Assembly (NCBI GenBank): GCA_012837895.1
Contig: DUQH01000021.1
Span: 1-57,282 of the forward strand
DNA: 57,282 nt
Direction: 5' to 3'
Origin: Candidatus Fermentithermobacillaceae bacterium
GTDB lineage: Bacteria; Bacillota; Sulfobacillia; Fermentithermobacillales; Fermentithermobacillaceae
The position numbers were made by a program, and so were the translations under genes. Below, piece after piece: positions 1 to 57,282 of this stretch (its first letter is position 1; each line of letters opens with the position of its first letter). The notes beneath the pieces were generated by a model that saw nothing but the letters and a program-made list of their open reading frames with translations, ran no database searches and was not told the DNA's origin.

Positions 1-873
1 CTGTTGGCAGGGCCTCCGGGTGCGGGAAAAAGCATGCTAGCAAAAGCACTTCCTGAGATCATGCCGGACTTGACACCCGAAGAGGCGGTTACTGTGACCA
101 AGATCCACAGTGTGGCAGGTTTGCTCCCCAAAGGAAGCGGGCTGTTGAAGCGACGTCCGTTCCGGGCACCCCATCACACGGTGACACCTGCTGCAATGGT
201 GGGAGGCGGCGCTATCCCCAAACCCGGGGAAATAACCCTTGCCCACAGAGGTGTACTGTTCCTGGATGAACTTCCGGAATTCTCTGCCCAGGTAATCAAC
301 GTACTCCGCCAACCCATTGAAGATGGGGTTATCAACATCGCCCGGTCAGGGGGCACCTACCGGTTCCCATGCCGGATACTCCTTGCGGCTGCCATGAACT
401 TATGTCAATGCGGGTACTGGAGAAGCGATTGGCAGCATTGCCAGTGCACTCCATACCAGAGACGCCAATACGTATCTAAAGTCAACGGGCCTCTGCTTGA
501 CAGGATAGACCTTTTCATGCCCGTGCAGAGAGTGGATATTGAAGACCTGGCCCGGGCGGGTTGCGAAGAAGCTGCAGACTCAGTCAAGGAGAGGGTTGAG
601 GAGGCAAGAAAGCTGCAAGAGAAAAGGCTTGAGGAGTTTGGTCTTGCCACAAATTCTGAGATGGGTCCAAGGGAACTGTCAACCCTTCTCAGTATTTCAG
701 CATCAGGAAGGAGACTACTTCTTGACGCCTACAGCCGGATGAAGCTTTCTGCCAGGGCGTACTACAGGGTAATGAGGGTTGCTGCTTCTATAGCAGACCT
801 TGACCAGTCATCCAGGATTGAAGAGGAACACGTGGCAGAAGCGTTGTCATACAGGCAGCGGATCTTGGAATGA
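1..873 (+). CDS. comM: ComM/YifB family AAA+ Mg-chelatase-like ATPase, 5' truncated by window edge
   Basis: The frame is open at base 1, so the N-terminal lon-protease-like domain and the true start lie outside the window. The visible part begins at the Walker A motif (GPPGAGKS). It continues through the Mg-chelatase AAA+ core, with the Walker B stretch VLFLDELPEF, and ends in the C-terminal Mg-chelatase domain (SYRQRILE at the end). ComM is a hexameric helicase that promotes branch migration during natural transformation in Gram-negative bacteria. In Firmicutes the homologue is called YifB and its role is less certain. Its stop overlaps the yraN start (ATGA), so the two are translationally coupled. 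The nearby dprA fits a DNA-uptake role. Confidence 0.9.
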   Translation: MLAGPPGAGKSMLAKALPEIMPDLTPEEAVTVTKIHSVAGLLPKGSGLLKRRPFRAPHHTVTPAAMVGGGAIPKPGEITLAHRGVLFLDELPEFSAQVINVLRQPIEDGVINIARSGGTYRFPCRILLAAAMNLCQCGYWRSDWQHCQCTPYQRRQYVSKVNGPLLDRIDLFMPVQRVDIEDLARAGCEEAADSVKERVEEARKLQEKRLEEFGLATNSEMGPRELSTLLSISASGRRLLLDAYSRMKLSARAYYRVMRVAASIADLDQSSRIEEEHVAEALSYRQRILE

Positions 874-1256
874 AGGTGCGGGAGGCTGGGCCGCAATACA
901 CAGGCCGTATAGCAGAGGACCAGGCATGTGACTACTTGCGTCAGAATGATTACCGCATTATCTGCCGTAACTACCGTTCCCGCTACGGGGAAATCGACAT
1001 AGTCGCGGCGTGTGGATCTGTGCTTGTGTTTGCGGAAGTGCGTTACCGGAGGCGCCATTCCCTGGTTCCACCTCAAGAGTCGGTTAGCAGGGCTAAAACG
1101 CAGAGGTTGAAACTTACCATACGCGACTTCCTGTCCAAACACAGTGGGATTGTTGAGCAATATGACAGCATCCGGGTTGATCTAGTGTGCGTTTCCGGCA
1201 CCGGAGATCCAGCCTCGTTGGAGTTCAGGACGATCAAAGGGATCATCGAATTCTGA
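870..1256 (+). CDS. yraN: YraN family (UPF0102) endonuclease-like protein
   Basis: A 128-residue protein of normal family length. It has the UPF0102 core: an N-terminal helix containing GRIAEDQACDYL, the central GEIDIVA motif (residues about 49-55) and the strand VFAEVRYRR. Together these make the restriction-endonuclease-like E...D...E-x-R/K arrangement. The family resembles Holliday-junction resolvases by fold, but its cellular function is not established. It overlaps the comM stop by four bases. yraN-comM(yifB)-dprA-topA is a common Firmicutes order, here interrupted after yraN by a block on the other strand. Confidence 0.9.
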   Translation: MKVREAGPQYTGRIAEDQACDYLRQNDYRIICRNYRSRYGEIDIVAACGSVLVFAEVRYRRRHSLVPPQESVSRAKTQRLKLTIRDFLSKHSGIVEQYDSIRVDLVCVSGTGDPASLEFRTIKGIIEF

Positions 1257-1270
1257 AGTCTGGTCTAAGA

Positions 1271-2503
1271 TTACAGATCGCTGGCTTTGCACACCTTGTT
1301 ACCGCCGTCTTTCTTGGCGTGGTACATGGCCCAGTCAGCTAGCCGGATAAGGTCCCTGCCTACGTCTGAATCGTTAGGGTAGGCAGATATGCCGACGCTT
1401 AATCCTATATTAAAAGATTTACCTTCGTAGTACACGGGTGCGCTGCAAACGGCAATGAGACGCTTGCCCAAGGCTTCTGCAGTTTCAATGTCAGCTGAGG
1501 GACAAATGATAATGAACTCGTCTCCCCCGTACCGGATGATCACATCTTCCTGCCTGGTCACGGAAAACAGGGCCCTGGTCACGTGAATCAACACTGTATC
1601 TCCAGCTTCATGCCCAAATTGATCGTTAATCTTCTTGAGGCCATCTAAGTCAATGAACACGAATGAACATGGGGTTTGCTCAGCCACCAGCTTTGGGAAC
1701 TCCCGGTGCAACCAGTCTTCAAGGTACCGGTAGTTGAACGCCTTGGTCAACGGATCTGTGCGGGATTCCTCTGTTCTCATATCCAGTTCGCTCTGGAACC
1801 GCATCAGGTAAAATACTGCAACCATATAGGCAATGCTTATAAGTAGCCCGATCTTTCCAATGAAAGAGCAAAGCAGCGCCCCTGTCAGGGAGAGGAGGTA
1901 CATAAAAGGGATAAGGCTGCGCCGGCTGGTAAAGGCCATCCGTCCGAAGCAGACCTGCCACTTTTCTTGACGTTCTTTGGATACTGCTATGCTTACCAGG
2001 GTGATATTGCACAGGTCAAATATGATCATCGCAACTACGAGGCCGATTATCTCATAGGTGATGGTGTAGGGTGTAATACCCCTAACACACTGAATTGTGA
2101 TGTCAGCCAGTCCCAGGCTGATTGCAAGCTGCCCGGCGTTAAACATGGCGGCAAGCCAGGGTTTACTGAGGAAAACGGCTTGAGAAAGCACGCTGGGTAC
2201 CCCTGTGAGGATTGCCAGGGGGAGGCCGTAACAGTAAAGGCCGGGGAAAAGAATGGGCCAGGTTGCATGGATATGAACTTTAGGTGCGAGTCTTATGGGG
2301 GTGTTGAAGCTTATGATGCCAAGGATGGCAAAAATAGCAGTGGTATAAGGGTCCGGCAATTCGTAGTTTAGAAGTTCAAATGCTGAAAAGACGAATCCCA
2401 CACCTGCCACTAACCCCATGTATGCGACTAGCCGTTTCCGCTCAGCACCTTTGAGCTTGGATGAAATCCAGCGGTTAGTGTAGCCGGCCTCAGGCGCGTT
2501 CAC
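1271..2503 (-). CDS. Membrane diguanylate cyclase (multi-TM sensor plus GGDEF)
   Basis: A 410-residue protein. Residues about 25-235 form a strongly hydrophobic region with about six to eight membrane segments, which I cannot assign to a named sensor family. Residues about 245-405 are a GGDEF domain with DPLT near 250, FIDLDGLKKIND near 283 and the catalytic GGDEF at 326-330. The allosteric I-site RxxD is present as RQED at 317-320, five residues before GGDEF. The enzyme should therefore make c-di-GMP from two GTP and be product-inhibited. The start is GTG at 2503, with a GGGGGT ribosome site about seven bases upstream. It may feed the riboswitch at 15.7 kb and the PilZ protein at 34.8 kb; that link is inference. 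Confidence 0.9.
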   Translation of the reverse strand: MNAPEAGYTNRWISSKLKGAERKRLVAYMGLVAGVGFVFSAFELLNYELPDPYTTAIFAILGIISFNTPIRLAPKVHIHATWPILFPGLYCYGLPLAILTGVPSVLSQAVFLSKPWLAAMFNAGQLAISLGLADITIQCVRGITPYTITYEIIGLVVAMIIFDLCNITLVSIAVSKERQEKWQVCFGRMAFTSRRSLIPFMYLLSLTGALLCSFIGKIGLLISIAYMVAVFYLMRFQSELDMRTEESRTDPLTKAFNYRYLEDWLHREFPKLVAEQTPCSFVFIDLDGLKKINDQFGHEAGDTVLIHVTRALFSVTRQEDVIIRYGGDEFIIICPSADIETAEALGKRLIAVCSAPVYYEGKSFNIGLSVGISAYPNDSDVGRDLIRLADWAMYHAKKDGGNKVCKASDL

Positions 2504-2597
2504 GGGTCATACCCCCAATTAACTCAGGCAAACGCCAGGTTAAGGAATCATGGAAAGACCTGACATATATTCGCATTGGTCTGTTATTTGATCCAAG

Positions 2598-2626
2598 ATT
2601 ATACATGGTTCGGGTGGTTGAGTCCA
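2598..2626 (-). promoter_or_regulatory. Candidate SigA-type promoter for the diguanylate cyclase gene
   Basis: On the minus strand there is a perfect -10 TATAAT (2603-2598), a 17-base spacer and a -35 TGGACT (2626-2621). It leaves a leader of roughly 85-90 bases before the GTG start at 2503. I see no known riboswitch in that leader. Confidence 0.5.
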
Positions 2627-2650
2627 GTAGGCTTTGCCGTGTGCAACCAC

Positions 2651-3418
2651 TTACCTGGCGAAAAACACCATTTCGGTTGAACCAGCATCTATCGGGCAAT
2701 CTTGATGCAGCGATCCTTGTTCATGAAACAGTTCAAATCCTGACATTTCAAGTATCAGCCGGAGTTCCCTGGGGAAATAGTAGGTCATGGTACTTGTGTA
2801 AGCCGCTTCTCTCAGCAGGTTATCTACTTCATCGTACTCTTCAAGGTGGACCGTATTGTATTCCAGCTGATTAGCAAAGTCATATGTGGTTGTACACCTG
2901 TGAATGAGTTTTGTCCCTGTGAGTGGGTGCTCAAATGCTGCGATCCTTTCAACACGGTTTATATCAACCATATACGGAATATCAGGAATGCCGTTGTCCA
3001 GGATAAACACCCCCGTTGGTTTAAGGTGGCGTTTGACATTGCGCAATGCTCTTATGAGCAAGCCGGGCTCCAAAAAGTGATTGAGCATGTTGCAGGGGGC
3101 GATTATGAGGTCGAATCTCTTTCCTAGTTGAAACTTGGTAACATCTTGTCTCACAATGGTCGCTTTCGATCTCACAGCTTCGTCTTCCAAAGCCAATCTG
3201 ACTTGGCAACGGGCTATCATATCGTCTGAACTGTCTATCCCGGTAACGCGGAAACCGGCTCTTGCCAAAGGTATTAGTATTCTGCCAGTGCCTGACCCCA
3301 GTTCCAAAACGTCAGGGCCGAACTTACGGGCGAACTCCACATATGCATCTACGTCTGTCAAGCCGGCGTGAAGAATGTCGTAGAACTCAGTAAAGAAACC
3401 GCTGTACATACTTTGCAT
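2651..3418 (-). CDS. Class I SAM-dependent methyltransferase
   Basis: About 255 residues. The SAM-binding signature DVLELGSGTGRI (motif I, GxGxG type) lies near residue 40, followed by RVTGIDSSDDMI with the acidic residue that contacts the ribose of SAM. The fold matches small-molecule methyltransferases of the Methyltransf_25/11 type; the substrate cannot be read from the sequence. I prefer ATG at 3418 because the site AGGGGTGAT sits eight bases upstream; a GTG one codon earlier (3421) is also possible. It lies between rnhB and the cyclase gene on the same strand, with no obvious functional link to either. Confidence 0.8.
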   Translation of the reverse strand: MQSMYSGFFTEFYDILHAGLTDVDAYVEFARKFGPDVLELGSGTGRILIPLARAGFRVTGIDSSDDMIARCQVRLALEDEAVRSKATIVRQDVTKFQLGKRFDLIIAPCNMLNHFLEPGLLIRALRNVKRHLKPTGVFILDNGIPDIPYMVDINRVERIAAFEHPLTGTKLIHRCTTTYDFANQLEYNTVHLEEYDEVDNLLREAAYTSTMTYYFPRELRLILEMSGFELFHEQGSLHQDCPIDAGSTEMVFFAR

Positions 3419-3451
3419 CACATCATCACCCCTGTAGGAAGATAGCAGCCT

Positions 3452-4135
3452 TCAGCCCGTGACATGTCTCCTGGTGTTCAGAGGACTACCATCAGCCAGT
3501 AAGCTCCGGACAGGCTCAAACGAACGCCTGTGGATAGGGCACGGCCCTCTTTGCGTGAGGCGTTCCACATGTTCCTTGGTGCAATACCCCTTATGGTTGG
3601 CAAAACCGTATCCAGGGTATAACCTCTCAAATTCTTCCATCATCTTGTCGCGTACCACTTTTGCAACGATAGAGGCACATGCCACAGATGCTACCCTGTT
3701 GTCAGCTTTTATCAGTGCTTCCTGGCTTATCTTCAGATCGGGAATAGGGTAGCCGTCTACAACAACCAGATCAGGCTCGTACCCCCTGAATGCAAGCATT
3801 TTGATGGCAGCCTTCATTGCTGAAAAGGTAGCAGCTACAATGCCGAATTCATCGATAAACCGCGCAGACCTGATACCCACGCCAACAGCAATGCCGGTTT
3901 CGAGAATATAATCAAAGATGCGTTCACGCGTCTTTTGAGTTAGCTTCTTACTGTCGTTAAGCTTAGGGATTCTTGGATGTGCAGGCAGGATTACCGCCGC
4001 CGCTACTAAAGGGCCTGCCACAGGCCCTCTACCTGCTTCATCTACGCCTGCTATGTACTGTGCCCTGGGACGCCTAAGCTCTTCCCACTCGTACAACTTG
4101 TTGACCCTTGCTGCTTCCGCTCTACGTGACTTCAA
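3452..4135 (-). CDS. rnhB: Ribonuclease HII
   Basis: A 227-residue protein with the RNase HII signature GVDEAGRGPVAGP near residue 29, which supplies two catalytic acidic residues. SKKL follows, and the further conserved acids are in VVDGYP and in KADNRV...SIVAKVVRD. It cleaves the RNA strand of RNA-DNA hybrids, including single misincorporated ribonucleotides, in the cytoplasm. The start is TTG at 4135, with GAGGAGTGT about seven bases upstream. In many Clostridia rnhB sits directly upstream of yraN on the same strand; here it is on the opposite strand inside a block that splits yraN from dprA, which suggests a local inversion. Confidence 0.95.
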   Translation of the reverse strand: MKSRRAEAARVNKLYEWEELRRPRAQYIAGVDEAGRGPVAGPLVAAAVILPAHPRIPKLNDSKKLTQKTRERIFDYILETGIAVGVGIRSARFIDEFGIVAATFSAMKAAIKMLAFRGYEPDLVVVDGYPIPDLKISQEALIKADNRVASVACASIVAKVVRDKMMEEFERLYPGYGFANHKGYCTKEHVERLTQRGPCPIHRRSFEPVRSLLADGSPLNTRRHVTG

Positions 4136-4222
4136 TTGTTACACTCCTCTGCCACGCCTCCTACTACTGAATTCGCCGTAGAAAGGTTAACTCCTTTTCA
4201 AGGGGGATGCTGGAGGGTAGTG

Positions 4223-5464
4223 CTATTCAGGTGTAGGGGGGCTGTCTGCATAACCTGAAGTAAACACGAAGATTTTCACGTCGTAGTTTGCCACTGTGTG
4301 CTTGAACTTTGACGGCCAATCAAACTGTTTTAGCTCAGGCCAGGTCTTGAAATGACCGCGGACTGTCCTTCCAAGACCTAATATGTCAGACTCCATGGCA
4401 GTGAGTTTGATAAACACATCGTTTAGAAGAGATTCCAGTGTTTGCTCAGCTTGCTTGACGATTTCGCCATGGTAACCAGGAGTGAGTTCTATCTCCCTGG
4501 ATGTAGTCTCTTCCATGGAAGCGGTAGCCCTTACCCTGAAGGTGACACTTACCTGGTTATCTTCTATTTTGGTCTTCCTAATGACAGAACAATGCTGGAA
4601 CACCAAAGTTGCCCTTCTTTCCGGATTCCGGGGCATGATGATGTCAATGAACCCCCTGGCAAAATCACCGCTCATGATGTTAACGGCCATGGTTTCTCTT
4701 GTGTCCAAGGTGTCTATCATTTTCATTCTTGGGCCGTCTTTCTTGAAAACAGCCGAACCGGCAAGCTCAATTATGCTCCCAGGGGTGTCTGCCGTATCTG
4801 CTGGCGGCTGTTTCTCGCCTGAACCACCTGACCCATCAGGACTATCTGCGCCTTCCGGCTGTTCGGCAACGGGTTCCACAGGCGAGGCGAGGGTCAGGTA
4901 TGGTGTCCACGGCTCGGTTTGTTCTGTGCCATAGGCTACCAGGAAGTCGTAAATTGAGGTAAACGGGCAGATGCCCAGCTCCTGTTTGCAGCTGTCAATA
5001 AGCTTAACCAGGTAATCCGAGGGTTCACTTTCTTCGGGCACGCTGAAATTCCTGATAAAATGAGAGGCGCTGCCTTTGCATACTGCCACTAATGTGTTCT
5101 GCCTGAATTCAAGGTTTCGCGAAAACACGTCAAGTATTATACCCGCATCTTCCCGGGCCAGTTCTTCGCCGAGTATCACCACTTGTGTGTGGGCCGTGGT
5201 GACCCTTCTCGAAGTCATAGTGGTCATCTGCCCGAGGCCATCTAGCAAACTTTCGCATTCAACAGCTATTATGAAAGATGTTGAGGTGCCCCCGCCTTCT
5301 AGAGGGCTCCCCCCCTGCATCTTCCTGGGAAGCGCTATGGACGCTGTAGCCAGGAGTTGTTTCTCTCTACCTTTATCCACCCCTAGAATGGTCACGAAAG
5401 ACAACTGCTCGAGTTCGTGCCTTCCGTAGCAGCCGGACAAGTACGTAGCTAGGAAGGCTAGCAA
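4223..5464 (-). CDS. gerC: Spore germination lipoprotein, Ger(x)C family (C subunit of germinant receptor)
   Basis: About 413 residues from the first conventional codon (TTG 5464). The family N-terminus (LSGCYGRHELEQLSFV, then LGVDKG) is clear, with lipobox LSGC giving a lipid-anchored Cys. From TTG 5464 only eight hydrophobic residues precede the lipobox and no basic residues do. In the same frame upstream lies HKLTRIALLASLLAFLA, a proper signal-peptide n- and h-region. The true start is therefore probably an unusual codon, such as ATT at 5482 or ATA at 5515; the latter follows a GAGAGGAAAAG ribosome site. GerC subunits anchor in the spore inner membrane and work with GerA and GerB in nutrient sensing. 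Last gene of gerA-gerB-gerC. Confidence 0.9.
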   Translation of the reverse strand: MLAFLATYLSGCYGRHELEQLSFVTILGVDKGREKQLLATASIALPRKMQGGSPLEGGGTSTSFIIAVECESLLDGLGQMTTMTSRRVTTAHTQVVILGEELAREDAGIILDVFSRNLEFRQNTLVAVCKGSASHFIRNFSVPEESEPSDYLVKLIDSCKQELGICPFTSIYDFLVAYGTEQTEPWTPYLTLASPVEPVAEQPEGADSPDGSGGSGEKQPPADTADTPGSIIELAGSAVFKKDGPRMKMIDTLDTRETMAVNIMSGDFARGFIDIIMPRNPERRATLVFQHCSVIRKTKIEDNQVSVTFRVRATASMEETTSREIELTPGYHGEIVKQAEQTLESLLNDVFIKLTAMESDILGLGRTVRGHFKTWPELKQFDWPSKFKHTVANYDVKIFVFTSGYADSPPTPE

Positions 5465-5511
5465 TGACGCTAGCAGCGCAATACGGGTAAGTTTGTGGTC
5501 AGTAAACGTGC

Positions 5512-6768
5512 TTATGTCTTTTCCTCTCCTTGCATCTCAGCCTGTTCGCCGCCAGTGTTTGCAGGTGGGTTGTGTTTCGTATCTTCGGAATATCCCGGGC
5601 TTTGCCTCAACTTGTCAAGGAACTGTGACACACGGGCAGCTTCTAGTTGTGTGCCCCGGACATGCGCAATTAAGTACAGCACCGGGCCTAGTATTACGCT
5701 GAATGAGCCCATGTAAGTGTATACTGTAGAAAGAAACCTGCCGGCGGCGTGGATCGAGCTTGGCAAAGCTGCAATGCCGAAGGTCAGCAACCCTACCCCC
5801 GGGACCAGGGGCCTGTAGGTACGGGTGTTCATGAGTTGGCACAATAACACCAGGGTCACCATATAACACGCGCTGGCGTGAATTGCGGACGCGAAGAACC
5901 AGGTGAAAGTGAACAGGGCTTCGATCTTTTGGAGGAAGCGGCCCAAATAGACCGTCCGGGCAATAATCCCCAATGAAATCACGTGCCTGGTGTTTTCAGG
6001 ATAGGGCAGGATGGCTGCTACCAATACGACAGAAGCGACCATGAAAAGGGTAGCTACTGATAGGCCGGTAAAAGCCGCTCTTGGGAGCTGATCAGGGTTC
6101 CTAAGGTACGACTTGATAATGGCTGTGAACGAAATCCCGCCGAATAAGCCTACCTGCACTAAAGACTCCCTGAGTATTACAGGAATGCCCATGCCAAACA
6201 CCGGGTACAGGTAGCGGATGTCAAACAACCTGTAAGAGCCCAGGGCGACAACTATGATCGTAAGGGCGATTGCAGGATAGAAGAAGGTGGCAGCCCTCGC
6301 TACAGACTCCAGTCCCAGCCATGCCGCGTATAAGGCAGAAGCGATTACAATGACTATGAGTATTTCAATAGGGAATTCGGGCAACAGGCCGATTACGGCG
6401 CCCCCGGCGAATGCCCGCACGCTGTACGAGGTTACCAGCACAAACATGGTGGTGATTGCCAGGGTTGTAAGGTCCCCGAGAACCCTGCCCAGGGTAAGAC
6501 GTACAGAAGGTACAAATCCCAAATTGCCAGTTGCCTTGGACCATCCTAGCCATCCCCACAGCCCGGCTGATGCAAGCAAAGCAGAAACCAATATGGTAAG
6601 CCATGCACCCGTTCCTATCCTCTGGGTAATGTAGGAGGGCAGGGTCAGAAATACTTTGGTGGCGATCAAGAAACCCAGGATTACTGTGAACTGGTTGGAA
6701 TCAAGGTGGCCCAGCTTTACCACGTCAAATTGGGCTGCCTGGATTTCATGTCGGCCGGGCGAGCCCAT
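5512..6768 (-). CDS. gerB: Spore germination permease-like protein, GerB family
   Basis: A 418-residue integral membrane protein with about ten hydrophobic segments, matching the GerAB/APC transporter-like family. The typical opening is present (QFTVILGFLIATKVFLTLPS, residues about 26-45). It ends in a short charged cytoplasmic tail. In germinant receptors the B subunit binds nutrients such as amino acids. Its ATG overlaps the gerA stop (TAATG), so the two are coupled, and its own stop lies within the 5' region of gerC. The germinant cannot be predicted from this sequence. Confidence 0.92.
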   Translation of the reverse strand: MGSPGRHEIQAAQFDVVKLGHLDSNQFTVILGFLIATKVFLTLPSYITQRIGTGAWLTILVSALLASAGLWGWLGWSKATGNLGFVPSVRLTLGRVLGDLTTLAITTMFVLVTSYSVRAFAGGAVIGLLPEFPIEILIVIVIASALYAAWLGLESVARAATFFYPAIALTIIVVALGSYRLFDIRYLYPVFGMGIPVILRESLVQVGLFGGISFTAIIKSYLRNPDQLPRAAFTGLSVATLFMVASVVLVAAILPYPENTRHVISLGIIARTVYLGRFLQKIEALFTFTWFFASAIHASACYMVTLVLLCQLMNTRTYRPLVPGVGLLTFGIAALPSSIHAAGRFLSTVYTYMGSFSVILGPVLYLIAHVRGTQLEAARVSQFLDKLRQSPGYSEDTKHNPPANTGGEQAEMQGEEKT

Positions 6769-8453
6769 TAGGAATTATCCTCCTGTTGTTTCTGTGACTC
6801 TATTTCCCATTGCCTGGCTATATCAGGTTGTCTCCGCTGATCCTGGGGCCTCAGGAATGGAGGCCTTGTTTCAATTGTCCAGGTTGGCCCGATGGTAAGT
6901 ACATCAGCCCCTGTACGTTGCTTCGGCGCCATAGGCGCCAAGAAAGGAACTCCCAAACTGGTTAGAGAAGCCATCTTGCAGAATGCCACATATACAGTAG
7001 CTACTATTCCGAAGAGTCCAAGCAGCGACCCGGCAACAATGAAAATGGCTGTAGCTACGCGTATCAGCATCCCGACTTCCAGGTTAGGTATTGTGAAGGA
7101 AGCTACTCCGGTTATGGCGATGACAATAACCATGATGGGACTTACCAGTGAAGCCGATACGGCTGCTTCACCGATCAAGAGAGCTCCCACAATACCTATG
7201 GTCGGTCCGAAAGGAGAGGGTATCCTTATCCCCGCTTCGCGTATGAGCTCAAACCCAAAATACATGAGCATAACTTCCAAAGGCAGGGGTATAGGAACCA
7301 TTTCCCTTGATGCAGCAATTGAAAACAGCAGGACGGTAGGGATCATTTCTTGATGGAAGTTGGTTATGGCAATATAGGTTCCAGGGAGGAGTACGGCAAT
7401 GAACAGGGCGATTACCCGGATTAGCCTTAACACATTGCCATAGGGCCAGCGCACATAGTAATCCTCAGGGCTGTGAAGGAAGGCTGAAAACGTGACCGGG
7501 CCGATCAAGGCAAAGGGATCGCCTGCAACCAATATTGCAATGGCGCCTTCCAGTACAAAATGTGCCACCCTGTCTGGCCTTTCAGTGCTGATTATAGTCG
7601 GCAGTAAGCTGTGACTGGCTTCGATAAGCTGCTCCAGGCTACCGCTGCTTAGCACCGCATCCATGTCTATAGACTTGATTCTCCGTCTGACTTCGGTCAC
7701 CAGTTTTTCATTAGCTATTCCTGCCATGTATATAACGGCACACTGGGTTCTGGTCCTGCGCCCAACCTCAATGCTTTCCACTACCAGGTCCGGTGACCGG
7801 ACCATTGACCTGAGCAGGGCGGTGTTTGCCCTGAGCACTTCAACGAAGCCTTGTTGCGGGCCCCTGACTATCCGTTCGGTTACGGCTTCTTGAACCGTCC
7901 TGTGTTCCCAACCCTTGGTCTCAACTGTAAGCGCCCTGTCCTGGCCTTGTACGAGCACAACTGTGTCGCCGGATACCATTGCTTCTACGCACTCTTCTAC
8001 AGTGTGTTTTACTTCCACCTGGGTACTTGCGACCAGGGCGTCTTTAATCTGGGCAACAGGATCCCCTTCTTTGTCTTTCCGTATGGGAGAGAGAAGCATT
8101 AGAGGTTGGAATACCGCCGTAGTCACCTTGTCGGAATTCGCCAGCCCTTCCACAAAGGCCACAACCACCCGGACGTTTGGGTTGGCACAGCACACTTCCC
8201 TTATCACGACATCTGACGAATCGGGCACGTGAAAAATTCTTTTTAGTTGGTCAACGTTTGCATCCAAATGCTTTGACCACGGTGTACCCTGGTGTTGCGT
8301 TTCAGGCTCATGAATTCTCTTAGCCGGACGTTCGCCCAGGGAAAAAGTATCCCTTTCTGAACGTCCACGTTGAGGGAAAATCAAGCTTGCGACCTTCCTC
8401 CAGGGTTTGGGAATTTTCAAGGGATGATCACTCCGTCCTGGCCTGGTAAACAT
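6768..8453 (-). CDS. gerA: Spore germination protein, GerA family (A subunit)
   Basis: A 561-residue protein of the GerA/SpoVAF family. There is a hydrophilic N-terminal domain of about 300 residues, then a C-terminal region with several membrane segments (ALFIAVLLPGTYIAITNFH, then RIPSPFGPTIGIVGALLIG, a family hallmark). A Pro/Arg-rich cytoplasmic tail follows. First gene of a gerA-gerB-gerC operon; such proteins form a channel-like complex in the spore inner membrane. The ATG at 8453 has only a weak ribosome site, so a nearby internal start such as a TTG near 8424 cannot be excluded. A forespore-type promoter candidate lies about 100 bases upstream. Confidence 0.93.
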   Translation of the reverse strand: MFTRPGRSDHPLKIPKPWRKVASLIFPQRGRSERDTFSLGERPAKRIHEPETQHQGTPWSKHLDANVDQLKRIFHVPDSSDVVIREVCCANPNVRVVVAFVEGLANSDKVTTAVFQPLMLLSPIRKDKEGDPVAQIKDALVASTQVEVKHTVEECVEAMVSGDTVVLVQGQDRALTVETKGWEHRTVQEAVTERIVRGPQQGFVEVLRANTALLRSMVRSPDLVVESIEVGRRTRTQCAVIYMAGIANEKLVTEVRRRIKSIDMDAVLSSGSLEQLIEASHSLLPTIISTERPDRVAHFVLEGAIAILVAGDPFALIGPVTFSAFLHSPEDYYVRWPYGNVLRLIRVIALFIAVLLPGTYIAITNFHQEMIPTVLLFSIAASREMVPIPLPLEVMLMYFGFELIREAGIRIPSPFGPTIGIVGALLIGEAAVSASLVSPIMVIVIAITGVASFTIPNLEVGMLIRVATAIFIVAGSLLGLFGIVATVYVAFCKMASLTSLGVPFLAPMAPKQRTGADVLTIGPTWTIETRPPFLRPQDQRRQPDIARQWEIESQKQQEDNS

Positions 8454-8553
8454 GCTTCAGTTTCTAATGATTCCCGTCATTTGACGTGGTTATGAATCCA
8501 AGGCCATGCGCAGCGAACTTTCCTTTTTCGCCAAAATATGCTAATCTCTTAAG

Positions 8554-8583
8554 TAGTATGTCAGAAATTACCTTGATTATCAA
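8554..8583 (-). promoter_or_regulatory. Candidate SigG/SigA-like promoter for gerABC
   Basis: On the minus strand there is TTGATA (8583-8578), a 17-base spacer and CATACTA (8560-8554). The -10 matches the SigG consensus CATnnTA. The -35 is only an approximate SigG match and could equally serve SigA. The position, about 100 bases before gerA, and the expected forespore expression of germinant receptors support the call. Confidence 0.35.
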
Positions 8584-8614
8584 ACTTTGCTAGAAACCGG
8601 GGGTGTTGTGATCT

Positions 8615-9628
8615 TTGAGTCAGGTATTCGATAGGCTGGTGTTCTATCTTGAAGCACATTATCGCCGGAAACATAAGAGCATGGATTTTGACAATCTCCT
8701 ACATCAGGCAAACTGTGTTTTGGAATTATGTCGCGCACAGGGCATCAAGATCGTCAGCGTTGACGACTCTGAATATCCGGAAAACCTCAGAAATGTACGT
8801 GGTTGCCCTGAACTGCTTTTCATGAAAGGCTGCCTGACGCCAGGCGACAGGATAGCAGTAGCTATTGTAGGTACTAGAAATCCAACTATAGTTGGGCAAG
8901 CTGTTGCAGCTGAAATAGCAGCCGACCTTGCTGCAGCCGGGGTCACAATCGTCTCGGGCCTGGCGTACGGAATCGACGCCTGTGCCCATAGTGCAGCCTT
9001 GAATGCCAGGGGGAGGACAATTGCATGCCTTGGCCACGGGGTGGATCAAGTATATCCCAAAGCTAATTGGGCTCTTTACCGGGAGATTGCTGAAACAGGG
9101 GCGCTATTGTCAGAATACTTGCCTGGTACAGGCCCCAGGCCCTGGCATTTCCCAGAAAGGAATAGGTTGATTTCAGGCCTGTCTCTGGGAGTTGTAGTGG
9201 TAGAAGCCGGCCTCAAATCCGGAGCCCTTATCACGGCTGATTGGGCTCTTAAGCACGGACGCCCGGTGATGTGTGTACCCGGAAGCGTTAAGTCAGCCGC
9301 CAGTCAGGGAACCAACCGGCTTATCCAGGAGGGTGCATATCTGGTAACTTGTGCTGAAGATGTGCTATCCTTTCTCAGAAAAGACAATGAGTATGTTCCG
9401 CAACCGGAGACAGGCAGGTCAGTCCAGTGCGTGTCTTTAGAGGAGTCACTTGTGTTAAACTCTTTAGCGCGGTATGAATCAGTCGAAGATATATGCGACA
9501 ATCTCAACGAGATACCGGTATACAGGACAATGTCATTACTTTCAGCCCTTGAGGTAAAGGGTTATGTGAAATCACTTGCAGGCGGCAAGTATGTACTGAC
9601 GCCTGCCGGGCAGAAGTTGATCACTTAA
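8615..9628 (+). CDS. dprA: DNA processing protein DprA
   Basis: A 337-residue protein. The Rossmann-like DprA/Smf core has VGTRNPT near residue 88 and SGLAYGIDACAH near residue 114, with ERNRLISGLS further on. A C-terminal winged-helix-like DprA_WH domain spans roughly residues 275-335. DprA binds incoming single-stranded DNA during transformation and loads RecA. The start is TTG at 8615, behind a GGGGGTG site. It lies directly upstream of topA, as in most Firmicutes, and together with comM points to at least an ancestral competence function. Confidence 0.95.
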   Translation: MSQVFDRLVFYLEAHYRRKHKSMDFDNLLHQANCVLELCRAQGIKIVSVDDSEYPENLRNVRGCPELLFMKGCLTPGDRIAVAIVGTRNPTIVGQAVAAEIAADLAAAGVTIVSGLAYGIDACAHSAALNARGRTIACLGHGVDQVYPKANWALYREIAETGALLSEYLPGTGPRPWHFPERNRLISGLSLGVVVVEAGLKSGALITADWALKHGRPVMCVPGSVKSAASQGTNRLIQEGAYLVTCAEDVLSFLRKDNEYVPQPETGRSVQCVSLEESLVLNSLARYESVEDICDNLNEIPVYRTMSLLSALEVKGYVKSLAGGKYVLTPAGQKLIT

Positions 9629-9647
9629 GAAGGTGGGAAATCCTGTT

Positions 9648-11726
9648 ATGAGCAAGCAATCGAGCCGCCCGCTCATCATTGTTGAGTCACCGACAAAAGC
9701 AAGGACCATTTTGAGGTTTATGAAATCAAAGTATAATGTGAAAGCTTCTATGGGGCATGTGAGAGATCTTCCTAAGAGCAAACTTGGTGTGGATATAAAA
9801 GATGGGTTTAAGCCCCAGTATATTACCATCAGAGGGAAAGGAAACGTAATCAAGGAACTGAGAGACGCTGCCAAGCAGGCATCAGGTGTCTACCTTGCTA
9901 CTGACCCTGACAGGGAAGGAGAAGCTATATCGTGGCACCTATGCCATGTGCTTGGCATTGATCCCCAAGAAGCACAAAGGGTAACGTTCCATGAAATCAC
10001 TGAGAACGCTGTTAAGGATGCCTTCAAGAACCCTGCGCCCATAAAACAGAGTCTGGTTGATGCCCAGCAGGCAAGGCGTATACTGGACAGACTGGTTGGT
10101 TACACACTTAGCCCGCTGTTATGGAAAAAGATAAAGCCCGGCCTGTCAGCGGGCAGGGTCCAATCTTCCGCCCTCAGGCTCATTGTTGACAGGGAGATTG
10201 AAATTGAGTCCTTCAAACCCGAGGAGTATTGGACCATTGAAGCTTTGCTGGAAGGCGAAAAAGGCCAGGTTAAAGCTAAGTACTACGGGTTTGAAGGGAA
10301 GAAGCGTGAACTCAAGAACCGGTCAGATGTGGACAGTGTTCTCCATGGGATAAGAGACGCTGAGTTCATTGTAACTTCGGTAAAACCAAGGGAGAGGCGT
10401 AAGAATCCTCCAATGCCTTTTACCACTTCCACGCTGCAACAGGAAGCATCGAGAAAACTTGGCTTTCCTGTGAGAAAGACGATGAGGGTTGCCCAAACCC
10501 TATACGAAGGAGTCGAACTTGGGGAACATGGTTATGCTGGCTTGATAACTTATATGAGGACAGACTCTACAAGAGTCTCGCTTGTCGCCGTCCAGGAAGC
10601 AAGAAGATATGTTGAAGGTGCGTTTGGAAAAGAATACATAGGCAGGGCCAGGAGGGGCAAGTCAGCACCGGGTGTACAGGACGCCCACGAGGCCATAAGG
10701 CCTACAGATGTATTGCGCCTGCCGGGTGAAATAAAGCGCTTCCTGAGTCAAGATCAGTACAGGCTTTACGAGCTGATTTGGAACAGGTTCGTTGCCAGTC
10801 AGATGGCATCAGCAGTCTACGATACAGTGACTTGCGATATCGCGGCTAACAAGCATGTCTTCAGGGCGACAGGATCGCGGCTCACATTTCCCGGTTTTAC
10901 CAGGCTATATGAAGAGGGCCAAGACACTACTGAAGAACCTCAAGAAGAAATAATACCGCTTTCGGTAAACGAACGCCTGGAACTCAAGCATATTGATCCC
11001 CAGCAGCATTTCACCCAGCCTCCCCAAAGATATACTGAAGCATCCCTGGTCAAGGCGCTTGAGCAACACGGGATAGGAAGGCCCTCTACTTACGCCCCGA
11101 TTATTGCTACGTTGACTGAGAGGGAATATGTCACCAGGGAAAAACGGCGTCTAATCCCGACAGAACTCGGGCGCGTGGTGGATTCAATGTTAAGGGAGCA
11201 CTTCCCGTCTATTGTTGATGTAGGCTTTACTGCTGATATGGAAAAGCAATTGGATGCCATAGAAGAAGGTTCATCCAGGTGGGTTCAGGTTATAGAGGAG
11301 TTTTGGAAGCCTTTCAGCAAGCAGTTGGAAGAAGCCGAACAGCAAATACAGCGGGTGAAACTCCAGGATGAACTGGCCGGCGTCGATTGCGATAAGTGCG
11401 GCAGGCCGATGGTCATAAAACGGAGCAGGTATGGTAAGTTTATTGCCTGTTCGGGATATCCTGACTGCAAGAACACAAAGCCTTTTGTGGAAAGAACAGG
11501 TGCCGTATGCCCCAGATGTAAAGGCGACATTGTGGTCCGCAGGTCCAGAAAGGGGAGGGTGTTTTTCGGTTGCCTGAACTACCCTGAGTGTGACTTTGTC
11601 TCATGGAGCCGGCCTGTAGCTGACAAACTATGCCCGGAGTGCGGGTGTTTTCTTGTGGAAGCGGGTGGCAGGTCTAAAGGATACCGATGCGGCAATCCTG
11701 ACTGCAAGTATACCGAGAAAAGCTGA
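9648..11726 (+). CDS. topA: DNA topoisomerase I (type IA)
   Basis: About 692 residues from ATG 9648; the frame is open from GTG 9633, but the AAGGTGG site suits the ATG. The Toprim domain carries IVESPTKARTI and TDPDREGEAISWHL (acidic metal-binding DxDxE). The nucleophilic tyrosine is in ITYMRTDSTR. The C-terminus has three Cys4 zinc ribbons, beginning at CDKCGRPM, CPRCKGD and CPECGCF. The enzyme relaxes negative supercoils. In many Firmicutes trmFO follows topA; here xerC follows after about 100 bases. Confidence 0.97.
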   Translation: MSKQSSRPLIIVESPTKARTILRFMKSKYNVKASMGHVRDLPKSKLGVDIKDGFKPQYITIRGKGNVIKELRDAAKQASGVYLATDPDREGEAISWHLCHVLGIDPQEAQRVTFHEITENAVKDAFKNPAPIKQSLVDAQQARRILDRLVGYTLSPLLWKKIKPGLSAGRVQSSALRLIVDREIEIESFKPEEYWTIEALLEGEKGQVKAKYYGFEGKKRELKNRSDVDSVLHGIRDAEFIVTSVKPRERRKNPPMPFTTSTLQQEASRKLGFPVRKTMRVAQTLYEGVELGEHGYAGLITYMRTDSTRVSLVAVQEARRYVEGAFGKEYIGRARRGKSAPGVQDAHEAIRPTDVLRLPGEIKRFLSQDQYRLYELIWNRFVASQMASAVYDTVTCDIAANKHVFRATGSRLTFPGFTRLYEEGQDTTEEPQEEIIPLSVNERLELKHIDPQQHFTQPPQRYTEASLVKALEQHGIGRPSTYAPIIATLTEREYVTREKRRLIPTELGRVVDSMLREHFPSIVDVGFTADMEKQLDAIEEGSSRWVQVIEEFWKPFSKQLEEAEQQIQRVKLQDELAGVDCDKCGRPMVIKRSRYGKFIACSGYPDCKNTKPFVERTGAVCPRCKGDIVVRRSRKGRVFFGCLNYPECDFVSWSRPVADKLCPECGCFLVEAGGRSKGYRCGNPDCKYTEKS

Positions 11727-11743
11727 GAATATTTTGAAAATAG

Positions 11744-11773
11744 TTGATGCCATGCACATCAAAGTGATAATAT
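11744..11773 (+). promoter_or_regulatory. Candidate SigA promoter for xerC-hslV-hslU-codY
   Basis: TTGATG (11744-11749), an 18-base spacer and TAATAT (11768-11773), about 50 bases before the xerC start. The -10 to start interval contains the palindrome ATAAGCTTAT, whose role is unknown. Confidence 0.5.
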
Positions 11774-11823
11774 AAGCTGATAACATAAGCTTATGCAGGA
11801 TTATTCCTTGGGAAGGCGGTTAA

Positions 11824-12837
11824 ATGGCATATTCTCTGCTTCAACTGAAGGAAGACTTTCTTGTAGAGATAGCTGTGTCCAAGACTCAAAGTCATAATAC
11901 GGTTCAAGCTTATGCACAGGATCTTGACCAGTTTTTCAGTTTCCTTGCCGGAAAAGTATGCGGCAAGCAGGTGGAAGATTTGATTCCGGCGGACCTTAAG
12001 CCAGAGTATATCCGCAGGTTCGCTGTATACTTGGCCAAGGAGGACTATAAAGGCGCTACGATTTCCCGGAGACTCTCTGCTGTAAGGAGCTTTTGCCGTT
12101 TTCTCACCCGCCGGGATGTGCTTGATGAGGATCCGGCTAAGGGGGTATCTTCCCGGAAGGCTCACAGCTACTTACCCAAGGTGTTTTCCAAGGAAGAAGT
12201 TGCGCGTATCATATCTGTGATTGACACAAGCACTCCCCTGGGAAAGCGCGACCGCGCGATTCTAGAGTTGTTATATAGCTCAGGGCTGCGTATTGGCGAA
12301 GTGGCGAAACTCAATATAGGCGACATAGACTATTCTTTAGGGTTCGTTCAGGTCACCGGTAAAGGCGATAAGGAAAGGTTTGTGCCACTTGGGTCCATGG
12401 CTTTGGATGCGCTTGGAGACTACCTCGACGGAGGGCGTCCCTTGCTTGAAAAGAAGCCTCAAGGAGAAGGCCAGGGGTTCCCCGTGATGAGGAAGCCCCT
12501 TTTCCTTAACAGGCTTGGAGACAGGTTGTCTGACAGGTCCATCAGGCGGATCCTTCACAAATATATCCTGCTTGCAGGCATCGATCCCCAGGGGTTGTCG
12601 CCCCATACCCTGAGGCACTCTTTCGCAACTCACCTGCTGTCCGGGGGCGCGGACTTGCGTTCCGTTCAGGAGATGCTCGGGCATGCAAGCATCAAGACCA
12701 CACAGATATACACCCATGTTATGCCTGACCGGTTGAGACAAGTGTACAAGAATGCCCACCCGAGGGCTCAGGTTAACCAACAGGACAGCTTGGCTGGTGT
12801 GGGTGGCAAAGATTTCGAAAGGGGCGGAAAACAATGA
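11824..12837 (+). CDS. xerC: Tyrosine recombinase XerC/CodV
   Basis: A 337-residue integrase with an N-terminal SAM-like domain (residues 5-90) and a C-terminal catalytic domain. The catalytic set is complete: Arg156 in SGLRIGEV, a Lys near 180 in GKGDKERF, His261 and Arg264 in HTLRHSF, His287 in LGHASI and Tyr296 in TQIYTHV. It resolves chromosome dimers at dif with XerD. It is about 35 residues longer than most XerC proteins, through an insert near 208-225 and a hydrophilic C-terminal tail. Position before hslV-hslU-codY matches codV of B. subtilis. Its stop overlaps the hslV start. Confidence 0.95.
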
Positions 12838-13391
12838 AGGTTGAATATGAGCCTCACATCCTGGGCACCACGGTTCTGGCCGTCAGGGCAGGTGGAAAGG
12901 CGGCAATGGCCGGGGATGGCCAGGTTACCCTTGAAACAAACCATACAATTCTCAAATCCAGTGCAAGGAAAGTAAGAAAGCTTTACAAGAACTCAGTTAT
13001 TGCGGGTTTTGCAGGTTCTGTAGGAGATGCGCTGACTCTTTTTGATAAGCTTGAGGGCTACCTTGAAGAAACAAGGGGCGATCTACTGAGAGCTACCGTT
13101 AACCTTGCCAAAGAGTGGCGTACTGACAGGGTGCTGAGACAGCTAAAGGCAATGCTGCTTTGCATGAACAAAGACCACTTGCTCCTGGTTTCCGGCACCG
13201 GTGAGGTAATCGAACCTGATGAGCCTGTATTGGCTATAGGTTCGGGAGGGGCATACGCCACAGCAGCTGCCAGGGCCCTCATGAAATTTACAGACATGGA
13301 TGCAGCTTCCATTACCAGAGAAGCTTTGAAGATAGCGGCGTCTATATGCATATACACTAACGACAACATTGTTATCGAGGAATTAGGGTAA
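12834..13391 (+). CDS. hslV: ATP-dependent protease subunit HslV (ClpQ)
   Basis: A 185-residue proteasome-like N-terminal nucleophile hydrolase. The family start [21 protein letters not shown] begins at residue 12, so an 11-residue propeptide must be removed to expose the catalytic threonine. E. coli HslV loses only the initiator Met, and clostridial forms usually have a short leader. Downstream residues include [13 protein letters not shown]. It forms a double hexamer with HslU for unfolding-coupled proteolysis in the cytoplasm. The ATG overlaps the xerC stop (ATGA). Confidence 0.95.
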
Positions 13392-13423
13392 CAATGTTGC
13401 CTGTCCATGGAGGATGGTGTGCT

Positions 13424-14827
13424 ATGGAAGACTTGACTCCTCGGGAGATAGTAGCAGAGCTTGACAAATATATAGTAGGGCAGGGCCAGGCAAAGCGTGC
13501 AGTTGCTGTTGCCCTCAGGAACAGGTTGAGGAGGCAGAAAGTCCAAGGCGATTTGCAGGATGATATTATCCCCAAGAATATCCTGATGATTGGGCCTACA
13601 GGAGTGGGAAAGACAGAGATTTGCAGGAGATTAGCTAAACTGGCAAACGCTCCTTTTGCGAAAGTGGAGGCTTCTAAGTTCACTGAGGTGGGGTATGTAG
13701 GCCGCGATGTTGACTCAATAGTACGGGACCTTGTTGAGAGCGCTGTCAGTATGGTCAGGAAGGAGAACCTGCAGAGCGTTCAAGACAGGGCTGAGGCCCT
13801 GGCTGAAGAACGGCTTGTTGACCTACTGTGCCCCATGCCAAAGAAGCGCAGGACGGTATCGAATCCCTTTGAAGTGTTGTTCAATCCTGTGCAGCAAGAA
13901 CAGCAGTATGACGAAGAAGACGATTTCAATGAGAAAGTCCGGCAGGCCCGCGCCAAGAGACAACTCATCCGGCAGCAGCTTAGGGACGGGGAACTTGAGG
14001 ATCAAGAGGTTGAAATTGAAGTAGAAGATACATCCGTCCCCAGGGTTGAGTTTTTCGATGGTGCCGGCATGCAGGAAATGGAAATCAACATGCAAGACGT
14101 TTTCGGAGGCCTTCTGCCTAAGCGCACAAAGAAAAGAAGGGTTCCGGTAAGTGAGGCCAGGAGGATCCTGGCACAGGAAGAAGCAGGCAAACTAGTGGAT
14201 CAGGATTCTATCATTGCAGAAGCGATAAGACGGTGCGAGAAGCTAGGGATAGTGTTCCTCGATGAGCTTGACAAGATTGCCGGAAGGGAAGCAGGAGTAG
14301 GGCCGGACGTTTCCCGGGAAGGGGTCCAAAGGGACCTGTTGCCCATAGTTGAAGGTACAACCGTGATAACCAAGTATGGCCCTGTAAGGACAGACCATAT
14401 ATTGTTCATAGGTGCCGGTGCGTTTCACGTGAGCAAGCCATCAGACTTGATTCCTGAATTGCAGGGACGCTTTCCCATAAGGGTTGAGCTGGATGCTCTT
14501 GAAGAAGAGGACTTTGTGAGGATCCTCACAGAACCTGAAAACTCCCTTACCCGCCAGTACAAGGCCCTGTTGGAAACAGACGGGATTTGCCTTGAGTTCA
14601 CTCCTGACGGGATAAGGGAAATAGCGAAAATGGCGTTCACAGTGAACCAGAAGAGTGAGAACATTGGCGCGAGAAGGCTTCACACAGTGATGGAAAAACT
14701 GCTTGAGGATGTGCTGTTTGAAGCCCCAGATGGTGTGCAAGGGGAAGTGGTAGTTGACAGGGAATACGTACAAGATAAATTGAAAGACCTGGTAGGCGAC
14801 ATAGATCTGACCAGGTATATCTTGTAG
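13424..14827 (+). CDS. hslU: ATP-dependent protease ATPase subunit HslU (ClpY)
   Basis: About 467 residues from ATG 13424, chosen because GGAGGA lies about nine bases upstream; an in-frame TTG at 13394 has no such support. Walker A is [10 protein letters not shown], followed by the pore-loop region [11 protein letters not shown] long acidic intermediate domain comes next, then Walker [11 protein letters not shown], sensor residues and a C-terminal AAA lid ending TRYIL, the peptide that docks into HslV. HslU unfolds substrates and feeds HslV. Lies directly between hslV and codY. Confidence 0.96.
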
Positions 14828-14852
14828 GCGACATGGGAAAGGGAGAGTAGAA

Positions 14853-15629
14853 ATGCAGATATTGCTTGAGAAAACACGCAAGATGAACCAATTACTAAGA
14901 ATCGCAGCAACTGAAGTAGACTTTCAGGCAAGTGCAAGGGTGCTCCGGGATTCACTGGAATGTAATGTTTACATCTTGGACAAACTCGGTCACATCCTAG
15001 GCTATTCCCTGGTAGATGATTTTGATTGCCAGGTAATGAGAGATGAGGTGCTGAAGCAAAGCGAATTCCCTGTTTCCTATACAGAAAGACTGTACGTGTA
15101 CAGGGATACCGCTCCAAATATCCACAATGAAACTGATAAGTGTGTGTTCTTTGACGAGCACGATTGCCCGTACAAGGGCAAGTTCACCACAATAGTCCCG
15201 GTTGTCGGCGGCGGGGACAGGCTCGGAACCCTCGTGTTGGCTCGGACATCAGGATCCCTGGACACAGCCGACCTTATACTTGCTGAGCATGCTGCTACTG
15301 TGACAGCCATGGAGATGATTAGGTACAACCAGGAGAGCGTGGAAGAGGAAAGCCGGCAACGTGCGGCAGTACAGGTTGCCTTGGGGACTTTATCGTTCTC
15401 TGAGCTTAACGCCATGAAACACATCTTCGAAGAACTTGGCGGCACTGAGGGGTGCCTTGTAGCTTCCAAGGTGGCAGACAGGACTGGAATTACCCGTTCA
15501 GTGATAGTCAATGCCTTGCGCAAGTTTGAGTCTGCAGGGGTGATTGAATCAAGATCACTGGGCATGAAAGGGACATATATTAAGGTTCTAAACTTGAAAC
15601 TTCTGGATGAGCTGAAGAAATTAAGATGA
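14853..15629 (+). CDS. codY: GTP-sensing global transcriptional repressor CodY
   Basis: A 258-residue protein with normal CodY architecture. An N-terminal GAF domain (about 1-150, LLEKTRKMNQLLR start) binds branched-chain amino acids. A linker helix and a C-terminal winged helix-turn-helix follow (about 200-250, VADRTGITRSVIVNALRKFE). CodY represses nutrient-limitation genes, including motility genes in some Firmicutes. Gene order hslU-codY-flgB is conserved. I find no clear CodY box before flgB, so direct control of that operon here is not shown. Confidence 0.96.
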   Translation: MQILLEKTRKMNQLLRIAATEVDFQASARVLRDSLECNVYILDKLGHILGYSLVDDFDCQVMRDEVLKQSEFPVSYTERLYVYRDTAPNIHNETDKCVFFDEHDCPYKGKFTTIVPVVGGGDRLGTLVLARTSGSLDTADLILAEHAATVTAMEMIRYNQESVEEESRQRAAVQVALGTLSFSELNAMKHIFEELGGTEGCLVASKVADRTGITRSVIVNALRKFESAGVIESRSLGMKGTYIKVLNLKLLDELKKLR

Positions 15630-15711
15630 TTCTGTGCATTTTCGATACAGAAAGAAGGAATTTGTCCCTTTGTGTCGAAACAGACACGTAGACAACCAAA
15701 TAAGGGGAATA

Positions 15712-15832
15712 CTGGTTACCGCAAACCGATAAAGGCAAATCTGTCTAAAGGCAGAGACGCAAAGCCACGGGTCTAAGGTGGGAAGATAACGCTTCCAACT
15801 ATGATAGCCGGGCTACCGAAGGGCGGTAGCTA
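15712..15832 (+). ncRNA. Cyclic-di-GMP-I (GEMM-I) riboswitch in front of flgB
   Basis: The aptamer core is clear: GGCAAA (15734-15739), a six-pair hairpin with loop TAAA, GACGCAAAGCC (15755-15765), GGTCTAA, a second arm GGAAG/CTTCC (15781-15796) and AGCCGGGCTACCGA near the end. P1 can form from TGGTTACCG (15713-15721) and CGGTAGCTA (15824-15832), nine pairs with two G-T wobbles. The 3' P1 strand can instead pair perfectly with TAGCTACC downstream (15839-15846), a plausible switch. GEMM-I RNAs bind c-di-GMP; a minority subclass binds 3',3'-cGAMP, and I cannot assign the specificity base with certainty. It controls the flagellar operon through the terminator that follows. Confidence 0.88.
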
Positions 15833-15855
15833 TTTTGATAGCTACCAGTCATGTT

Positions 15856-15890
15856 AACCTTCCGGTTTTGCGGAAGGTTTTTGGTTTCTT
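15856..15890 (+). terminator. Intrinsic terminator, expression platform of the riboswitch
   Basis: A nine-pair stem AACCTTCCG / CGGAAGGTT (15856-15864 and 15871-15879) with loop GTTTTG, followed by the T-rich TTTGGTTTCTT. It lies between the aptamer and the flgB ribosome site. Termination here would shut off the whole flagellar operon. Whether ligand favours or prevents termination cannot be settled by eye. Confidence 0.8.
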
Positions 15891-15903
15891 AGGGGGGATT
15901 GAT

Positions 15904-16281
15904 GTGAGCATAACCGGTATCATGCAAAGGGCGCTTACCGGCGCATGGCTCAGGCATGAGATTTTGGCCAATAACATAGCAAACAGTGACACGCCTGGCT
16001 ACAAAGCGGCAAGGGCTAATTTTGAAGACTACCTGTATGATGCACTCAGGCCGCGCATAAGGCTCGCAGTTACAAATCCGCTGCATGTAACTGAAAAGTA
16101 TCCTGATACCGTTGCAGTTAGTCTGGATACTACCAGTGTCACTCCTGATGGGAACAGTGTGGATATCGACAAGGAGATGGCAGAAGTATCTGCCAACGCT
16201 TACTACTATACTGCAATATCGCGTCAATTAACCGCAGAGTTTTCGCTTCTGAGAAGAGCTATCACCGAAGGGAGGAGGTAA
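15904..16281 (+). CDS. flgB: Flagellar basal-body rod protein FlgB
   Basis: About 125 residues from GTG 15904, which follows AGGGGGGATT. The open frame extends upstream into the riboswitch terminator and that part is not real. The rod-protein signature LANNIANSDTPGYKAARANFEDYL is near residue 22, and the C-terminal helix SANAYYYTAISRQLTAEFSLLRRAI is typical. FlgB is the most MS-ring-proximal rod subunit, exported by the flagellar type III system. First gene of the operon. Confidence 0.96.
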   Translation: MSITGIMQRALTGAWLRHEILANNIANSDTPGYKAARANFEDYLYDALRPRIRLAVTNPLHVTEKYPDTVAVSLDTTSVTPDGNSVDIDKEMAEVSANAYYYTAISRQLTAEFSLLRRAITEGRR

Positions 16282-16284
16282 GCT

Positions 16285-16743
16285 GTGAGAGTATTCTCTT
16301 CCATGGAAACAAGTGCATCAGGACTTACAGCTCAAAGGCTGCGGCTTGATGTCATAGCTTCAAACCTGGCCAACGCTGAGAGTACCAGAACTGAAAACGG
16401 CCAGCCGTACAGGCGGAAAGTAGCTGTATTTTCGCCAAGGACTCAAGAGCGGTTTGATTTCAGGAACTTACTGTTTTCACAGAGGCGGTCTGCAGAGGTG
16501 CCATCCTACCCTTTGGGCGTGAAAGTAACAGGTGTGGTTGAAGATTCATCTCCTCTGCGCAGGGTTTATTCTCCAGGGCATCCTGATGCTGATAGTGACG
16601 GGTACGTTAACTATCCCAATGTAAATGTGGTTACCGAAATGGTTGACATGATGGCAGCCACGAGGTCTTACGAAGCTAATGTCACAGCCATAGAAGCTGC
16701 CAAAGCTATGATACAGAAAGCCCTGGATATGTTCAGAGCATAG
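16285..16743 (+). CDS. flgC: Flagellar basal-body rod protein FlgC
   Basis: A 152-residue rod subunit. The N-terminal signature is LRLDVIASNLANAEST, and the C-terminus NVNVVTEMVDMMAATRSYEANVTAIEAAKAM is the conserved helical export and assembly segment. GTG start behind GGGAGGAGGT, four bases after flgB. It builds the proximal rod with FlgB and FliE. Confidence 0.97.
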   Translation: MRVFSSMETSASGLTAQRLRLDVIASNLANAESTRTENGQPYRRKVAVFSPRTQERFDFRNLLFSQRRSAEVPSYPLGVKVTGVVEDSSPLRRVYSPGHPDADSDGYVNYPNVNVVTEMVDMMAATRSYEANVTAIEAAKAMIQKALDMFRA

Positions 16744-16759
16744 GAACGTGGTGTTACGG

Positions 16760-16780
16760 CCCGTGGTAAACGGGGTTTTT
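16760..16780 (+). terminator. Weak terminator-like hairpin between flgC and fliE
   Basis: CCCGT-GGTAA-ACGGG followed by GTTTTT. Only five pairs, so probably at most a partial attenuator or a processing site. Confidence 0.25.
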
Positions 16781-16815
16781 ATGAAAAGAGTTTCGCTGAT
16801 CGGGGGGGTATTAAT

Positions 16816-17109
16816 ATGTTAATCAGGCCTATTTCAGTTCCAGTTACCGGAGCATCTGTACATAATCGTAGCATTAGCTCAAACTCAAACGGTTCCTTCA
16901 ACGATTTATTCAAACACACCTTGAATGTGATTGAGAATCTGGACAGGGAACTTGTGGCTTCTCAAATCGACCTGGTAACTGGGAATGCCCGTGACATGCA
17001 TACCGCAGTTCTTGCAGCAGAGAAAGCAAGCCTCACTCTAGACCTCGTAATATCCGTAAGAAACAAAGCCATCGAAGCTTACCAGGAAATAATGAGGATG
17101 CCCTTGTAA
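16816..17109 (+). CDS. fliE: Flagellar hook-basal body complex protein FliE
   Basis: A 97-residue protein. The conserved C-terminal half carries DLVTGNARDMHTAVLAAEKASLTLDLVISVRNKAIEAYQEIMRMPL, the FliE signature; the N-terminus is Ser/Asn-rich and low in conservation, as usual. FliE joins the MS ring or export gate to the rod. ATG start behind CGGGGGGGT. Confidence 0.95.
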   Translation: MLIRPISVPVTGASVHNRSISSNSNGSFNDLFKHTLNVIENLDRELVASQIDLVTGNARDMHTAVLAAEKASLTLDLVISVRNKAIEAYQEIMRMPL

Positions 17110-17139
17110 CGTGGGTCGCAAAGGTGGGTGTGAATCTTA

Positions 17140-18669
17140 ATGCCAGAATTTGTGACATCTGTTACAAACGGTATAAAGCAGACCTGGTCCGGACTGAATA
17201 AAACGCAACAGCGGGTGGTGGTTTTAGGCGGCGCAGTTGCCCTGGTTATTTTGATTGCTGTTGTGATGTATTCAACAAGAGGGCCCGCTTACGAAATCCT
17301 GTGGTCTAATCTCGACCCTGCAGATGCAGGTACTATAGTAAGCGAACTTGAGAAGCAAAACGTTCCTTATGAACTCACCGATGGAGGGCGTACCATACGG
17401 GTGCCTTCTGACAGGGTTCACAGGGTGAGGCTTTCCCTGGCCACCATGGGACTTCCCTCTTCAGGGATTGTAGGATTTGAAGCAGTGGGGTCAACCGGCA
17501 TCTGGTCAACTGATTTTGAACGGAGAGTTCAATACATCAGAGCCTTGTCAGGCGAGCTCACCAGAACCATTAAGGCATTGTCAGGGATAGAAGACGCCAG
17601 GGTCCACATTGCATTGCCAGAGGATACGGTTTTTGTCTCCCAGAGACAGCAACCAACAGCATCAGTGCTGGTAAAAACCAGGCCGGGTTTAGAGCTTACA
17701 GCCGATTCTGTACGTGGGATTGTGAATCTTGTATCAAGGGCCGTAGAAGGCCTGACTCCTGAAAATGTCACCGTGGTAGATGCCTCAGGCAAGCTCTTGT
17801 CAAGAGATGTAGCTTACGGCAAAGGTGAAGATGACCTATCCATGAGCTCAGTGCTTGAACTCACCTTTGCCACAGAGAGGGAATTGGAAAACAGGCTGCT
17901 AGGTTTGCTTGCTCCTGTGCTAGGTCCTGGAAACGTAGTGTGCCAGGTCCGCGCTGAGTTGAACATGGACCAGATCAAAATAACAGATACTACGTACGAA
18001 TCTGAGCCTCCCGGAGTGCTCAGGAGCTCGCAGGAAACCAGCGAGATGTACCAGGGCACGGGGACTCCCCCAGGCGGGCAGGCAGGTGCTCTCGATGTGC
18101 CTTCTTACTCATTCGCCGGGCAAGGTGAGTCCCAGTACCAGCGTACCGAGGTGCTCCGGAACTATGAGGTCAATGAGAGGGTCACAGAGACCCTGATAAC
18201 CCCTGGAACCATCGAAAAGCTTTCAGTTGCGGTAGTAGTAAACAAGAACCTGAATGAGGCAGAAAGGGATTTGATCACTGAAACAGTTACCGCTGCCTTA
18301 GGCTTAGACCCTTCAAGACAGGACCAGATCTCGGTTACGGGGATGGTGTTTGATACCACCCTGGCTCAGATATTTGATGAGACACCAGCCACTGAAGGTT
18401 TCCCGCGCATCTACATATACGCTATAGCGGTTGCGGCTGCGCTTGTTGTTGGGACTGTGATCCTGATAATAGCAAGACGCAGGCGGGAAGCAGAAATGGC
18501 GGGGGTACTGGAAGAAGAACCGGCCCTTGCCCTGGAAAGCGCTCCTGCTATCTCTCCTGAACTTATCGCAAGGCAAAGGAGCCGGGAGAACGTTGAAAGG
18601 CTTGCCCGCACAAATCCGCAACTGGTTGCCACCTTGGTTAAGTCATGGCTCTTGGAGGATGAGAAATGA
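17140..18669 (+). CDS. fliF: Flagellar MS-ring protein FliF
   Basis: A 509-residue protein. Membrane segment one lies near residues 24-44 (VVVLGGAVALVILIAVVMY). The YscJ/FliF periplasmic-type ring-building domains follow (ARVHIALPEDTVFV, ASVLVKTRPG, ENVTVVDASGKLLS). Segment two lies near 425-447, and a cytoplasmic tail ends in ARTNPQLVATLVKSWLLED, the FliG-binding peptide. It forms the MS ring in the membrane and houses the export gate. Its stop overlaps the fliG start. Confidence 0.97.
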   Translation: MPEFVTSVTNGIKQTWSGLNKTQQRVVVLGGAVALVILIAVVMYSTRGPAYEILWSNLDPADAGTIVSELEKQNVPYELTDGGRTIRVPSDRVHRVRLSLATMGLPSSGIVGFEAVGSTGIWSTDFERRVQYIRALSGELTRTIKALSGIEDARVHIALPEDTVFVSQRQQPTASVLVKTRPGLELTADSVRGIVNLVSRAVEGLTPENVTVVDASGKLLSRDVAYGKGEDDLSMSSVLELTFATERELENRLLGLLAPVLGPGNVVCQVRAELNMDQIKITDTTYESEPPGVLRSSQETSEMYQGTGTPPGGQAGALDVPSYSFAGQGESQYQRTEVLRNYEVNERVTETLITPGTIEKLSVAVVVNKNLNEAERDLITETVTAALGLDPSRQDQISVTGMVFDTTLAQIFDETPATEGFPRIYIYAIAVAAALVVGTVILIIARRRREAEMAGVLEEEPALALESAPAISPELIARQRSRENVERLARTNPQLVATLVKSWLLEDEK

Positions 18670-19685
18670 TGAGCGCTTACGTTGCAGACTTATCAGGCAG
18701 GGAAAAGGCGGCAATACTACTCATCACCCTGGGGCCGGACCTTTCAGCACAGGTGATGAGGCATCTCCGGGAAGAAGACATCGATGTGCTTACTTTGGAA
18801 ATCGCCTCCAGGCGCAAGGTTGAGCAGGAGGTCAAAGACAGGGTACTTGAAGAATTCAACGAGATGTGCATTGCCCAGGAGTACCTGGAAGAAGGCGGCA
18901 TTGAATATGCCAAGAGACTCCTGGAGAAGGCACTCGGTCCGGAACAAGCTCAGACTGTGCTAAGAAGGCTTACTTCATCTCTGCAAGTCAAGCCTTTTGA
19001 TACTGTCAGAAAATCAGACGGGAGTCAGATACTAAACTTCCTTGAAAGCGAATCTCCCCAGACAATAGCCCTGGTATTGAGCTATTTGACGCCATCCCAG
19101 TCTGCTTCAATCCTGGCATCTTTGGAACCGGACCTCCAGGTAGAAGTAGCCAGGCGGATATCACTAATGGATAGGACAAGCCCTGATGTGGTCAAGGAGA
19201 TTGAACGCATCCTGGAGCGTAAAGTGCTTTCTTTGGTGGGCCAGGATTATACCCAGGCCGGAGGGCTGCCCACTATTGTAGACATCCTCAACAACGTCGA
19301 CCGGCAGACAGAAAGGACCATCCTGGGAGCTTTGGAGATGGAAGCTCCGGAACTGGCTGAAGAAATCAAACGTAGGATGTTCTTGTTTGAAGACATCATC
19401 TATCTCGACGACAGGTCAATGCAGAGGTTGCTTAGAGACGTTGATCTAACCAGGGACCTTCCGCTTGCGCTTAAGAACGTTTCAGAGGACGTGGCGAACA
19501 AATTCTTCAGGAACATGTCATCCCGTGCCGTGGAGACTCTGAAGGAAAGCATAGATTACCTGGGGCCTGTGAGATTGCGCGATGTGGAGGAAGCCCAGCA
19601 GCGCATTGTTGCCCTGATACGCCGGCTTGAAGAGCAGGGCGAGATCATTATCGGTAGGGGAGGAGGCGACGAGATCATTGTCTAG
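18666..19685 (+). CDS. fliG: Flagellar motor switch protein FliG
   Basis: A 339-residue protein of normal length. The N-terminal FliF-binding domain begins LSGREKAAILLITLG. The middle domain has FLESESPQTIALVLSYL and the C-terminal torque domain has RDLPLALKNVSEDVANKFFRNMSSRA with the charged helix that contacts MotA. The ATG overlaps the fliF stop. It couples stator movement to rotor torque and forms the C ring with FliM and FliN. Confidence 0.97.
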   Translation: MMSAYVADLSGREKAAILLITLGPDLSAQVMRHLREEDIDVLTLEIASRRKVEQEVKDRVLEEFNEMCIAQEYLEEGGIEYAKRLLEKALGPEQAQTVLRRLTSSLQVKPFDTVRKSDGSQILNFLESESPQTIALVLSYLTPSQSASILASLEPDLQVEVARRISLMDRTSPDVVKEIERILERKVLSLVGQDYTQAGGLPTIVDILNNVDRQTERTILGALEMEAPELAEEIKRRMFLFEDIIYLDDRSMQRLLRDVDLTRDLPLALKNVSEDVANKFFRNMSSRAVETLKESIDYLGPVRLRDVEEAQQRIVALIRRLEEQGEIIIGRGGGDEIIV

Positions 19686-20397
19686 GGTATTTAGAGTAGG
19701 GACAGGCGGAGCCGTCTGGATTCCTGTCTTTCAACCAGAAGTCGTACAGGATGAGCCTCTTGATACTGGTCCCTCCCGTGAAGAGTTGCTGGAACAAGCA
19801 AGGCGGGAAGCTTCGGCCATCAGGCAGCAAGCTGAGGAAGAAGCCAATCTCATTCTAGAGAAGGCAAGACTAGAGGCTGTTGAATGCCGCAAGAAAGCAG
19901 AGAGAGAAGGCTTCGATACTGGCTACAGATCAGGGCTTGACAAAGGGCTTGACGAAGCCCAGAGATTCGTGGAGCAGGCAAGAGAGGCCCTGGCAGCCTC
20001 CAGGGAAGCTTATGCCAAATACATAGACGATGCTGAGCCGAAACTGCTCGCGCTTGTCCTGGAAGCTGCCAAGAAAGTGGTTGGTGAAGCTCTCACCCAC
20101 GATCCGGAACTCATCATCTCAATGTTGAGGCAGGGTATGGAGGCATTGGGTGATGAACGCCGGCTCTTGCTGCGGGTTAATCCCAAGCTGCTGGCGTTTG
20201 TGGAAGGCACGAAGCAAGGACTTGAGAGGGAATTTGGCGTTGAGATAACCGAAGTGATCGGCGACCCTTCCATCTCCGCAGGAGCAGTAGTTGAAACGCC
20301 CTCGGGACAGCTTGACGCTACCATTGAAACCCAGATTGAGAACCTGGCCAAGGCTATCGGCGAGGCAAGGAATTGCGAGGGGGATCAGCCGTCATGA
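19678..20397 (+). CDS. fliH: Flagellar assembly protein FliH
   Basis: About 239 residues from TTG 19678, overlapping the end of fliG by eight bases, with AGGGGAGGA about twelve bases upstream. An upstream in-frame TTG at 19627 lacks a ribosome site. A long Glu/Ala/Arg-rich coiled coil (about 30-100, EEEANLILEKARLEAVE) is followed by G-x-x-x-G type repeats (GFDTGYRSGLDKGLDEA) and a C-terminal V-ATPase subunit-E-like domain. FliH holds FliI and regulates the export ATPase. Confidence 0.92.
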   Translation: MSRVFRVGTGGAVWIPVFQPEVVQDEPLDTGPSREELLEQARREASAIRQQAEEEANLILEKARLEAVECRKKAEREGFDTGYRSGLDKGLDEAQRFVEQAREALAASREAYAKYIDDAEPKLLALVLEAAKKVVGEALTHDPELIISMLRQGMEALGDERRLLLRVNPKLLAFVEGTKQGLEREFGVEITEVIGDPSISAGAVVETPSGQLDATIETQIENLAKAIGEARNCEGDQPS

Positions 20398-21713
20398 TTG
20401 AGCTGAAGCACGCACCATATGTCGATGCTATACGTATGGCCAGAACCCTAACCTACCGGGGGACTGTTCAGAACATCATCGGGCTTCTAATCGAAGCTGC
20501 AGGGCCCCGGGCGAAGATAGGGGAGATATGCAAACTGATCCCTGACAACGGAGTGCCTATCCTGGGCGAAGTTGTAGGCTTCAGGGGAAGCAGGGTACTG
20601 CTCATGCCTTTCGGAGATGCAAACGGAATATCGCCTGGATCGTTGGTCATAGCTACCGGACGTGAATTGGAGGTCCCAGTAGGCAGGCAAATGCTTGGCA
20701 GGATCACAGATGCATTGGGGTTTCCGATCGATGGAAAGCCTGCATGGCCTGTGGAATCATATTACCCTGTGATGGAAAGGCCCCCGGCTCCATTGGAGCG
20801 GGAGCTTATTGAAAAACCGGTTGCTACAGGGGTAAGGTCAATAGATATGCTTCTCACCCTTGGGGAAGGCCAAAGGATAGGCATTTTCTCAGGCTCGGGT
20901 GTAGGCAAGTCCACTCTCATGGGTATGATTGCCCGGGATACTTCAAGCGATGTGAACGTAATAGCGCTCATTGGTGAGCGAGGCAGGGAAGTCAGGGAGT
21001 TCATCGAGAAAGACCTGGGCGAAGAAGGCCTCAAGCGTTCAGTGGTAGTTGTAGCTACTTCCGATGAACCTGCGCTCTTGCGCATAAAAGCCCCATGGGT
21101 TGCCACAGCTATTGCAGAGTATTTCCGGGACCAGGGATTGAACGTGCTCCTCATGATGGATTCGATAACCAGATGGTGCATGGCGCTTAGAGAAGTAGGG
21201 CTTGCTATCGGGGAACCGCCAACCACCAGGGGCTATACCCCTTCAGTGTTCGCCAACTTGCCAAAACTTCTTGAGCGTGCAGGCAGGGGAAACTGGGGAA
21301 GCATCACCGGCATATATACTGTGCTGGTTGAAGGGGATGACATGGACGAACCTATTGCCGATGCTGCCCGGGGGATACTTGACGGGCACATAGTGTTGTC
21401 CAGAGACCTTGCCCAGATAGGCCATTATCCCGCAGTAGATGTGCTGAGCTCGGTATCCCGGTTGATGAAAGATGTGGTTTCCCAAGCGCACTTGGACTAT
21501 GCAAGCAAAGTCAGGAGTATACTGGCGACTTACAGGAAAGCAGAAGACCTGGTTAACATCGGCGCCTATGTTGAAGGCTCAAACCCAAGCATTGACCATG
21601 CGCTGAAATACATTGACAAAGTGAACTCGTTCTTGCGGCAGGGGATAGAAGAGGTCGTGACCTTTGACCAGGCAGTAGCAGAGCTCCGGCACATTTTTGA
21701 GGAGACCCAGTAA
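20394..21713 (+). CDS. fliI: Flagellum-specific export ATPase FliI
   Basis: About 439 residues from ATG 20394, which overlaps the fliH stop (ATGA) and follows GAGGGGGAT. It is an F1-beta-like ATPase with Walker A FSGSGVGKST, Walker B VLLMMDSITRW and the P-loop-adjacent IGERGREVREF. The export-ATPase C-terminal domain ends in FDQAVAELRHIFEE. It energises substrate handling by the flagellar type III apparatus at the cytoplasmic membrane. Confidence 0.97.
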   Translation: MIELKHAPYVDAIRMARTLTYRGTVQNIIGLLIEAAGPRAKIGEICKLIPDNGVPILGEVVGFRGSRVLLMPFGDANGISPGSLVIATGRELEVPVGRQMLGRITDALGFPIDGKPAWPVESYYPVMERPPAPLERELIEKPVATGVRSIDMLLTLGEGQRIGIFSGSGVGKSTLMGMIARDTSSDVNVIALIGERGREVREFIEKDLGEEGLKRSVVVVATSDEPALLRIKAPWVATAIAEYFRDQGLNVLLMMDSITRWCMALREVGLAIGEPPTTRGYTPSVFANLPKLLERAGRGNWGSITGIYTVLVEGDDMDEPIADAARGILDGHIVLSRDLAQIGHYPAVDVLSSVSRLMKDVVSQAHLDYASKVRSILATYRKAEDLVNIGAYVEGSNPSIDHALKYIDKVNSFLRQGIEEVVTFDQAVAELRHIFEETQ

Positions 21714-21761
21714 GGGTATTCAATTAGGCCTGATATACCGATAAGGACTGAGGGAGGGCAA

Positions 21762-22217
21762 TTGAGGAAGTTCAGGTTTCCTTTGGAAAAAGTGCTCGAG
21801 GTAAGAGAACTGCGGAAACTCATTGCCGAAGAGAAACTCGCGTGCTTGCTGGGTGAGATGTACAAAATTGAGAAAGACCTGGAGAATACCCGGGCAGTGG
21901 CTGCTGGGAACCAGGTATACCTGGGGGAGCAGATTTCAGGATGCTTGGATCTGGGCAAGGTGCAAGATGCCCTCGTGTTCAGGACAGAGGTAAACAACCA
22001 AATAAGTCAGATTGAAGATGCACTTTCCAAGAAGACGGTTGAGGTAAGACAAGCCCAGCAGGAGGTGATAACCAGGAACCAGGAGATGAAGGCGCTCCAG
22101 CGCCTCAAGGAAAAGCAGCTTGCCAACTACAAGGCCCTGTATTGGTGGGAACACAGCAAGCAAATGGATGAACTTGCAACCATGAGGTTCAACAACAGGG
22201 ATGAGGTAAGGAGGTGA
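21762..22217 (+). CDS. fliJ: Flagellar export chaperone FliJ
   Basis: A 151-residue, almost wholly alpha-helical coiled-coil protein starting MRKFRFPLEKVLEVRELRK, the typical FliJ opening, and ending MDELATMRFNNRDEVRR. TTG start behind GAGGGAGGG. FliJ binds the FliI hexamer like the gamma subunit of F1 and links it to FlhA. Position between fliI and fliK is diagnostic. Confidence 0.9.
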   Translation: MRKFRFPLEKVLEVRELRKLIAEEKLACLLGEMYKIEKDLENTRAVAAGNQVYLGEQISGCLDLGKVQDALVFRTEVNNQISQIEDALSKKTVEVRQAQQEVITRNQEMKALQRLKEKQLANYKALYWWEHSKQMDELATMRFNNRDEVRR

Positions 22218-23557
22218 TATGCAAGCCGATGGAAATGTGTGTAGGTGCCTGTAACGCGAAAGACCCAGGGACGGTTTCTCCCGGACCTGCGAGGAAGCAC
22301 AATGGAAACAAAGTAGCAGCCCTTTCTGTAAGCGCGTTCAGCGCCATAATGGCCGGTTTTGCGGGTGGGTTTGCCCAAGCAAGGTCAGAGGCCGTGCCGG
22401 TGGATAGACAGTTTCCAGAAGGTTTGGAGGGCCTTCAGGTTTCTGCAACAGGGGTGGGCCCAATCCGGCAGGGGTTGCCTGGAACGTCAGTGCCAGTAGA
22501 GTTCAAGCTCGTAGCCGGGCCGTTCCAAGCAGACTTTGAGGCAGGATCAGGCATCGCCATGAGTGTGTTGCCCAATGGAGCCTCTATGGAACCTTCTGAA
22601 CCGGGTGCAATGCTCTTCCATGGCGTTCTAGCGGCTGCTGGGGATGCAGTGCTTCCAGAATCACCGGTCGCATACGGCACTGCCAGAAGTGCAGATCCTG
22701 GCCTGTCTGGCTCTCAAGTGCACCAAACAAGTGATATGGCATGGGACAAAGGTCCCGGCCTGCAGGTAGCAGCTGGCTTCCCTCAGCCAGAAATCCTGTC
22801 CGGTCTGGATCAGGCTTCGCTGAACAGGCCTGTGATCTTTGAAGAAATGAAATCGCATCACCATGACACAGTGAGCGAGATTGTCTGGACTCAGTTCAAA
22901 GAGCTTGGATCTCAGATTCCCAGGGTTGATATAGAACAGGCCCCGCCCGGGGATGACGGGATTGTAGCCCGGAAAGCTGAGCCTGAGCCCGCCACGGCAG
23001 CAACTGTACAGCTTGAGCCCAACGGGTTTACACAGGAGCTTGAGCAGCTGTCTGGCAAGCCCGGAAAGAAGGATACTCCAGATGCATCACTGCCTGTATT
23101 TTCTCTCAAGATCCAAACCGAACAGGTTCAGGGCAGGGAGCTTAAGGCATCGGTACATGATGCCCAGGAAGTGGCCAGTACTTTGGCAGAAGCGGTCAAA
23201 GACGGTCTTCCCAAGACTGTGGAATTCAGGCTGGATCCTCCTGGCTTAGGCAAGCTGACGGTTGTGGTGTCCTCCAGGGGCGATGAAGTATGCGTTAAGT
23301 TCATTGCCTCTTCTTACGCGTCACACAACGTGCTGGCAAACTCGCAAGAAGCTCTTGCCCAAGCCTTGTCACAAAGGGGGCTGTCTCTTGCTGGGTTCTT
23401 TGTTGACCATGGCATGGCAGGCCAGGGGCATCAGCCGCGCTACGGGTCTGACTCACCGGGCAGGCCTGGCAAACCTGCTGCTTACGAAAGTGTTCAAGAG
23501 CAGCTTGTTATCGGAGAGGCGGTTCTTAGCTCAAGTGTATTAGATTACCGGGTATAG
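22214..23557 (+). CDS. fliK: Flagellar hook-length control protein FliK
   Basis: About 447 residues. A long low-complexity Ala/Gly/Pro/Glu-rich N-terminal ruler region (about 1-320) is followed by the conserved Flg_hook C-terminal domain near 325-400 (GLPKTVEFRLDPPGLGKLTVVV, then VLANSQEALAQALSQRGLSL). That domain contacts FlhB to switch export from hook to filament substrates. The start is uncertain: GTG 22214 overlaps the fliJ stop, while ATG 22229 is the first ATG in frame but lies far from the AAGGAGGTGAT site. Confidence 0.9.
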   Translation: MICKPMEMCVGACNAKDPGTVSPGPARKHNGNKVAALSVSAFSAIMAGFAGGFAQARSEAVPVDRQFPEGLEGLQVSATGVGPIRQGLPGTSVPVEFKLVAGPFQADFEAGSGIAMSVLPNGASMEPSEPGAMLFHGVLAAAGDAVLPESPVAYGTARSADPGLSGSQVHQTSDMAWDKGPGLQVAAGFPQPEILSGLDQASLNRPVIFEEMKSHHHDTVSEIVWTQFKELGSQIPRVDIEQAPPGDDGIVARKAEPEPATAATVQLEPNGFTQELEQLSGKPGKKDTPDASLPVFSLKIQTEQVQGRELKASVHDAQEVASTLAEAVKDGLPKTVEFRLDPPGLGKLTVVVSSRGDEVCVKFIASSYASHNVLANSQEALAQALSQRGLSLAGFFVDHGMAGQGHQPRYGSDSPGRPGKPAAYESVQEQLVIGEAVLSSSVLDYRV

Positions 23558-23575
23558 AGATGGAGGTGAGGTAGC

Positions 23576-24022
23576 ATGCCGTTGACGGTTACGGGAACTC
23601 AAAACGCAGCAAGCGATACATGGGCCGGTCAGGCTCTGCGTCATGCAGGTTCCCTTGAGGATCAGTTCATGAAGATCCTGGTGACCCAACTCAAGTACCA
23701 GGATCCTATGGAGCCTATGGACGAGCGGGATTTCTTCGCTCAGATGGCCCAATTCTCCAGCGCTGCCCAAATGCAGAGCCTGAACGACAACATTTCCTGG
23801 CTGTGCAGCTATCTGATAGACAGCCACCTGGGAAAAAGCTTGTTGGAAGCAGCTACCCTTATAGGAAAGCACTTCGAAGCGGTGGTCCCGGATGGCACAG
23901 CTGCCGGAGTGATTGAAGGCGTAGGATTTTCTTCAGGCAGGTTGGTGGTTCTCAGCGGTGGGCGGGAGTTCCCGGTTGACAGCTTGATTTGGATTGGAGG
24001 GGCTGCTGATGAGAGTGAGTAA
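23576..24022 (+). CDS. flgD: Flagellar hook capping protein FlgD (short form)
   Basis: A 148-residue protein. The N-terminal FlgD signature EDQFMKILVTQLKYQDPMEPMDERDFFAQMAQFSSAAQMQ is complete. The C-terminal part is short, without the Tudor and Fn3-like domains of E. coli FlgD, as is common in Firmicutes. It forms the cap that guides FlgE assembly. ATG start behind GGAGGTGAGG. Confidence 0.93.
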   Translation: MPLTVTGTQNAASDTWAGQALRHAGSLEDQFMKILVTQLKYQDPMEPMDERDFFAQMAQFSSAAQMQSLNDNISWLCSYLIDSHLGKSLLEAATLIGKHFEAVVPDGTAAGVIEGVGFSSGRLVVLSGGREFPVDSLIWIGGAADESE

Positions 24023-24380
24023 CAACAGGGTAACCCCTTCCAGTATGCAAACTGCCCTTGAGCGGAAGCACTCCAGGGCTGCTGGCAGCAAGGGAGCTTT
24101 TCTGGAAACGCTCAGACAAGCTAAGGTCACTTTCTCCAAACATGCAGAGCAAAGGCTCCGTGCATGGAAAGAGGCAGACAAGGATGGCCTTATCGGAGAA
24201 CTCAACAGCGCCATGGACCTTGCCCAAGCTAAGGGAGCCAGGTCGACCCTGGTATTGATGAAAGGTGTAGCTTTTGTAGTTGCACCGCAGAGCCGGACGG
24301 TTGTTACCGTAATTCCGGAAGACAGGATGAAGCACAACCTGTTTACTTCGATTGACAGTGCAGTGCTTGTGGACAAGTAG
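24009..24380 (+). CDS. Flagellar operon protein of the TIGR02530 type
   Basis: About 123 residues from ATG 24009, which overlaps the end of flgD and follows GGAGGGG. It contains VTFSKHAEQRLRAW...KDGLIGELNSAMDLAQAKGARSTLVLMKGVAFVVAPQSRTVVTVI, which matches the small conserved protein found between flgD and flgE in many Firmicutes. Its function is unknown. It is probably cytoplasmic; there is no signal peptide or membrane segment. Confidence 0.85.
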   Translation: MRVSNNRVTPSSMQTALERKHSRAAGSKGAFLETLRQAKVTFSKHAEQRLRAWKEADKDGLIGELNSAMDLAQAKGARSTLVLMKGVAFVVAPQSRTVVTVIPEDRMKHNLFTSIDSAVLVDK

Positions 24381-24384
24381 CATA

Positions 24385-24449
24385 GGTTCCGGGCCGGACC
24401 CTTTCAGGGAGGCCATGCGTTTTCGACCGACGGAGAAAACGCCGGAACC
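24385..24449 (+). ncRNA. Compact three-way-junction RNA element upstream of flgE
   Basis: Three helices fit together almost without unpaired junction bases. P1 is GGTTCCG / CGGAACC (24385-24391 and 24443-24449). P2 is GGCC, then CCCT-TTC-AGGG, closed by GGCC (24392-24414). P3 is GCGTTTTC / GAAAACGC (24417-24442), eight perfect pairs with a ten-base loop. It does not match a riboswitch or ribozyme that I recognise, and no T-run follows. It could set mRNA stability or processing so that hook protein is made in larger amounts. Confidence 0.55.
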
Positions 24450-24478
24450 CAATCACAAAGAAAGGGGTGCATCCAAAG

Positions 24479-25711
24479 ATGATGCGTTCATTGTTCAGCG
24501 CTGTTTCTGGACTTAGGACTCACCAGACGCGCATGGACGTAATTGGGAACAACATAGCTAATGTGAATACTCCCGGGTTCAAGTCGAGCCGGGTGACGTT
24601 TCAAGAGGTGTTCAGCCAGACTCTCAGGGGGGCGAGTTCGCCTTCAGGTCAATCACAGACTGAACGGGGCGGCACTAATCCCATGCAGGTCGGGCTCGGC
24701 GTCAGTATAGGAAGCATTGATACCATCCACACGCCAGGAAACTTGCAGCCTACATCGCGTCCAACTGACCTGGCTATAGAAGGCAATGGGTTTTTCGTAG
24801 TGCGGGATGGCCAGACCATGGCATACACCAGGGTTGGCAACTTCTCCCTGGATGCAGACGGCATACTTGTAGACTCTGAGGGACGGAAAGTGATGGGCTG
24901 GGCTGCGGACGCAGATGGAAACCTGCCGGCTAACCGGGGGGCAACTAATCTGGAACCACTACAAGTAGAGATTGGAGAAGAGATGACGGCACAGCCAACC
25001 ACCCAAATGGAGTGGATCAAGAATCTGGATGCAGAAGCGGAAGTAGGCTTCGTCAAGACTGCATCCATTACCGTTTACGATTCCCTGGGGAAGGCACATA
25101 GCATACAAGTTGACTTCGAGAAAACCGGTACAAATACGTGGACTTGGCAAGCTTCGCTTCCAGATGGCAGCACTGCAGGGCCAGGGACCATTACTTTCAA
25201 TACTGACGGCCGTCTTGACAGTGTCGATGCGGATGAGTTCAGTTTTGACCCTGACGGGGCCGATACCGTGACGGTGACCATGGATTTCAGCAGACTGACC
25301 CAGGTTGCAGGGTCTTCAACAGTCGAGTCAGGCCCAACTGACGGGTGGCCGGCAGGTACCCTGGAATCTTTCAGTTTTGACGCTAACGGGGTCATCACAG
25401 GATTCTACTCTAACGGCAGAATCCAGATATTGGGTCAAGTTGCCGTTGCACACTTCCGAAACCCTTCAGGGCTGATTAAGACAGGTAAGAATCTCTACAT
25501 TGAATCAAATAACTCAGGAACGGCTGACCCAGGAACTGCAGGAACAGGCGGAAGGGGTACTATCGCACCTTCGGCACTGGAAATGTCCAGCGTTGATCTA
25601 GCCGAAGAGTTTACCCAGATGATCATCACCCAAAGAGGATTTCAGGCTAACTCAAGGGTTATTACCGTGTCAGATGAGATTCTACAGGAACTTGTGAATC
25701 TAAAGAGATAG
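24479..25711 (+). CDS. flgE: Flagellar hook protein FlgE
   Basis: About 410 residues from ATG 24479; ATG 24482 is equally possible, and AAAGGGGTG lies upstream. The N-terminus MMRSLFSAVSGLRTHQTRMD with IGNNIANVNTPGFKSSRVTF is the hook/rod signature. The FlgE-type D1 and D2 domains follow, with a C-terminal helix SSVDLAEEFTQMIITQRGFQANSRVITVSDEILQELVNLKR. It builds the universal joint outside the cell. The small gene flbD/swrD that usually follows flgE is absent: motA begins only 17 bases downstream. Confidence 0.96.
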   Translation: MMRSLFSAVSGLRTHQTRMDVIGNNIANVNTPGFKSSRVTFQEVFSQTLRGASSPSGQSQTERGGTNPMQVGLGVSIGSIDTIHTPGNLQPTSRPTDLAIEGNGFFVVRDGQTMAYTRVGNFSLDADGILVDSEGRKVMGWAADADGNLPANRGATNLEPLQVEIGEEMTAQPTTQMEWIKNLDAEAEVGFVKTASITVYDSLGKAHSIQVDFEKTGTNTWTWQASLPDGSTAGPGTITFNTDGRLDSVDADEFSFDPDGADTVTVTMDFSRLTQVAGSSTVESGPTDGWPAGTLESFSFDANGVITGFYSNGRIQILGQVAVAHFRNPSGLIKTGKNLYIESNNSGTADPGTAGTGGRGTIAPSALEMSSVDLAEEFTQMIITQRGFQANSRVITVSDEILQELVNLKR

Positions 25712-25728
25712 TTACGAGGTGAACATAG

Positions 25729-26544
25729 ATGGATAGGGCGTCTGTAGTCGGAATAGTGTCAGGCTTCATCCTGTTGATATGGGGTATGATGAATGGCGGG
25801 AATCTCACGATCTTCTGGGATTTCTCCTCGGTGTTGATCACTATTGGAGGTACCCTTACTGCCACCCTAATCAGCTATCGTCTGAGCACTTTCCTTGAAG
25901 TCATGTCGATTGCAAAGAACGCCTTTGTAACTGATGAACAGGATCTTTCTGAGACAATAAACACAATAGTGCGGTTCGCAGACAAAGCAAGACGCGAGGG
26001 GCTCCTGGTGCTTGATGAAGATGCAGACGCCCTCGATGACCCATTCCTGCAAAAGGGAATCAGGCTGGTGGTTGACGGTACTACGCCTGAACTGGTGAGG
26101 AACATCCTCGAAACTGAACTGGCGTTCATCGCCCAGCGGCACAAGACGGGGCAGAGCCTGTTTGAGACCATGGGGGCCTTTGCGCCTGCCTTCGGAATGC
26201 TTGGCACTTTGATAGGGCTTATTCAGATGTTGATCAATCTCGACACGCCTGATGCAATTGGTCCCGGTATGGCTGTAGCCCTTGTGACTACTTTCTACGG
26301 CTCGGTTCTCGCTAATATGGTCTGTCTTCCCATAGCCAACAAACTGAAGAACAAGAGTGCCGGGGAGATCTTCAGGAAAGAAGCAGTGATTGAAGGTGTG
26401 CTGTCTATCCAGGCCGGGGATAACCCAAGGATTGTTCAGGAGAAACTCAAGTCCTTTGTGGCACCCAAGAAGAGGGAAGAGATACGTATGCCGTCACGGC
26501 TAAGGGAGGTGGCAGGCAGTGAGATTCCGCTCGATGTCAGATGA
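25729..26544 (+). CDS. motA: Flagellar stator protein MotA
   Basis: A 271-residue protein with four hydrophobic segments (near 5-25, 30-50, 150-172 and 183-203). The cytoplasmic loop contains the conserved charged region IVRFADKARREGLLVLDED. Near the C-terminal membrane pair, the signatures FETMGAFAPAFGMLGTLIGLI and MAVALVTTFYGSVLANMVCLPIANKL are present, including the conserved prolines. Probably proton-driven like MotA. It overlaps motB by 26 bases. Confidence 0.96.
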   Translation: MDRASVVGIVSGFILLIWGMMNGGNLTIFWDFSSVLITIGGTLTATLISYRLSTFLEVMSIAKNAFVTDEQDLSETINTIVRFADKARREGLLVLDEDADALDDPFLQKGIRLVVDGTTPELVRNILETELAFIAQRHKTGQSLFETMGAFAPAFGMLGTLIGLIQMLINLDTPDAIGPGMAVALVTTFYGSVLANMVCLPIANKLKNKSAGEIFRKEAVIEGVLSIQAGDNPRIVQEKLKSFVAPKKREEIRMPSRLREVAGSEIPLDVR

Positions 26545-27259
26545 TGACCAGCCACGTAGTGCTCCCTGGATGAATACATACGCTGACATGGTGACCTTGC
26601 TCTTGTGTTTCTTTGTACTGCTGTTCTCAATGTCGAGAGTTGAGATGGACAGGTTCAGGGCTGCTATATCATCGTTTCAGGGAGCCTTGGGAATAATGGA
26701 CGGCGCTATCACTCCTTCACTGCCTCCCTCTGATGAGTTTTTTGATCCAGAGGAGCTACAGGCTCAACTTCTGGCCCAGGAAATGGCAGTGATGAGGGCC
26801 ATGGCAGCAGAATTCGAAGAAGAACTGGCCGGTCTAGGGTTGAGTGACAAGGTAACTGTGGAACTTGAGGAGCGGGGGGTAGTTTTCAGGCTGGCAGACA
26901 CAGTGTTGTTTGATATTGGGAAGGATGAGTTGCGCCCAGAAGCAAGGGAAGTACTTCTTAAAGTGGGGCAGCTCCTGAGCCAGCTGAAGAACTCTATCCG
27001 CGTGGAAGGCCACACTGACAACTGGCCAATAAGTACGCCGAGATTTCCTTCAAACTGGGAACTATCGACAGGGCGGGCCACAAGCGTTGTGAGATTCTTG
27101 ATCGAAGAAGCTAACATGGATCCCCGCCAGCTCCAAGCAGCAGGGTATGGCGAGTATCATCCCATCGATGACAACGACACAGCCGAAGGCAGACAGAGGA
27201 ACCGCAGGGTGGACGTGATTATTCTAAGGCCGTCCCTGTCCTTGGCTGAGCCGCAGTAG
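26519..27259 (+). CDS. motB: Flagellar stator protein MotB
   Basis: A 246-residue protein. A single membrane segment near residues 22-42 holds the ion-binding Asp in NTYADMVTLLLCFF. A plug/linker region and a C-terminal OmpA-like peptidoglycan-binding domain follow (about 125-245, with RVEGHTDNWPIS and ELSTGRATSVVRFL). GTG 26519 is supported by GGGAGGT eight bases upstream, although it lies inside motA; ATG 26534 is too far from that site. It anchors the stator to the wall. Confidence 0.95.
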   Translation: MRFRSMSDDDQPRSAPWMNTYADMVTLLLCFFVLLFSMSRVEMDRFRAAISSFQGALGIMDGAITPSLPPSDEFFDPEELQAQLLAQEMAVMRAMAAEFEEELAGLGLSDKVTVELEERGVVFRLADTVLFDIGKDELRPEAREVLLKVGQLLSQLKNSIRVEGHTDNWPISTPRFPSNWELSTGRATSVVRFLIEEANMDPRQLQAAGYGEYHPIDDNDTAEGRQRNRRVDVIILRPSLSLAEPQ

Positions 27260-27272
27260 GAAAGTTGGGGGT

Positions 27273-27701
27273 GTGTTGAACGTGAGAAAGTGGATATGGG
27301 TAGCAGTGATTGTCGTAGTATCCCTGGCCGTAGGGTATACAGTGGCTGCAAGGGCATGGGGGCTGCCCGGGGCGCAGCTGGGTAATGGCCAGGAGAGAAA
27401 AACTGAAACGGGGTTGGTGTGCTCCTTGGGGCAGTTCATAACCAACCTGAAGGATTCTGGCAGGTACATAAGGATTACCCTTGATCTTCAGGCCATAGAC
27501 AAGGACAGTCTTGACCAACTCACAGCAAGATATTCAGAACTTAAGACAGACATCTACGCCCTGCTTCGTTCCAAGCATTATGAAGAACTGACCGGCGAGG
27601 AAGGGCTGCGCAATCTGCAAAAGGCTGTTCTAGAAAGAATAGAGGTCAAGTGCCCGGGTATGGCCAGGGCGGTGTTTTTCACCGAGTTTATCATTCAATA
27701 A
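27273..27701 (+). CDS. fliL: Flagellar basal-body associated protein FliL
   Basis: A 142-residue protein with one N-terminal membrane segment (about 6-26) and the FliL extracytoplasmic domain (LGQFITNLKDSGRYIRITLDLQA...LRSKHYEELTGEEGLRNLQKAVLERI). FliL surrounds the stator and stabilises it under load. GTG start at 27273, with an alternative TTG one codon later; AGGAAAG precedes. Confidence 0.93.
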   Translation: MLNVRKWIWVAVIVVVSLAVGYTVAARAWGLPGAQLGNGQERKTETGLVCSLGQFITNLKDSGRYIRITLDLQAIDKDSLDQLTARYSELKTDIYALLRSKHYEELTGEEGLRNLQKAVLERIEVKCPGMARAVFFTEFIIQ

Positions 27702-27728
27702 CGTGGATTGGGAAAGGGGTGATCTGAT

Positions 27729-28721
27729 TTGGCTCTCACGCAGAAAGAAATTGAAGAACTTATCAGTTCAATGATTGGACAAGGCACAGAGGATGACAGG
27801 GCTAAAGTGGTTAAACCAAGGCTGCGTGTATATGATTTCAAGCGGCCTGACAAGTTCTCAAAAGACCACTTGCGCGGCGTCCAGCTCCTGTTCGACAACT
27901 TCTGCAGGCTGGTTACGTCTTATTTTTCAGGGCTTTTCAGGCTTGCAATCCACTCTAACGTGGTATCAGTCGATCAGGTTACTTATGAGGAGTTCTCAGC
28001 CAACCTCGCTAACCCTTGTTCAGTGGCAGTGGTAGACTGGGAGCCCCTTTCTTCAAATATGCTTGTCAATTTCAGCCCTCAGATTGCCCTTCAAATGGTG
28101 GACAGGCTGTGCGGGGGGGCTGGAAACACTACAGTTGTGTCAAGAGCCCTGACTGAGATTGAAACTGCTGTGCTAAGGCGTGTAGCAGAAACCATGGCCG
28201 ACCTCCTTGCCACTGCACTCAAAGAGTTCAATATTGAAGGGCATAAGCTTTCTGTGTCGGCGATAGAAGTGAACCCCTTGTTTGTACAGCAGGCAATGGC
28301 CCCCAATGAGATTGTGATGTCAGTGACCATCGATGTGAAATTCGGGGTTCAGTCGGGCAGCATAGAATTCTGTCTTCCATACGACTTGCTCGAACCGGTC
28401 TTGCCGGTGCTGTCAGCCCATCGCTGGTTTTCAAAGAAAGATGACCCTGGCAACGGGAAGAGCAACGCCAACGTTGCGTCAGCTATTCACACTGTCGAGA
28501 TTCCCATATCCTGCCGGCTTGGGGAAAGCACCCTGACGATGAAGGATGTGATGTCGCTCAAGCCAGGGGATGTTATTGAACTAAACGTACGTACAAGCGA
28601 TTACACTACCTTGCACCTTTTGGGTAAGCCCAAGTTCAACGTCGAAGTCGGACGGATAGGTTCGAGACTGGCAGTGAGGATTGTTTCGCGAAGGGAAGAC
28701 AATGGTGAGGAGTTGATTTAG
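27729..28721 (+). CDS. fliM: Flagellar motor switch protein FliM
   Basis: A 330-residue protein. The N-terminal [13 protein letters not shown] is the CheY-P docking motif. A CheC-like middle domain (about 40-225, with [15 protein letters not shown] near the start) and a C-terminal SpoA domain follow (about 250-325). The start is TTG at 27729 behind GGAAAGGGGTGAT. Retention of the CheY-binding motif implies chemotactic control even though no che genes lie in this operon. Confidence 0.96.
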
Positions 28722-28723
28722 TA

Positions 28724-29305
28724 GTGAGAAATGAGAACCTTAGCCAAGAAGAAATTGAACAGCTGTTGCAAGAAGCCGGGCAGGCGGCTGACGAAGAACA
28801 CAATGCAGAGGGACAAATCGCAGGAGATGTCCTAGCGCAAACTCTAGCAGAAGACGTTCCCGAAGACATTGCAGGAAAAGAAGCCCAAGAAACCGTTCTA
28901 GATGATAAGCAGGAAGATGTGCTTGCTGATGATGATACAGGGACAGCTGAACCGGGTGAACCGGCGAAGCCCGGTGAATCACCGGAAACTGCTCAACCTT
29001 CAATCCGGTTGGCAGAATTTGAAGAATTCCGGATGGAGCCGGCTTCTGAAAAACCCATCTCGGACATTGGCGTGTTAATGGACATTCCGCTGTCAATCAG
29101 TGTTGAACTGGGGAAATCCAAGTGTTACGTGAAAGACCTGCTCAATCTCACAGCCGGTTCAATTGTCGAGTTGGACAGGCTTGCCGGGGATCCTGTTGAT
29201 ATCCTGGTCAACGGCAAACTGTTTGCAAAAGGCGAAGTTGTGGTAATAGATGAGAATTTTGGAGTAAGAATCCAGGAAGTCTTGGGTAAAGACAAAAGCA
29301 GATAG
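28724..29305 (+). CDS. fliN: Flagellar motor switch protein FliN
   Basis: A 193-residue protein. The N-terminal peptide [14 protein letters not shown] resembles the CheY-binding peptide of FliM and FliY. A disordered acidic Ala/Asp/Glu/Pro-rich linker spans about residues 20-105. The C-terminal SpoA domain (about 110-190) has [63 protein letters not shown]. The CheC-like phosphatase domain of Bacillus FliY is missing, so this is FliN with a long linker, not FliY. GTG start two bases after fliM. Confidence 0.93.
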
Positions 29306-29363
29306 CGCATGAATCCCAAGGCTTAGGCAGGTAACCAGGCGGTTGGGCAGATAGAGACAAACA

Positions 29364-29399
29364 AGAGGGGGGGCCCGCCGGTTTTCCGGCACTGGTATG
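29364..29399 (+). promoter_or_regulatory. Hairpin between the ribosome binding site and the fliO-fliP start
   Basis: AGAGGGGGGG (29364-29373) is 23 bases from the ATG at 29397, too far for normal initiation. The hairpin GCCGG-TTTT-CCGGC (29377-29390) lies between them and would bring the effective spacing to about nine bases. No other ribosome site is visible for this start. Confidence 0.4.
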
Positions 29400-30527
29400 A
29401 ACTCGTATTCCTTAGTTTCAGAAGTCCTAAAGGTAGCCGGGTTTCTGGGCTTGATGATCGTATGTGCAATCATAACAGTTCGTTTGTGGAACCGCCGCTT
29501 CAGGCCAGGCGGCCCAATGGCTTATCTTCAAGTAATGGATTACGTGGCGTTAAGCAGGGAATGTATGGTCTGCATGGTCAGGGCAGGCCGATCCATCCTG
29601 GTCTTAGGCTTAACCGGTCACAACATATCCCTTCTCAAAGAATTCTCACAATCCGAGATTGATGATTTATCCGTTTTGCAAGTCAGCGCTGGTTCTGAAC
29701 CTGGAACCGCAGGCGGCTTTCTCGCCGAACTCAAGAGGCAGATTTCAGAACGTTCCAAGCGGTTTAGTTCGAACAAGATGATTGCCGTTTTGCTCCTGGG
29801 GACACTGCTGGCTGCATGCTTGCCAGACTATGCTTTGGCAGCCCCCGAGAACATTATCCCCAACATCGATATAAGGATCGATGGTGAAACAGGGCAAGGC
29901 GGGCTGCTAAACGCGGTTGGCATTCTGGCAGTGCTGACAGTATTGGCCCTGGCCCCTGCAATACTTATTCTGACCACGTCGTTTACAAGGATAGTCATAG
30001 TGTTTTCATTCTTGCGAACAGGCCTGGGAACCCAGCAAACGCCACCCAACCAGGTACTTATAGGACTTGCCCTGTTGCTTACGTTCTTTATAATGGCTCC
30101 CACCTGGAACCAGGTTAACCAGCTTGCCATCGCGCCTTACACGGATGGCACTCTGACCGCCCAGGAAGCCATTTCCTTGGGGCAGGGGCCTCTCAAGCAG
30201 TTTATGTTGAGGCAGACAAGGGAAAAGGACCTTGCGCTGTTTGTCGAATTAGCGCGGGAAGGGGAAGCATATTCCCCTGAAGATCTGCCGCTGGTCCAGG
30301 TTGTTCCTGCGTTTGCAATGTCTGAACTCAAGACTGCCTTCGAAATGGGTTTCATATTATACTTGCCTTTCCTGGTTATCGACATGGTCGTAGCTTCAAC
30401 ACTGATGTCAATGGGCATGTTGATGCTTCCGCCTGTGCTAATCTCTTTGCCATTTAAGCTCTTGCTGTTCGTGTTGGTGGACGGTTGGGGGCTGGTTACA
30501 AGGTCATTGATAGGAAGTTTCAGGTAG
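29397..30527 (+). CDS. fliP: FliO-FliP fusion, flagellar export gate protein
   Basis: A 376-residue protein. Residues 1-125 resemble FliO: one membrane segment near 13-31, then a cytoplasmic beta-rich domain (LQVMDYVALSRECMVCMVRAGRSILVLGLT). Residues 128-147 look like the FliP signal peptide (MIAVLLLGTLLAACLPDYALA), and 150-376 are complete FliP, with AILILTTSFTRIVIVFSFLR and PAFAMSELKTAFEMGFILYLP. No stop or frameshift separates the two parts. The internal ATG at 29778 has no ribosome site. FliP with FliQ and FliR forms the export gate; FliO is its assembly factor. Signal-peptidase cleavage at the internal site could separate the two parts. Confidence 0.92.
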   Translation: MNSYSLVSEVLKVAGFLGLMIVCAIITVRLWNRRFRPGGPMAYLQVMDYVALSRECMVCMVRAGRSILVLGLTGHNISLLKEFSQSEIDDLSVLQVSAGSEPGTAGGFLAELKRQISERSKRFSSNKMIAVLLLGTLLAACLPDYALAAPENIIPNIDIRIDGETGQGGLLNAVGILAVLTVLALAPAILILTTSFTRIVIVFSFLRTGLGTQQTPPNQVLIGLALLLTFFIMAPTWNQVNQLAIAPYTDGTLTAQEAISLGQGPLKQFMLRQTREKDLALFVELAREGEAYSPEDLPLVQVVPAFAMSELKTAFEMGFILYLPFLVIDMVVASTLMSMGMLMLPPVLISLPFKLLLFVLVDGWGLVTRSLIGSFR

Positions 30528-30572
30528 GGCAAAGGCAGCAAGCAACAATCAGGCGGGTTAGGGGGAATAACA

Positions 30573-30839
30573 GTGAGTCTGGATCAAGTGATTTCAATCG
30601 GGAAGGAAACCTTAGGGATAACTCTTCTGGTCGCCATGCCCTGCCTGGCTATTTCGATTACCGTTGGGTTGCTTGTATCCATATTCCAGGCAACCACTCA
30701 AATTCATGATCAGACCTTGAGTTTCGTGCCGAAGATAGTTGCGGTTATGGTGACTCTGATGTTGTTCGGCGGATGGATGCTGAAGACCCTGATGGATTTT
30801 ACTCTGAGGCTCATAGAGCAGCTACCTGGCCTTATCTGA
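30573..30839 (+). CDS. fliQ: Flagellar export gate protein FliQ
   Basis: An 88-residue protein with two membrane helices (about 13-37 and 50-75) and the FliQ signature ISITVGLLVSIFQATTQIHDQTLSFVPKI. GTG start behind TTAGGGGGAAT. FliQ packs around the FliP-FliR core in the MS ring. Confidence 0.96.
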   Translation: MSLDQVISIGKETLGITLLVAMPCLAISITVGLLVSIFQATTQIHDQTLSFVPKIVAVMVTLMLFGGWMLKTLMDFTLRLIEQLPGLI

Positions 30840-30858
30840 CGGTGAGGAGGAAGAATGG

Positions 30859-31626
30859 TTGGAAGTCTGGCTTGAGGCAATTATCCCGTTACTGCTGATT
30901 ACCCTTCGCATTACAGGGTTCATAGTGGCAGCTCCTATCACCGGGAGCAGGTACATACCAGGACTCATAAAGGGGACGGTATCCCTTCTCCTGGGGTATA
31001 TCCTATGGCCGGTGGTGCCCGTAAGTACTGTCCCGGATACACTGGGAGGGTTTGTAGGTTCAGCAGTGATCGAGGTTGCCGTAGGCCTGATTCTGGGGTT
31101 TTGCGGGACGATCATCATATCTGGCATTGAGACAGCCGGATATCTAGTTGACATGAAGATCGGGTTCGGCATGGCAAACGTAGTCAACCCGCACTATGGG
31201 CAAGCTTCTCCCATCCTCGGAATATTCAAGTACTTGCTCATAATGCTGATTTTCCTTGGAATTGACGGCCACCACATGCTCATTAAGGCGCTGTACCGTT
31301 CTTTTGAACTGGTGCCGGCCGGGACTGCTGCCATCCCGGGGCAGTGGGCCCAAATAGGGCTTGGGGCGGGAGCGGAAATGCTTAAGATCGCCCTGGTGCT
31401 GTCGTGCCCTGTCTGGGCTGCTACCATGATCGTTGATTTTGGGCTGGGTGTTATTGCCCGGACCGTGCCCCAGCTAAACGTGTTTGTTGTGGGAATCCCA
31501 ATGAAGACCCTTGTGGGCCTTGGGATTCTGTCAGGTTCAGTGGCTTTCTATGGAGTGTTCGCCAACGAGATTACCCTTTCCATACAAAGTATTATGGAAA
31601 GCCTGTCAGGAGTTATGGGCAGATGA
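30859..31626 (+). CDS. fliR: Flagellar export gate protein FliR
   Basis: A 255-residue protein with about six membrane segments. Family features include FIVAAPITGSRYIPGLIKG near the N-terminus, a central GTIIISGIETAGYLVDMKIGFGMANVVNP and a C-terminal VPQLNVFVVGIPMKTLVGLG. TTG start with AGGAGGA eight bases upstream. It completes the export gate with FliP and FliQ. Its stop overlaps the flhB ATG. Confidence 0.96.
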   Translation: MEVWLEAIIPLLLITLRITGFIVAAPITGSRYIPGLIKGTVSLLLGYILWPVVPVSTVPDTLGGFVGSAVIEVAVGLILGFCGTIIISGIETAGYLVDMKIGFGMANVVNPHYGQASPILGIFKYLLIMLIFLGIDGHHMLIKALYRSFELVPAGTAAIPGQWAQIGLGAGAEMLKIALVLSCPVWAATMIVDFGLGVIARTVPQLNVFVVGIPMKTLVGLGILSGSVAFYGVFANEITLSIQSIMESLSGVMGR

Positions 31627-32723
31627 CTAGGTACCATGAAATCGACCTACAGCTGTTTGCTCAAGAGAAGGAGCTACCAGCAACCCCAAGGCGGCGCCAG
31701 CTTGCCAGGGAGAGGGGTCAGGTGTTCTCAAGCCAGGATCTTACCTCGGCTGTGAGCATTCTTGTTGTTGTGCTTACCCTCAGGTTTACATTGAAATCCA
31801 GCGCAGGGGTTGTGGCGGAAAAGTCATCCCGCATTTGGGCATCCACGCCCACAGGGACACCGGATGTTGGATGGGCCTTAGTGGTTATGAACGATGTGCT
31901 TATTACATGGATTCTGGCCATATTTCCCGTTATGGCAGCTGCGGTTGTATCAGGCGCAGGTACGTCCATGTTACAGGTAGGCTTCATGGTAAAGCCTGAA
32001 TTGCTGGCTCCGGACTTAAAGAGGCTTAATCCTTTAGAAGGCTTCAAGCGGATCTTTTCGAGAAGGTCTTTGCAGACATTGCTCAAGTCCCTTGCAAAGA
32101 TCGTGTTTACCGGTTTGGTGGTTTGGAACACGGTCAAGTCTGAGTGGTCCCAGCTGTCTGCTCTTATGATCACTGACTTGGCCCACTCGGTTTCCACATT
32201 GACCCGATTGATTGGGAAGATTTTGCTCAATTCGAGTGTACTGTTGGTAGCTATAGGTGTTGCTGATTACGTGTACCAATGGTGGGAGTACGAAAAGAGC
32301 CTGAGAATGACCGTCCAGGAACTCAAAGAGGAAATCAAGGATACCGAGGGCAAGCCTGAGGTGCGGCAGGCCATCCGCCGGAGGCAGCGGCAGATATCAA
32401 TGAGGCGGATGATGCAAGATGTCCCCACAGCCGATGTAGTCCTGACTAACCCCACTCACTATGCTGTTGCGCTCAAGTACAACATGGAGGAAGACAACGC
32501 GCCTAAGGTGGTTGCCAAGGGCCTTGATGAACTGGCTTTGAGGATACGGGCTGTTGCAGAAGAACACAAGGTACATGTAGTCGAAGATCCACCTCTGGCT
32601 CAGGCACTTTACCATGCAGTTGACATCGGGGAAGAAATACCTGAAGAACTATACCAAGCCGTGGCACAAGTCTTGGCGTACGTATACCGGCTGTCTGGCA
32701 GGATGCCTTTGGAGGGAGCTTGA
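31623..32723 (+). CDS. flhB: Flagellar export switch protein FlhB
   Basis: A 366-residue protein with four membrane segments in the N-terminal 220 residues. Its cytoplasmic domain carries the autocleavage motif NPTH at 276-279 (VVLTNPTHYAVALKY). Autocleavage and contact with FliK change export specificity from rod/hook to filament. The N-terminal ATPRRRQLARERGQV is typical. ATGA overlap with fliR. Confidence 0.97.
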   Translation: MTRYHEIDLQLFAQEKELPATPRRRQLARERGQVFSSQDLTSAVSILVVVLTLRFTLKSSAGVVAEKSSRIWASTPTGTPDVGWALVVMNDVLITWILAIFPVMAAAVVSGAGTSMLQVGFMVKPELLAPDLKRLNPLEGFKRIFSRRSLQTLLKSLAKIVFTGLVVWNTVKSEWSQLSALMITDLAHSVSTLTRLIGKILLNSSVLLVAIGVADYVYQWWEYEKSLRMTVQELKEEIKDTEGKPEVRQAIRRRQRQISMRRMMQDVPTADVVLTNPTHYAVALKYNMEEDNAPKVVAKGLDELALRIRAVAEEHKVHVVEDPPLAQALYHAVDIGEEIPEELYQAVAQVLAYVYRLSGRMPLEGA

Positions 32724-34768
32724 TGTTTGGTAAGGCGAGAAGCAGTATAGTATCTGTATTAGTAGTGTTAATAGTGGCAATGATGATAGTGCCTCTCCCG
32801 CCGGGAATGCTGGATATCCTGATTGCAGCAAATTTCAGCATCTCTATAGCCATACTTTTGCTCACCATGTACACAAAAGAGCCCCTTGAATTCTCGGTGT
32901 TCCCGTCTTTGCTGCTCATAATGACTTTGTTCCGCTTGGCAATCAACGTATCTTCAACAAGATTAATCTTGCTGCAGTACAATGCAGGCCGCATCATCGA
33001 AGCTTTCGGCCAATTCGTAGTCGGCGGCAACGAAGTCGTGGGGCTCGTGGTCTTCCTAATCCTTGTAATCATCCAGTTTGTGGTGATTACAAGAGGTGCT
33101 GAAAGAGTTGCTGAAGTAGCTGCACGGTTTACCCTGGATGCTATGCCAGGCAAGCAGATGTCGATCGATGCAGATCTAAATGCAGGCCTTATAACCGAAG
33201 AAGAAGCCAGGGAACGCAGGCGGGCGGTGGAACAAGAAGCTGACTTCTACGGGGCCATGGACGGCGCTTCCAAATTTGTGAAGGGTGACGCCATAGCCGC
33301 GCTGATAATCACTGTAGTCAACCTTCTAGGCGGGTTTGGTGTCGGCATGTTGCAGCATGGGTTACCCGCAGCCGAGGCATGGCACAAATATGCGCTGCTT
33401 ACTGTTGGAAACGGCTTGGTGTGCCAGCTGCCTGCACTGATTATCTCTACCGCCACGGGAATCATCGTTACCCGGAGCGCATCACGTGAAAACCTGGGTG
33501 TTGATGTCTTCAGCCAGATTACCCTGTCACCCAGGGTACTTGGGATTACAGGCTGGGCACTTGTTGTGCTGGCGCTGGTACCAGGGCTGCCAAAGGCGGC
33601 TTTTCTCTCATTGGGAGGAGCTTGGCTGTTGCTGAGCAGGTCAGCGGGGCAAGCCCAGATCGCCAGGGAAGCTGCGGCACGGGAGGAAGCTTACAGAAAG
33701 GAACTGGAAGAGCAAAAACGGCCTGAAGCTGCGTCAAACCTGGTAAAGGTGGATCCCCTTGAGATTGAGTTCGGGCTGGCTTTGCTGCCTATTGCAGATC
33801 CCTCTCAGGGTGGCGATTTGATGGACAGGATCGTCATGGTGAGAAGGCAGCTTGCGTCTGAGCTGGGCGTTGTCATTCCTGTTGTGAGAGTGAGGGACAA
33901 TTTTGCCGGATTAGGCCCCAATGAATACCGCATTAACCTGCGAGGGGTGGAGATCGGCTCAGGCGAGATATACCCTGACAGGCTTATGGCTATTGAGGGC
34001 ACGCCTTCAGATGCAGAACTGCAAGGCATTCCAGGCAAAGAGCCTGCCTTTGGGCTGGACGTCATCTGGGTAACTAAAACTCAAAGGGAAGAAGCGGAAA
34101 CACGTGGCTACACAGTAATCGAAGCTTCCGCCGTATTAGCTACCCACCTCACAGAAGTGCTGAGGAAGAACGCCCACTCGCTGCTTACACGCCAGGAGAC
34201 CCATCGTCTTATAGAACTGGTCAAGTCAGAAGACGCCTCATGCGTTGAAGAAGCTATCCCCGATCTGGTTTCCATAGGCGAGGTCCAGAAAGTGCTTCAG
34301 AATCTTCTAAAGGAAGGTGTGCCAATCAGAGACCTTGTCACGATAATGGAAAGCATAGCTGACGCAGCAAAGATATCAAGAGATCCAGACTATCTCACCA
34401 TGCGTGTCAGGGAAAGCCTATCCAGGCTGATAACCCAGACTGCAGGGCTTGACAAGGGCCCTTTTCCAGTTGCCACACTTGACCCGGCGTTGGAACAAGA
34501 GTTGCTGGAGGCTACAAGGCCTAGTGACAGGGGTACTTTCGTGGCGTTGCCTGCAGAACGGCTTACTCAAATAATGCAAGCAGTATCCACGGGTATGAAT
34601 GAGGTTGCCCCGAAGGCACCTAAGCCTGTACTTCTGACATCTGCCGCTTGCCGCAGCCAAATGTACGAAATCGCATCCCGGATTGTGCCTGAGATCAGTG
34701 TGGTGGCTTATGAAGAGTTGGATTACCGGGCCAATATTGAAGCGGTTAAGGTGATTAGCGTTGACTGA
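32723..34768 (+). CDS. flhA: Flagellar export gate protein FlhA
   Basis: About 681 residues from ATG 32723 (a TTG one codon earlier is also open). The N-terminal half has eight membrane segments and the FHIPEP signature region (LRLAINVSSTRLIL, then RFTLDAMPGKQMSIDADLNAGLI). The cytoplasmic domain of about 345-680 residues forms the nonameric substrate and chaperone ring. It ends with VVAYEELDYRANIEAVKVISVD. The ribosome site GGAGGGAGC overlaps the end of flhB. The usual next genes flhF and flhG are absent here. Confidence 0.97.
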   Translation: MFGKARSSIVSVLVVLIVAMMIVPLPPGMLDILIAANFSISIAILLLTMYTKEPLEFSVFPSLLLIMTLFRLAINVSSTRLILLQYNAGRIIEAFGQFVVGGNEVVGLVVFLILVIIQFVVITRGAERVAEVAARFTLDAMPGKQMSIDADLNAGLITEEEARERRRAVEQEADFYGAMDGASKFVKGDAIAALIITVVNLLGGFGVGMLQHGLPAAEAWHKYALLTVGNGLVCQLPALIISTATGIIVTRSASRENLGVDVFSQITLSPRVLGITGWALVVLALVPGLPKAAFLSLGGAWLLLSRSAGQAQIAREAAAREEAYRKELEEQKRPEAASNLVKVDPLEIEFGLALLPIADPSQGGDLMDRIVMVRRQLASELGVVIPVVRVRDNFAGLGPNEYRINLRGVEIGSGEIYPDRLMAIEGTPSDAELQGIPGKEPAFGLDVIWVTKTQREEAETRGYTVIEASAVLATHLTEVLRKNAHSLLTRQETHRLIELVKSEDASCVEEAIPDLVSIGEVQKVLQNLLKEGVPIRDLVTIMESIADAAKISRDPDYLTMRVRESLSRLITQTAGLDKGPFPVATLDPALEQELLEATRPSDRGTFVALPAERLTQIMQAVSTGMNEVAPKAPKPVLLTSAACRSQMYEIASRIVPEISVVAYEELDYRANIEAVKVISVD

Positions 34769-35153
34769 ATACAAACAGAAAAGACACGATTTCCGGAGCG
34801 ATTCAAGCTACCTGTTCTTGTTCAGGAAGCTTGGGGAAGGGCAAGCTACAGAGGCCCATGAATGGCACAGGTCCTCGACGCTTAACCTCTCGGCCGGCGG
34901 TGCTGCCATCTTTGCAGGCAATGAGAAACTGGCGCCTGGGGATTTCATAGAATTCCAATTGGTTATTCCCGGCGGGCCGGTGTTCGGTATTGCACAAGTT
35001 GTGAGAATCCTTGACTCTGGGGGCCCGTCAGACGCGGTGGGCATTAGTCTCGTATCAGTGGCCCCACGGGATAGAGACAGAATAGCAAGAATTGTCCTTG
35101 CAGACGGATTGGAGAATCGCCATGGCAAACACAAGAAACACCGGACAGAATAG
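34761..35153 (+). CDS. Single-domain PilZ protein, probable c-di-GMP receptor
   Basis: A 130-residue protein. The c-di-GMP binding motifs are present: RxxxR as RHDFR (residues about 8-12) and [D/N]xSxxG as NLSAGG (about 44-49). They are followed by the PilZ beta-barrel, with GISLVSVAPRDRDRIARIV near the C-terminus. There is no YcgR-type N-terminal domain. TTG 34761 overlaps the flhA stop by eight bases, so translation is coupled. Known PilZ proteins brake the motor by binding MotA, FliG or FliM, or act on synthases; which applies here is not shown. Its place among flagellar genes suggests the motor or export. Confidence 0.85.
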   Translation: MTEYKQKRHDFRSDSSYLFLFRKLGEGQATEAHEWHRSSTLNLSAGGAAIFAGNEKLAPGDFIEFQLVIPGGPVFGIAQVVRILDSGGPSDAVGISLVSVAPRDRDRIARIVLADGLENRHGKHKKHRTE

Positions 35154-35907
35154 AATAGAAGCTCTCTGGCGCGATTACAAAGCTTTTCAGGACAAGCACG
35201 CCAGGGATGCCTTAATAACCCATTACGCTCCTCTGGTCAAGTATGTGGCAGGAAGGGTGGCCATAAACCTGCCCAAGAACGTAGAAGAAGGCGACCTGAT
35301 AGGTTTCGGTAGCCTGGGACTGTTGGATGCAATGGAGAGGTTTGATCCTGGACGGGGGGTTAAATTCGAAACATATGCCATTGCCAGGATACGGGGTTCT
35401 ATGATAGACGGGCTCCGGTCAATGGATTGGGTACCGGTGTCAGTGCGACACAGAAACAGGCGGATTGAAGAGACTATAAGAGATCTTGAAAACCGGTTGG
35501 GACGGTCAGCTACAGATGCTGAAGTAGCTGAGGAGCTGGGTATAACAATCGAAGAGTACAGCAAACGCATCCAGGATATGTCTTCCAGTGCAATACTGTC
35601 TTTGGAAGATCTTTGGGCCAGGCCGGGGGACACTGAAAACTCCCTTAGGACTCCTGAAATAAGAGACGACAAAGCCCGCGACCCTCTCGACGAAGCTGAA
35701 TGGACGCTCAGAAAAGAAACCCTTGCCAAGTCCATTGCAAGGTTGCCTGAGCGAGAGAGATTGGTTGTCACACTTTATTATTACGAAGGTCTTACGGTCA
35801 AAGAAATTGCCAAAATCATGGGAGTGTCCCCGTCTAGAATCTCCCAGCTCCATACGAAAGCCGTGGCCCGGCTCAGAGGTGTGTTTTCCAGCAGCAATCT
35901 TGATTAG
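35122..35907 (+). CDS. sigD: Flagellar RNA polymerase sigma factor (FliA/SigD/WhiG type)
   Basis: About 261 residues from ATG 35122 (GGAGA upstream), overlapping the end of the PilZ gene. Sigma region 2 has VEEGDLIGFGSLGLLDAMERFDPGRGVKFETYAIARIRGSMIDGLRSMDWVP, diagnostic of the sigma-28 family. Region 3 follows (GRSATDAEVAEELGITIEEY), then region 4 (LPERERLVVTLYYYEGLTVKEIAKIMGVSPSRISQLHTKAVARLR). It directs late flagellar and chemotaxis genes. No FlgM is encoded in the window. Confidence 0.95.
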   Translation: MANTRNTGQNRIEALWRDYKAFQDKHARDALITHYAPLVKYVAGRVAINLPKNVEEGDLIGFGSLGLLDAMERFDPGRGVKFETYAIARIRGSMIDGLRSMDWVPVSVRHRNRRIEETIRDLENRLGRSATDAEVAEELGITIEEYSKRIQDMSSSAILSLEDLWARPGDTENSLRTPEIRDDKARDPLDEAEWTLRKETLAKSIARLPERERLVVTLYYYEGLTVKEIAKIMGVSPSRISQLHTKAVARLRGVFSSSNLD

Positions 35908-35927
35908 TTCGTACCGGGGGTTTAGGC

Positions 35928-37268
35928 ATGGAAAATCGAAATCGTATGGAAATATCAATTTCAGGAGACAGGATGTCTGCCTTCTTATCCCTCCCAGAGG
36001 ATGGTACCTGGGAACTATCCCAAATAAAGCGGGCTCTCAATGCCAAGGGCGTTGTGTTTGGGATTTCTGATGCGGCAATCCGCTCGTGCATTTCCGGAAA
36101 AAGAAACCAACCTTATCAAGTAGCATGGGGCCTTTCGCCTCCAGGCGGGAAAGATCCGGTAAGGCCTAAGCTAGTGTTTAACTTCGGCCATTCAAGGGGA
36201 AAGCCCCCTGACACACTTAGTGCCCGGCCGGGCTTCAGGGATGAATGGAACAAACTCACATCCAGGGGATTTGTTCGGGAAAAGGGTATCCTGGCGTTTG
36301 TGCGAAACCTTGACAGGTGCGGTTTTGCTATCACCGTTACAGGAGAGAAGGTTCCTTACTTCGGCCATGAACCGGTACTCAAGTGTAGCAGCAATGCCAG
36401 GGTGTCTGAAGATGGCAGGTATATCGTGGCGGTAAAGCCTGGTATCCCGTACGTGGAAAGCAATGGGGTTGGAGTCTTGTGTTCCATTACCATTAACGGG
36501 GATATCGGCCCTGAGACAGGAGACATAACGTTCCCTGGAGACCTTACGGTAAGGGGCGATATCTTACAAGGGTTTAAGGTGTCTACCTGGGGTTCACTTG
36601 TGATCACAGGCAACTTGTATGGTTCGGCTACCTCTGCCAGGAGTATAACAGTGGAAGGCGGCATAAATGCCCCCGGCGAAATCGTGGCGTCAGGAGAGAG
36701 CATCACTGCAAGGTATTGCGAGAATTCAGTGGTCAGGGCTGTGGGCAACATACTCATTACAGATGCTGTGATGCACAGTATCATTGAAACCGAGCAAGCG
36801 CTCATGGCCAGCCAGGATAGCGGGAGGATTGTAGGCGGGTTGGCCATTGCCAAGGCAGGAGTGTCCACTCATTCTGCCGGGTCTGCCATGGGCATCCCGA
36901 CTGTGTTCGAAATAGGAGTAAGCCCCAAATTGCGTAAGAGGTGCGAAACGCTCAAGCGACAGGTGGCTTCAGTCCGGGCAGAACTCCAAAGGGTTAAACA
37001 TGCAGGCTTGCGCCGGGCAGGTCAGGACGGACATGAGTTTGACAACCTGCGGCTTCAAAGAATGAGGACCTATTACGAAGATAGGGAAAAGGAGCTCGGC
37101 GACCTTCTGGACAATATAATTGATACCATCGCCAAGTCCAAAGGCGGGTATTTTGTAGCACAGCATGTGTTGCCAGGTACCAAGGTTCTGATGGGGCTGA
37201 GCGAGATAGGTTTCGATTACCCTGAACAGGGAGTCCATATTGGAGGGAAGCTTGGTGAAACCGATTGA
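35928..37268 (+). CDS. fapA: FapA (DUF342) family protein
   Basis: A 446-residue protein. After an N-terminal alpha/beta region, residues about 185-310 form a DUF342 beta-helix with repeated hexapeptide-like turns (GDITFPGDLTVRGDILQG, then GSLVITGNLYGSATSARSITVEGG). A charged coiled-coil stretch near 325-395 and a short C-terminal beta segment follow. FapA proteins influence flagellar assembly or polar growth in some bacteria, but their biochemical role is not settled. ATG start behind GGGGGT, 20 bases after the sigma gene, consistent with one operon. Confidence 0.85.
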   Translation: MENRNRMEISISGDRMSAFLSLPEDGTWELSQIKRALNAKGVVFGISDAAIRSCISGKRNQPYQVAWGLSPPGGKDPVRPKLVFNFGHSRGKPPDTLSARPGFRDEWNKLTSRGFVREKGILAFVRNLDRCGFAITVTGEKVPYFGHEPVLKCSSNARVSEDGRYIVAVKPGIPYVESNGVGVLCSITINGDIGPETGDITFPGDLTVRGDILQGFKVSTWGSLVITGNLYGSATSARSITVEGGINAPGEIVASGESITARYCENSVVRAVGNILITDAVMHSIIETEQALMASQDSGRIVGGLAIAKAGVSTHSAGSAMGIPTVFEIGVSPKLRKRCETLKRQVASVRAELQRVKHAGLRRAGQDGHEFDNLRLQRMRTYYEDREKELGDLLDNIIDTIAKSKGGYFVAQHVLPGTKVLMGLSEIGFDYPEQGVHIGGKLGETD

Positions 37269-37575
37269 TGCCGTGACAAGCTTGCCTAGATCGCCTGACG
37301 TAGCCAGGTTGGCAGATACGGCTGCAAAGCAAGGAGATATACGGTCCCACCTGCAGACGGTTTCATTTTCCAACGAGATATCCGAAAGGGCCAGGAGCGT
37401 GGCCCAGAGCCATAAGTCTGAAAAAGCGCAGTTCGACCCCGGTTCCGGCGGGGGCGGGGCTTTGGGTGGCGACAGCATGTCACGCAAAAGCCGGAAGCGC
37501 AAATACGGCGATGGCAGTTCCAAGGAATCCCCCCATCCTTCAAAGGGACAAATTGTAGACATACATGGCGCATAG
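37255..37575 (+). CDS. Small hydrophilic protein at the end of the flagellar operon, function unknown
   Basis: About 106 residues from GTG 37255, inside the end of fapA, with GGAGGGAAG five bases upstream. It is rich in Ser, Lys, Arg and Gly, with no membrane segment or known domain. A likely helix in the first half (LADTAAKQGDIRSHLQTVSF) is followed by a disordered basic tail (SRKSRKRKYGDGSSKES) and a conserved-looking end GQIVDIHGA. Many Clostridia carry a similar small basic protein ending in a G-x-x-I-D-I type motif between fapA or sigD and rpsB. This is probably that family; I do not recognise a function. Confidence 0.7.
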   Translation: MKPIDAVTSLPRSPDVARLADTAAKQGDIRSHLQTVSFSNEISERARSVAQSHKSEKAQFDPGSGGGGALGGDSMSRKSRKRKYGDGSSKESPHPSKGQIVDIHGA

Positions 37576-37587
37576 TCGCTCAGAATG

Positions 37588-37596
37588 TGATATACT
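37588..37596 (+). promoter_or_regulatory. Candidate extended -10 promoter for rpsB
   Basis: TGA-TATACT, an extended -10 element (TGn plus TATACT). No convincing -35 lies 17 bases upstream. Transcription would start near 37603, just before the structured leader. Confidence 0.4.
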
Positions 37597-37620
37597 ACCT
37601 GAGGTTAAAATCAAAACACA

Positions 37621-37690
37621 CGCCATCATAATACCGTGGTGCTTACTCTAGAGGGCCCCTATGTGATGGCGGCGGACAAACCACGGAGGT
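37621..37690 (+). promoter_or_regulatory. Structured rpsB leader, candidate S2 autoregulatory pseudoknot
   Basis: Two long perfect helices cross each other. CGCCATCA (37621-37628) pairs with TGATGGCG (37664-37671), extendable by two further pairs. CCGTGGT (37634-37640) pairs with ACCACGG (37680-37686). The first strand of the second helix lies in the loop of the first, so together they make an H-type pseudoknot. The last strand abuts and partly covers the ribosome site GGAGGT (37685-37690). S2 represses its own mRNA through a leader structure in gammaproteobacteria; a similar control here is inference. Confidence 0.55.
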
Positions 37691-37700
37691 GTATATCACA

Positions 37701-38402
37701 TTGTCAGTCGTTACAATGAAACAACTACTTGAAGCCGGTGTGCATTTCGGCCACCAGACACGCCGGTGGAACCCCAAGATGAAACCTTATATCTTCATTG
37801 AACGCAATGGCATCTACATTATAGACCTGCAGAAAACCGTTCGAATGATAGAAGAAGCTTACGATTTTCTCAGGAACACTGCTATGGCAGGAGGGCGCGT
37901 GCTGTTTGTGGGCACAAAAAAGCAGGCCCAGGAAGCTGTGGAGGCTGAAGCAACCAGGTGCGGCGAGTTCTACGTGAACAAGAGGTGGCTGGGAGGCACC
38001 CTGACCAATTTCGGCACCATCCAGAAACGGATCGAAAAACTCTTGGAACTTGAGGAATGGGAGAGCACAGGTTATTTCGACAGGCTAACCAAGAAAGAAG
38101 TGGCTGTTCTGCTTAAGGAAAAAGAAAGGCTTGAAAAGCATTTCAGCGGGATTAAGGGGATGCGGAGCCTTCCCGATGCGTTGTTTGTGGTGGATCCCAG
38201 AAAAGAGAGGATTGCAACCCTCGAAGCACGGCGCCTTGGCATTCCTGTGGTAGCTATAGTTGACACAAACTGCGATCCTGACGAAGTCGACTACGTCATA
38301 CCAGGAAATGACGACGCTATACGTTCTGTAAGGCTGATTTGTTCCAAGATGGCTGATGCAATTCTTGAAGGCAAGCAAGGAGTCCAGGTGCAAGGAGAGT
38401 GA
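37701..38402 (+). CDS. rpsB: 30S ribosomal protein S2
   Basis: About 233 residues from TTG 37701, which gives the family start [27 protein letters not shown] and sits ten bases after GGAGGT. The frame is open from 37689, but that GTG lies inside the ribosome site. Conserved regions include [22 protein letters not shown] and [16 protein letters not shown]2 joins the 30S subunit late. First gene of rpsB-tsf-pyrH-frr, separated from the flagellar operon by its own leader. Confidence 0.97.
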
Positions 38403-38407
38403 GTGTT

Positions 38408-39007
38408 GTGGCTGAGATTACTGTCGACATGATCAAAGAACTGCGCGCAAGAACAGGCGCGGGCATGATGGATTGTAAGCGGGCGCTTGAGGAAGCCGGC
38501 GGAGACATGGAGAAGGCAGTGGATATCCTAAGGAAGAAGGGCCTTGCCCAGGCTGCAAAGAGAGCAAGCCGTGCGGCTGAACAAGGCCTGGTGGTGTCCT
38601 ATATCCATCATAACAACCGGGTCGGGGTACTTCTTGAGCTCAAGTGCGAAACCGACTTTGTCGCCAGGACCGATGAATTCCAAGAATTGGCCAGAAATAT
38701 TGCCATGCACATTGCTATGGCCAATCCCCAGTACGTATCCAGGGACCAGATTCCGCAAGAAGTCATCGACCATGAGGTCAGCATTGAAAAGGAAAAAGCT
38801 AAAGCTGAAGGCAAGCCTGAAGCAGTACTGGACAGAATTGTTGAGGGTAGGATGGGTAAGTTCTACGAAAGCGTTACTCTGCTGGACCAGCCTTTCATTA
38901 AGGACGATTCTAAGAAAATTGCTGACCTCATTAACGAGACAATTGCCCGGACAGGGGAGAACATTGTCGTTGGACGTTTTGCCAGGTTTGAACTGGGAGG
39001 ACAGTGA
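38408..39007 (+). CDS. tsf: Translation elongation factor Ts
   Basis: About 199 residues from GTG 38408 (AAGGAG nine bases upstream), giving the family start MAEITVDMIKELRARTGAGMMDCKRALEEAGG. The UBA domain (1-55) and a single core domain with the EF-Tu-contacting TDFVARTDEF region are present. This is the short EF-Ts form, without the extra coiled-coil module of E. coli, as in Thermus and many Clostridia. It exchanges GDP for GTP on EF-Tu. Confidence 0.97.
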   Translation: MAEITVDMIKELRARTGAGMMDCKRALEEAGGDMEKAVDILRKKGLAQAAKRASRAAEQGLVVSYIHHNNRVGVLLELKCETDFVARTDEFQELARNIAMHIAMANPQYVSRDQIPQEVIDHEVSIEKEKAKAEGKPEAVLDRIVEGRMGKFYESVTLLDQPFIKDDSKKIADLINETIARTGENIVVGRFARFELGGQ

Positions 39008-39013
39008 GATCCT

Positions 39014-39763
39014 GTGAAACAGCATAGCGATGGTCTACAGTGTAAGTACAAGAGAGTTGTCCTTAAACTTTCAGGCGAAGCGTTTGCAGGCCCTAGGGGT
39101 TTCGGGCTCGACCTGAATGTTGTAGATTCAATAGCCAGGCAGATAAGGGACGTTGCAGCAATGGGAGTGCAGATGTCCATAGTGGTAGGAGGTGGCAACT
39201 TTTGGCGGGGAGCCAAGGGTGAACGAGAGGGAATGGACAGGGCCACCTCTGACTATATCGGCATGCTTGCTACTGTAATCAACGGCATGGCCCTTCAAGA
39301 AAGACTTGAGAAACTTGGGCTGGAAACCCGGCTTATGACCGCAATTGACATGAGGGAGGTTGCCGAACCGTATATCAGGCGTAAAGCCATCCATCACCTT
39401 AACAATGGCAGGATTGTGATTTTTGGGGCAGGTTCTGGCAACCCCTACTTCACAACTGATACAACTGCAGCACTTAGGGCCGCAGAAATCGGCGCTGAAG
39501 CCATTCTCATGGGTAAGCAGGGCACTGATGGTGTCTACGATTCAGATCCGAACAAGAATCCAGACGCGAAAAAATACGAACAGCTGGATTACCTTGAAGT
39601 TATATACAAGCGGCTCCGGGTCATGGATGCCACAGCTACGACCCTATGCATGGATAACGGTATCCCTCTTATTGTGTTTGACCTGGATGTATATGGTAAC
39701 ATAGAGAGAGCCGTAATGGGAGAGAAAGTCGGAACCATCGTGGGGAGGGAAAAAGATGGATGA
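39014..39763 (+). CDS. pyrH: Uridylate kinase
   Basis: A 249-residue amino-acid-kinase-fold protein. Motifs include [48 protein letters not shown] (substrate site) and [12 protein letters not shown]. It phosphorylates UMP to UDP for nucleotide and cell-wall precursor supply. GTG start six bases after tsf. The C-terminus overlaps frr by eight bases. Confidence 0.97.
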
Positions 39764-40316
39764 GAAAACCCTGATGACCCAAGTGGAAGATAGGATGAAG
39801 AAAGTAATCGAGTCGTACAAGAAAGATTTGGCCTCAATGAGGGCAGGGCGTGCAACACCTTTGTTGCTGGAAAGAGTGCTCGCAGACTACTATGGAGTTC
39901 CGACCCCGGTAAACCAGGTGGCATCAATAGGCGTTGCTCCTCCCAGAACCCTTGTCATCCAGCCTTGGGACAAGAACCTCCTGGGGAACATAGAGAAGGC
40001 AATCCAGAGATCAGACTTGGGTGCAATGCCTGTGAACGATGGCAACGTGATCAGAGTCACAATTCCACCTCTTTCAGGCGACAGGCGCCGTGAGCTCATT
40101 AAGGCTTTGAAAAAGGACTCAGAAGCCCAAAAAGTGTCTTTACGTAATATAAGGCGTTCAGCTATGGATGAAATCAAACAAGCTGAAAAGGACAAGGAGA
40201 TTTCAGAAGACTTGTCCAGACGCATCCAGGAAAAGGTGCAGAAACTTACAGGCGAATATATAAAGCTCGTAGACGATATTACATCTGCAAAAGAGGCAGA
40301 GGTAATGGAGGTTTGA
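39756..40316 (+). CDS. frr: Ribosome recycling factor
   Basis: A 186-residue protein of standard length. The N-terminal helix has [28 protein letters not shown]. The domain II region [35 protein letters not shown] and the C-terminal helices ([36 protein letters not shown]) are complete. It splits post-termination ribosomes with EF-G. ATG start inside the end of pyrH. Confidence 0.97.
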
Positions 40317-41086
40317 ACGAGAGGAATATAAACCGAAGCGAAGAGTACTGGCTTGCCAAGGCGCGTGCAGGCCGCATCCCGGTTCACGTTGGAATCATCA
40401 TGGACGGAAACGGACGTTGGGCCCAAAGGAGAGGGCTTAAACGGCATGAGGGGCACAGGGCTGGAGTGCAGACTATTAACCGGTGCCTTCCTGCAGTGAT
40501 AAAACTTGGGATCCGGCACTGCACGCTGTTTGTATTTTCAACTGAGAACTGGAAACGGCCCCAGGAAGAAATACAGTTCCTTTTCGGGCTTATAACAGAC
40601 TATTGCCGTAAGCACAAGGATGAACTCATAGAGCACGGGGTACAGGTTATTCCAATAGGCAGGTGGAAGCAACTACCTGCTTCAGCAGTTCGTTCAATTG
40701 AATCGGTGGTAAGGGATACGAGTGAAGGTTCCCGGCTCAAGTTGTACCTGGCGATAAATTACGGGGGCAGGCAGGAAATCCTCGATGCTGCCGCCCGGCT
40801 GGCTAAGCGGCTGGTTTCAAAGGGACAGGCTGGCTTTGACGGTATTACCCAGGAGGATTTCGCTGACTGCCTCTACACAAGGGGAATCCCGGACCCAGAC
40901 CTGATCATAAGGACTTCAGGGGAGAAAAGGATTTCCAACTTCCTCTTGTGGCAGGGGGCTTACTCGGAGCTAGTGTTTACAGATGTGCTTTGGCCTGACT
41001 TTGAGCCTGTGGATCTTTACAAGGCTGTTGTAGAGTATTCTTCACGCAGTCGCAGATTCGGCGATGTTACCGATAGAAGAGGATGA
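40313..41086 (+). CDS. uppS: Undecaprenyl diphosphate synthase (cis-prenyltransferase)
   Basis: A 257-residue protein with the family signature HVGIIMDGNGRWAQRRGLKRHEGHRAG (catalytic Asp near residue 32), NWKRPQEE, and near the C-terminus DPDLIIRTSGEKRISNFLLWQGAYSELVFTDVLWPDF. It makes the C55 lipid carrier precursor for wall synthesis. TTG start overlaps the frr stop (TTGA). Confidence 0.96.
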   Translation: MNERNINRSEEYWLAKARAGRIPVHVGIIMDGNGRWAQRRGLKRHEGHRAGVQTINRCLPAVIKLGIRHCTLFVFSTENWKRPQEEIQFLFGLITDYCRKHKDELIEHGVQVIPIGRWKQLPASAVRSIESVVRDTSEGSRLKLYLAINYGGRQEILDAAARLAKRLVSKGQAGFDGITQEDFADCLYTRGIPDPDLIIRTSGEKRISNFLLWQGAYSELVFTDVLWPDFEPVDLYKAVVEYSSRSRRFGDVTDRRG

Positions 41087-41093
41087 GGCAGCA

Positions 41094-41876
41094 TTGCTCA
41101 AGCAAAGGACCTTATCGGCGCTTGTGTTTGCACCCTTGGTAGTGGGTGCTTGCTTCATGGGCGGTGCAGTCTTCCTGGGCTTCATTCTTGTGATCGGCGG
41201 ATTCTGTGCCTGGGAGTATCGTAGGATGGTGGCCGGGACAGGTATTAATTTGAGCGTCATATTCATACCGTTATGTGCGGCAGTTGCGCTGGCGGGGCTT
41301 TCAAACCGGCTCGATTGGTTCGTTGCCTCAATCATCAGCGGTTCACTTATCGTATTGGCAACGTCGATCAGGCAAGGCATGCTTGACACTGTTTTCGGAG
41401 TAAGCGGAGTGATTTATGTAGGCGCGCTCCTGGGTGCCCTGGGTTTGCTCAGGATGCAGCCTGACGGCCGTGAGTGGTGCTTTTTTGTGTTGTTTATCAC
41501 GTGGGCTAACGATATGGGTGCCTATTTCGGCGGGCGGGCTTTCGGCAAGCGGAAACTTGCGCCTGCGATAAGTCCAGGCAAGTCATGGGAAGGGGCGGCG
41601 TTCGGCCTGGGCAGCGGTGTTGTAACCGGTGCTGCCTTAAGTTCATGGGTAGGGTTAAACCTGGCCGGAGGCGCCCTTGCAGGGGCATTTCTCGCATTGA
41701 TGGCACAGGTGGGAGACCTTGTTGAATCTAAGTTCAAACGGTACTGCAAGGTCAAGGATTCAGGTAAAGCTATACCCGGACACGGGGGTTTTCTAGACAG
41801 GTTTGACAGCTTGTTGTTTACCGGCGCAGGAGGACTACTGATTAGAGGAATTTACAGGCTGTTGCTTCATTCCTGA
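41094..41876 (+). CDS. cdsA: Phosphatidate cytidylyltransferase
   Basis: About 260 residues from TTG 41094, giving MLKQRTLSALVFAPLVVGACF, the usual family opening, with GAGGATGAGG upstream. The frame extends to ATG 41064 inside uppS, with a weak ribosome site. It has about eight membrane segments and the CDP-alcohol signature near the C-terminus (SKFKRYCKVKDSGKAIPGHGGFLDRFDSLLF). It converts phosphatidic acid to CDP-diacylglycerol. Confidence 0.95.
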   Translation: MLKQRTLSALVFAPLVVGACFMGGAVFLGFILVIGGFCAWEYRRMVAGTGINLSVIFIPLCAAVALAGLSNRLDWFVASIISGSLIVLATSIRQGMLDTVFGVSGVIYVGALLGALGLLRMQPDGREWCFFVLFITWANDMGAYFGGRAFGKRKLAPAISPGKSWEGAAFGLGSGVVTGAALSSWVGLNLAGGALAGAFLALMAQVGDLVESKFKRYCKVKDSGKAIPGHGGFLDRFDSLLFTGAGGLLIRGIYRLLLHS

Positions 41877-41893
41877 CGCAGGAGCGGATTGAA

Positions 41894-42931
41894 TTGACGT
41901 GGAAAAGCGTTATTCATACAGTCTTATGGCTGGTTGTCATATATTTATTCCTCCAATATGCCATGCCCTATGTTTTCCCGTTTGTGATAGGTGCCTTCCT
42001 GGCGTTCCTTCTCGAACCACTGGTAGTTTTCTTGGTAGGGCGTACACGGATGACAAGGGCGTGGGCCGCATTTCTGTGTATTCTGGTTCTGGTAACCGGA
42101 CTAGGGCTTTTTGTTTCGTGGGCCGTAACCAGAGTTGCCCAGGAAGTAGCCGATCTGTACGGATACTTGCCTCAATATTACGGGGAATATAACAAGATTC
42201 TTGAGGATGTACTCAGAATGGTGGGTGAGTTCTCCCAGAGATTGCCCGAGCCTCTTGCCAGGATTGCCCAGGACCAGTGGAACAACTTGTATGCATTGGT
42301 AGCAGGCATTGTCACAGGCGCCGGCGGGTTTGTCAAAGGACTTCCCGGGTTTTCAGTGTCAATGTTCTTCACCATCATTAGTTCATATTTTCTCATCAAG
42401 GACAGGAATGCCATATCAGAGGCGCTCAAGCGGCTGCTTCCAGGGAAGACTTTCGCAAGCTACAAAGACTTGGAAAGCAATATTGCGTCCGGGATTGCAG
42501 CGGTGATAAGGGCCCAAGTGTTGCTGGTGATCTTGACCATGGTGATAAACATTGCAGGACTCAGCTTGTTGAACATCCGCTACGAAGTGGGCCTTGGGGC
42601 ATTGCTTGCCGTGCTGGACATTTTGCCTGTGCTTGGTCCCGGCCTGGTTTACGTACCCTGGGTGATATATCACTTTATCTGGGGTAGCGCCACAACGGGA
42701 ATCGGTCTCATCATCTTATACGGTGGCGTGTCATTTTTCAGGCAAGTTATCCAGACCCACTTAATCGGAAGGGAAATGGGACTGCATCCCCTGGCGACGC
42801 TGTTTTCTTTGTATCTGGGTTACCGTTTGTTCGGGCCTATAGGCATAATTCACGGGCCGCTCACTGCCATGCTGATTGCAGGCCTGTGGGGTGCAGGCGT
42901 TATACCTAAAGAAGGCGGTGGAAACTGCTGA
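41894..42931 (+). CDS. ytvI: AI-2E family membrane protein, probably sporulation protein YtvI
   Basis: A 345-residue protein with eight predicted membrane segments: a pair at about 7-50, one near 62-82, one near 150-172, and a C-terminal cluster from about 205. The AI-2E transporter family pattern is present (LLDILP-like region AVLDILPVLGPGLVYVPW, then GREMGLHPLATLFSLYLGYRLFGPIGIIHGPL). Length and sequence style fit YtvI of spore formers. Its position between cdsA and dxr is unusual. TTG start; its stop overlaps the dxr start. Confidence 0.75.
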   Translation: MTWKSVIHTVLWLVVIYLFLQYAMPYVFPFVIGAFLAFLLEPLVVFLVGRTRMTRAWAAFLCILVLVTGLGLFVSWAVTRVAQEVADLYGYLPQYYGEYNKILEDVLRMVGEFSQRLPEPLARIAQDQWNNLYALVAGIVTGAGGFVKGLPGFSVSMFFTIISSYFLIKDRNAISEALKRLLPGKTFASYKDLESNIASGIAAVIRAQVLLVILTMVINIAGLSLLNIRYEVGLGALLAVLDILPVLGPGLVYVPWVIYHFIWGSATTGIGLIILYGGVSFFRQVIQTHLIGREMGLHPLATLFSLYLGYRLFGPIGIIHGPLTAMLIAGLWGAGVIPKEGGGNC

Positions 42932-44088
42932 AAAACGTAGTTATCCTGGGATCGACCGGTTCAGTGGGCATGCAAGCCCTTGAGGTTATCCAAGCCAGCC
43001 CTGACCTTAAGGTTATTGGCCTGGCTGCAGGAAGGAATTGGTGCAGGATACTTGAGCAAGCCAGGACCTTAGGCGTACCTAAGGTTGCGTTGTGGGACGT
43101 TCAAGCTGCGGCAGATGCCGAGCGGAACAAAGCTTCTATGAAACTTGAGGATTTGGAGATTCTCTCAGGGCAGGACGGCGTTGAACAGCTGGCATCTTTA
43201 CCAGATGCCCATACAGTGCTCCATGCAGTTCCGGGCTTCTTAGGAGTCAAACTGCTCCTCAGGTCGCTTGAGAGCGGAAAACGGGTTGCTCTTGCAGGCA
43301 AGGAGGCATTGGTGTCTGCAGGAGACCTGGTGGCCCGTTATGTTCAAAAAGCTATGGTTCTGCCTGTAGATTCTGAGCACTCAGCCGTATTCCAGTGCAT
43401 GCATGGTGAAAATCCCCAGGCTGTGGATTATATCACCTTGACCGCTTCAGGAGGAGCATTCCGCGACCTGTCAAAAGATGAACTGAGCCGTGTCACGCCG
43501 GCTCAAGCCCTCAAGCATCCAACATGGCGCATGGGCCCGAAGATCACAGTTGATTCAGCTACTTTGTTCAATAAGACTCTTGAAGTAATGGAAGCTCACT
43601 ACCTGTTCGGCTTACCGTATGACAAGATCAAAGTGGTCATACACAGGGAAAGCATTGTACATTCAATGGTTACGTTTAAGGACGGAAGCACAAAAGCACA
43701 ACTTGCCCCGCCGGATATGCGGTTGCCAATAGCTTACGCCCTTAACTATCCCGAACGCAAGACGAGTATTGTTAAGGACACCGGCGCTTTCGCGGGCACA
43801 CTCACGTTCCAAGAGCCTGACCTTGAACGGTTCCCTTGTCTTAGCTTAGGATATGAAGCAGGGCAGTTGGGCGGGACAGCTCCTTGTGTGTTGTCTGCTG
43901 CGGACGAAATTGTGGTAGAGGCGTTCTTGTCAGGTGAGGTTAAGTTCACTGAAATATACACAATACTAAAGGCGGTTCTTGACAGGTGCCAACCCAAGCC
44001 TGCTACTTCTGTAGATGTGCTGGAGCAGGAAGCAAAGCGGGCAGCATCAGAAACCAGAAAAGTAATAGAAAAGCTGGCGAGAAGGTGA
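42928..44088 (+). CDS. dxr: 1-deoxy-D-xylulose 5-phosphate reductoisomerase
   Basis: About 386 residues if read from CTG 42928. The NADPH-binding N-terminus LKNVVILGSTGSVGMQ lies upstream of the first ATG in frame (42964), so that ATG would remove the Rossmann signature. CTG 42928 overlaps the ytvI stop (CTGA), like the ATGA overlaps elsewhere. Further motifs are ALAGKEALVSAG, LPVDSEHSAVFQC, TASGGAFRD and WRMGPKITVDSATLFNKTLEVMEA. It catalyses the committed step of the MEP isoprenoid pathway. Confidence 0.95.
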   Translation: MKNVVILGSTGSVGMQALEVIQASPDLKVIGLAAGRNWCRILEQARTLGVPKVALWDVQAAADAERNKASMKLEDLEILSGQDGVEQLASLPDAHTVLHAVPGFLGVKLLLRSLESGKRVALAGKEALVSAGDLVARYVQKAMVLPVDSEHSAVFQCMHGENPQAVDYITLTASGGAFRDLSKDELSRVTPAQALKHPTWRMGPKITVDSATLFNKTLEVMEAHYLFGLPYDKIKVVIHRESIVHSMVTFKDGSTKAQLAPPDMRLPIAYALNYPERKTSIVKDTGAFAGTLTFQEPDLERFPCLSLGYEAGQLGGTAPCVLSAADEIVVEAFLSGEVKFTEIYTILKAVLDRCQPKPATSVDVLEQEAKRAASETRKVIEKLARR

Positions 44089-44092
44089 CGTT

Positions 44093-45124
44093 TTGAGCGA
44101 AACAATAGTGGCTTTGCTGACCCTGGGAGTATTGATACTCTTCCATGAACTTGGACACTTCATAGCAGGCAGGAAACTGGGAGTGTACATCCACGAGTTC
44201 AGCATCGGGTTTGGGCCTAAATTGTTGTCCAGGGATTCCGAAGAGACTGAGTTTACGTTCAGGATGATACCCCTGGGCGGCTTTGTGCGTTTTGCAGGTG
44301 AAGATGTCTGGGAAGATGGGGAAGAGTCCCATATTCCCAGAGAGAGGCTGCTGTATTCGCTTACTCCCGGCAAGAGATCCCTCATCCTGTTTGCAGGGCC
44401 ACTGATGAACCTGCTCGTAGCAACTTTGGCCTTCTTTATCGTGTTTTCCTTCGTGGGGTTTGGACGGCCCACCACTGAGTTCGGGGAAGTGGTTCCGGGA
44501 TTTCCCGCCCATGAAAGCGGGATACTCCCAGGCGATAAGGTGGTGCGGGTTGAAGATGTCCAAGTGGTTGAATGGGAAGACATGGTCAGAGTCATACAGC
44601 CAAGGGCAGGGATACCCACTAAGATCACTGTGGAGAGAAACGGCGAAGAACTCACGTTTACAGTGGTTCCGGTGGATTCAGAGGGTGTAGGCGTGATAGG
44701 AGTAAGATCAGGCGTGGAGTTTGTCCGCCTGGGTGTTATAGAGGGAATCAGGGAAGGTTTCAGGGAAACTTTCTACGTATCAGTGGTCTGGATCACCGGC
44801 GTTTTCGGCATGATTGTCGGGAAGGTCGCCCCTGAAGTAACGGGCCCCCTGGGGATAAGCCAGATCTTGGGCGAAGCTGCCCGGCACGGCCTGGGCTCGC
44901 TCCTCTACTTGGCAGGCGCAATTTCAGCTAACCTTGCGTTGATAAACTTGCTTCCCATACCCGCCCTGGATGGGAGCAGGCTGTTTTTTGTAGGAATTGA
45001 AGCTGTCAGGGGCAAACCTATAGACCCGGAAAAAGAGAGTTTCGTGCACCTTGTTGGGTTTTTCCTGCTCATGATCGCGTTCTTGGTGGTCACGTACAAA
45101 GATATCCTAAGGTTGATGCAATAA
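44093..45124 (+). CDS. rseP: Site-2 zinc metalloprotease RseP/RasP
   Basis: A 343-residue membrane protease. The zinc-binding HELGHFIAG motif is in the first membrane segment (near residue 19). A single PDZ domain lies near 125-195, and the third catalytic region is NLLPIPALDGSRLFF near 285. Four membrane segments. It cleaves anti-sigma factors and signal-peptide remnants within the membrane. TTG start behind GAAGGTG, four bases after dxr. Confidence 0.95.
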   Translation: MSETIVALLTLGVLILFHELGHFIAGRKLGVYIHEFSIGFGPKLLSRDSEETEFTFRMIPLGGFVRFAGEDVWEDGEESHIPRERLLYSLTPGKRSLILFAGPLMNLLVATLAFFIVFSFVGFGRPTTEFGEVVPGFPAHESGILPGDKVVRVEDVQVVEWEDMVRVIQPRAGIPTKITVERNGEELTFTVVPVDSEGVGVIGVRSGVEFVRLGVIEGIREGFRETFYVSVVWITGVFGMIVGKVAPEVTGPLGISQILGEAARHGLGSLLYLAGAISANLALINLLPIPALDGSRLFFVGIEAVRGKPIDPEKESFVHLVGFFLLMIAFLVVTYKDILRLMQ

Positions 45125-45181
45125 GACCACGAGCAGCCAACCAGATTGATACCAGTGACTATGTTGCTGACAGGTGATGAT

Positions 45182-46273
45182 ATGGCTTTTTCTCCTTTGT
45201 TCAAGCGAAGAAAGACCACACCTGTGCGGTGTGGCAGTGTTGCTATCGGCGGGAATGCGCCTGTGTCAATCCAAACCATGACCAAGTGTGATACCAGGGA
45301 CATAGACGCTGTAGTGAGGGAGATCCGCCAGGCAGTCTCCCACGGAGCTGACATAGTAAGGGTAGCTGTGCCTGATAAGGAGGCAGCCAGGGCACTTGAA
45401 GCCATCAAGAAACAAGTGCAGTGCCCGGTTGTTGCTGATATCCATTTTGATTACAAGCTGGCCCTTCTGTCGCTTGAAGCAGGAGCTGACAAGGTCAGGG
45501 TTAACCCTGGCAACCTTGGGGGTAAAGAGCGCCTGATCACAGTAGCTGGAATGGCCCGGGCGAAGGGGGCTGCCATCCGGCTGGGCATTAACTCAGGCTC
45601 CTTAGAAAAAGACATCCTCGAGGCTTACGGTGCCCCGACACCTGAGGCTATGGTAGAAAGCGCCAGGCGGCACCTGGCGTACCTTGAAGATGCAGGTGTG
45701 GAGGACATTGTCATCTCGCTGAAATCATCCAGTGCAAAGGATACTATAGGCGCCTATATGCTGATGGGCCAGTTTACCAATTGGCCGTTTCACATAGGCA
45801 TTACAGAAGCAGGACCTGGACTTCACGGGAGGATCAAGTCGGCTGCCGGGATAGGCACATTACTTGCCTTAGGCCTCGGAGACACTGTAAGGGTGTCTTT
45901 GACCGGCCCTTCGTATGAAGAAGTTGAAGTGGCCAAGCAGATCCTCCAGTCAGTGGGCATACGTGTATTTGGCCCTGATATGATTTCTTGCCCTACATGT
46001 GGGCGCACCCAGGTGGACCTAGCCTCCATTGCCAGGCAAGTATCAGATGCGCTTAAGGGCATGACAGTGCCTCTAAAGGTTGCTGTCATGGGCTGCCCTG
46101 TTAACGGGCCTGGGGAAGCAAAGGAAGCTGATATCGGCGTTGCCTGTGGCCGCGATGGAGGGATACTGTTTTCCCGCGGCAAAGTATTAGGCAGGGTAGC
46201 AAGTGAAGAGATCGTGCCTGCACTGGTAAGACTTGCACGAGAATATGCAGAGTCTCCGGAGGGAAAAAATTGA
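45182..46273 (+). CDS. ispG: 4-hydroxy-3-methylbut-2-enyl diphosphate synthase (flavodoxin/ferredoxin)
   Basis: About 363 residues from ATG 45182 (AGGTGATGAT upstream). An N-terminal TIM barrel (VPVSIQTM-like region PVSIQTMTKCDTRD, then VADIHFDYKLAL) is followed by the cluster-binding domain. Its [4Fe-4S] ligands lie in SCPTCGRTQVDL and MGCPVNGPGEAKEADIG (three Cys and one Glu). It carries out the penultimate MEP-pathway step. Clustering with dxr, uppS and cdsA links isoprenoid and envelope-lipid synthesis. Confidence 0.96.
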   Translation: MAFSPLFKRRKTTPVRCGSVAIGGNAPVSIQTMTKCDTRDIDAVVREIRQAVSHGADIVRVAVPDKEAARALEAIKKQVQCPVVADIHFDYKLALLSLEAGADKVRVNPGNLGGKERLITVAGMARAKGAAIRLGINSGSLEKDILEAYGAPTPEAMVESARRHLAYLEDAGVEDIVISLKSSSAKDTIGAYMLMGQFTNWPFHIGITEAGPGLHGRIKSAAGIGTLLALGLGDTVRVSLTGPSYEEVEVAKQILQSVGIRVFGPDMISCPTCGRTQVDLASIARQVSDALKGMTVPLKVAVMGCPVNGPGEAKEADIGVACGRDGGILFSRGKVLGRVASEEIVPALVRLAREYAESPEGKN

Positions 46274-49200
46274 GTGTGGTTACAGTTACACCGTCTTGCG
46301 ATGATTTCCGCCTCACCAAGATTGCCAAGGTCCTGGGGATAGAAGAAGATCCCATCCTGGAGTGCCTGAAGGTCGTTTCCATTGGCGTAAACACAGATGA
46401 AGGTGCATGGTCTGTATGCCTTGACGTAGTTGATCCCAGGTCGTGGGCAAGACACTGTGCATCTTTGTCGCGGACAGAGGTTGAGTTGCGGTTTGCCGAG
46501 ATCGGCCAGGCACTGAGAAACAGGATCCCTGAACTTGAAACAGTCCGCTGGGGGCTCCCTGAGGAATATCAAAACAAGCTGGGGAACGGGCCTAATAGCG
46601 GGGATAAGGCGCCACAAGACGGGGTGCTGCTCGGAAGGCCAATCAGGACCCAGCCAATACCTATACGGGAAGTGACCGGCGGGGAGCGGGAAAGTGTTAC
46701 CCTGGCAGGACAGGTGGTGGAGGTAACATGGAGGCAGGCCCAGTCCGGGGACATCTACGGTGCTTTCGTGCTCACCGACAACGAAGACTCAATAACTGTC
46801 CGGGTTTTCCCCAAAGAAGGCAAAGTCGACGAGATTGAGGAAGGTGTATGGGTGATTGCCAGGGGACGTGCCAGGCTCGACCGCCTTGATTCAGAGCCGG
46901 TGCTTATATGCAATGACTTGTGCTTGTTTGAACCCAAGGTGAGGCATGATACTGCCCCTGAAAAACGGGTTGAACTTCACTTGCACACCAAAATGAGCGC
47001 GCTTGACTGTGTGCTGGAACTGGACGAAGCGATCGCACTGGCGTCTGCGTGGGGGCATCCTGCAGTTGCGATTACAGACCATGGAGTGGTTCAAGCTTTT
47101 CCTGAGGCCTACAGGCTGGGAAAAAAATACGGGATGAAGATTATATACGGGATTGAAGCGTACCTTGTAGAAGATGATGAGAAAGGACAAGCATTCCATA
47201 TAATACTCCTGGCAAAGGACAAACAAGGCTTGAGAAACCTTTATGAGCTTGTTACCTTGTCGCACCTTGACCATTTTTACAGGACTCCCAGGATACCCAG
47301 GGCAAAACTGGCAGCCAGGAGGGAAGGGCTGTTAGTAGGCTCGGCTTGTGAAGCAGGGGAAGTATACCGGGCTGTGCTTGCAGGTTTGGACGATGAACAA
47401 CTCAAGCGAGTAGCATCTTTTTATGATTACCTGGAAATACAGCCGTTAAGCAATAACCAGTTTCTCATAAACAGCGGTGAAGTGTCAGGTGAAGAAGACC
47501 TGATTAGAATAAACACCAGGATATACGAACTAAGCAAATCCTTAGGCATACCATGTGTGGCCACAAGCGACGTCCATTACCTAAACCCTGAAGATGAAAT
47601 ATTCAGGACCCTGCTATTGTCGGGGAAGGGCATGAACGATAGCGGCGAGAAGCCAGCTCCTTTGTATTTCCGCACCACAGACGAATTGCTGGAGGAAGTA
47701 TCGGCTTACCTGGGTGCAGAAGCGGCAAGGGAAGTGGTGGTAACCAACACCCGGGCTATTGCAGCTGCTGTTGAAGACTTGGCTCCCATCCCTGAGGGTT
47801 CGTTTTTCCCCCATCTTCCAAACGCCGATGAAATCTTAAGGGAACTAACTGAACAGGGGGCAAACAGGCTGTTCGGGATGGAATGGCCTGAAATCGTCCG
47901 CCAAAGGATAGATAAGGAGCTATCAGCGATTATCGGAGGCAATTTTTCTTCGCTGTACCTGATAGCTATCAGGATGGTGGAAAAATCGCTGGAAGACGGG
48001 TACTTGGTGGGGTCCCGGGGTTCAGTAGGTTCGTCCCTTGTAGCTATGCTTACAGGCATAACTGAAGTCAATCCGTTGCCTCCCCACTATGTTTGCCTCA
48101 AGTGTCACTGGAACAAGTTCGTCCTGGATGGCTCCTATGGTTCAGGGTTTGACTTACCCGCTATGCAATGCCCTGAATGCGGCAGCGAGCTCAGGCGTGA
48201 CGGGCAGAATATCCCGTTTGAAACGTTTATGGGGTTTACAGGCGAGAAAGTGCCTGACATCGACCTCAATTTTTCCGGGGAAGAGCAAGGTAAGATATTC
48301 AAGTTCGCTTCAACTCTTCTGGGCAAGCAGAATGTGTACAGGGCGGGCACTATCGCTACAGTTGCCAAGAAGACGGCCTTTGGGTTTGTGAAGCACTATG
48401 AAGAATCCAGAGGCAAGGGGTTCAGGCGGGCTGAAGTAACCAGGCTGGCCAAGGGGATCGAGGGCGTGAAACGTACAACCGGGCAACACCCGGGAGGAGT
48501 AATGGTGATCCCCAAGGGCATGGATGTACTGGATTTTACGCCTCTCCAATACCCGGCAGATGATCGGAGCTCAGGCGCAATAACCACTCACTTTGACTAT
48601 GATTCACTGTCAGGGCATCTGGTCAAAGTGGATATCCTTGGCCATGATGATCCTACGGTGCTCAAGATCCTCCATGAGCTTACAGGTGTTGACCCTACAA
48701 AGATACCCATGGATGATCCTGAGACCTTAAAGCTTTTCTCTGGCGAAAACCCTGACAGCACTGTGGGAATACCTGAGTTCGGGACAAGGTTTGTAAGGAA
48801 TATGCTATGTGAGACTAGACCTAAGTGTTTTGCCGATTTTGTGAGGATTTCAGGGCTATCCCACGGCACTGATGTGTGGGCGAACAACGCCAGGGATATT
48901 ATCAGAGACGGCATTGCCACCCTGGACCAGGTTATCGCCTCACGCGAAGACATATACCTGTACCTGATGGAGAAGGGGATGGACCCGGCTTCCGCTTTTG
49001 GCATAGCTGAAAAGGTGAGAAAAGGGCGGCCCCTGTCTGATGAAGATGTAAGCCAGATGAGAGCACTGTCAGTGCCAGATTGGTATATAGAATCCTGCAA
49101 GAAAATCACGTACTTGTTTCCGAAAGCTCATGCAGCTGCTTATGTAACCAACTCTTTCCGGATTGCCTATTTCAAAGTGCACCATCCCCTGGCCTTCTAT

Positions 49201-49638
49201 TCCACGTACTTTTCGTTCACGGGGAATGCGCTTACAACAGAGTTTATGTACCTGGAACCAACTGAGTGGCGGGGGTACATTAACCAGGTGAACTCTAATC
49301 CGGCGTCAACTGCAAGAGAGCAGGATATTGCGGCTGCACTTGAGCTGGCGTTGGAGATGGCAGAAAGAGGGTTTTCCTTCGGACGGCACCACTTGTACCT
49401 GTCCCATGCGACCAGGTACGTGCCTGAAGGCGATTGCCTCATTCCGCCGTTTACATCGATACCGGGGCTTGGCAGCCGGGCTGCGGCTGCAATTGTGAAG
49501 GCGCGGCAACAAGGGGAGTTTGAATCGGTCGAAGACTTCAGGCGACGGACTGGTCTTGGCAAGAAGCTGTGCGAAGTGTTGAGGGATCACGGAGTGTTTG
49601 AAGGCTTGCCTGAAACTGCGCAGCTGGCGCTGTTCTAA
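46270..49638 (+). CDS. polC: DNA polymerase III subunit alpha PolC, lacking the DnaQ exonuclease domain
   Basis: A 1122-residue protein; typical PolC is about 1430. In order: a shortened N-terminal domain (1-130), an OB fold (about 140-222), an uninterrupted PHP domain (about 232-445), a zinc-binding region (CLKC...CPEC, 609-637), the palm with catalytic aspartates in PDIDLNF (D663, D665) and VDILGHDD (D788), fingers, and a C-terminal helix-hairpin-helix ending in the clamp-binding QLALF. B. subtilis PolC has about 190 exonuclease residues inserted in PHP after the G-x-E strand; here GIEAYLVEDD runs directly into AFHIILLAKD. All nine PHP metal residues appear present: H237, H239, D246, H271, E296, H310, C360, D434, H436. 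TTG start overlaps the ispG stop. Confidence 0.95.
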   Translation: MSVVTVTPSCDDFRLTKIAKVLGIEEDPILECLKVVSIGVNTDEGAWSVCLDVVDPRSWARHCASLSRTEVELRFAEIGQALRNRIPELETVRWGLPEEYQNKLGNGPNSGDKAPQDGVLLGRPIRTQPIPIREVTGGERESVTLAGQVVEVTWRQAQSGDIYGAFVLTDNEDSITVRVFPKEGKVDEIEEGVWVIARGRARLDRLDSEPVLICNDLCLFEPKVRHDTAPEKRVELHLHTKMSALDCVLELDEAIALASAWGHPAVAITDHGVVQAFPEAYRLGKKYGMKIIYGIEAYLVEDDEKGQAFHIILLAKDKQGLRNLYELVTLSHLDHFYRTPRIPRAKLAARREGLLVGSACEAGEVYRAVLAGLDDEQLKRVASFYDYLEIQPLSNNQFLINSGEVSGEEDLIRINTRIYELSKSLGIPCVATSDVHYLNPEDEIFRTLLLSGKGMNDSGEKPAPLYFRTTDELLEEVSAYLGAEAAREVVVTNTRAIAAAVEDLAPIPEGSFFPHLPNADEILRELTEQGANRLFGMEWPEIVRQRIDKELSAIIGGNFSSLYLIAIRMVEKSLEDGYLVGSRGSVGSSLVAMLTGITEVNPLPPHYVCLKCHWNKFVLDGSYGSGFDLPAMQCPECGSELRRDGQNIPFETFMGFTGEKVPDIDLNFSGEEQGKIFKFASTLLGKQNVYRAGTIATVAKKTAFGFVKHYEESRGKGFRRAEVTRLAKGIEGVKRTTGQHPGGVMVIPKGMDVLDFTPLQYPADDRSSGAITTHFDYDSLSGHLVKVDILGHDDPTVLKILHELTGVDPTKIPMDDPETLKLFSGENPDSTVGIPEFGTRFVRNMLCETRPKCFADFVRISGLSHGTDVWANNARDIIRDGIATLDQVIASREDIYLYLMEKGMDPASAFGIAEKVRKGRPLSDEDVSQMRALSVPDWYIESCKKITYLFPKAHAAAYVTNSFRIAYFKVHHPLAFYSTYFSFTGNALTTEFMYLEPTEWRGYINQVNSNPASTAREQDIAAALELALEMAERGFSFGRHHLYLSHATRYVPEGDCLIPPFTSIPGLGSRAAAAIVKARQQGEFESVEDFRRRTGLGKKLCEVLRDHGVFEGLPETAQLALF

Positions 49639-49691
49639 CAAAACTGTGCGTTGTGCGCCGTGCGGGTGAAGCACCGTGCCTGGAGTTGTTC

Positions 49692-50234
49692 TTAGATAGC
49701 CCCGGCTTTCAAAGCCATTCTCGCCACGGGGCTGTATATGGTTTTGAGCACCACAGGATAAGCGGCTATTGTGATGATGCCTTCCACAAGTCTCACAGGC
49801 ATGATTACCCGGTAATCAAGTCCGAACAGGGAATTGAGGAAGTAGGGAGTGAGACCCCACGAAACCACCACCACTCCACACGCCACAGACACACCAAGGT
49901 GGAAAAGTGAGGGTTCTGAGTGCTTCTTTCCCCTGTTCAAGGCGCGGAACACTATACCAGGGATTGTGCCCAGAAGAGCAGAGGTCAGAGTAAAGTGTGG
50001 CATGTAACTGCCCATGGGGCTTAAGACCATCCCCAGGATGTCAGAGAATGCACCGGCCATAAGCCCGAACCAAGGCCCCAGGAGTATCCCTGCCATCATG
50101 TTTGGCAAGCTGCCGATACCCACGCGGATTCCTTCTATACCACCGATAGCTAACCGGAAAGATGCAAACCTGGTCAGGATCACCGACAAAGCTATCAAGA
50201 GCCCTGTAATTGCTATGGACCGGGAACGTCTCAT
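49692..50234 (-). CDS. folT: ECF transporter S component, probably folate-specific (FolT)
   Basis: About 180 residues from ATG 50234, chosen because TAAGGAGTG lies just upstream; the frame extends ten codons further. Five to six membrane segments are present. The folate-family pattern is visible: LTRFASFRLAIGGIEGIRVGIGSLPNMMAGILLGPWFGLMAGAFSDILGMVLSPMGSYMPHFTLTSALLGTIPG. It should bind folate in the membrane and share an EcfA-EcfA'-EcfT module encoded elsewhere. The 53 bases between polC and this gene hold nothing I can name. I see no THF riboswitch or T-box in its leader. Confidence 0.75.
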   Translation of the reverse strand: MRRSRSIAITGLLIALSVILTRFASFRLAIGGIEGIRVGIGSLPNMMAGILLGPWFGLMAGAFSDILGMVLSPMGSYMPHFTLTSALLGTIPGIVFRALNRGKKHSEPSLFHLGVSVACGVVVVSWGLTPYFLNSLFGLDYRVIMPVRLVEGIITIAAYPVVLKTIYSPVARMALKAGAI

Positions 50235-50282
50235 GCTTCCACTCCTTAGGTATTTGCTTGCCAATTGGGCGATTGTGATACA

Positions 50283-50313
50283 AGTATACCAGAATTACTT
50301 CACGGCATGTCCA
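50283..50313 (-). promoter_or_regulatory. Candidate promoter for folT
   Basis: On the minus strand there is an extended -10 TGG-TATACT (50291-50283) with TGGACA (50313-50308) upstream at a 19-base spacing. It is about 50 bases from the folT start. Confidence 0.4.
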
Positions 50314-50381
50314 TAAGCTTAAGTGCAGCCTCAACCACACAGATTTGCCATCAAATTACAACTGCTGCGGCGTACCGGTTC

Positions 50382-50411
50382 TTGCATTCGAGCTTGTACA
50401 GGTGATAGAAT
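50382..50411 (+). promoter_or_regulatory. Candidate SigA promoter for the 6S-like RNA
   Basis: TTGCAT (50382-50387), an 18-base spacer and TAGAAT (50406-50411). It predicts a transcript starting near 50418 into a strongly structured stretch with no credible protein gene. Confidence 0.45.
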
Positions 50412-50417
50412 CAGTAT

Positions 50418-50660
50418 GCCAAAGGCAACAAGCTGATAACACACCCTGCTGTGTGCGTGAATCACGGTGAAGATTGAGCCAACACCGTGACCTAGGGAGC
50501 CTGGGCGCTGATGAGTGGAGTGCAGGTCGCCTCCGAGCGAAAGCACAGAAGCTCACAGGAGGGCACCCACCTGCTGAGAGCAGGTTCAATGCCTTCCGGG
50601 TTCACGGCATGGCGGGGTTTATCATGTGGCATCTACCATTAGTGGTTAGTCTCAACGTGT
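50418..50660 (+). ncRNA. ssrS: Structured non-coding RNA, probably 6S RNA
   Basis: The stretch has many perfect helices and no supported ORF. An outer stem TGATAA / TTATCA (50434-50439 and 50619-50624) encloses hairpins CACAC/GTGTG (50440-50455) and TCACGGTG/CACCGTGA (50462-50490). A long arm is built from GCAGGT, CCTCC and GAGC (50522-50538) with GCTC, GGAGG and ACCTGC (50551-50574). ACCTGC can instead fold with the following GCAGGT (50580-50585). The text CACCTGC...GCAGGTTCAA, then GGTTCACGGCA, resembles the 3' side of the 6S central bubble, where such an alternative hairpin occurs. 6S RNA mimics an open promoter and sequesters RNA polymerase. The 3' end is uncertain; no clear terminator is visible. 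Confidence 0.45.
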
Positions 50661-50725
50661 TACTCCCCAGAGGATACACCCGGACCTTTGCGACACGCTT
50701 TTTGTGCGCTGCAGCCAAAAACCTA

Positions 50726-50754
50726 TTGTAAACGGTAAATTCCTGTGCTAAACT
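50726..50754 (+). promoter_or_regulatory. SigA promoter of tRNA-Leu
   Basis: TTGTAA (50726-50731), a 17-base spacer and TAAACT (50749-50754), ending 12 bases before the tRNA. Confidence 0.6.
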
Positions 50755-50766
50755 ATTTTTTGACGT

Positions 50767-50853
50767 GCCGAAGTGGTGGAATAGGCAGACACGCGGTGTT
50801 CAGGGCGCCGTAGGCGTACGCCTGTGTGGGTTCAAATCCCACCTTCGGCACCA
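50767..50853 (+). tRNA. tRNA-Leu (anticodon CAG)
   Basis: 87 bases with the CCA encoded. The acceptor stem is GCCGAAG / CTTCGGC with discriminator A. The anticodon stem CGGTG/CGCCG encloses loop TTCAGGG, giving anticodon CAG. A long class II variable arm (GTAGGCGTACGCCT region) and T arm TGTGGGTTCAAATCCCAC-type follow, as expected for tRNA-Leu. It decodes CUG. No terminator is obvious downstream, and 50854-50917 holds nothing I can identify. Confidence 0.95.
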
Positions 50854-50917
50854 TTGTTATTTGCCTCCAGGGGACACACGGCGCCGCAGTTCAGATTGAC
50901 TCCCAATAAGTAGCAGA

Positions 50918-51370
50918 TCACAGTTCTTCATCGCTCAACACCGTGAATCCATGAGCTTTGAGCAAAGCTGCAAATACCCCGTCGCCGGGAACAACATGCT
51001 TGTTGAACTTCCCGTCGTACACTGCACGCACTCCACATGCGGGGCTTCTCTCTTTAAGGATTGCTTTGGTGCAGCCGGCTTGGAGGGCGATCTCCAGGGC
51101 TTTCCTGGCACCTTCTACATAATTCCGGGTTACATCGTTTCCGTTTATATTCACAACCTTTGCTTGGCCTTTAAGCACATCTGCGGCTGTGCCGCCTGTT
51201 ATCTCTGCAGGAGGGCGGGGGACAGGCAAGCCGCCAAGCGCCTCAGGGCATACAGGTACGGCCATCCCTTGAGCCAAGAGCTCACGGATCCGTGGATACC
51301 TGGCTATTTCACCTGCTGAGCCGTTATACCGGCAAGCATTTCCACACAGGCATGATGAGATAATATACAT
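50918..51370 (-). CDS. DUF523 family protein, TudS-like (possible thiouracil desulfidase)
   Basis: A 150-residue protein matching DUF523 over its full length. The family cysteines occur in ISSCLCGNACRYNG (about 6-16), VCPEALGG (about 40) and KERSPACGVRAVYDG (about 107-112). A characterised DUF523 member, TudS, uses a cysteine-bound [4Fe-4S] cluster to remove sulfur from thiouracils; whether this one does so is inference. ATG start behind GAAGGAGG. Divergent from the DD-carboxypeptidase gene, with about 50 bases between them. Confidence 0.82.
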   Translation of the reverse strand: MYIISSCLCGNACRYNGSAGEIARYPRIRELLAQGMAVPVCPEALGGLPVPRPPAEITGGTAADVLKGQAKVVNINGNDVTRNYVEGARKALEIALQAGCTKAILKERSPACGVRAVYDGKFNKHVVPGDGVFAALLKAHGFTVLSDEEL

Positions 51371-51419
51371 TTTTGAAACCTCCTTCGATATGATATAAGA
51401 AGTACGGAGGTAGAGGACT

Positions 51420-52640
51420 ATGTCAAAATCGAAACCAGCATCGCTCTTGATTCTTACCTATCTGACCATTTTTGTGTGCCACTTGATTTTTCCTTTATTT
51501 TTGGGCTACAGGGCGGTTTACGCAGCACCTGAACCTCCTGAGATAGCCGCTGACAGCTACCTGCTTGCTGACCTTAAGACAGGCAGGGTATTCATGTCTA
51601 AAGACGTGGACACTCCCCAAGTACCTGCCAGCCTTACAAAAATCATGACCTTATTCATTGTTTTTGATGAAATATCCCAGGGCAAACTATCGTTTGATGA
51701 CGAAGTCAGCATTTCTGAGGAAGCCTGGCGCACCGGTGGTTCCAAAATGTTTCTGCTTGTGGGAACCGCTGTAAGAGTAGAGGAACTCATCCAAGGTATC
51801 ACAGTTGCATCAGGCAACGACGCGTGCGTGGCCTTGGCAGAGCACATTTCAGGCAGTGTTACTTCGTTTGTTGACAGGATGAACCGCCAGGCACGCGAAC
51901 TAGGGCTTGCATCTGCTCATTTTGTTGACCCGCATGGAATTTCCGATGATAACAGGATTTCGGCTCAGGATCTGTTTACCTTGGTCAATGCATACATTAC
52001 ACGATATCCGGAAGCCTTGCAGTTCCATGCACTTAAGGAATTCACCTATGCCCCGCCTGGCGACAACCCGATTACCCAGTTCAACAGAAACCGTCTACTC
52101 TGGTCGTATCCGGGTGTTTATGGTCTAAAGACAGGGTTTACCACACGGGCAGGCTTCAACCTCGTGGCCCTCGCAGAGCGGGACGGGCTTTCAACCATCG
52201 CCGTAATCCTTGGATCGGCCAGGGGCAAGTCCATAGACGAGGGTGAGAGAGAAAGGATTGTGCTGGCCACTTCAATGCTTGACTATGTGTACAAAAACTT
52301 CTCCTATGTTGAAGTTGCTGAACCTAATGCAAACTTGGGAAGGGTCCGGGTCTGGAAAGGAAAAGGCAAATGGGCCGAGGGGATTGCCCCAACAGGCCTG
52401 GGCGCAACTGTTGAAAAGGGGAAGGAAGATAGCTTAACGTATGAAGTAGTTTTCGATACTGACCTTGAAGCACCGGTTCAGAGAGGCATGAAGATCGGCG
52501 AAGTGATCTTTACTTGTGAAGGCGAAGAAGTGGGGAGGGCGGATCTGGTCGCTAAAGATGAAGTCCCTAGGGGGAATATCTTCCGGGTGATGTGGGATTC
52601 CATAGCACGTTCATTGTTGAAAGCACTTGGCAAAGCATGA
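51420..52640 (+). CDS. dacF: D-alanyl-D-alanine carboxypeptidase (PBP5/DacF-like)
   Basis: A 406-residue protein. The N-terminal signal peptide (about 1-35, ending AVYAAP) is followed by a peptidase S11 domain with the three catalytic motifs: SLTK at 71-74, SGN at 131-133 and KTG at 237-239. A PBP5-type C-terminal beta domain and a final amphipathic helix (MWDSIARSLLKALGKA) for membrane association complete it. It trims the terminal D-Ala of peptidoglycan stem peptides outside the membrane. In spore formers such enzymes also act in cortex synthesis. ATG start behind GGAGGTAGAGG. Confidence 0.95.
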   Translation: MSKSKPASLLILTYLTIFVCHLIFPLFLGYRAVYAAPEPPEIAADSYLLADLKTGRVFMSKDVDTPQVPASLTKIMTLFIVFDEISQGKLSFDDEVSISEEAWRTGGSKMFLLVGTAVRVEELIQGITVASGNDACVALAEHISGSVTSFVDRMNRQARELGLASAHFVDPHGISDDNRISAQDLFTLVNAYITRYPEALQFHALKEFTYAPPGDNPITQFNRNRLLWSYPGVYGLKTGFTTRAGFNLVALAERDGLSTIAVILGSARGKSIDEGERERIVLATSMLDYVYKNFSYVEVAEPNANLGRVRVWKGKGKWAEGIAPTGLGATVEKGKEDSLTYEVVFDTDLEAPVQRGMKIGEVIFTCEGEEVGRADLVAKDEVPRGNIFRVMWDSIARSLLKALGKA

Positions 52641-52667
52641 TTGACTGTCCCCGGGGAGGCAACAAAG

Positions 52668-53606
52668 ATGGACATAATCGTGGTAGCGCTTGGCGGAAAT
52701 GCTATCTTGCAGAAGGGCGAGCGAGGCACAGCTGAGGACCAAAGGCGGAACATCCAGAGAACTGCCGCCCAGCTTGCGGGTCTGGTCCAGGAAGGGTACA
52801 GGTTGGTAATCACCCATGGCAACGGCCCCCAGGTCGGCAACATTCTAATCCAAAACGAAGCAGGTAGGGGAAAGGTACCTCAAATGCCCATGGACATATG
52901 CGGTGCCCAAAGCCAGGGGATGATCGGGTATATGCTGCAAATGTGCTTGCGCAACGCCTTAAGGAAACTTGACTTAGACATACCCATATCAACAGTGGTA
53001 ACCCAGACCCTGGTGGACAAGCATGACCCTGCCTTTAGTAACCCCACCAAACCGGTGGGGCCGTTTTACTCTAAGGAATGGGCACAAGAGAGAATGGCAT
53101 CGCACGGGGAAACCTGGATTGAGGATGCAGGAAGGGGTTGGAGGAGGGTGGTCCCCTCTCCTGAACCTAAAGCGATAATAGAAACGCCGTCCATCAGGCG
53201 TCTGGTAGACGAGGGACATATCGTCATCTGTTCAGGTGGCGGTGGGATACCTGTGGTTGAATTGGAAGATGGAAGCCTTGTAGGCGTGGAAGCTGTGGTC
53301 GAAAAAGACCTTAGTGCTGAAATACTGGCTTCATCAATAGGAGCTACGAGTCTGATCATACTTACAGATGTAAATGGTGCAGCCTTGAATTACAGAGACA
53401 TAGGCGAGCGCTGGTTGGGACAAGTGACCCTGTCCCGGCTGGCTGATTACTACCATGAATCCCATTTTTTCGAGGGAAGCATGAGGCCTAAGGTAAAGGC
53501 GATCATGAGGTTTATCGAGCACGGCGGAAAGCTAGCTGTTATCGCGTCTTTGGACAAGGCCCGGGATGCTGCCCTGGGACAGACAGGTACGAGGATTATC
53601 GGTTGA
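52668..53606 (+). CDS. arcC: Carbamate kinase
   Basis: About 312 residues from ATG 52668, behind GGGGAGG; the frame is open from 52641 without its own site. It belongs to the amino-acid-kinase family with ALGGNAILQKGE near the start, THGNGPQVGNIL, ICSGGGGIPV and the C-terminal GGKLAVIASLDKARDAALGQTGTRI. It interconverts ATP plus carbamate with ADP plus carbamoyl phosphate. No arginine deiminase or ornithine carbamoyltransferase gene is next to it, so its pathway (arginine, purine or allantoin breakdown) is not shown. It starts 27 bases after dacF, so they may be cotranscribed. Confidence 0.95.
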   Translation: MDIIVVALGGNAILQKGERGTAEDQRRNIQRTAAQLAGLVQEGYRLVITHGNGPQVGNILIQNEAGRGKVPQMPMDICGAQSQGMIGYMLQMCLRNALRKLDLDIPISTVVTQTLVDKHDPAFSNPTKPVGPFYSKEWAQERMASHGETWIEDAGRGWRRVVPSPEPKAIIETPSIRRLVDEGHIVICSGGGGIPVVELEDGSLVGVEAVVEKDLSAEILASSIGATSLIILTDVNGAALNYRDIGERWLGQVTLSRLADYYHESHFFEGSMRPKVKAIMRFIEHGGKLAVIASLDKARDAALGQTGTRIIG

Positions 53607-53660
53607 CAGTCGCCGGTGCCGTGTGAGCCCGGTGTCTTACAACGTACTAGGAAATCAAAA

Positions 53661-53702
53661 GGCCGGTAAGCTCGTTTGTGCAGAGCTTACCGGCCGTGTT
53701 TT
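53661..53702 (+). terminator. Strong bidirectional terminator between arcC and ddh
   Basis: A 13-pair perfect stem GGCCGGTAAGCTC / GAGCTTACCGGCC (53661-53673 and 53683-53695) with a nine-base loop. GTGTTTT follows on the plus strand, and on the minus strand TTTTGATTT follows. It serves the convergent genes on both sides. Confidence 0.9.
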
Positions 53703-53706
53703 CCTG

Positions 53707-54594
53707 TCATACAAAATTGCGGATGATGCTCTCCCTGTCCTCGGGCAGTAGATCGATCGGGGGTATTTCGGGAAGCACATAGCATCCTGGTTCAAGCCGC
53801 ATTGAAGCCCTGGCTGCAGACACCATGATCTGGGCAGTAGCTGAAGGATTGGTCAGGGTCATTTTGAGTTCCAGGCGCTGGTTATGGGCGGTACCTGATG
53901 CTCCCATACGCTCGATCAAGACTCCGTGACCCATGACTTTCAGTTTCCCTACATCGTCTACCATGGTAACCCTGGTACTGTCATTGACGAAATACGGGTC
54001 TTCCTTGATTTGCTGCGCTATCTCGTCAAATTGGCCCGGTTCTTCGACTTCCACATACACATCTCTCTTATGTTGTCCGTATCCTACTGGCAGGGTAAGG
54101 GAAAGAGCATCTTTCACTCCCGGAATGGCTCTTGCAGCCACGCTGTGTCCCATGCTCATCCCCGGACCGAAGTTGGTGTAGGTAATACCTTGCGGCGCAA
54201 TGGCCATAAACAACATGCGGATTACCGAGTCGGTTCCAGGATCCCATCCCGCCCCGATGATGGCAGTTGTCCCGTTTTGCTTGGCACATTCGTCCAGCTG
54301 CTTCTTGAGCGATGCCATTGAATCGCCGTGGATGTCGTATCCGTCTACAGTGTTGATTCCCTTAGCCAGGTATTCAGGTGCCACTTTGGGAATCAGACGT
54401 GAAGGGATAGCCATGACTGCTACATCCACGTTTTCCAGGGAATCGACGTTCTTGACCACAGGCACTCTGGAGTCATCTACATCCAAGATCTCCACGACAC
54501 CTGCAAGTTCCATATCCGGCGCTTGCTTGATGCACTCAACTGCCTCTTGTCCTACATTGCCGTAACCTACGACGCATACTCTGATTTGCTTCAT
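53707..54594 (-). CDS. ddh: Meso-diaminopimelate dehydrogenase
   Basis: About 295 residues from ATG 54594; GGAGGGG lies upstream, and a TTG two codons earlier is also open. An N-terminal Rossmann domain (IRVCVVGYGNVGQEAVECI) is followed by a substrate domain with GAGWDPGTDSVIRMLF, NFGPGMSMGHSVAARAIPGVKDALSLTLPVGYGQHKRDVYVE and a C-terminal NPSATAQIMVSAARAS, all typical of NADPH-dependent DAP dehydrogenase. It makes meso-DAP directly from tetrahydrodipicolinate for wall and lysine, or oxidises it. The 130 bases upstream hold a weak promoter candidate (TTGTAT-17-TAGGTT, minus strand) and nothing else I can name. Confidence 0.93.
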   Translation of the reverse strand: MKQIRVCVVGYGNVGQEAVECIKQAPDMELAGVVEILDVDDSRVPVVKNVDSLENVDVAVMAIPSRLIPKVAPEYLAKGINTVDGYDIHGDSMASLKKQLDECAKQNGTTAIIGAGWDPGTDSVIRMLFMAIAPQGITYTNFGPGMSMGHSVAARAIPGVKDALSLTLPVGYGQHKRDVYVEVEEPGQFDEIAQQIKEDPYFVNDSTRVTMVDDVGKLKVMGHGVLIERMGASGTAHNQRLELKMTLTNPSATAQIMVSAARASMRLEPGCYVLPEIPPIDLLPEDRESIIRNFV

Positions 54595-54730
54595 CGCCAA
54601 ACCCCTCCAGTTGGGTCAGTGTGTTGGATTTGATCTGCCGGTCTAGTCGTAACGCCAAACCTGCTACAAACCTACTACTTCTATATTTGATATACAACTT
54701 CCTTCTTATGTAGCTCAGTATGGCGCCCCC

Positions 54731-55774
54731 TTAGTCGCCAACTATCACCCGGTCTAGATCGGGAACCAGATGAATCCATAGCATTCCGCCTGCCAAGCCG
54801 GCATCAGGCTCATCAATGTAGAGCATGAGAGGCTCCCTGAGAGAAGGTTTTTTCCATTTACCCTGGCACATAACCCCGTCCGAAAAGAACAAGGCTTTTC
54901 CTTCGCCGGTGACATCCATGTCCATTTCTATCAGCTTACCTGTGGGATATGTGGTCTCTATCTGGAGAAACGCAAGCGCCTTAGGAGCAATCGCCTCATC
55001 GTCCTGGTCCAGGTGTTGCTTGTCGTTTATGTAGCGGTGGTATTGCCCGTCTTCGTATAGGTATTTCACCACGTTTGGGTAACCGGCCACATTTGAGAAG
55101 CCATAGGAAATCTCTAGGGCGGGAGCTCCCTTAAGGGTACCTTTTGGATAGAAGTCTGTTCTTGAGAGGGAGAAGCCTCTCGAGGAGGAGCCCTGGACTA
55201 TCTTACCGGTAGAAGTGTACAAGTTGTCAGGAGCCACCCTGTCGCTGCTTCTCCAGAAACATTCACCGGCGGAGTATATGTCACACAAACTCTTCACTTT
55301 GTTGGTACGTATTATTTCCAGGCCGTCTTCAGAACCGCCGCAGTGGGCAAAGGGGGTGTCAAAGCCTACGGCGATTTGGACCATTGGCTTCCTTACACTC
55401 CTCACAGGCCCGATCTTTTCCATCTCAATATCAAATCCGGCCAGAAGCCTGGTGATGCCGCCTTCAGCAGGGACTTCAAACACCACTGCTGCTTTTGACA
55501 GGCCTGATTGGGGTCTGGCGCCGGAATTGTTGCCTATGCTCACGAATATCATGCCGTCTAGCTTCGCTGGTTCTGGTGTAGCCGGTTCCTCAGGCTCCTC
55601 AGGCTCTTGCGGCTCAAAAGCCCCGGGATCGGGCTCGGGTCCTGGGGCCTCAGGAGGTTGCTCGCTACAGCCCGCGAAAGTGAACAGGATTGCAAAGATA
55701 GTGCTGAAGACTACGAAACTAAGTACAATACTGCGCCTCATGTTTATGCATGGACGTTTAGGGTTTGGTTCCAT
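54731..55774 (-). CDS. DUF3048 (YerB-like) lipoprotein
   Basis: A 347-residue protein. A basic n-region and hydrophobic segment lead to lipobox FAGC at about residues 33-36. A Pro/Glu-rich linker (about 37-70) and the two DUF3048 regions follow: NNSGARPQSGLSKAAVVFEVPAEGGITRLLAGF and GPVRSVRKPMVQIAVGFDTPFAHCGGS. An extracellular, lipid-anchored protein of unknown biochemical function. ATG start behind GAGGAGA; a second Met (residue 12) is possible. It is divergent from the patatin gene, with no shared regulatory site that I can identify. Confidence 0.88.
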   Translation of the reverse strand: MEPNPKRPCINMRRSIVLSFVVFSTIFAILFTFAGCSEQPPEAPGPEPDPGAFEPQEPEEPEEPATPEPAKLDGMIFVSIGNNSGARPQSGLSKAAVVFEVPAEGGITRLLAGFDIEMEKIGPVRSVRKPMVQIAVGFDTPFAHCGGSEDGLEIIRTNKVKSLCDIYSAGECFWRSSDRVAPDNLYTSTGKIVQGSSSRGFSLSRTDFYPKGTLKGAPALEISYGFSNVAGYPNVVKYLYEDGQYHRYINDKQHLDQDDEAIAPKALAFLQIETTYPTGKLIEMDMDVTGEGKALFFSDGVMCQGKWKKPSLREPLMLYIDEPDAGLAGGMLWIHLVPDLDRVIVGD

Positions 55775-55917
55775 TGGAGCATTCTCCTCTGACTATTAGA
55801 TTGGATAAAATACCTATTTATCTCAGGCAAGCATTTATCCTTCCACATGGCGCCGATTTGAGCTTGCAAAACTGTCAATGTAACCCGGCTGCACATAAGG
55901 TAGCAGGGGTGGTATTG

Positions 55918-56826
55918 ATGAAAAGATGGGGCATTGCTCTTGGCGCAGGGGGTATTCTGGGATTTGCTCACATAGGCGTGCTTGAGGCGCTTGAATCAAG
56001 GGGGCTAAGGCCAAGCTTTGTAGCAGGTACCAGTGCAGGCGCGATAATAGGGGGGCTTTGGGCGTCGGGAGTCAAGTTAAGCTCAATAAGATACCAGATG
56101 GAAACCTTGGTCCTTGACGAACCGGTGAGGATCTTGCCCGGAGACCTCGCCGACCAGGGATCCGGCGTGCCGGCCACAGCTATTCAGGGACTCCTGGGCA
56201 CCGCTTGGATTGAGTCAGCTCTCGCCCGTCTTACAGGTAATAAAATGATATCTGACGTTGAGATTCCCCTTTCGATCGTATCTTGTGATTTGCATACCGG
56301 AGACACTGTGGTTTTCACCAACAGGCCTCCTAGGTCGAAAAATTCACCAGGTACATTGCCTATAGGGCATGACATTTACCCGGAAAGAGATAGGAGATAT
56401 ATCACCAGGGTGCGCCTTGCTACCGCCATCATGGCAAGCGCAGCCTTGCCCGGAGTTTTTGTTCCGAGAAAGGTTTTCAACAGCAAACTGGTTGACGGCG
56501 GGGTTAAGGAAATGGTGCCTGCGTATGAGGTCAGGCGGTTAGGGGCAGAGGAAGTACTGTCAGTTGATCTGGGTTCATATATCGACCGGCGCCAGGAGGT
56601 AAGGGGGGTGTATTCTGTGCTTTCAAGAAGTTTCAACCTAGCTACCCGTGCTGCGACTCTGGAGCATCTTAGAAAATACAGTTCGTTGACGTTAACGCCA
56701 CCTGTATGGGAGCCGGGATTGCCTACCCCGTCCAAGATAAGGTCACTGGTGGAGGCCGGCAGGAGATGTGCGGAAAAGCATATGGAAGAATGGCTGGCCC
56801 TCATTGGTCTGCAGGAAATACGCTGA
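55918..56826 (+). CDS. Patatin-like phospholipase/esterase (RssA/YlbK type)
   Basis: About 302 residues from ATG 55918, with AGGGGTGG upstream. The oxyanion-hole glycines GAGGILGFAHIGVLEAL lie at about 9-25, the nucleophile elbow GTSAG places Ser39, and the catalytic Asp is D193 in LVDGGVKE. There is no signal peptide or membrane segment, so it is probably cytoplasmic. The substrate is not predictable; lipid acyl hydrolysis is the family activity. The longer open frame upstream from 55765 runs through unrelated intergenic sequence and has no ribosome site. Confidence 0.9.
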   Translation: MKRWGIALGAGGILGFAHIGVLEALESRGLRPSFVAGTSAGAIIGGLWASGVKLSSIRYQMETLVLDEPVRILPGDLADQGSGVPATAIQGLLGTAWIESALARLTGNKMISDVEIPLSIVSCDLHTGDTVVFTNRPPRSKNSPGTLPIGHDIYPERDRRYITRVRLATAIMASAALPGVFVPRKVFNSKLVDGGVKEMVPAYEVRRLGAEEVLSVDLGSYIDRRQEVRGVYSVLSRSFNLATRAATLEHLRKYSSLTLTPPVWEPGLPTPSKIRSLVEAGRRCAEKHMEEWLALIGLQEIR

Positions 56827-56914
56827 GCCGAAGGGAAAGATGGATCAGGTGGAAGAATCACTAAACCGTAGATGTTAACGGAAAGTCTTTCTGACGAAGG
56901 GGGACAGTAAGGCT

Positions 56915-57088
56915 ATGGAGTTTTTCTTCAGACCGTGGGTAGGCCCTGTACTGGCCCTCCTGGCCTTAGGCGCAAGTTACCTGGGCCGCATTGGGGTCTT
57001 GCCCAGGGAGGTTGCCAACGTGCTGACCATATTGGCCATTTCCTCAGCCCTGGCGTCATACTTGAATAGAAGGGAACAGGAAGGGTAG
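56915..57088 (+). CDS. Small membrane protein, function unknown
   Basis: A 57-residue ORF from ATG 56915 (AAGGGGGACAG upstream) to TAG 57086-57088. It has an N-terminal MEFFFRPWVGPVLALL and a hydrophobic helix to about residue 22. Basic and acidic residues come next, then a second hydrophobic helix (VLTILAISSALASYL) and a charged tail NRREQEG. The two-helix hairpin layout and the ribosome site make it credible. No homologue is recognised. Confidence 0.6.
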   Translation: MEFFFRPWVGPVLALLALGASYLGRIGVLPREVANVLTILAISSALASYLNRREQEG

Positions 57089-57162
57089 GCTGGCAGTGCA
57101 ACATTTCTGCCGTCAAGGCATATCACCGGCAGGTAGCAAAAACGTTGCCATTAAGTGTCAAC

Positions 57163-57218
57163 GGACAGTGATTTTGTCACCCCCAAGAATACTAATTTGG
57201 ACAGTGAAAATGTCACCC
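57163..57218. repeat. Tandem end repeats, possible terminal sequence of an insertion element
   Basis: Two near-identical 20-base units, 36 bases apart: GGACAGTGATTTTGTCACCC (57163-57182) and GGACAGTGAAAATGTCACCC (57199-57218). Each contains the inverted motif GACA...TGTC. The left edge begins TGTCAAC. Multiple short repeats of this kind are typical of IS21-like ends, where they bind transposase. The element body would lie beyond the window, so identity is tentative. Confidence 0.4.
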
Positions 57219-57232
57219 TCTTTGTTTAAGAA

Positions 57233-57252
57233 GTGGCGGCGTCCGCCGCCAC
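57233..57252. repeat. Perfect GC-rich hairpin near the right edge
   Basis: GTGGCGGC-GTCC-GCCGCCAC, eight pairs with a four-base loop, just inside the putative element end. No T-run follows, so it is not an obvious terminator. Confidence 0.5.
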
Positions 57253-57282
57253 ATCTCAGTTTTGGTATTGCTGAAGAATCAA

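Follow-up and report, generated by a model that had tools for sequence, protein, structure and literature searches.

Polymerases of the PolC type that lack the DnaQ-like (DEDDh) exonuclease and keep a conserved PHP site have been known as a kind since 2013. They made up 6% of the PolCs surveyed by Timinskas et al. (2013, PMC3919608), almost all of them from Clostridia and Negativicutes, and 16% within one polymerase combination; the PHP ligands of PolC were found to be strongly conserved (PMC3919608). In DnaE1 of M. tuberculosis, the three zinc ions bound by nine such residues lie some 40 angstroms away from the polymerase site, either D23N or D226N abolishes the exonuclease activity, and the metal mutants are also destabilised (PMC5636811). 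Several DnaE polymerases have a short loop at the place where PolC bears its exonuclease (PMC5636811). A survey of 2026, in which the ligand motif of PHP exonucleases is defined as HHDHEH[C/H]DH, lists the PHP domains of both PolC and DnaE1 as candidate proofreaders (PMC12926913).

The window analysed here, a stretch of 57,282 nucleotides from an uncultured heat-loving Firmicute (assembly of 2.05 Mb in 146 contigs, 96% complete), carries the sole PolC gene of its genome. Relatives that bear names assign the organism to Candidatus Fermentithermobacillaceae. Before the gene lie ORFs read as dxr, rseP and ispG; the polC start codon, a TTG, overlaps the stop codon of ispG, and an upstream extension could add at most 21 codons. 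Its features are the following:

46270..49638, + strand: polC, PolC-type DNA polymerase III alpha subunit lacking the DEDDh insertion, 1122 aa (profile matches; architecture common to the family orthologues)
46270..46623, + strand: shortened N-terminal region, residues 1-118, predicted as a single alpha/beta domain (structure model)
46696..46935, + strand: OB-fold domain, residues 143-222 (weak Pfam PF01336 match; structure model; alignment to solved PolC)
46966..47589, + strand: PHP domain, about residues 233-440, nine intact ligands (Pfam PF02811; ligands by alignment)
47158..47196, + strand: 13-residue linker at the exonuclease insertion point, residues 297-309 (alignment of 253 PolCs)
47569..47571, + strand: codon of the PHP ligand D434 (alignment to 5lew)
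48739..48765, + strand: shortened finger loop before GIPEFGTRFVR, residues 824-832 (alignment)
49621..49635, + strand: C-terminal QLALF, sliding-clamp-binding motif (sequence; tail conservation)

The protein scores above the cut-offs of two PolC equivalog models (NF001688, 1334 bits against 873; TIGR01405, 1235 against 1043). The NCBIfam PolC models match it in two stretches, the best of which covers residues 305-1122 and starts at profile position 611, past the exonuclease part. It can be aligned to the solved Geobacillus kaustophilus PolC from residue 130 through the C-terminus, and it has the OB fold N-terminal to the PHP domain, the polymerase core, the HhH and a C-terminal clamp motif of an established type (PMC3919608). 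Structure searches with its model returned the PolC fold and added nothing further. Because the hallmark DEDDh insertion within the PHP domain is replaced by the linker, this is an exonuclease-less and not a canonical PolC; indeed, the PolC core, the absent exonuclease and the pairing of PolC with DnaE1 in one genome are those of the published variant (PMC3919608). It is best explained as a vertically inherited replicase from a lineage devoid of the insertion. The second polC against which the original prediction had guarded was not found in the genome, as the remaining two C-family matches are DnaE proteins, the dnaE products it had proposed to look for; one of them, on contig C27, passes the DnaE equivalog cut-offs.

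The continuity of the PHP domain, read by eye in the original prediction for a PolC of 1122 residues at these coordinates, is confirmed. The junction GIEAYLVEDD/EKGQAFHIILLAKD is uninterrupted, and 13 residues separate Glu296 from His310. The same interval spans 198-219 residues in PolCs that carry the exonuclease (n = 143), a domain of about 210 residues, and 12-25 residues in those that do not (n = 110), plus one case of 84 residues. We considered the latter insert (L281) as a remnant exonuclease and rejected it, since it is a low-complexity linker and not a domain. The exonuclease-less architecture was present in every full-length PolC read from the family (13) and from its sister family (3), the orthologues that share it being 59-87% identical to ours, and it is also encoded by a single-contig chromosome (G006). 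An assembly deletion, which had been a concern, is thereby excluded. The relatives that the original prediction proposed to seek by alignment are numerous, with 110 of 253 PolCs lacking the domain. Across 249 evenly sampled genomes from the phylum of one exonuclease-less relative, a hand count by match geometry, not a curated survey, gave about 95 such PolCs among about 183 PolC-bearing genomes, or roughly half.

Two side observations concern the distribution of PolC. Closely similar exonuclease-less genes were found in bins from one project labelled Firestonebacteria and FCPU426 (L050 and L053), which probably reflects misbinning. In many genomes of the class to which the window organism belongs (G017-G020, G029, G030 and others), DnaE was matched and PolC was not, so that losing PolC may have been a frequent event there.

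Two further parts of the protein are short. About 141 residues precede the OB fold, against some 235-260 usually. At the place of the paired NI and NII subdomains, the N-terminal region, roughly 100 residues shorter than usual, is predicted to form a single alpha/beta domain, and one of the two subdomains is probably missing. The finger loop before GIPEFGTRFVR had been said to be about 14 residues shorter than usual; it is short, but by 11 residues (9 against a modal 20). This 9-residue loop occurs in 16 of 16 PolCs from both families of the order, most others having 20 residues, and a loop of 10 residues is found in L120 and L150, which both carry the exonuclease. We rejected a tie between the short loop and exonuclease loss, because most exonuclease-less PolCs have a loop of normal length and two exonuclease-bearing ones have a short loop. 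As far as the alignment goes, the short loop is specific to the order and unlinked to the loss.

Alignment places the nine PHP ligands at H237, H239, D246, H271, E296, H310, C360, D434 and H436, that is HHDHEHCDH, in agreement with the motif of PHP exonucleases. All nine had been recognised from the sequence, with exact numbering for H237 and D434. The PHP blocks of the structure model mostly have pLDDT values of 91-97, with dips to 75. D246 and D434 correspond to D23 and D226 of M. tuberculosis DnaE1 (alignment to 5lew), and the loop at the exonuclease site is again DnaE-like in length. The original prediction gave Asn as the B. subtilis PolC counterpart of the Asp in ATSDVHYL; an Asn stands at this position in G. 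kaustophilus PolC (ATGNVHYL) and in nearly all sampled Bacilli. Since D434 aligns with D226, this Asn matches the D226N substitution that inactivates the mycobacterial enzyme. Poor conservation of the metal residues in relatives, another outcome that the original prediction had envisaged, is not what we see, the ligands being invariant in exonuclease-less relatives.

If the PHP domain proofreads where the DEDDh domain is absent, it should decay only in lineages that have the exonuclease. The site is intact in 110/110 exonuclease-less PolCs and in 85/143 exonuclease-bearing ones (n = 253; Fisher p = 1e-17, with kinship left out of account). By itself an intact site is weak evidence, because those 85 retain it too. 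The other 58 carry substitutions, D to N in 33 of them, and several losses of C, H and D ligands come from exonuclease-bearing PolCs of the window's own class. Resemblance to the window PolC had been one basis for choosing this sample; its evenly drawn part points in the same direction, with 68/68 sites intact against 35/44.

On a quick LG+G4 tree built from polymerase columns only, and containing some long branches, the exonuclease state switches no fewer than 17 times; supported branches force 7 of these changes, so that the pattern is not that of one clade. The PHP site decays independently 8 times, each time on exonuclease-bearing branches. Of the total length at risk, these branches contribute 41-43%, which gives p = 0.0009-0.0011 for 8 out of 8. 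An independent-pairs sign test on the same tree had too few informative pairs and low power. Parsimony left the direction of the exonuclease changes, gain or loss, undecided; the shared position of the domain and its homology would rather point to a single insertion followed by repeated loss.

The constraint extends beyond the ligands. At 50-55% polymerase identity, PHP identity is 0.565 between exonuclease-less pairs and 0.422 between exonuclease-bearing pairs, and the higher conservation persists without the junction columns and against exonuclease-bearing PolCs with an intact site. The non-ligand residues G272, Y298, A359 and E364 are conserved at 98-100% in the former and 64-83% in the latter. 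Together with the pattern of decay, these comparisons show that the integrity of the PHP domain is evolutionarily dependent on the absence of the exonuclease.

We know of no biochemical activity for the PHP domain of any PolC. Nevertheless, the sequence data lead us to regard the PolC PHP, together with that of DnaE1, as the likely replicative 3'-5' proofreader of this organism. By analogy with the DnaE1 enzymes of M. tuberculosis and Thermus, a mispaired primer end would leave the polymerase site of PolC and be cut at the PHP centre, presumably a trinuclear zinc site, and the DnaE1 PHP could assist; the catalysis, the identity of the metal and the transfer of the primer are all taken from this analogy. 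The original prediction had left the choice between PHP and a separate DnaQ protein. The first half has gained support from the sites intact in 110/110 cases, from decay confined to exonuclease-bearing PolCs and from the stronger conservation. The second half has not, as no stand-alone DnaQ or DEDDh protein was found with the RNase_T and TIGR00573 profiles in this genome or in the single-contig G006. In both, the only DEDDh domain found belongs to a DinG-type ORF, here of 918 aa with a DinG-type helicase C-terminal domain; TIGR00573 adds nothing to RNase_T.

The main alternative is that DnaE1 is the proofreading replicase and PolC does not proofread, its PHP domain being kept for pyrophosphate hydrolysis, stability or the like. 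DnaE1 of this genome does have 9/9 PHP ligands, as it does in 28 of 29 further exonuclease-less genomes read. For E. coli DnaE, a pyrophosphatase activity linked to PHP has been reported (PMC4822814), and, because mutating the metal site lowers the stability of M. tuberculosis DnaE1 (PMC5636811), a structural role could explain some of the PHP conservation. However, neither role predicts decay solely where the exonuclease is present, and the decay tolerated by exonuclease-bearing PolCs runs counter to a purely structural function. Moreover, in the one exception to the DnaE1 pattern, G136 (Limnochordales Bu89; L042, L327, L343), both DnaE PHP sites are degenerate and no DEDDh match was obtained, while the exonuclease-less PolC has an intact PHP, which makes the latter the sole candidate found. 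In sequence terms G136 is the cleanest natural case for proofreading by the PolC PHP, and we hold the DnaE1 alternative to be unlikely.

Somewhat less likely still is proofreading in trans by a DEDDh exonuclease, which here would be the domain fused to the DinG-type helicase. This domain, the only one of its kind in the genome, scores 158 bits on a profile of the PolC exonuclease domain, and free-standing proteins of 262 aa and 192 aa in the exonuclease-less genomes G135 and G139 reach similar scores. Nevertheless, a DinG-type DEDDh also accompanies exonuclease-bearing PolCs (for instance in G022 and G027), RNase_T matches nothing in the exonuclease-less genomes G007, G025, G034, G136 and many more, and the strict conservation of the PHP site would be left unexplained. 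Among 80 exonuclease-less genomes of the even sample, with classes assigned by ORF length, RNase_T found nothing in 23 and only a DinG-sized protein in 16, which favours the PHP reading, and at least one free-standing DEDDh protein in 41, which speaks against that reading; outside this sample, 12 of 18 exonuclease-less genomes had no match. The same search recovered the PolC exonuclease, with E below 1e-39, in each of four exonuclease-bearing genomes.

It is quite improbable that neither polymerase proofreads and that the lineage relies on mismatch repair instead: the failure to find a stand-alone DnaQ would fit, but two polymerases with nine ligands each, and the stronger constraint on non-ligand PHP residues, would not. 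That the missing exonuclease is an assembly or annotation artefact, conceivable for a genome in 146 contigs, is already refuted by the orthologues and by G006, and we give it practically no credence.

Some further loci deserve mention. The free-standing proteins of G135 and G139 (L195 and L196) are possibly the PolC exonuclease domain as a separate gene. In the window's genome, L209 (G000:C64:79500-86500) carries on the - strand ORFs at 1115-4231, 4235-4600 and 4572-5984: the second DnaE (1038 aa, with a PHP D to N substitution), an adjoining DUF6504 ORF and an ORF of 470 aa that has no Pfam match and is ImuB-like by eye. Together they could form a mutasome cassette of the DnaE2 type; in genomes that bear PolC, DnaE2 is reported to be rare (PMC12926913).

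On the broader scale, the balance tips slightly towards the view that the DnaQ-type domain is absent recurrently, in many Bacillota PolC lineages, and that in each of them the ancient PHP site is the irreplaceable replicative proofreader. If so, PolC would provide natural replicates of a switch between two unrelated chemistries of proofreading, with PHP decay confined to lineages that have the DnaQ-type domain. An exonuclease-less PolC with an intact PHP, in a genome with no stand-alone DEDDh protein found, allows a clean test of PolC PHP proofreading, which a second nuclease obscures in Bacillus or Clostridium. These enzymes also matter for PolC-targeted antibiotics, because views of how diverse PolC is have been formed mostly on canonical enzymes.

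In conclusion, the window PolC can be compared with three described groups. With the canonical PolCs of G. kaustophilus (3F2B) and Enterococcus faecium (9QPC) it shares the OB-PHP-polymerase-HhH core, at about 48-50% identity over aligned residues; they differ from it in having the DEDDh exonuclease (which the 3F2B crystal construct had lost by design), an Asn at the D434 position and a longer N-terminal region. With the DnaE1 polymerases of M. tuberculosis (PMC5636811) and Thermus it shares nine identical ligand types and a DnaE-length loop at the exonuclease site, but it has an OB fold N-terminal to the PHP domain and is only about 20-27% identical in structural alignments; PHP is their intrinsic proofreader, and proofreading by the window PolC is predicted. 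As a kind it belongs with the exonuclease-less PolCs of Clostridia and Negativicutes (PMC3919608), which also lack the insertion, conserve the PHP site and occur alongside DnaE1. The order of the window differs from these in its shorter N-terminal region and finger loop, and the frequency in our even sample is far above the published ones. The kind itself being published, what is new here is the comparative test over 253 PolCs, which goes beyond that work in linking the integrity of the PHP domain to the absence of the exonuclease.
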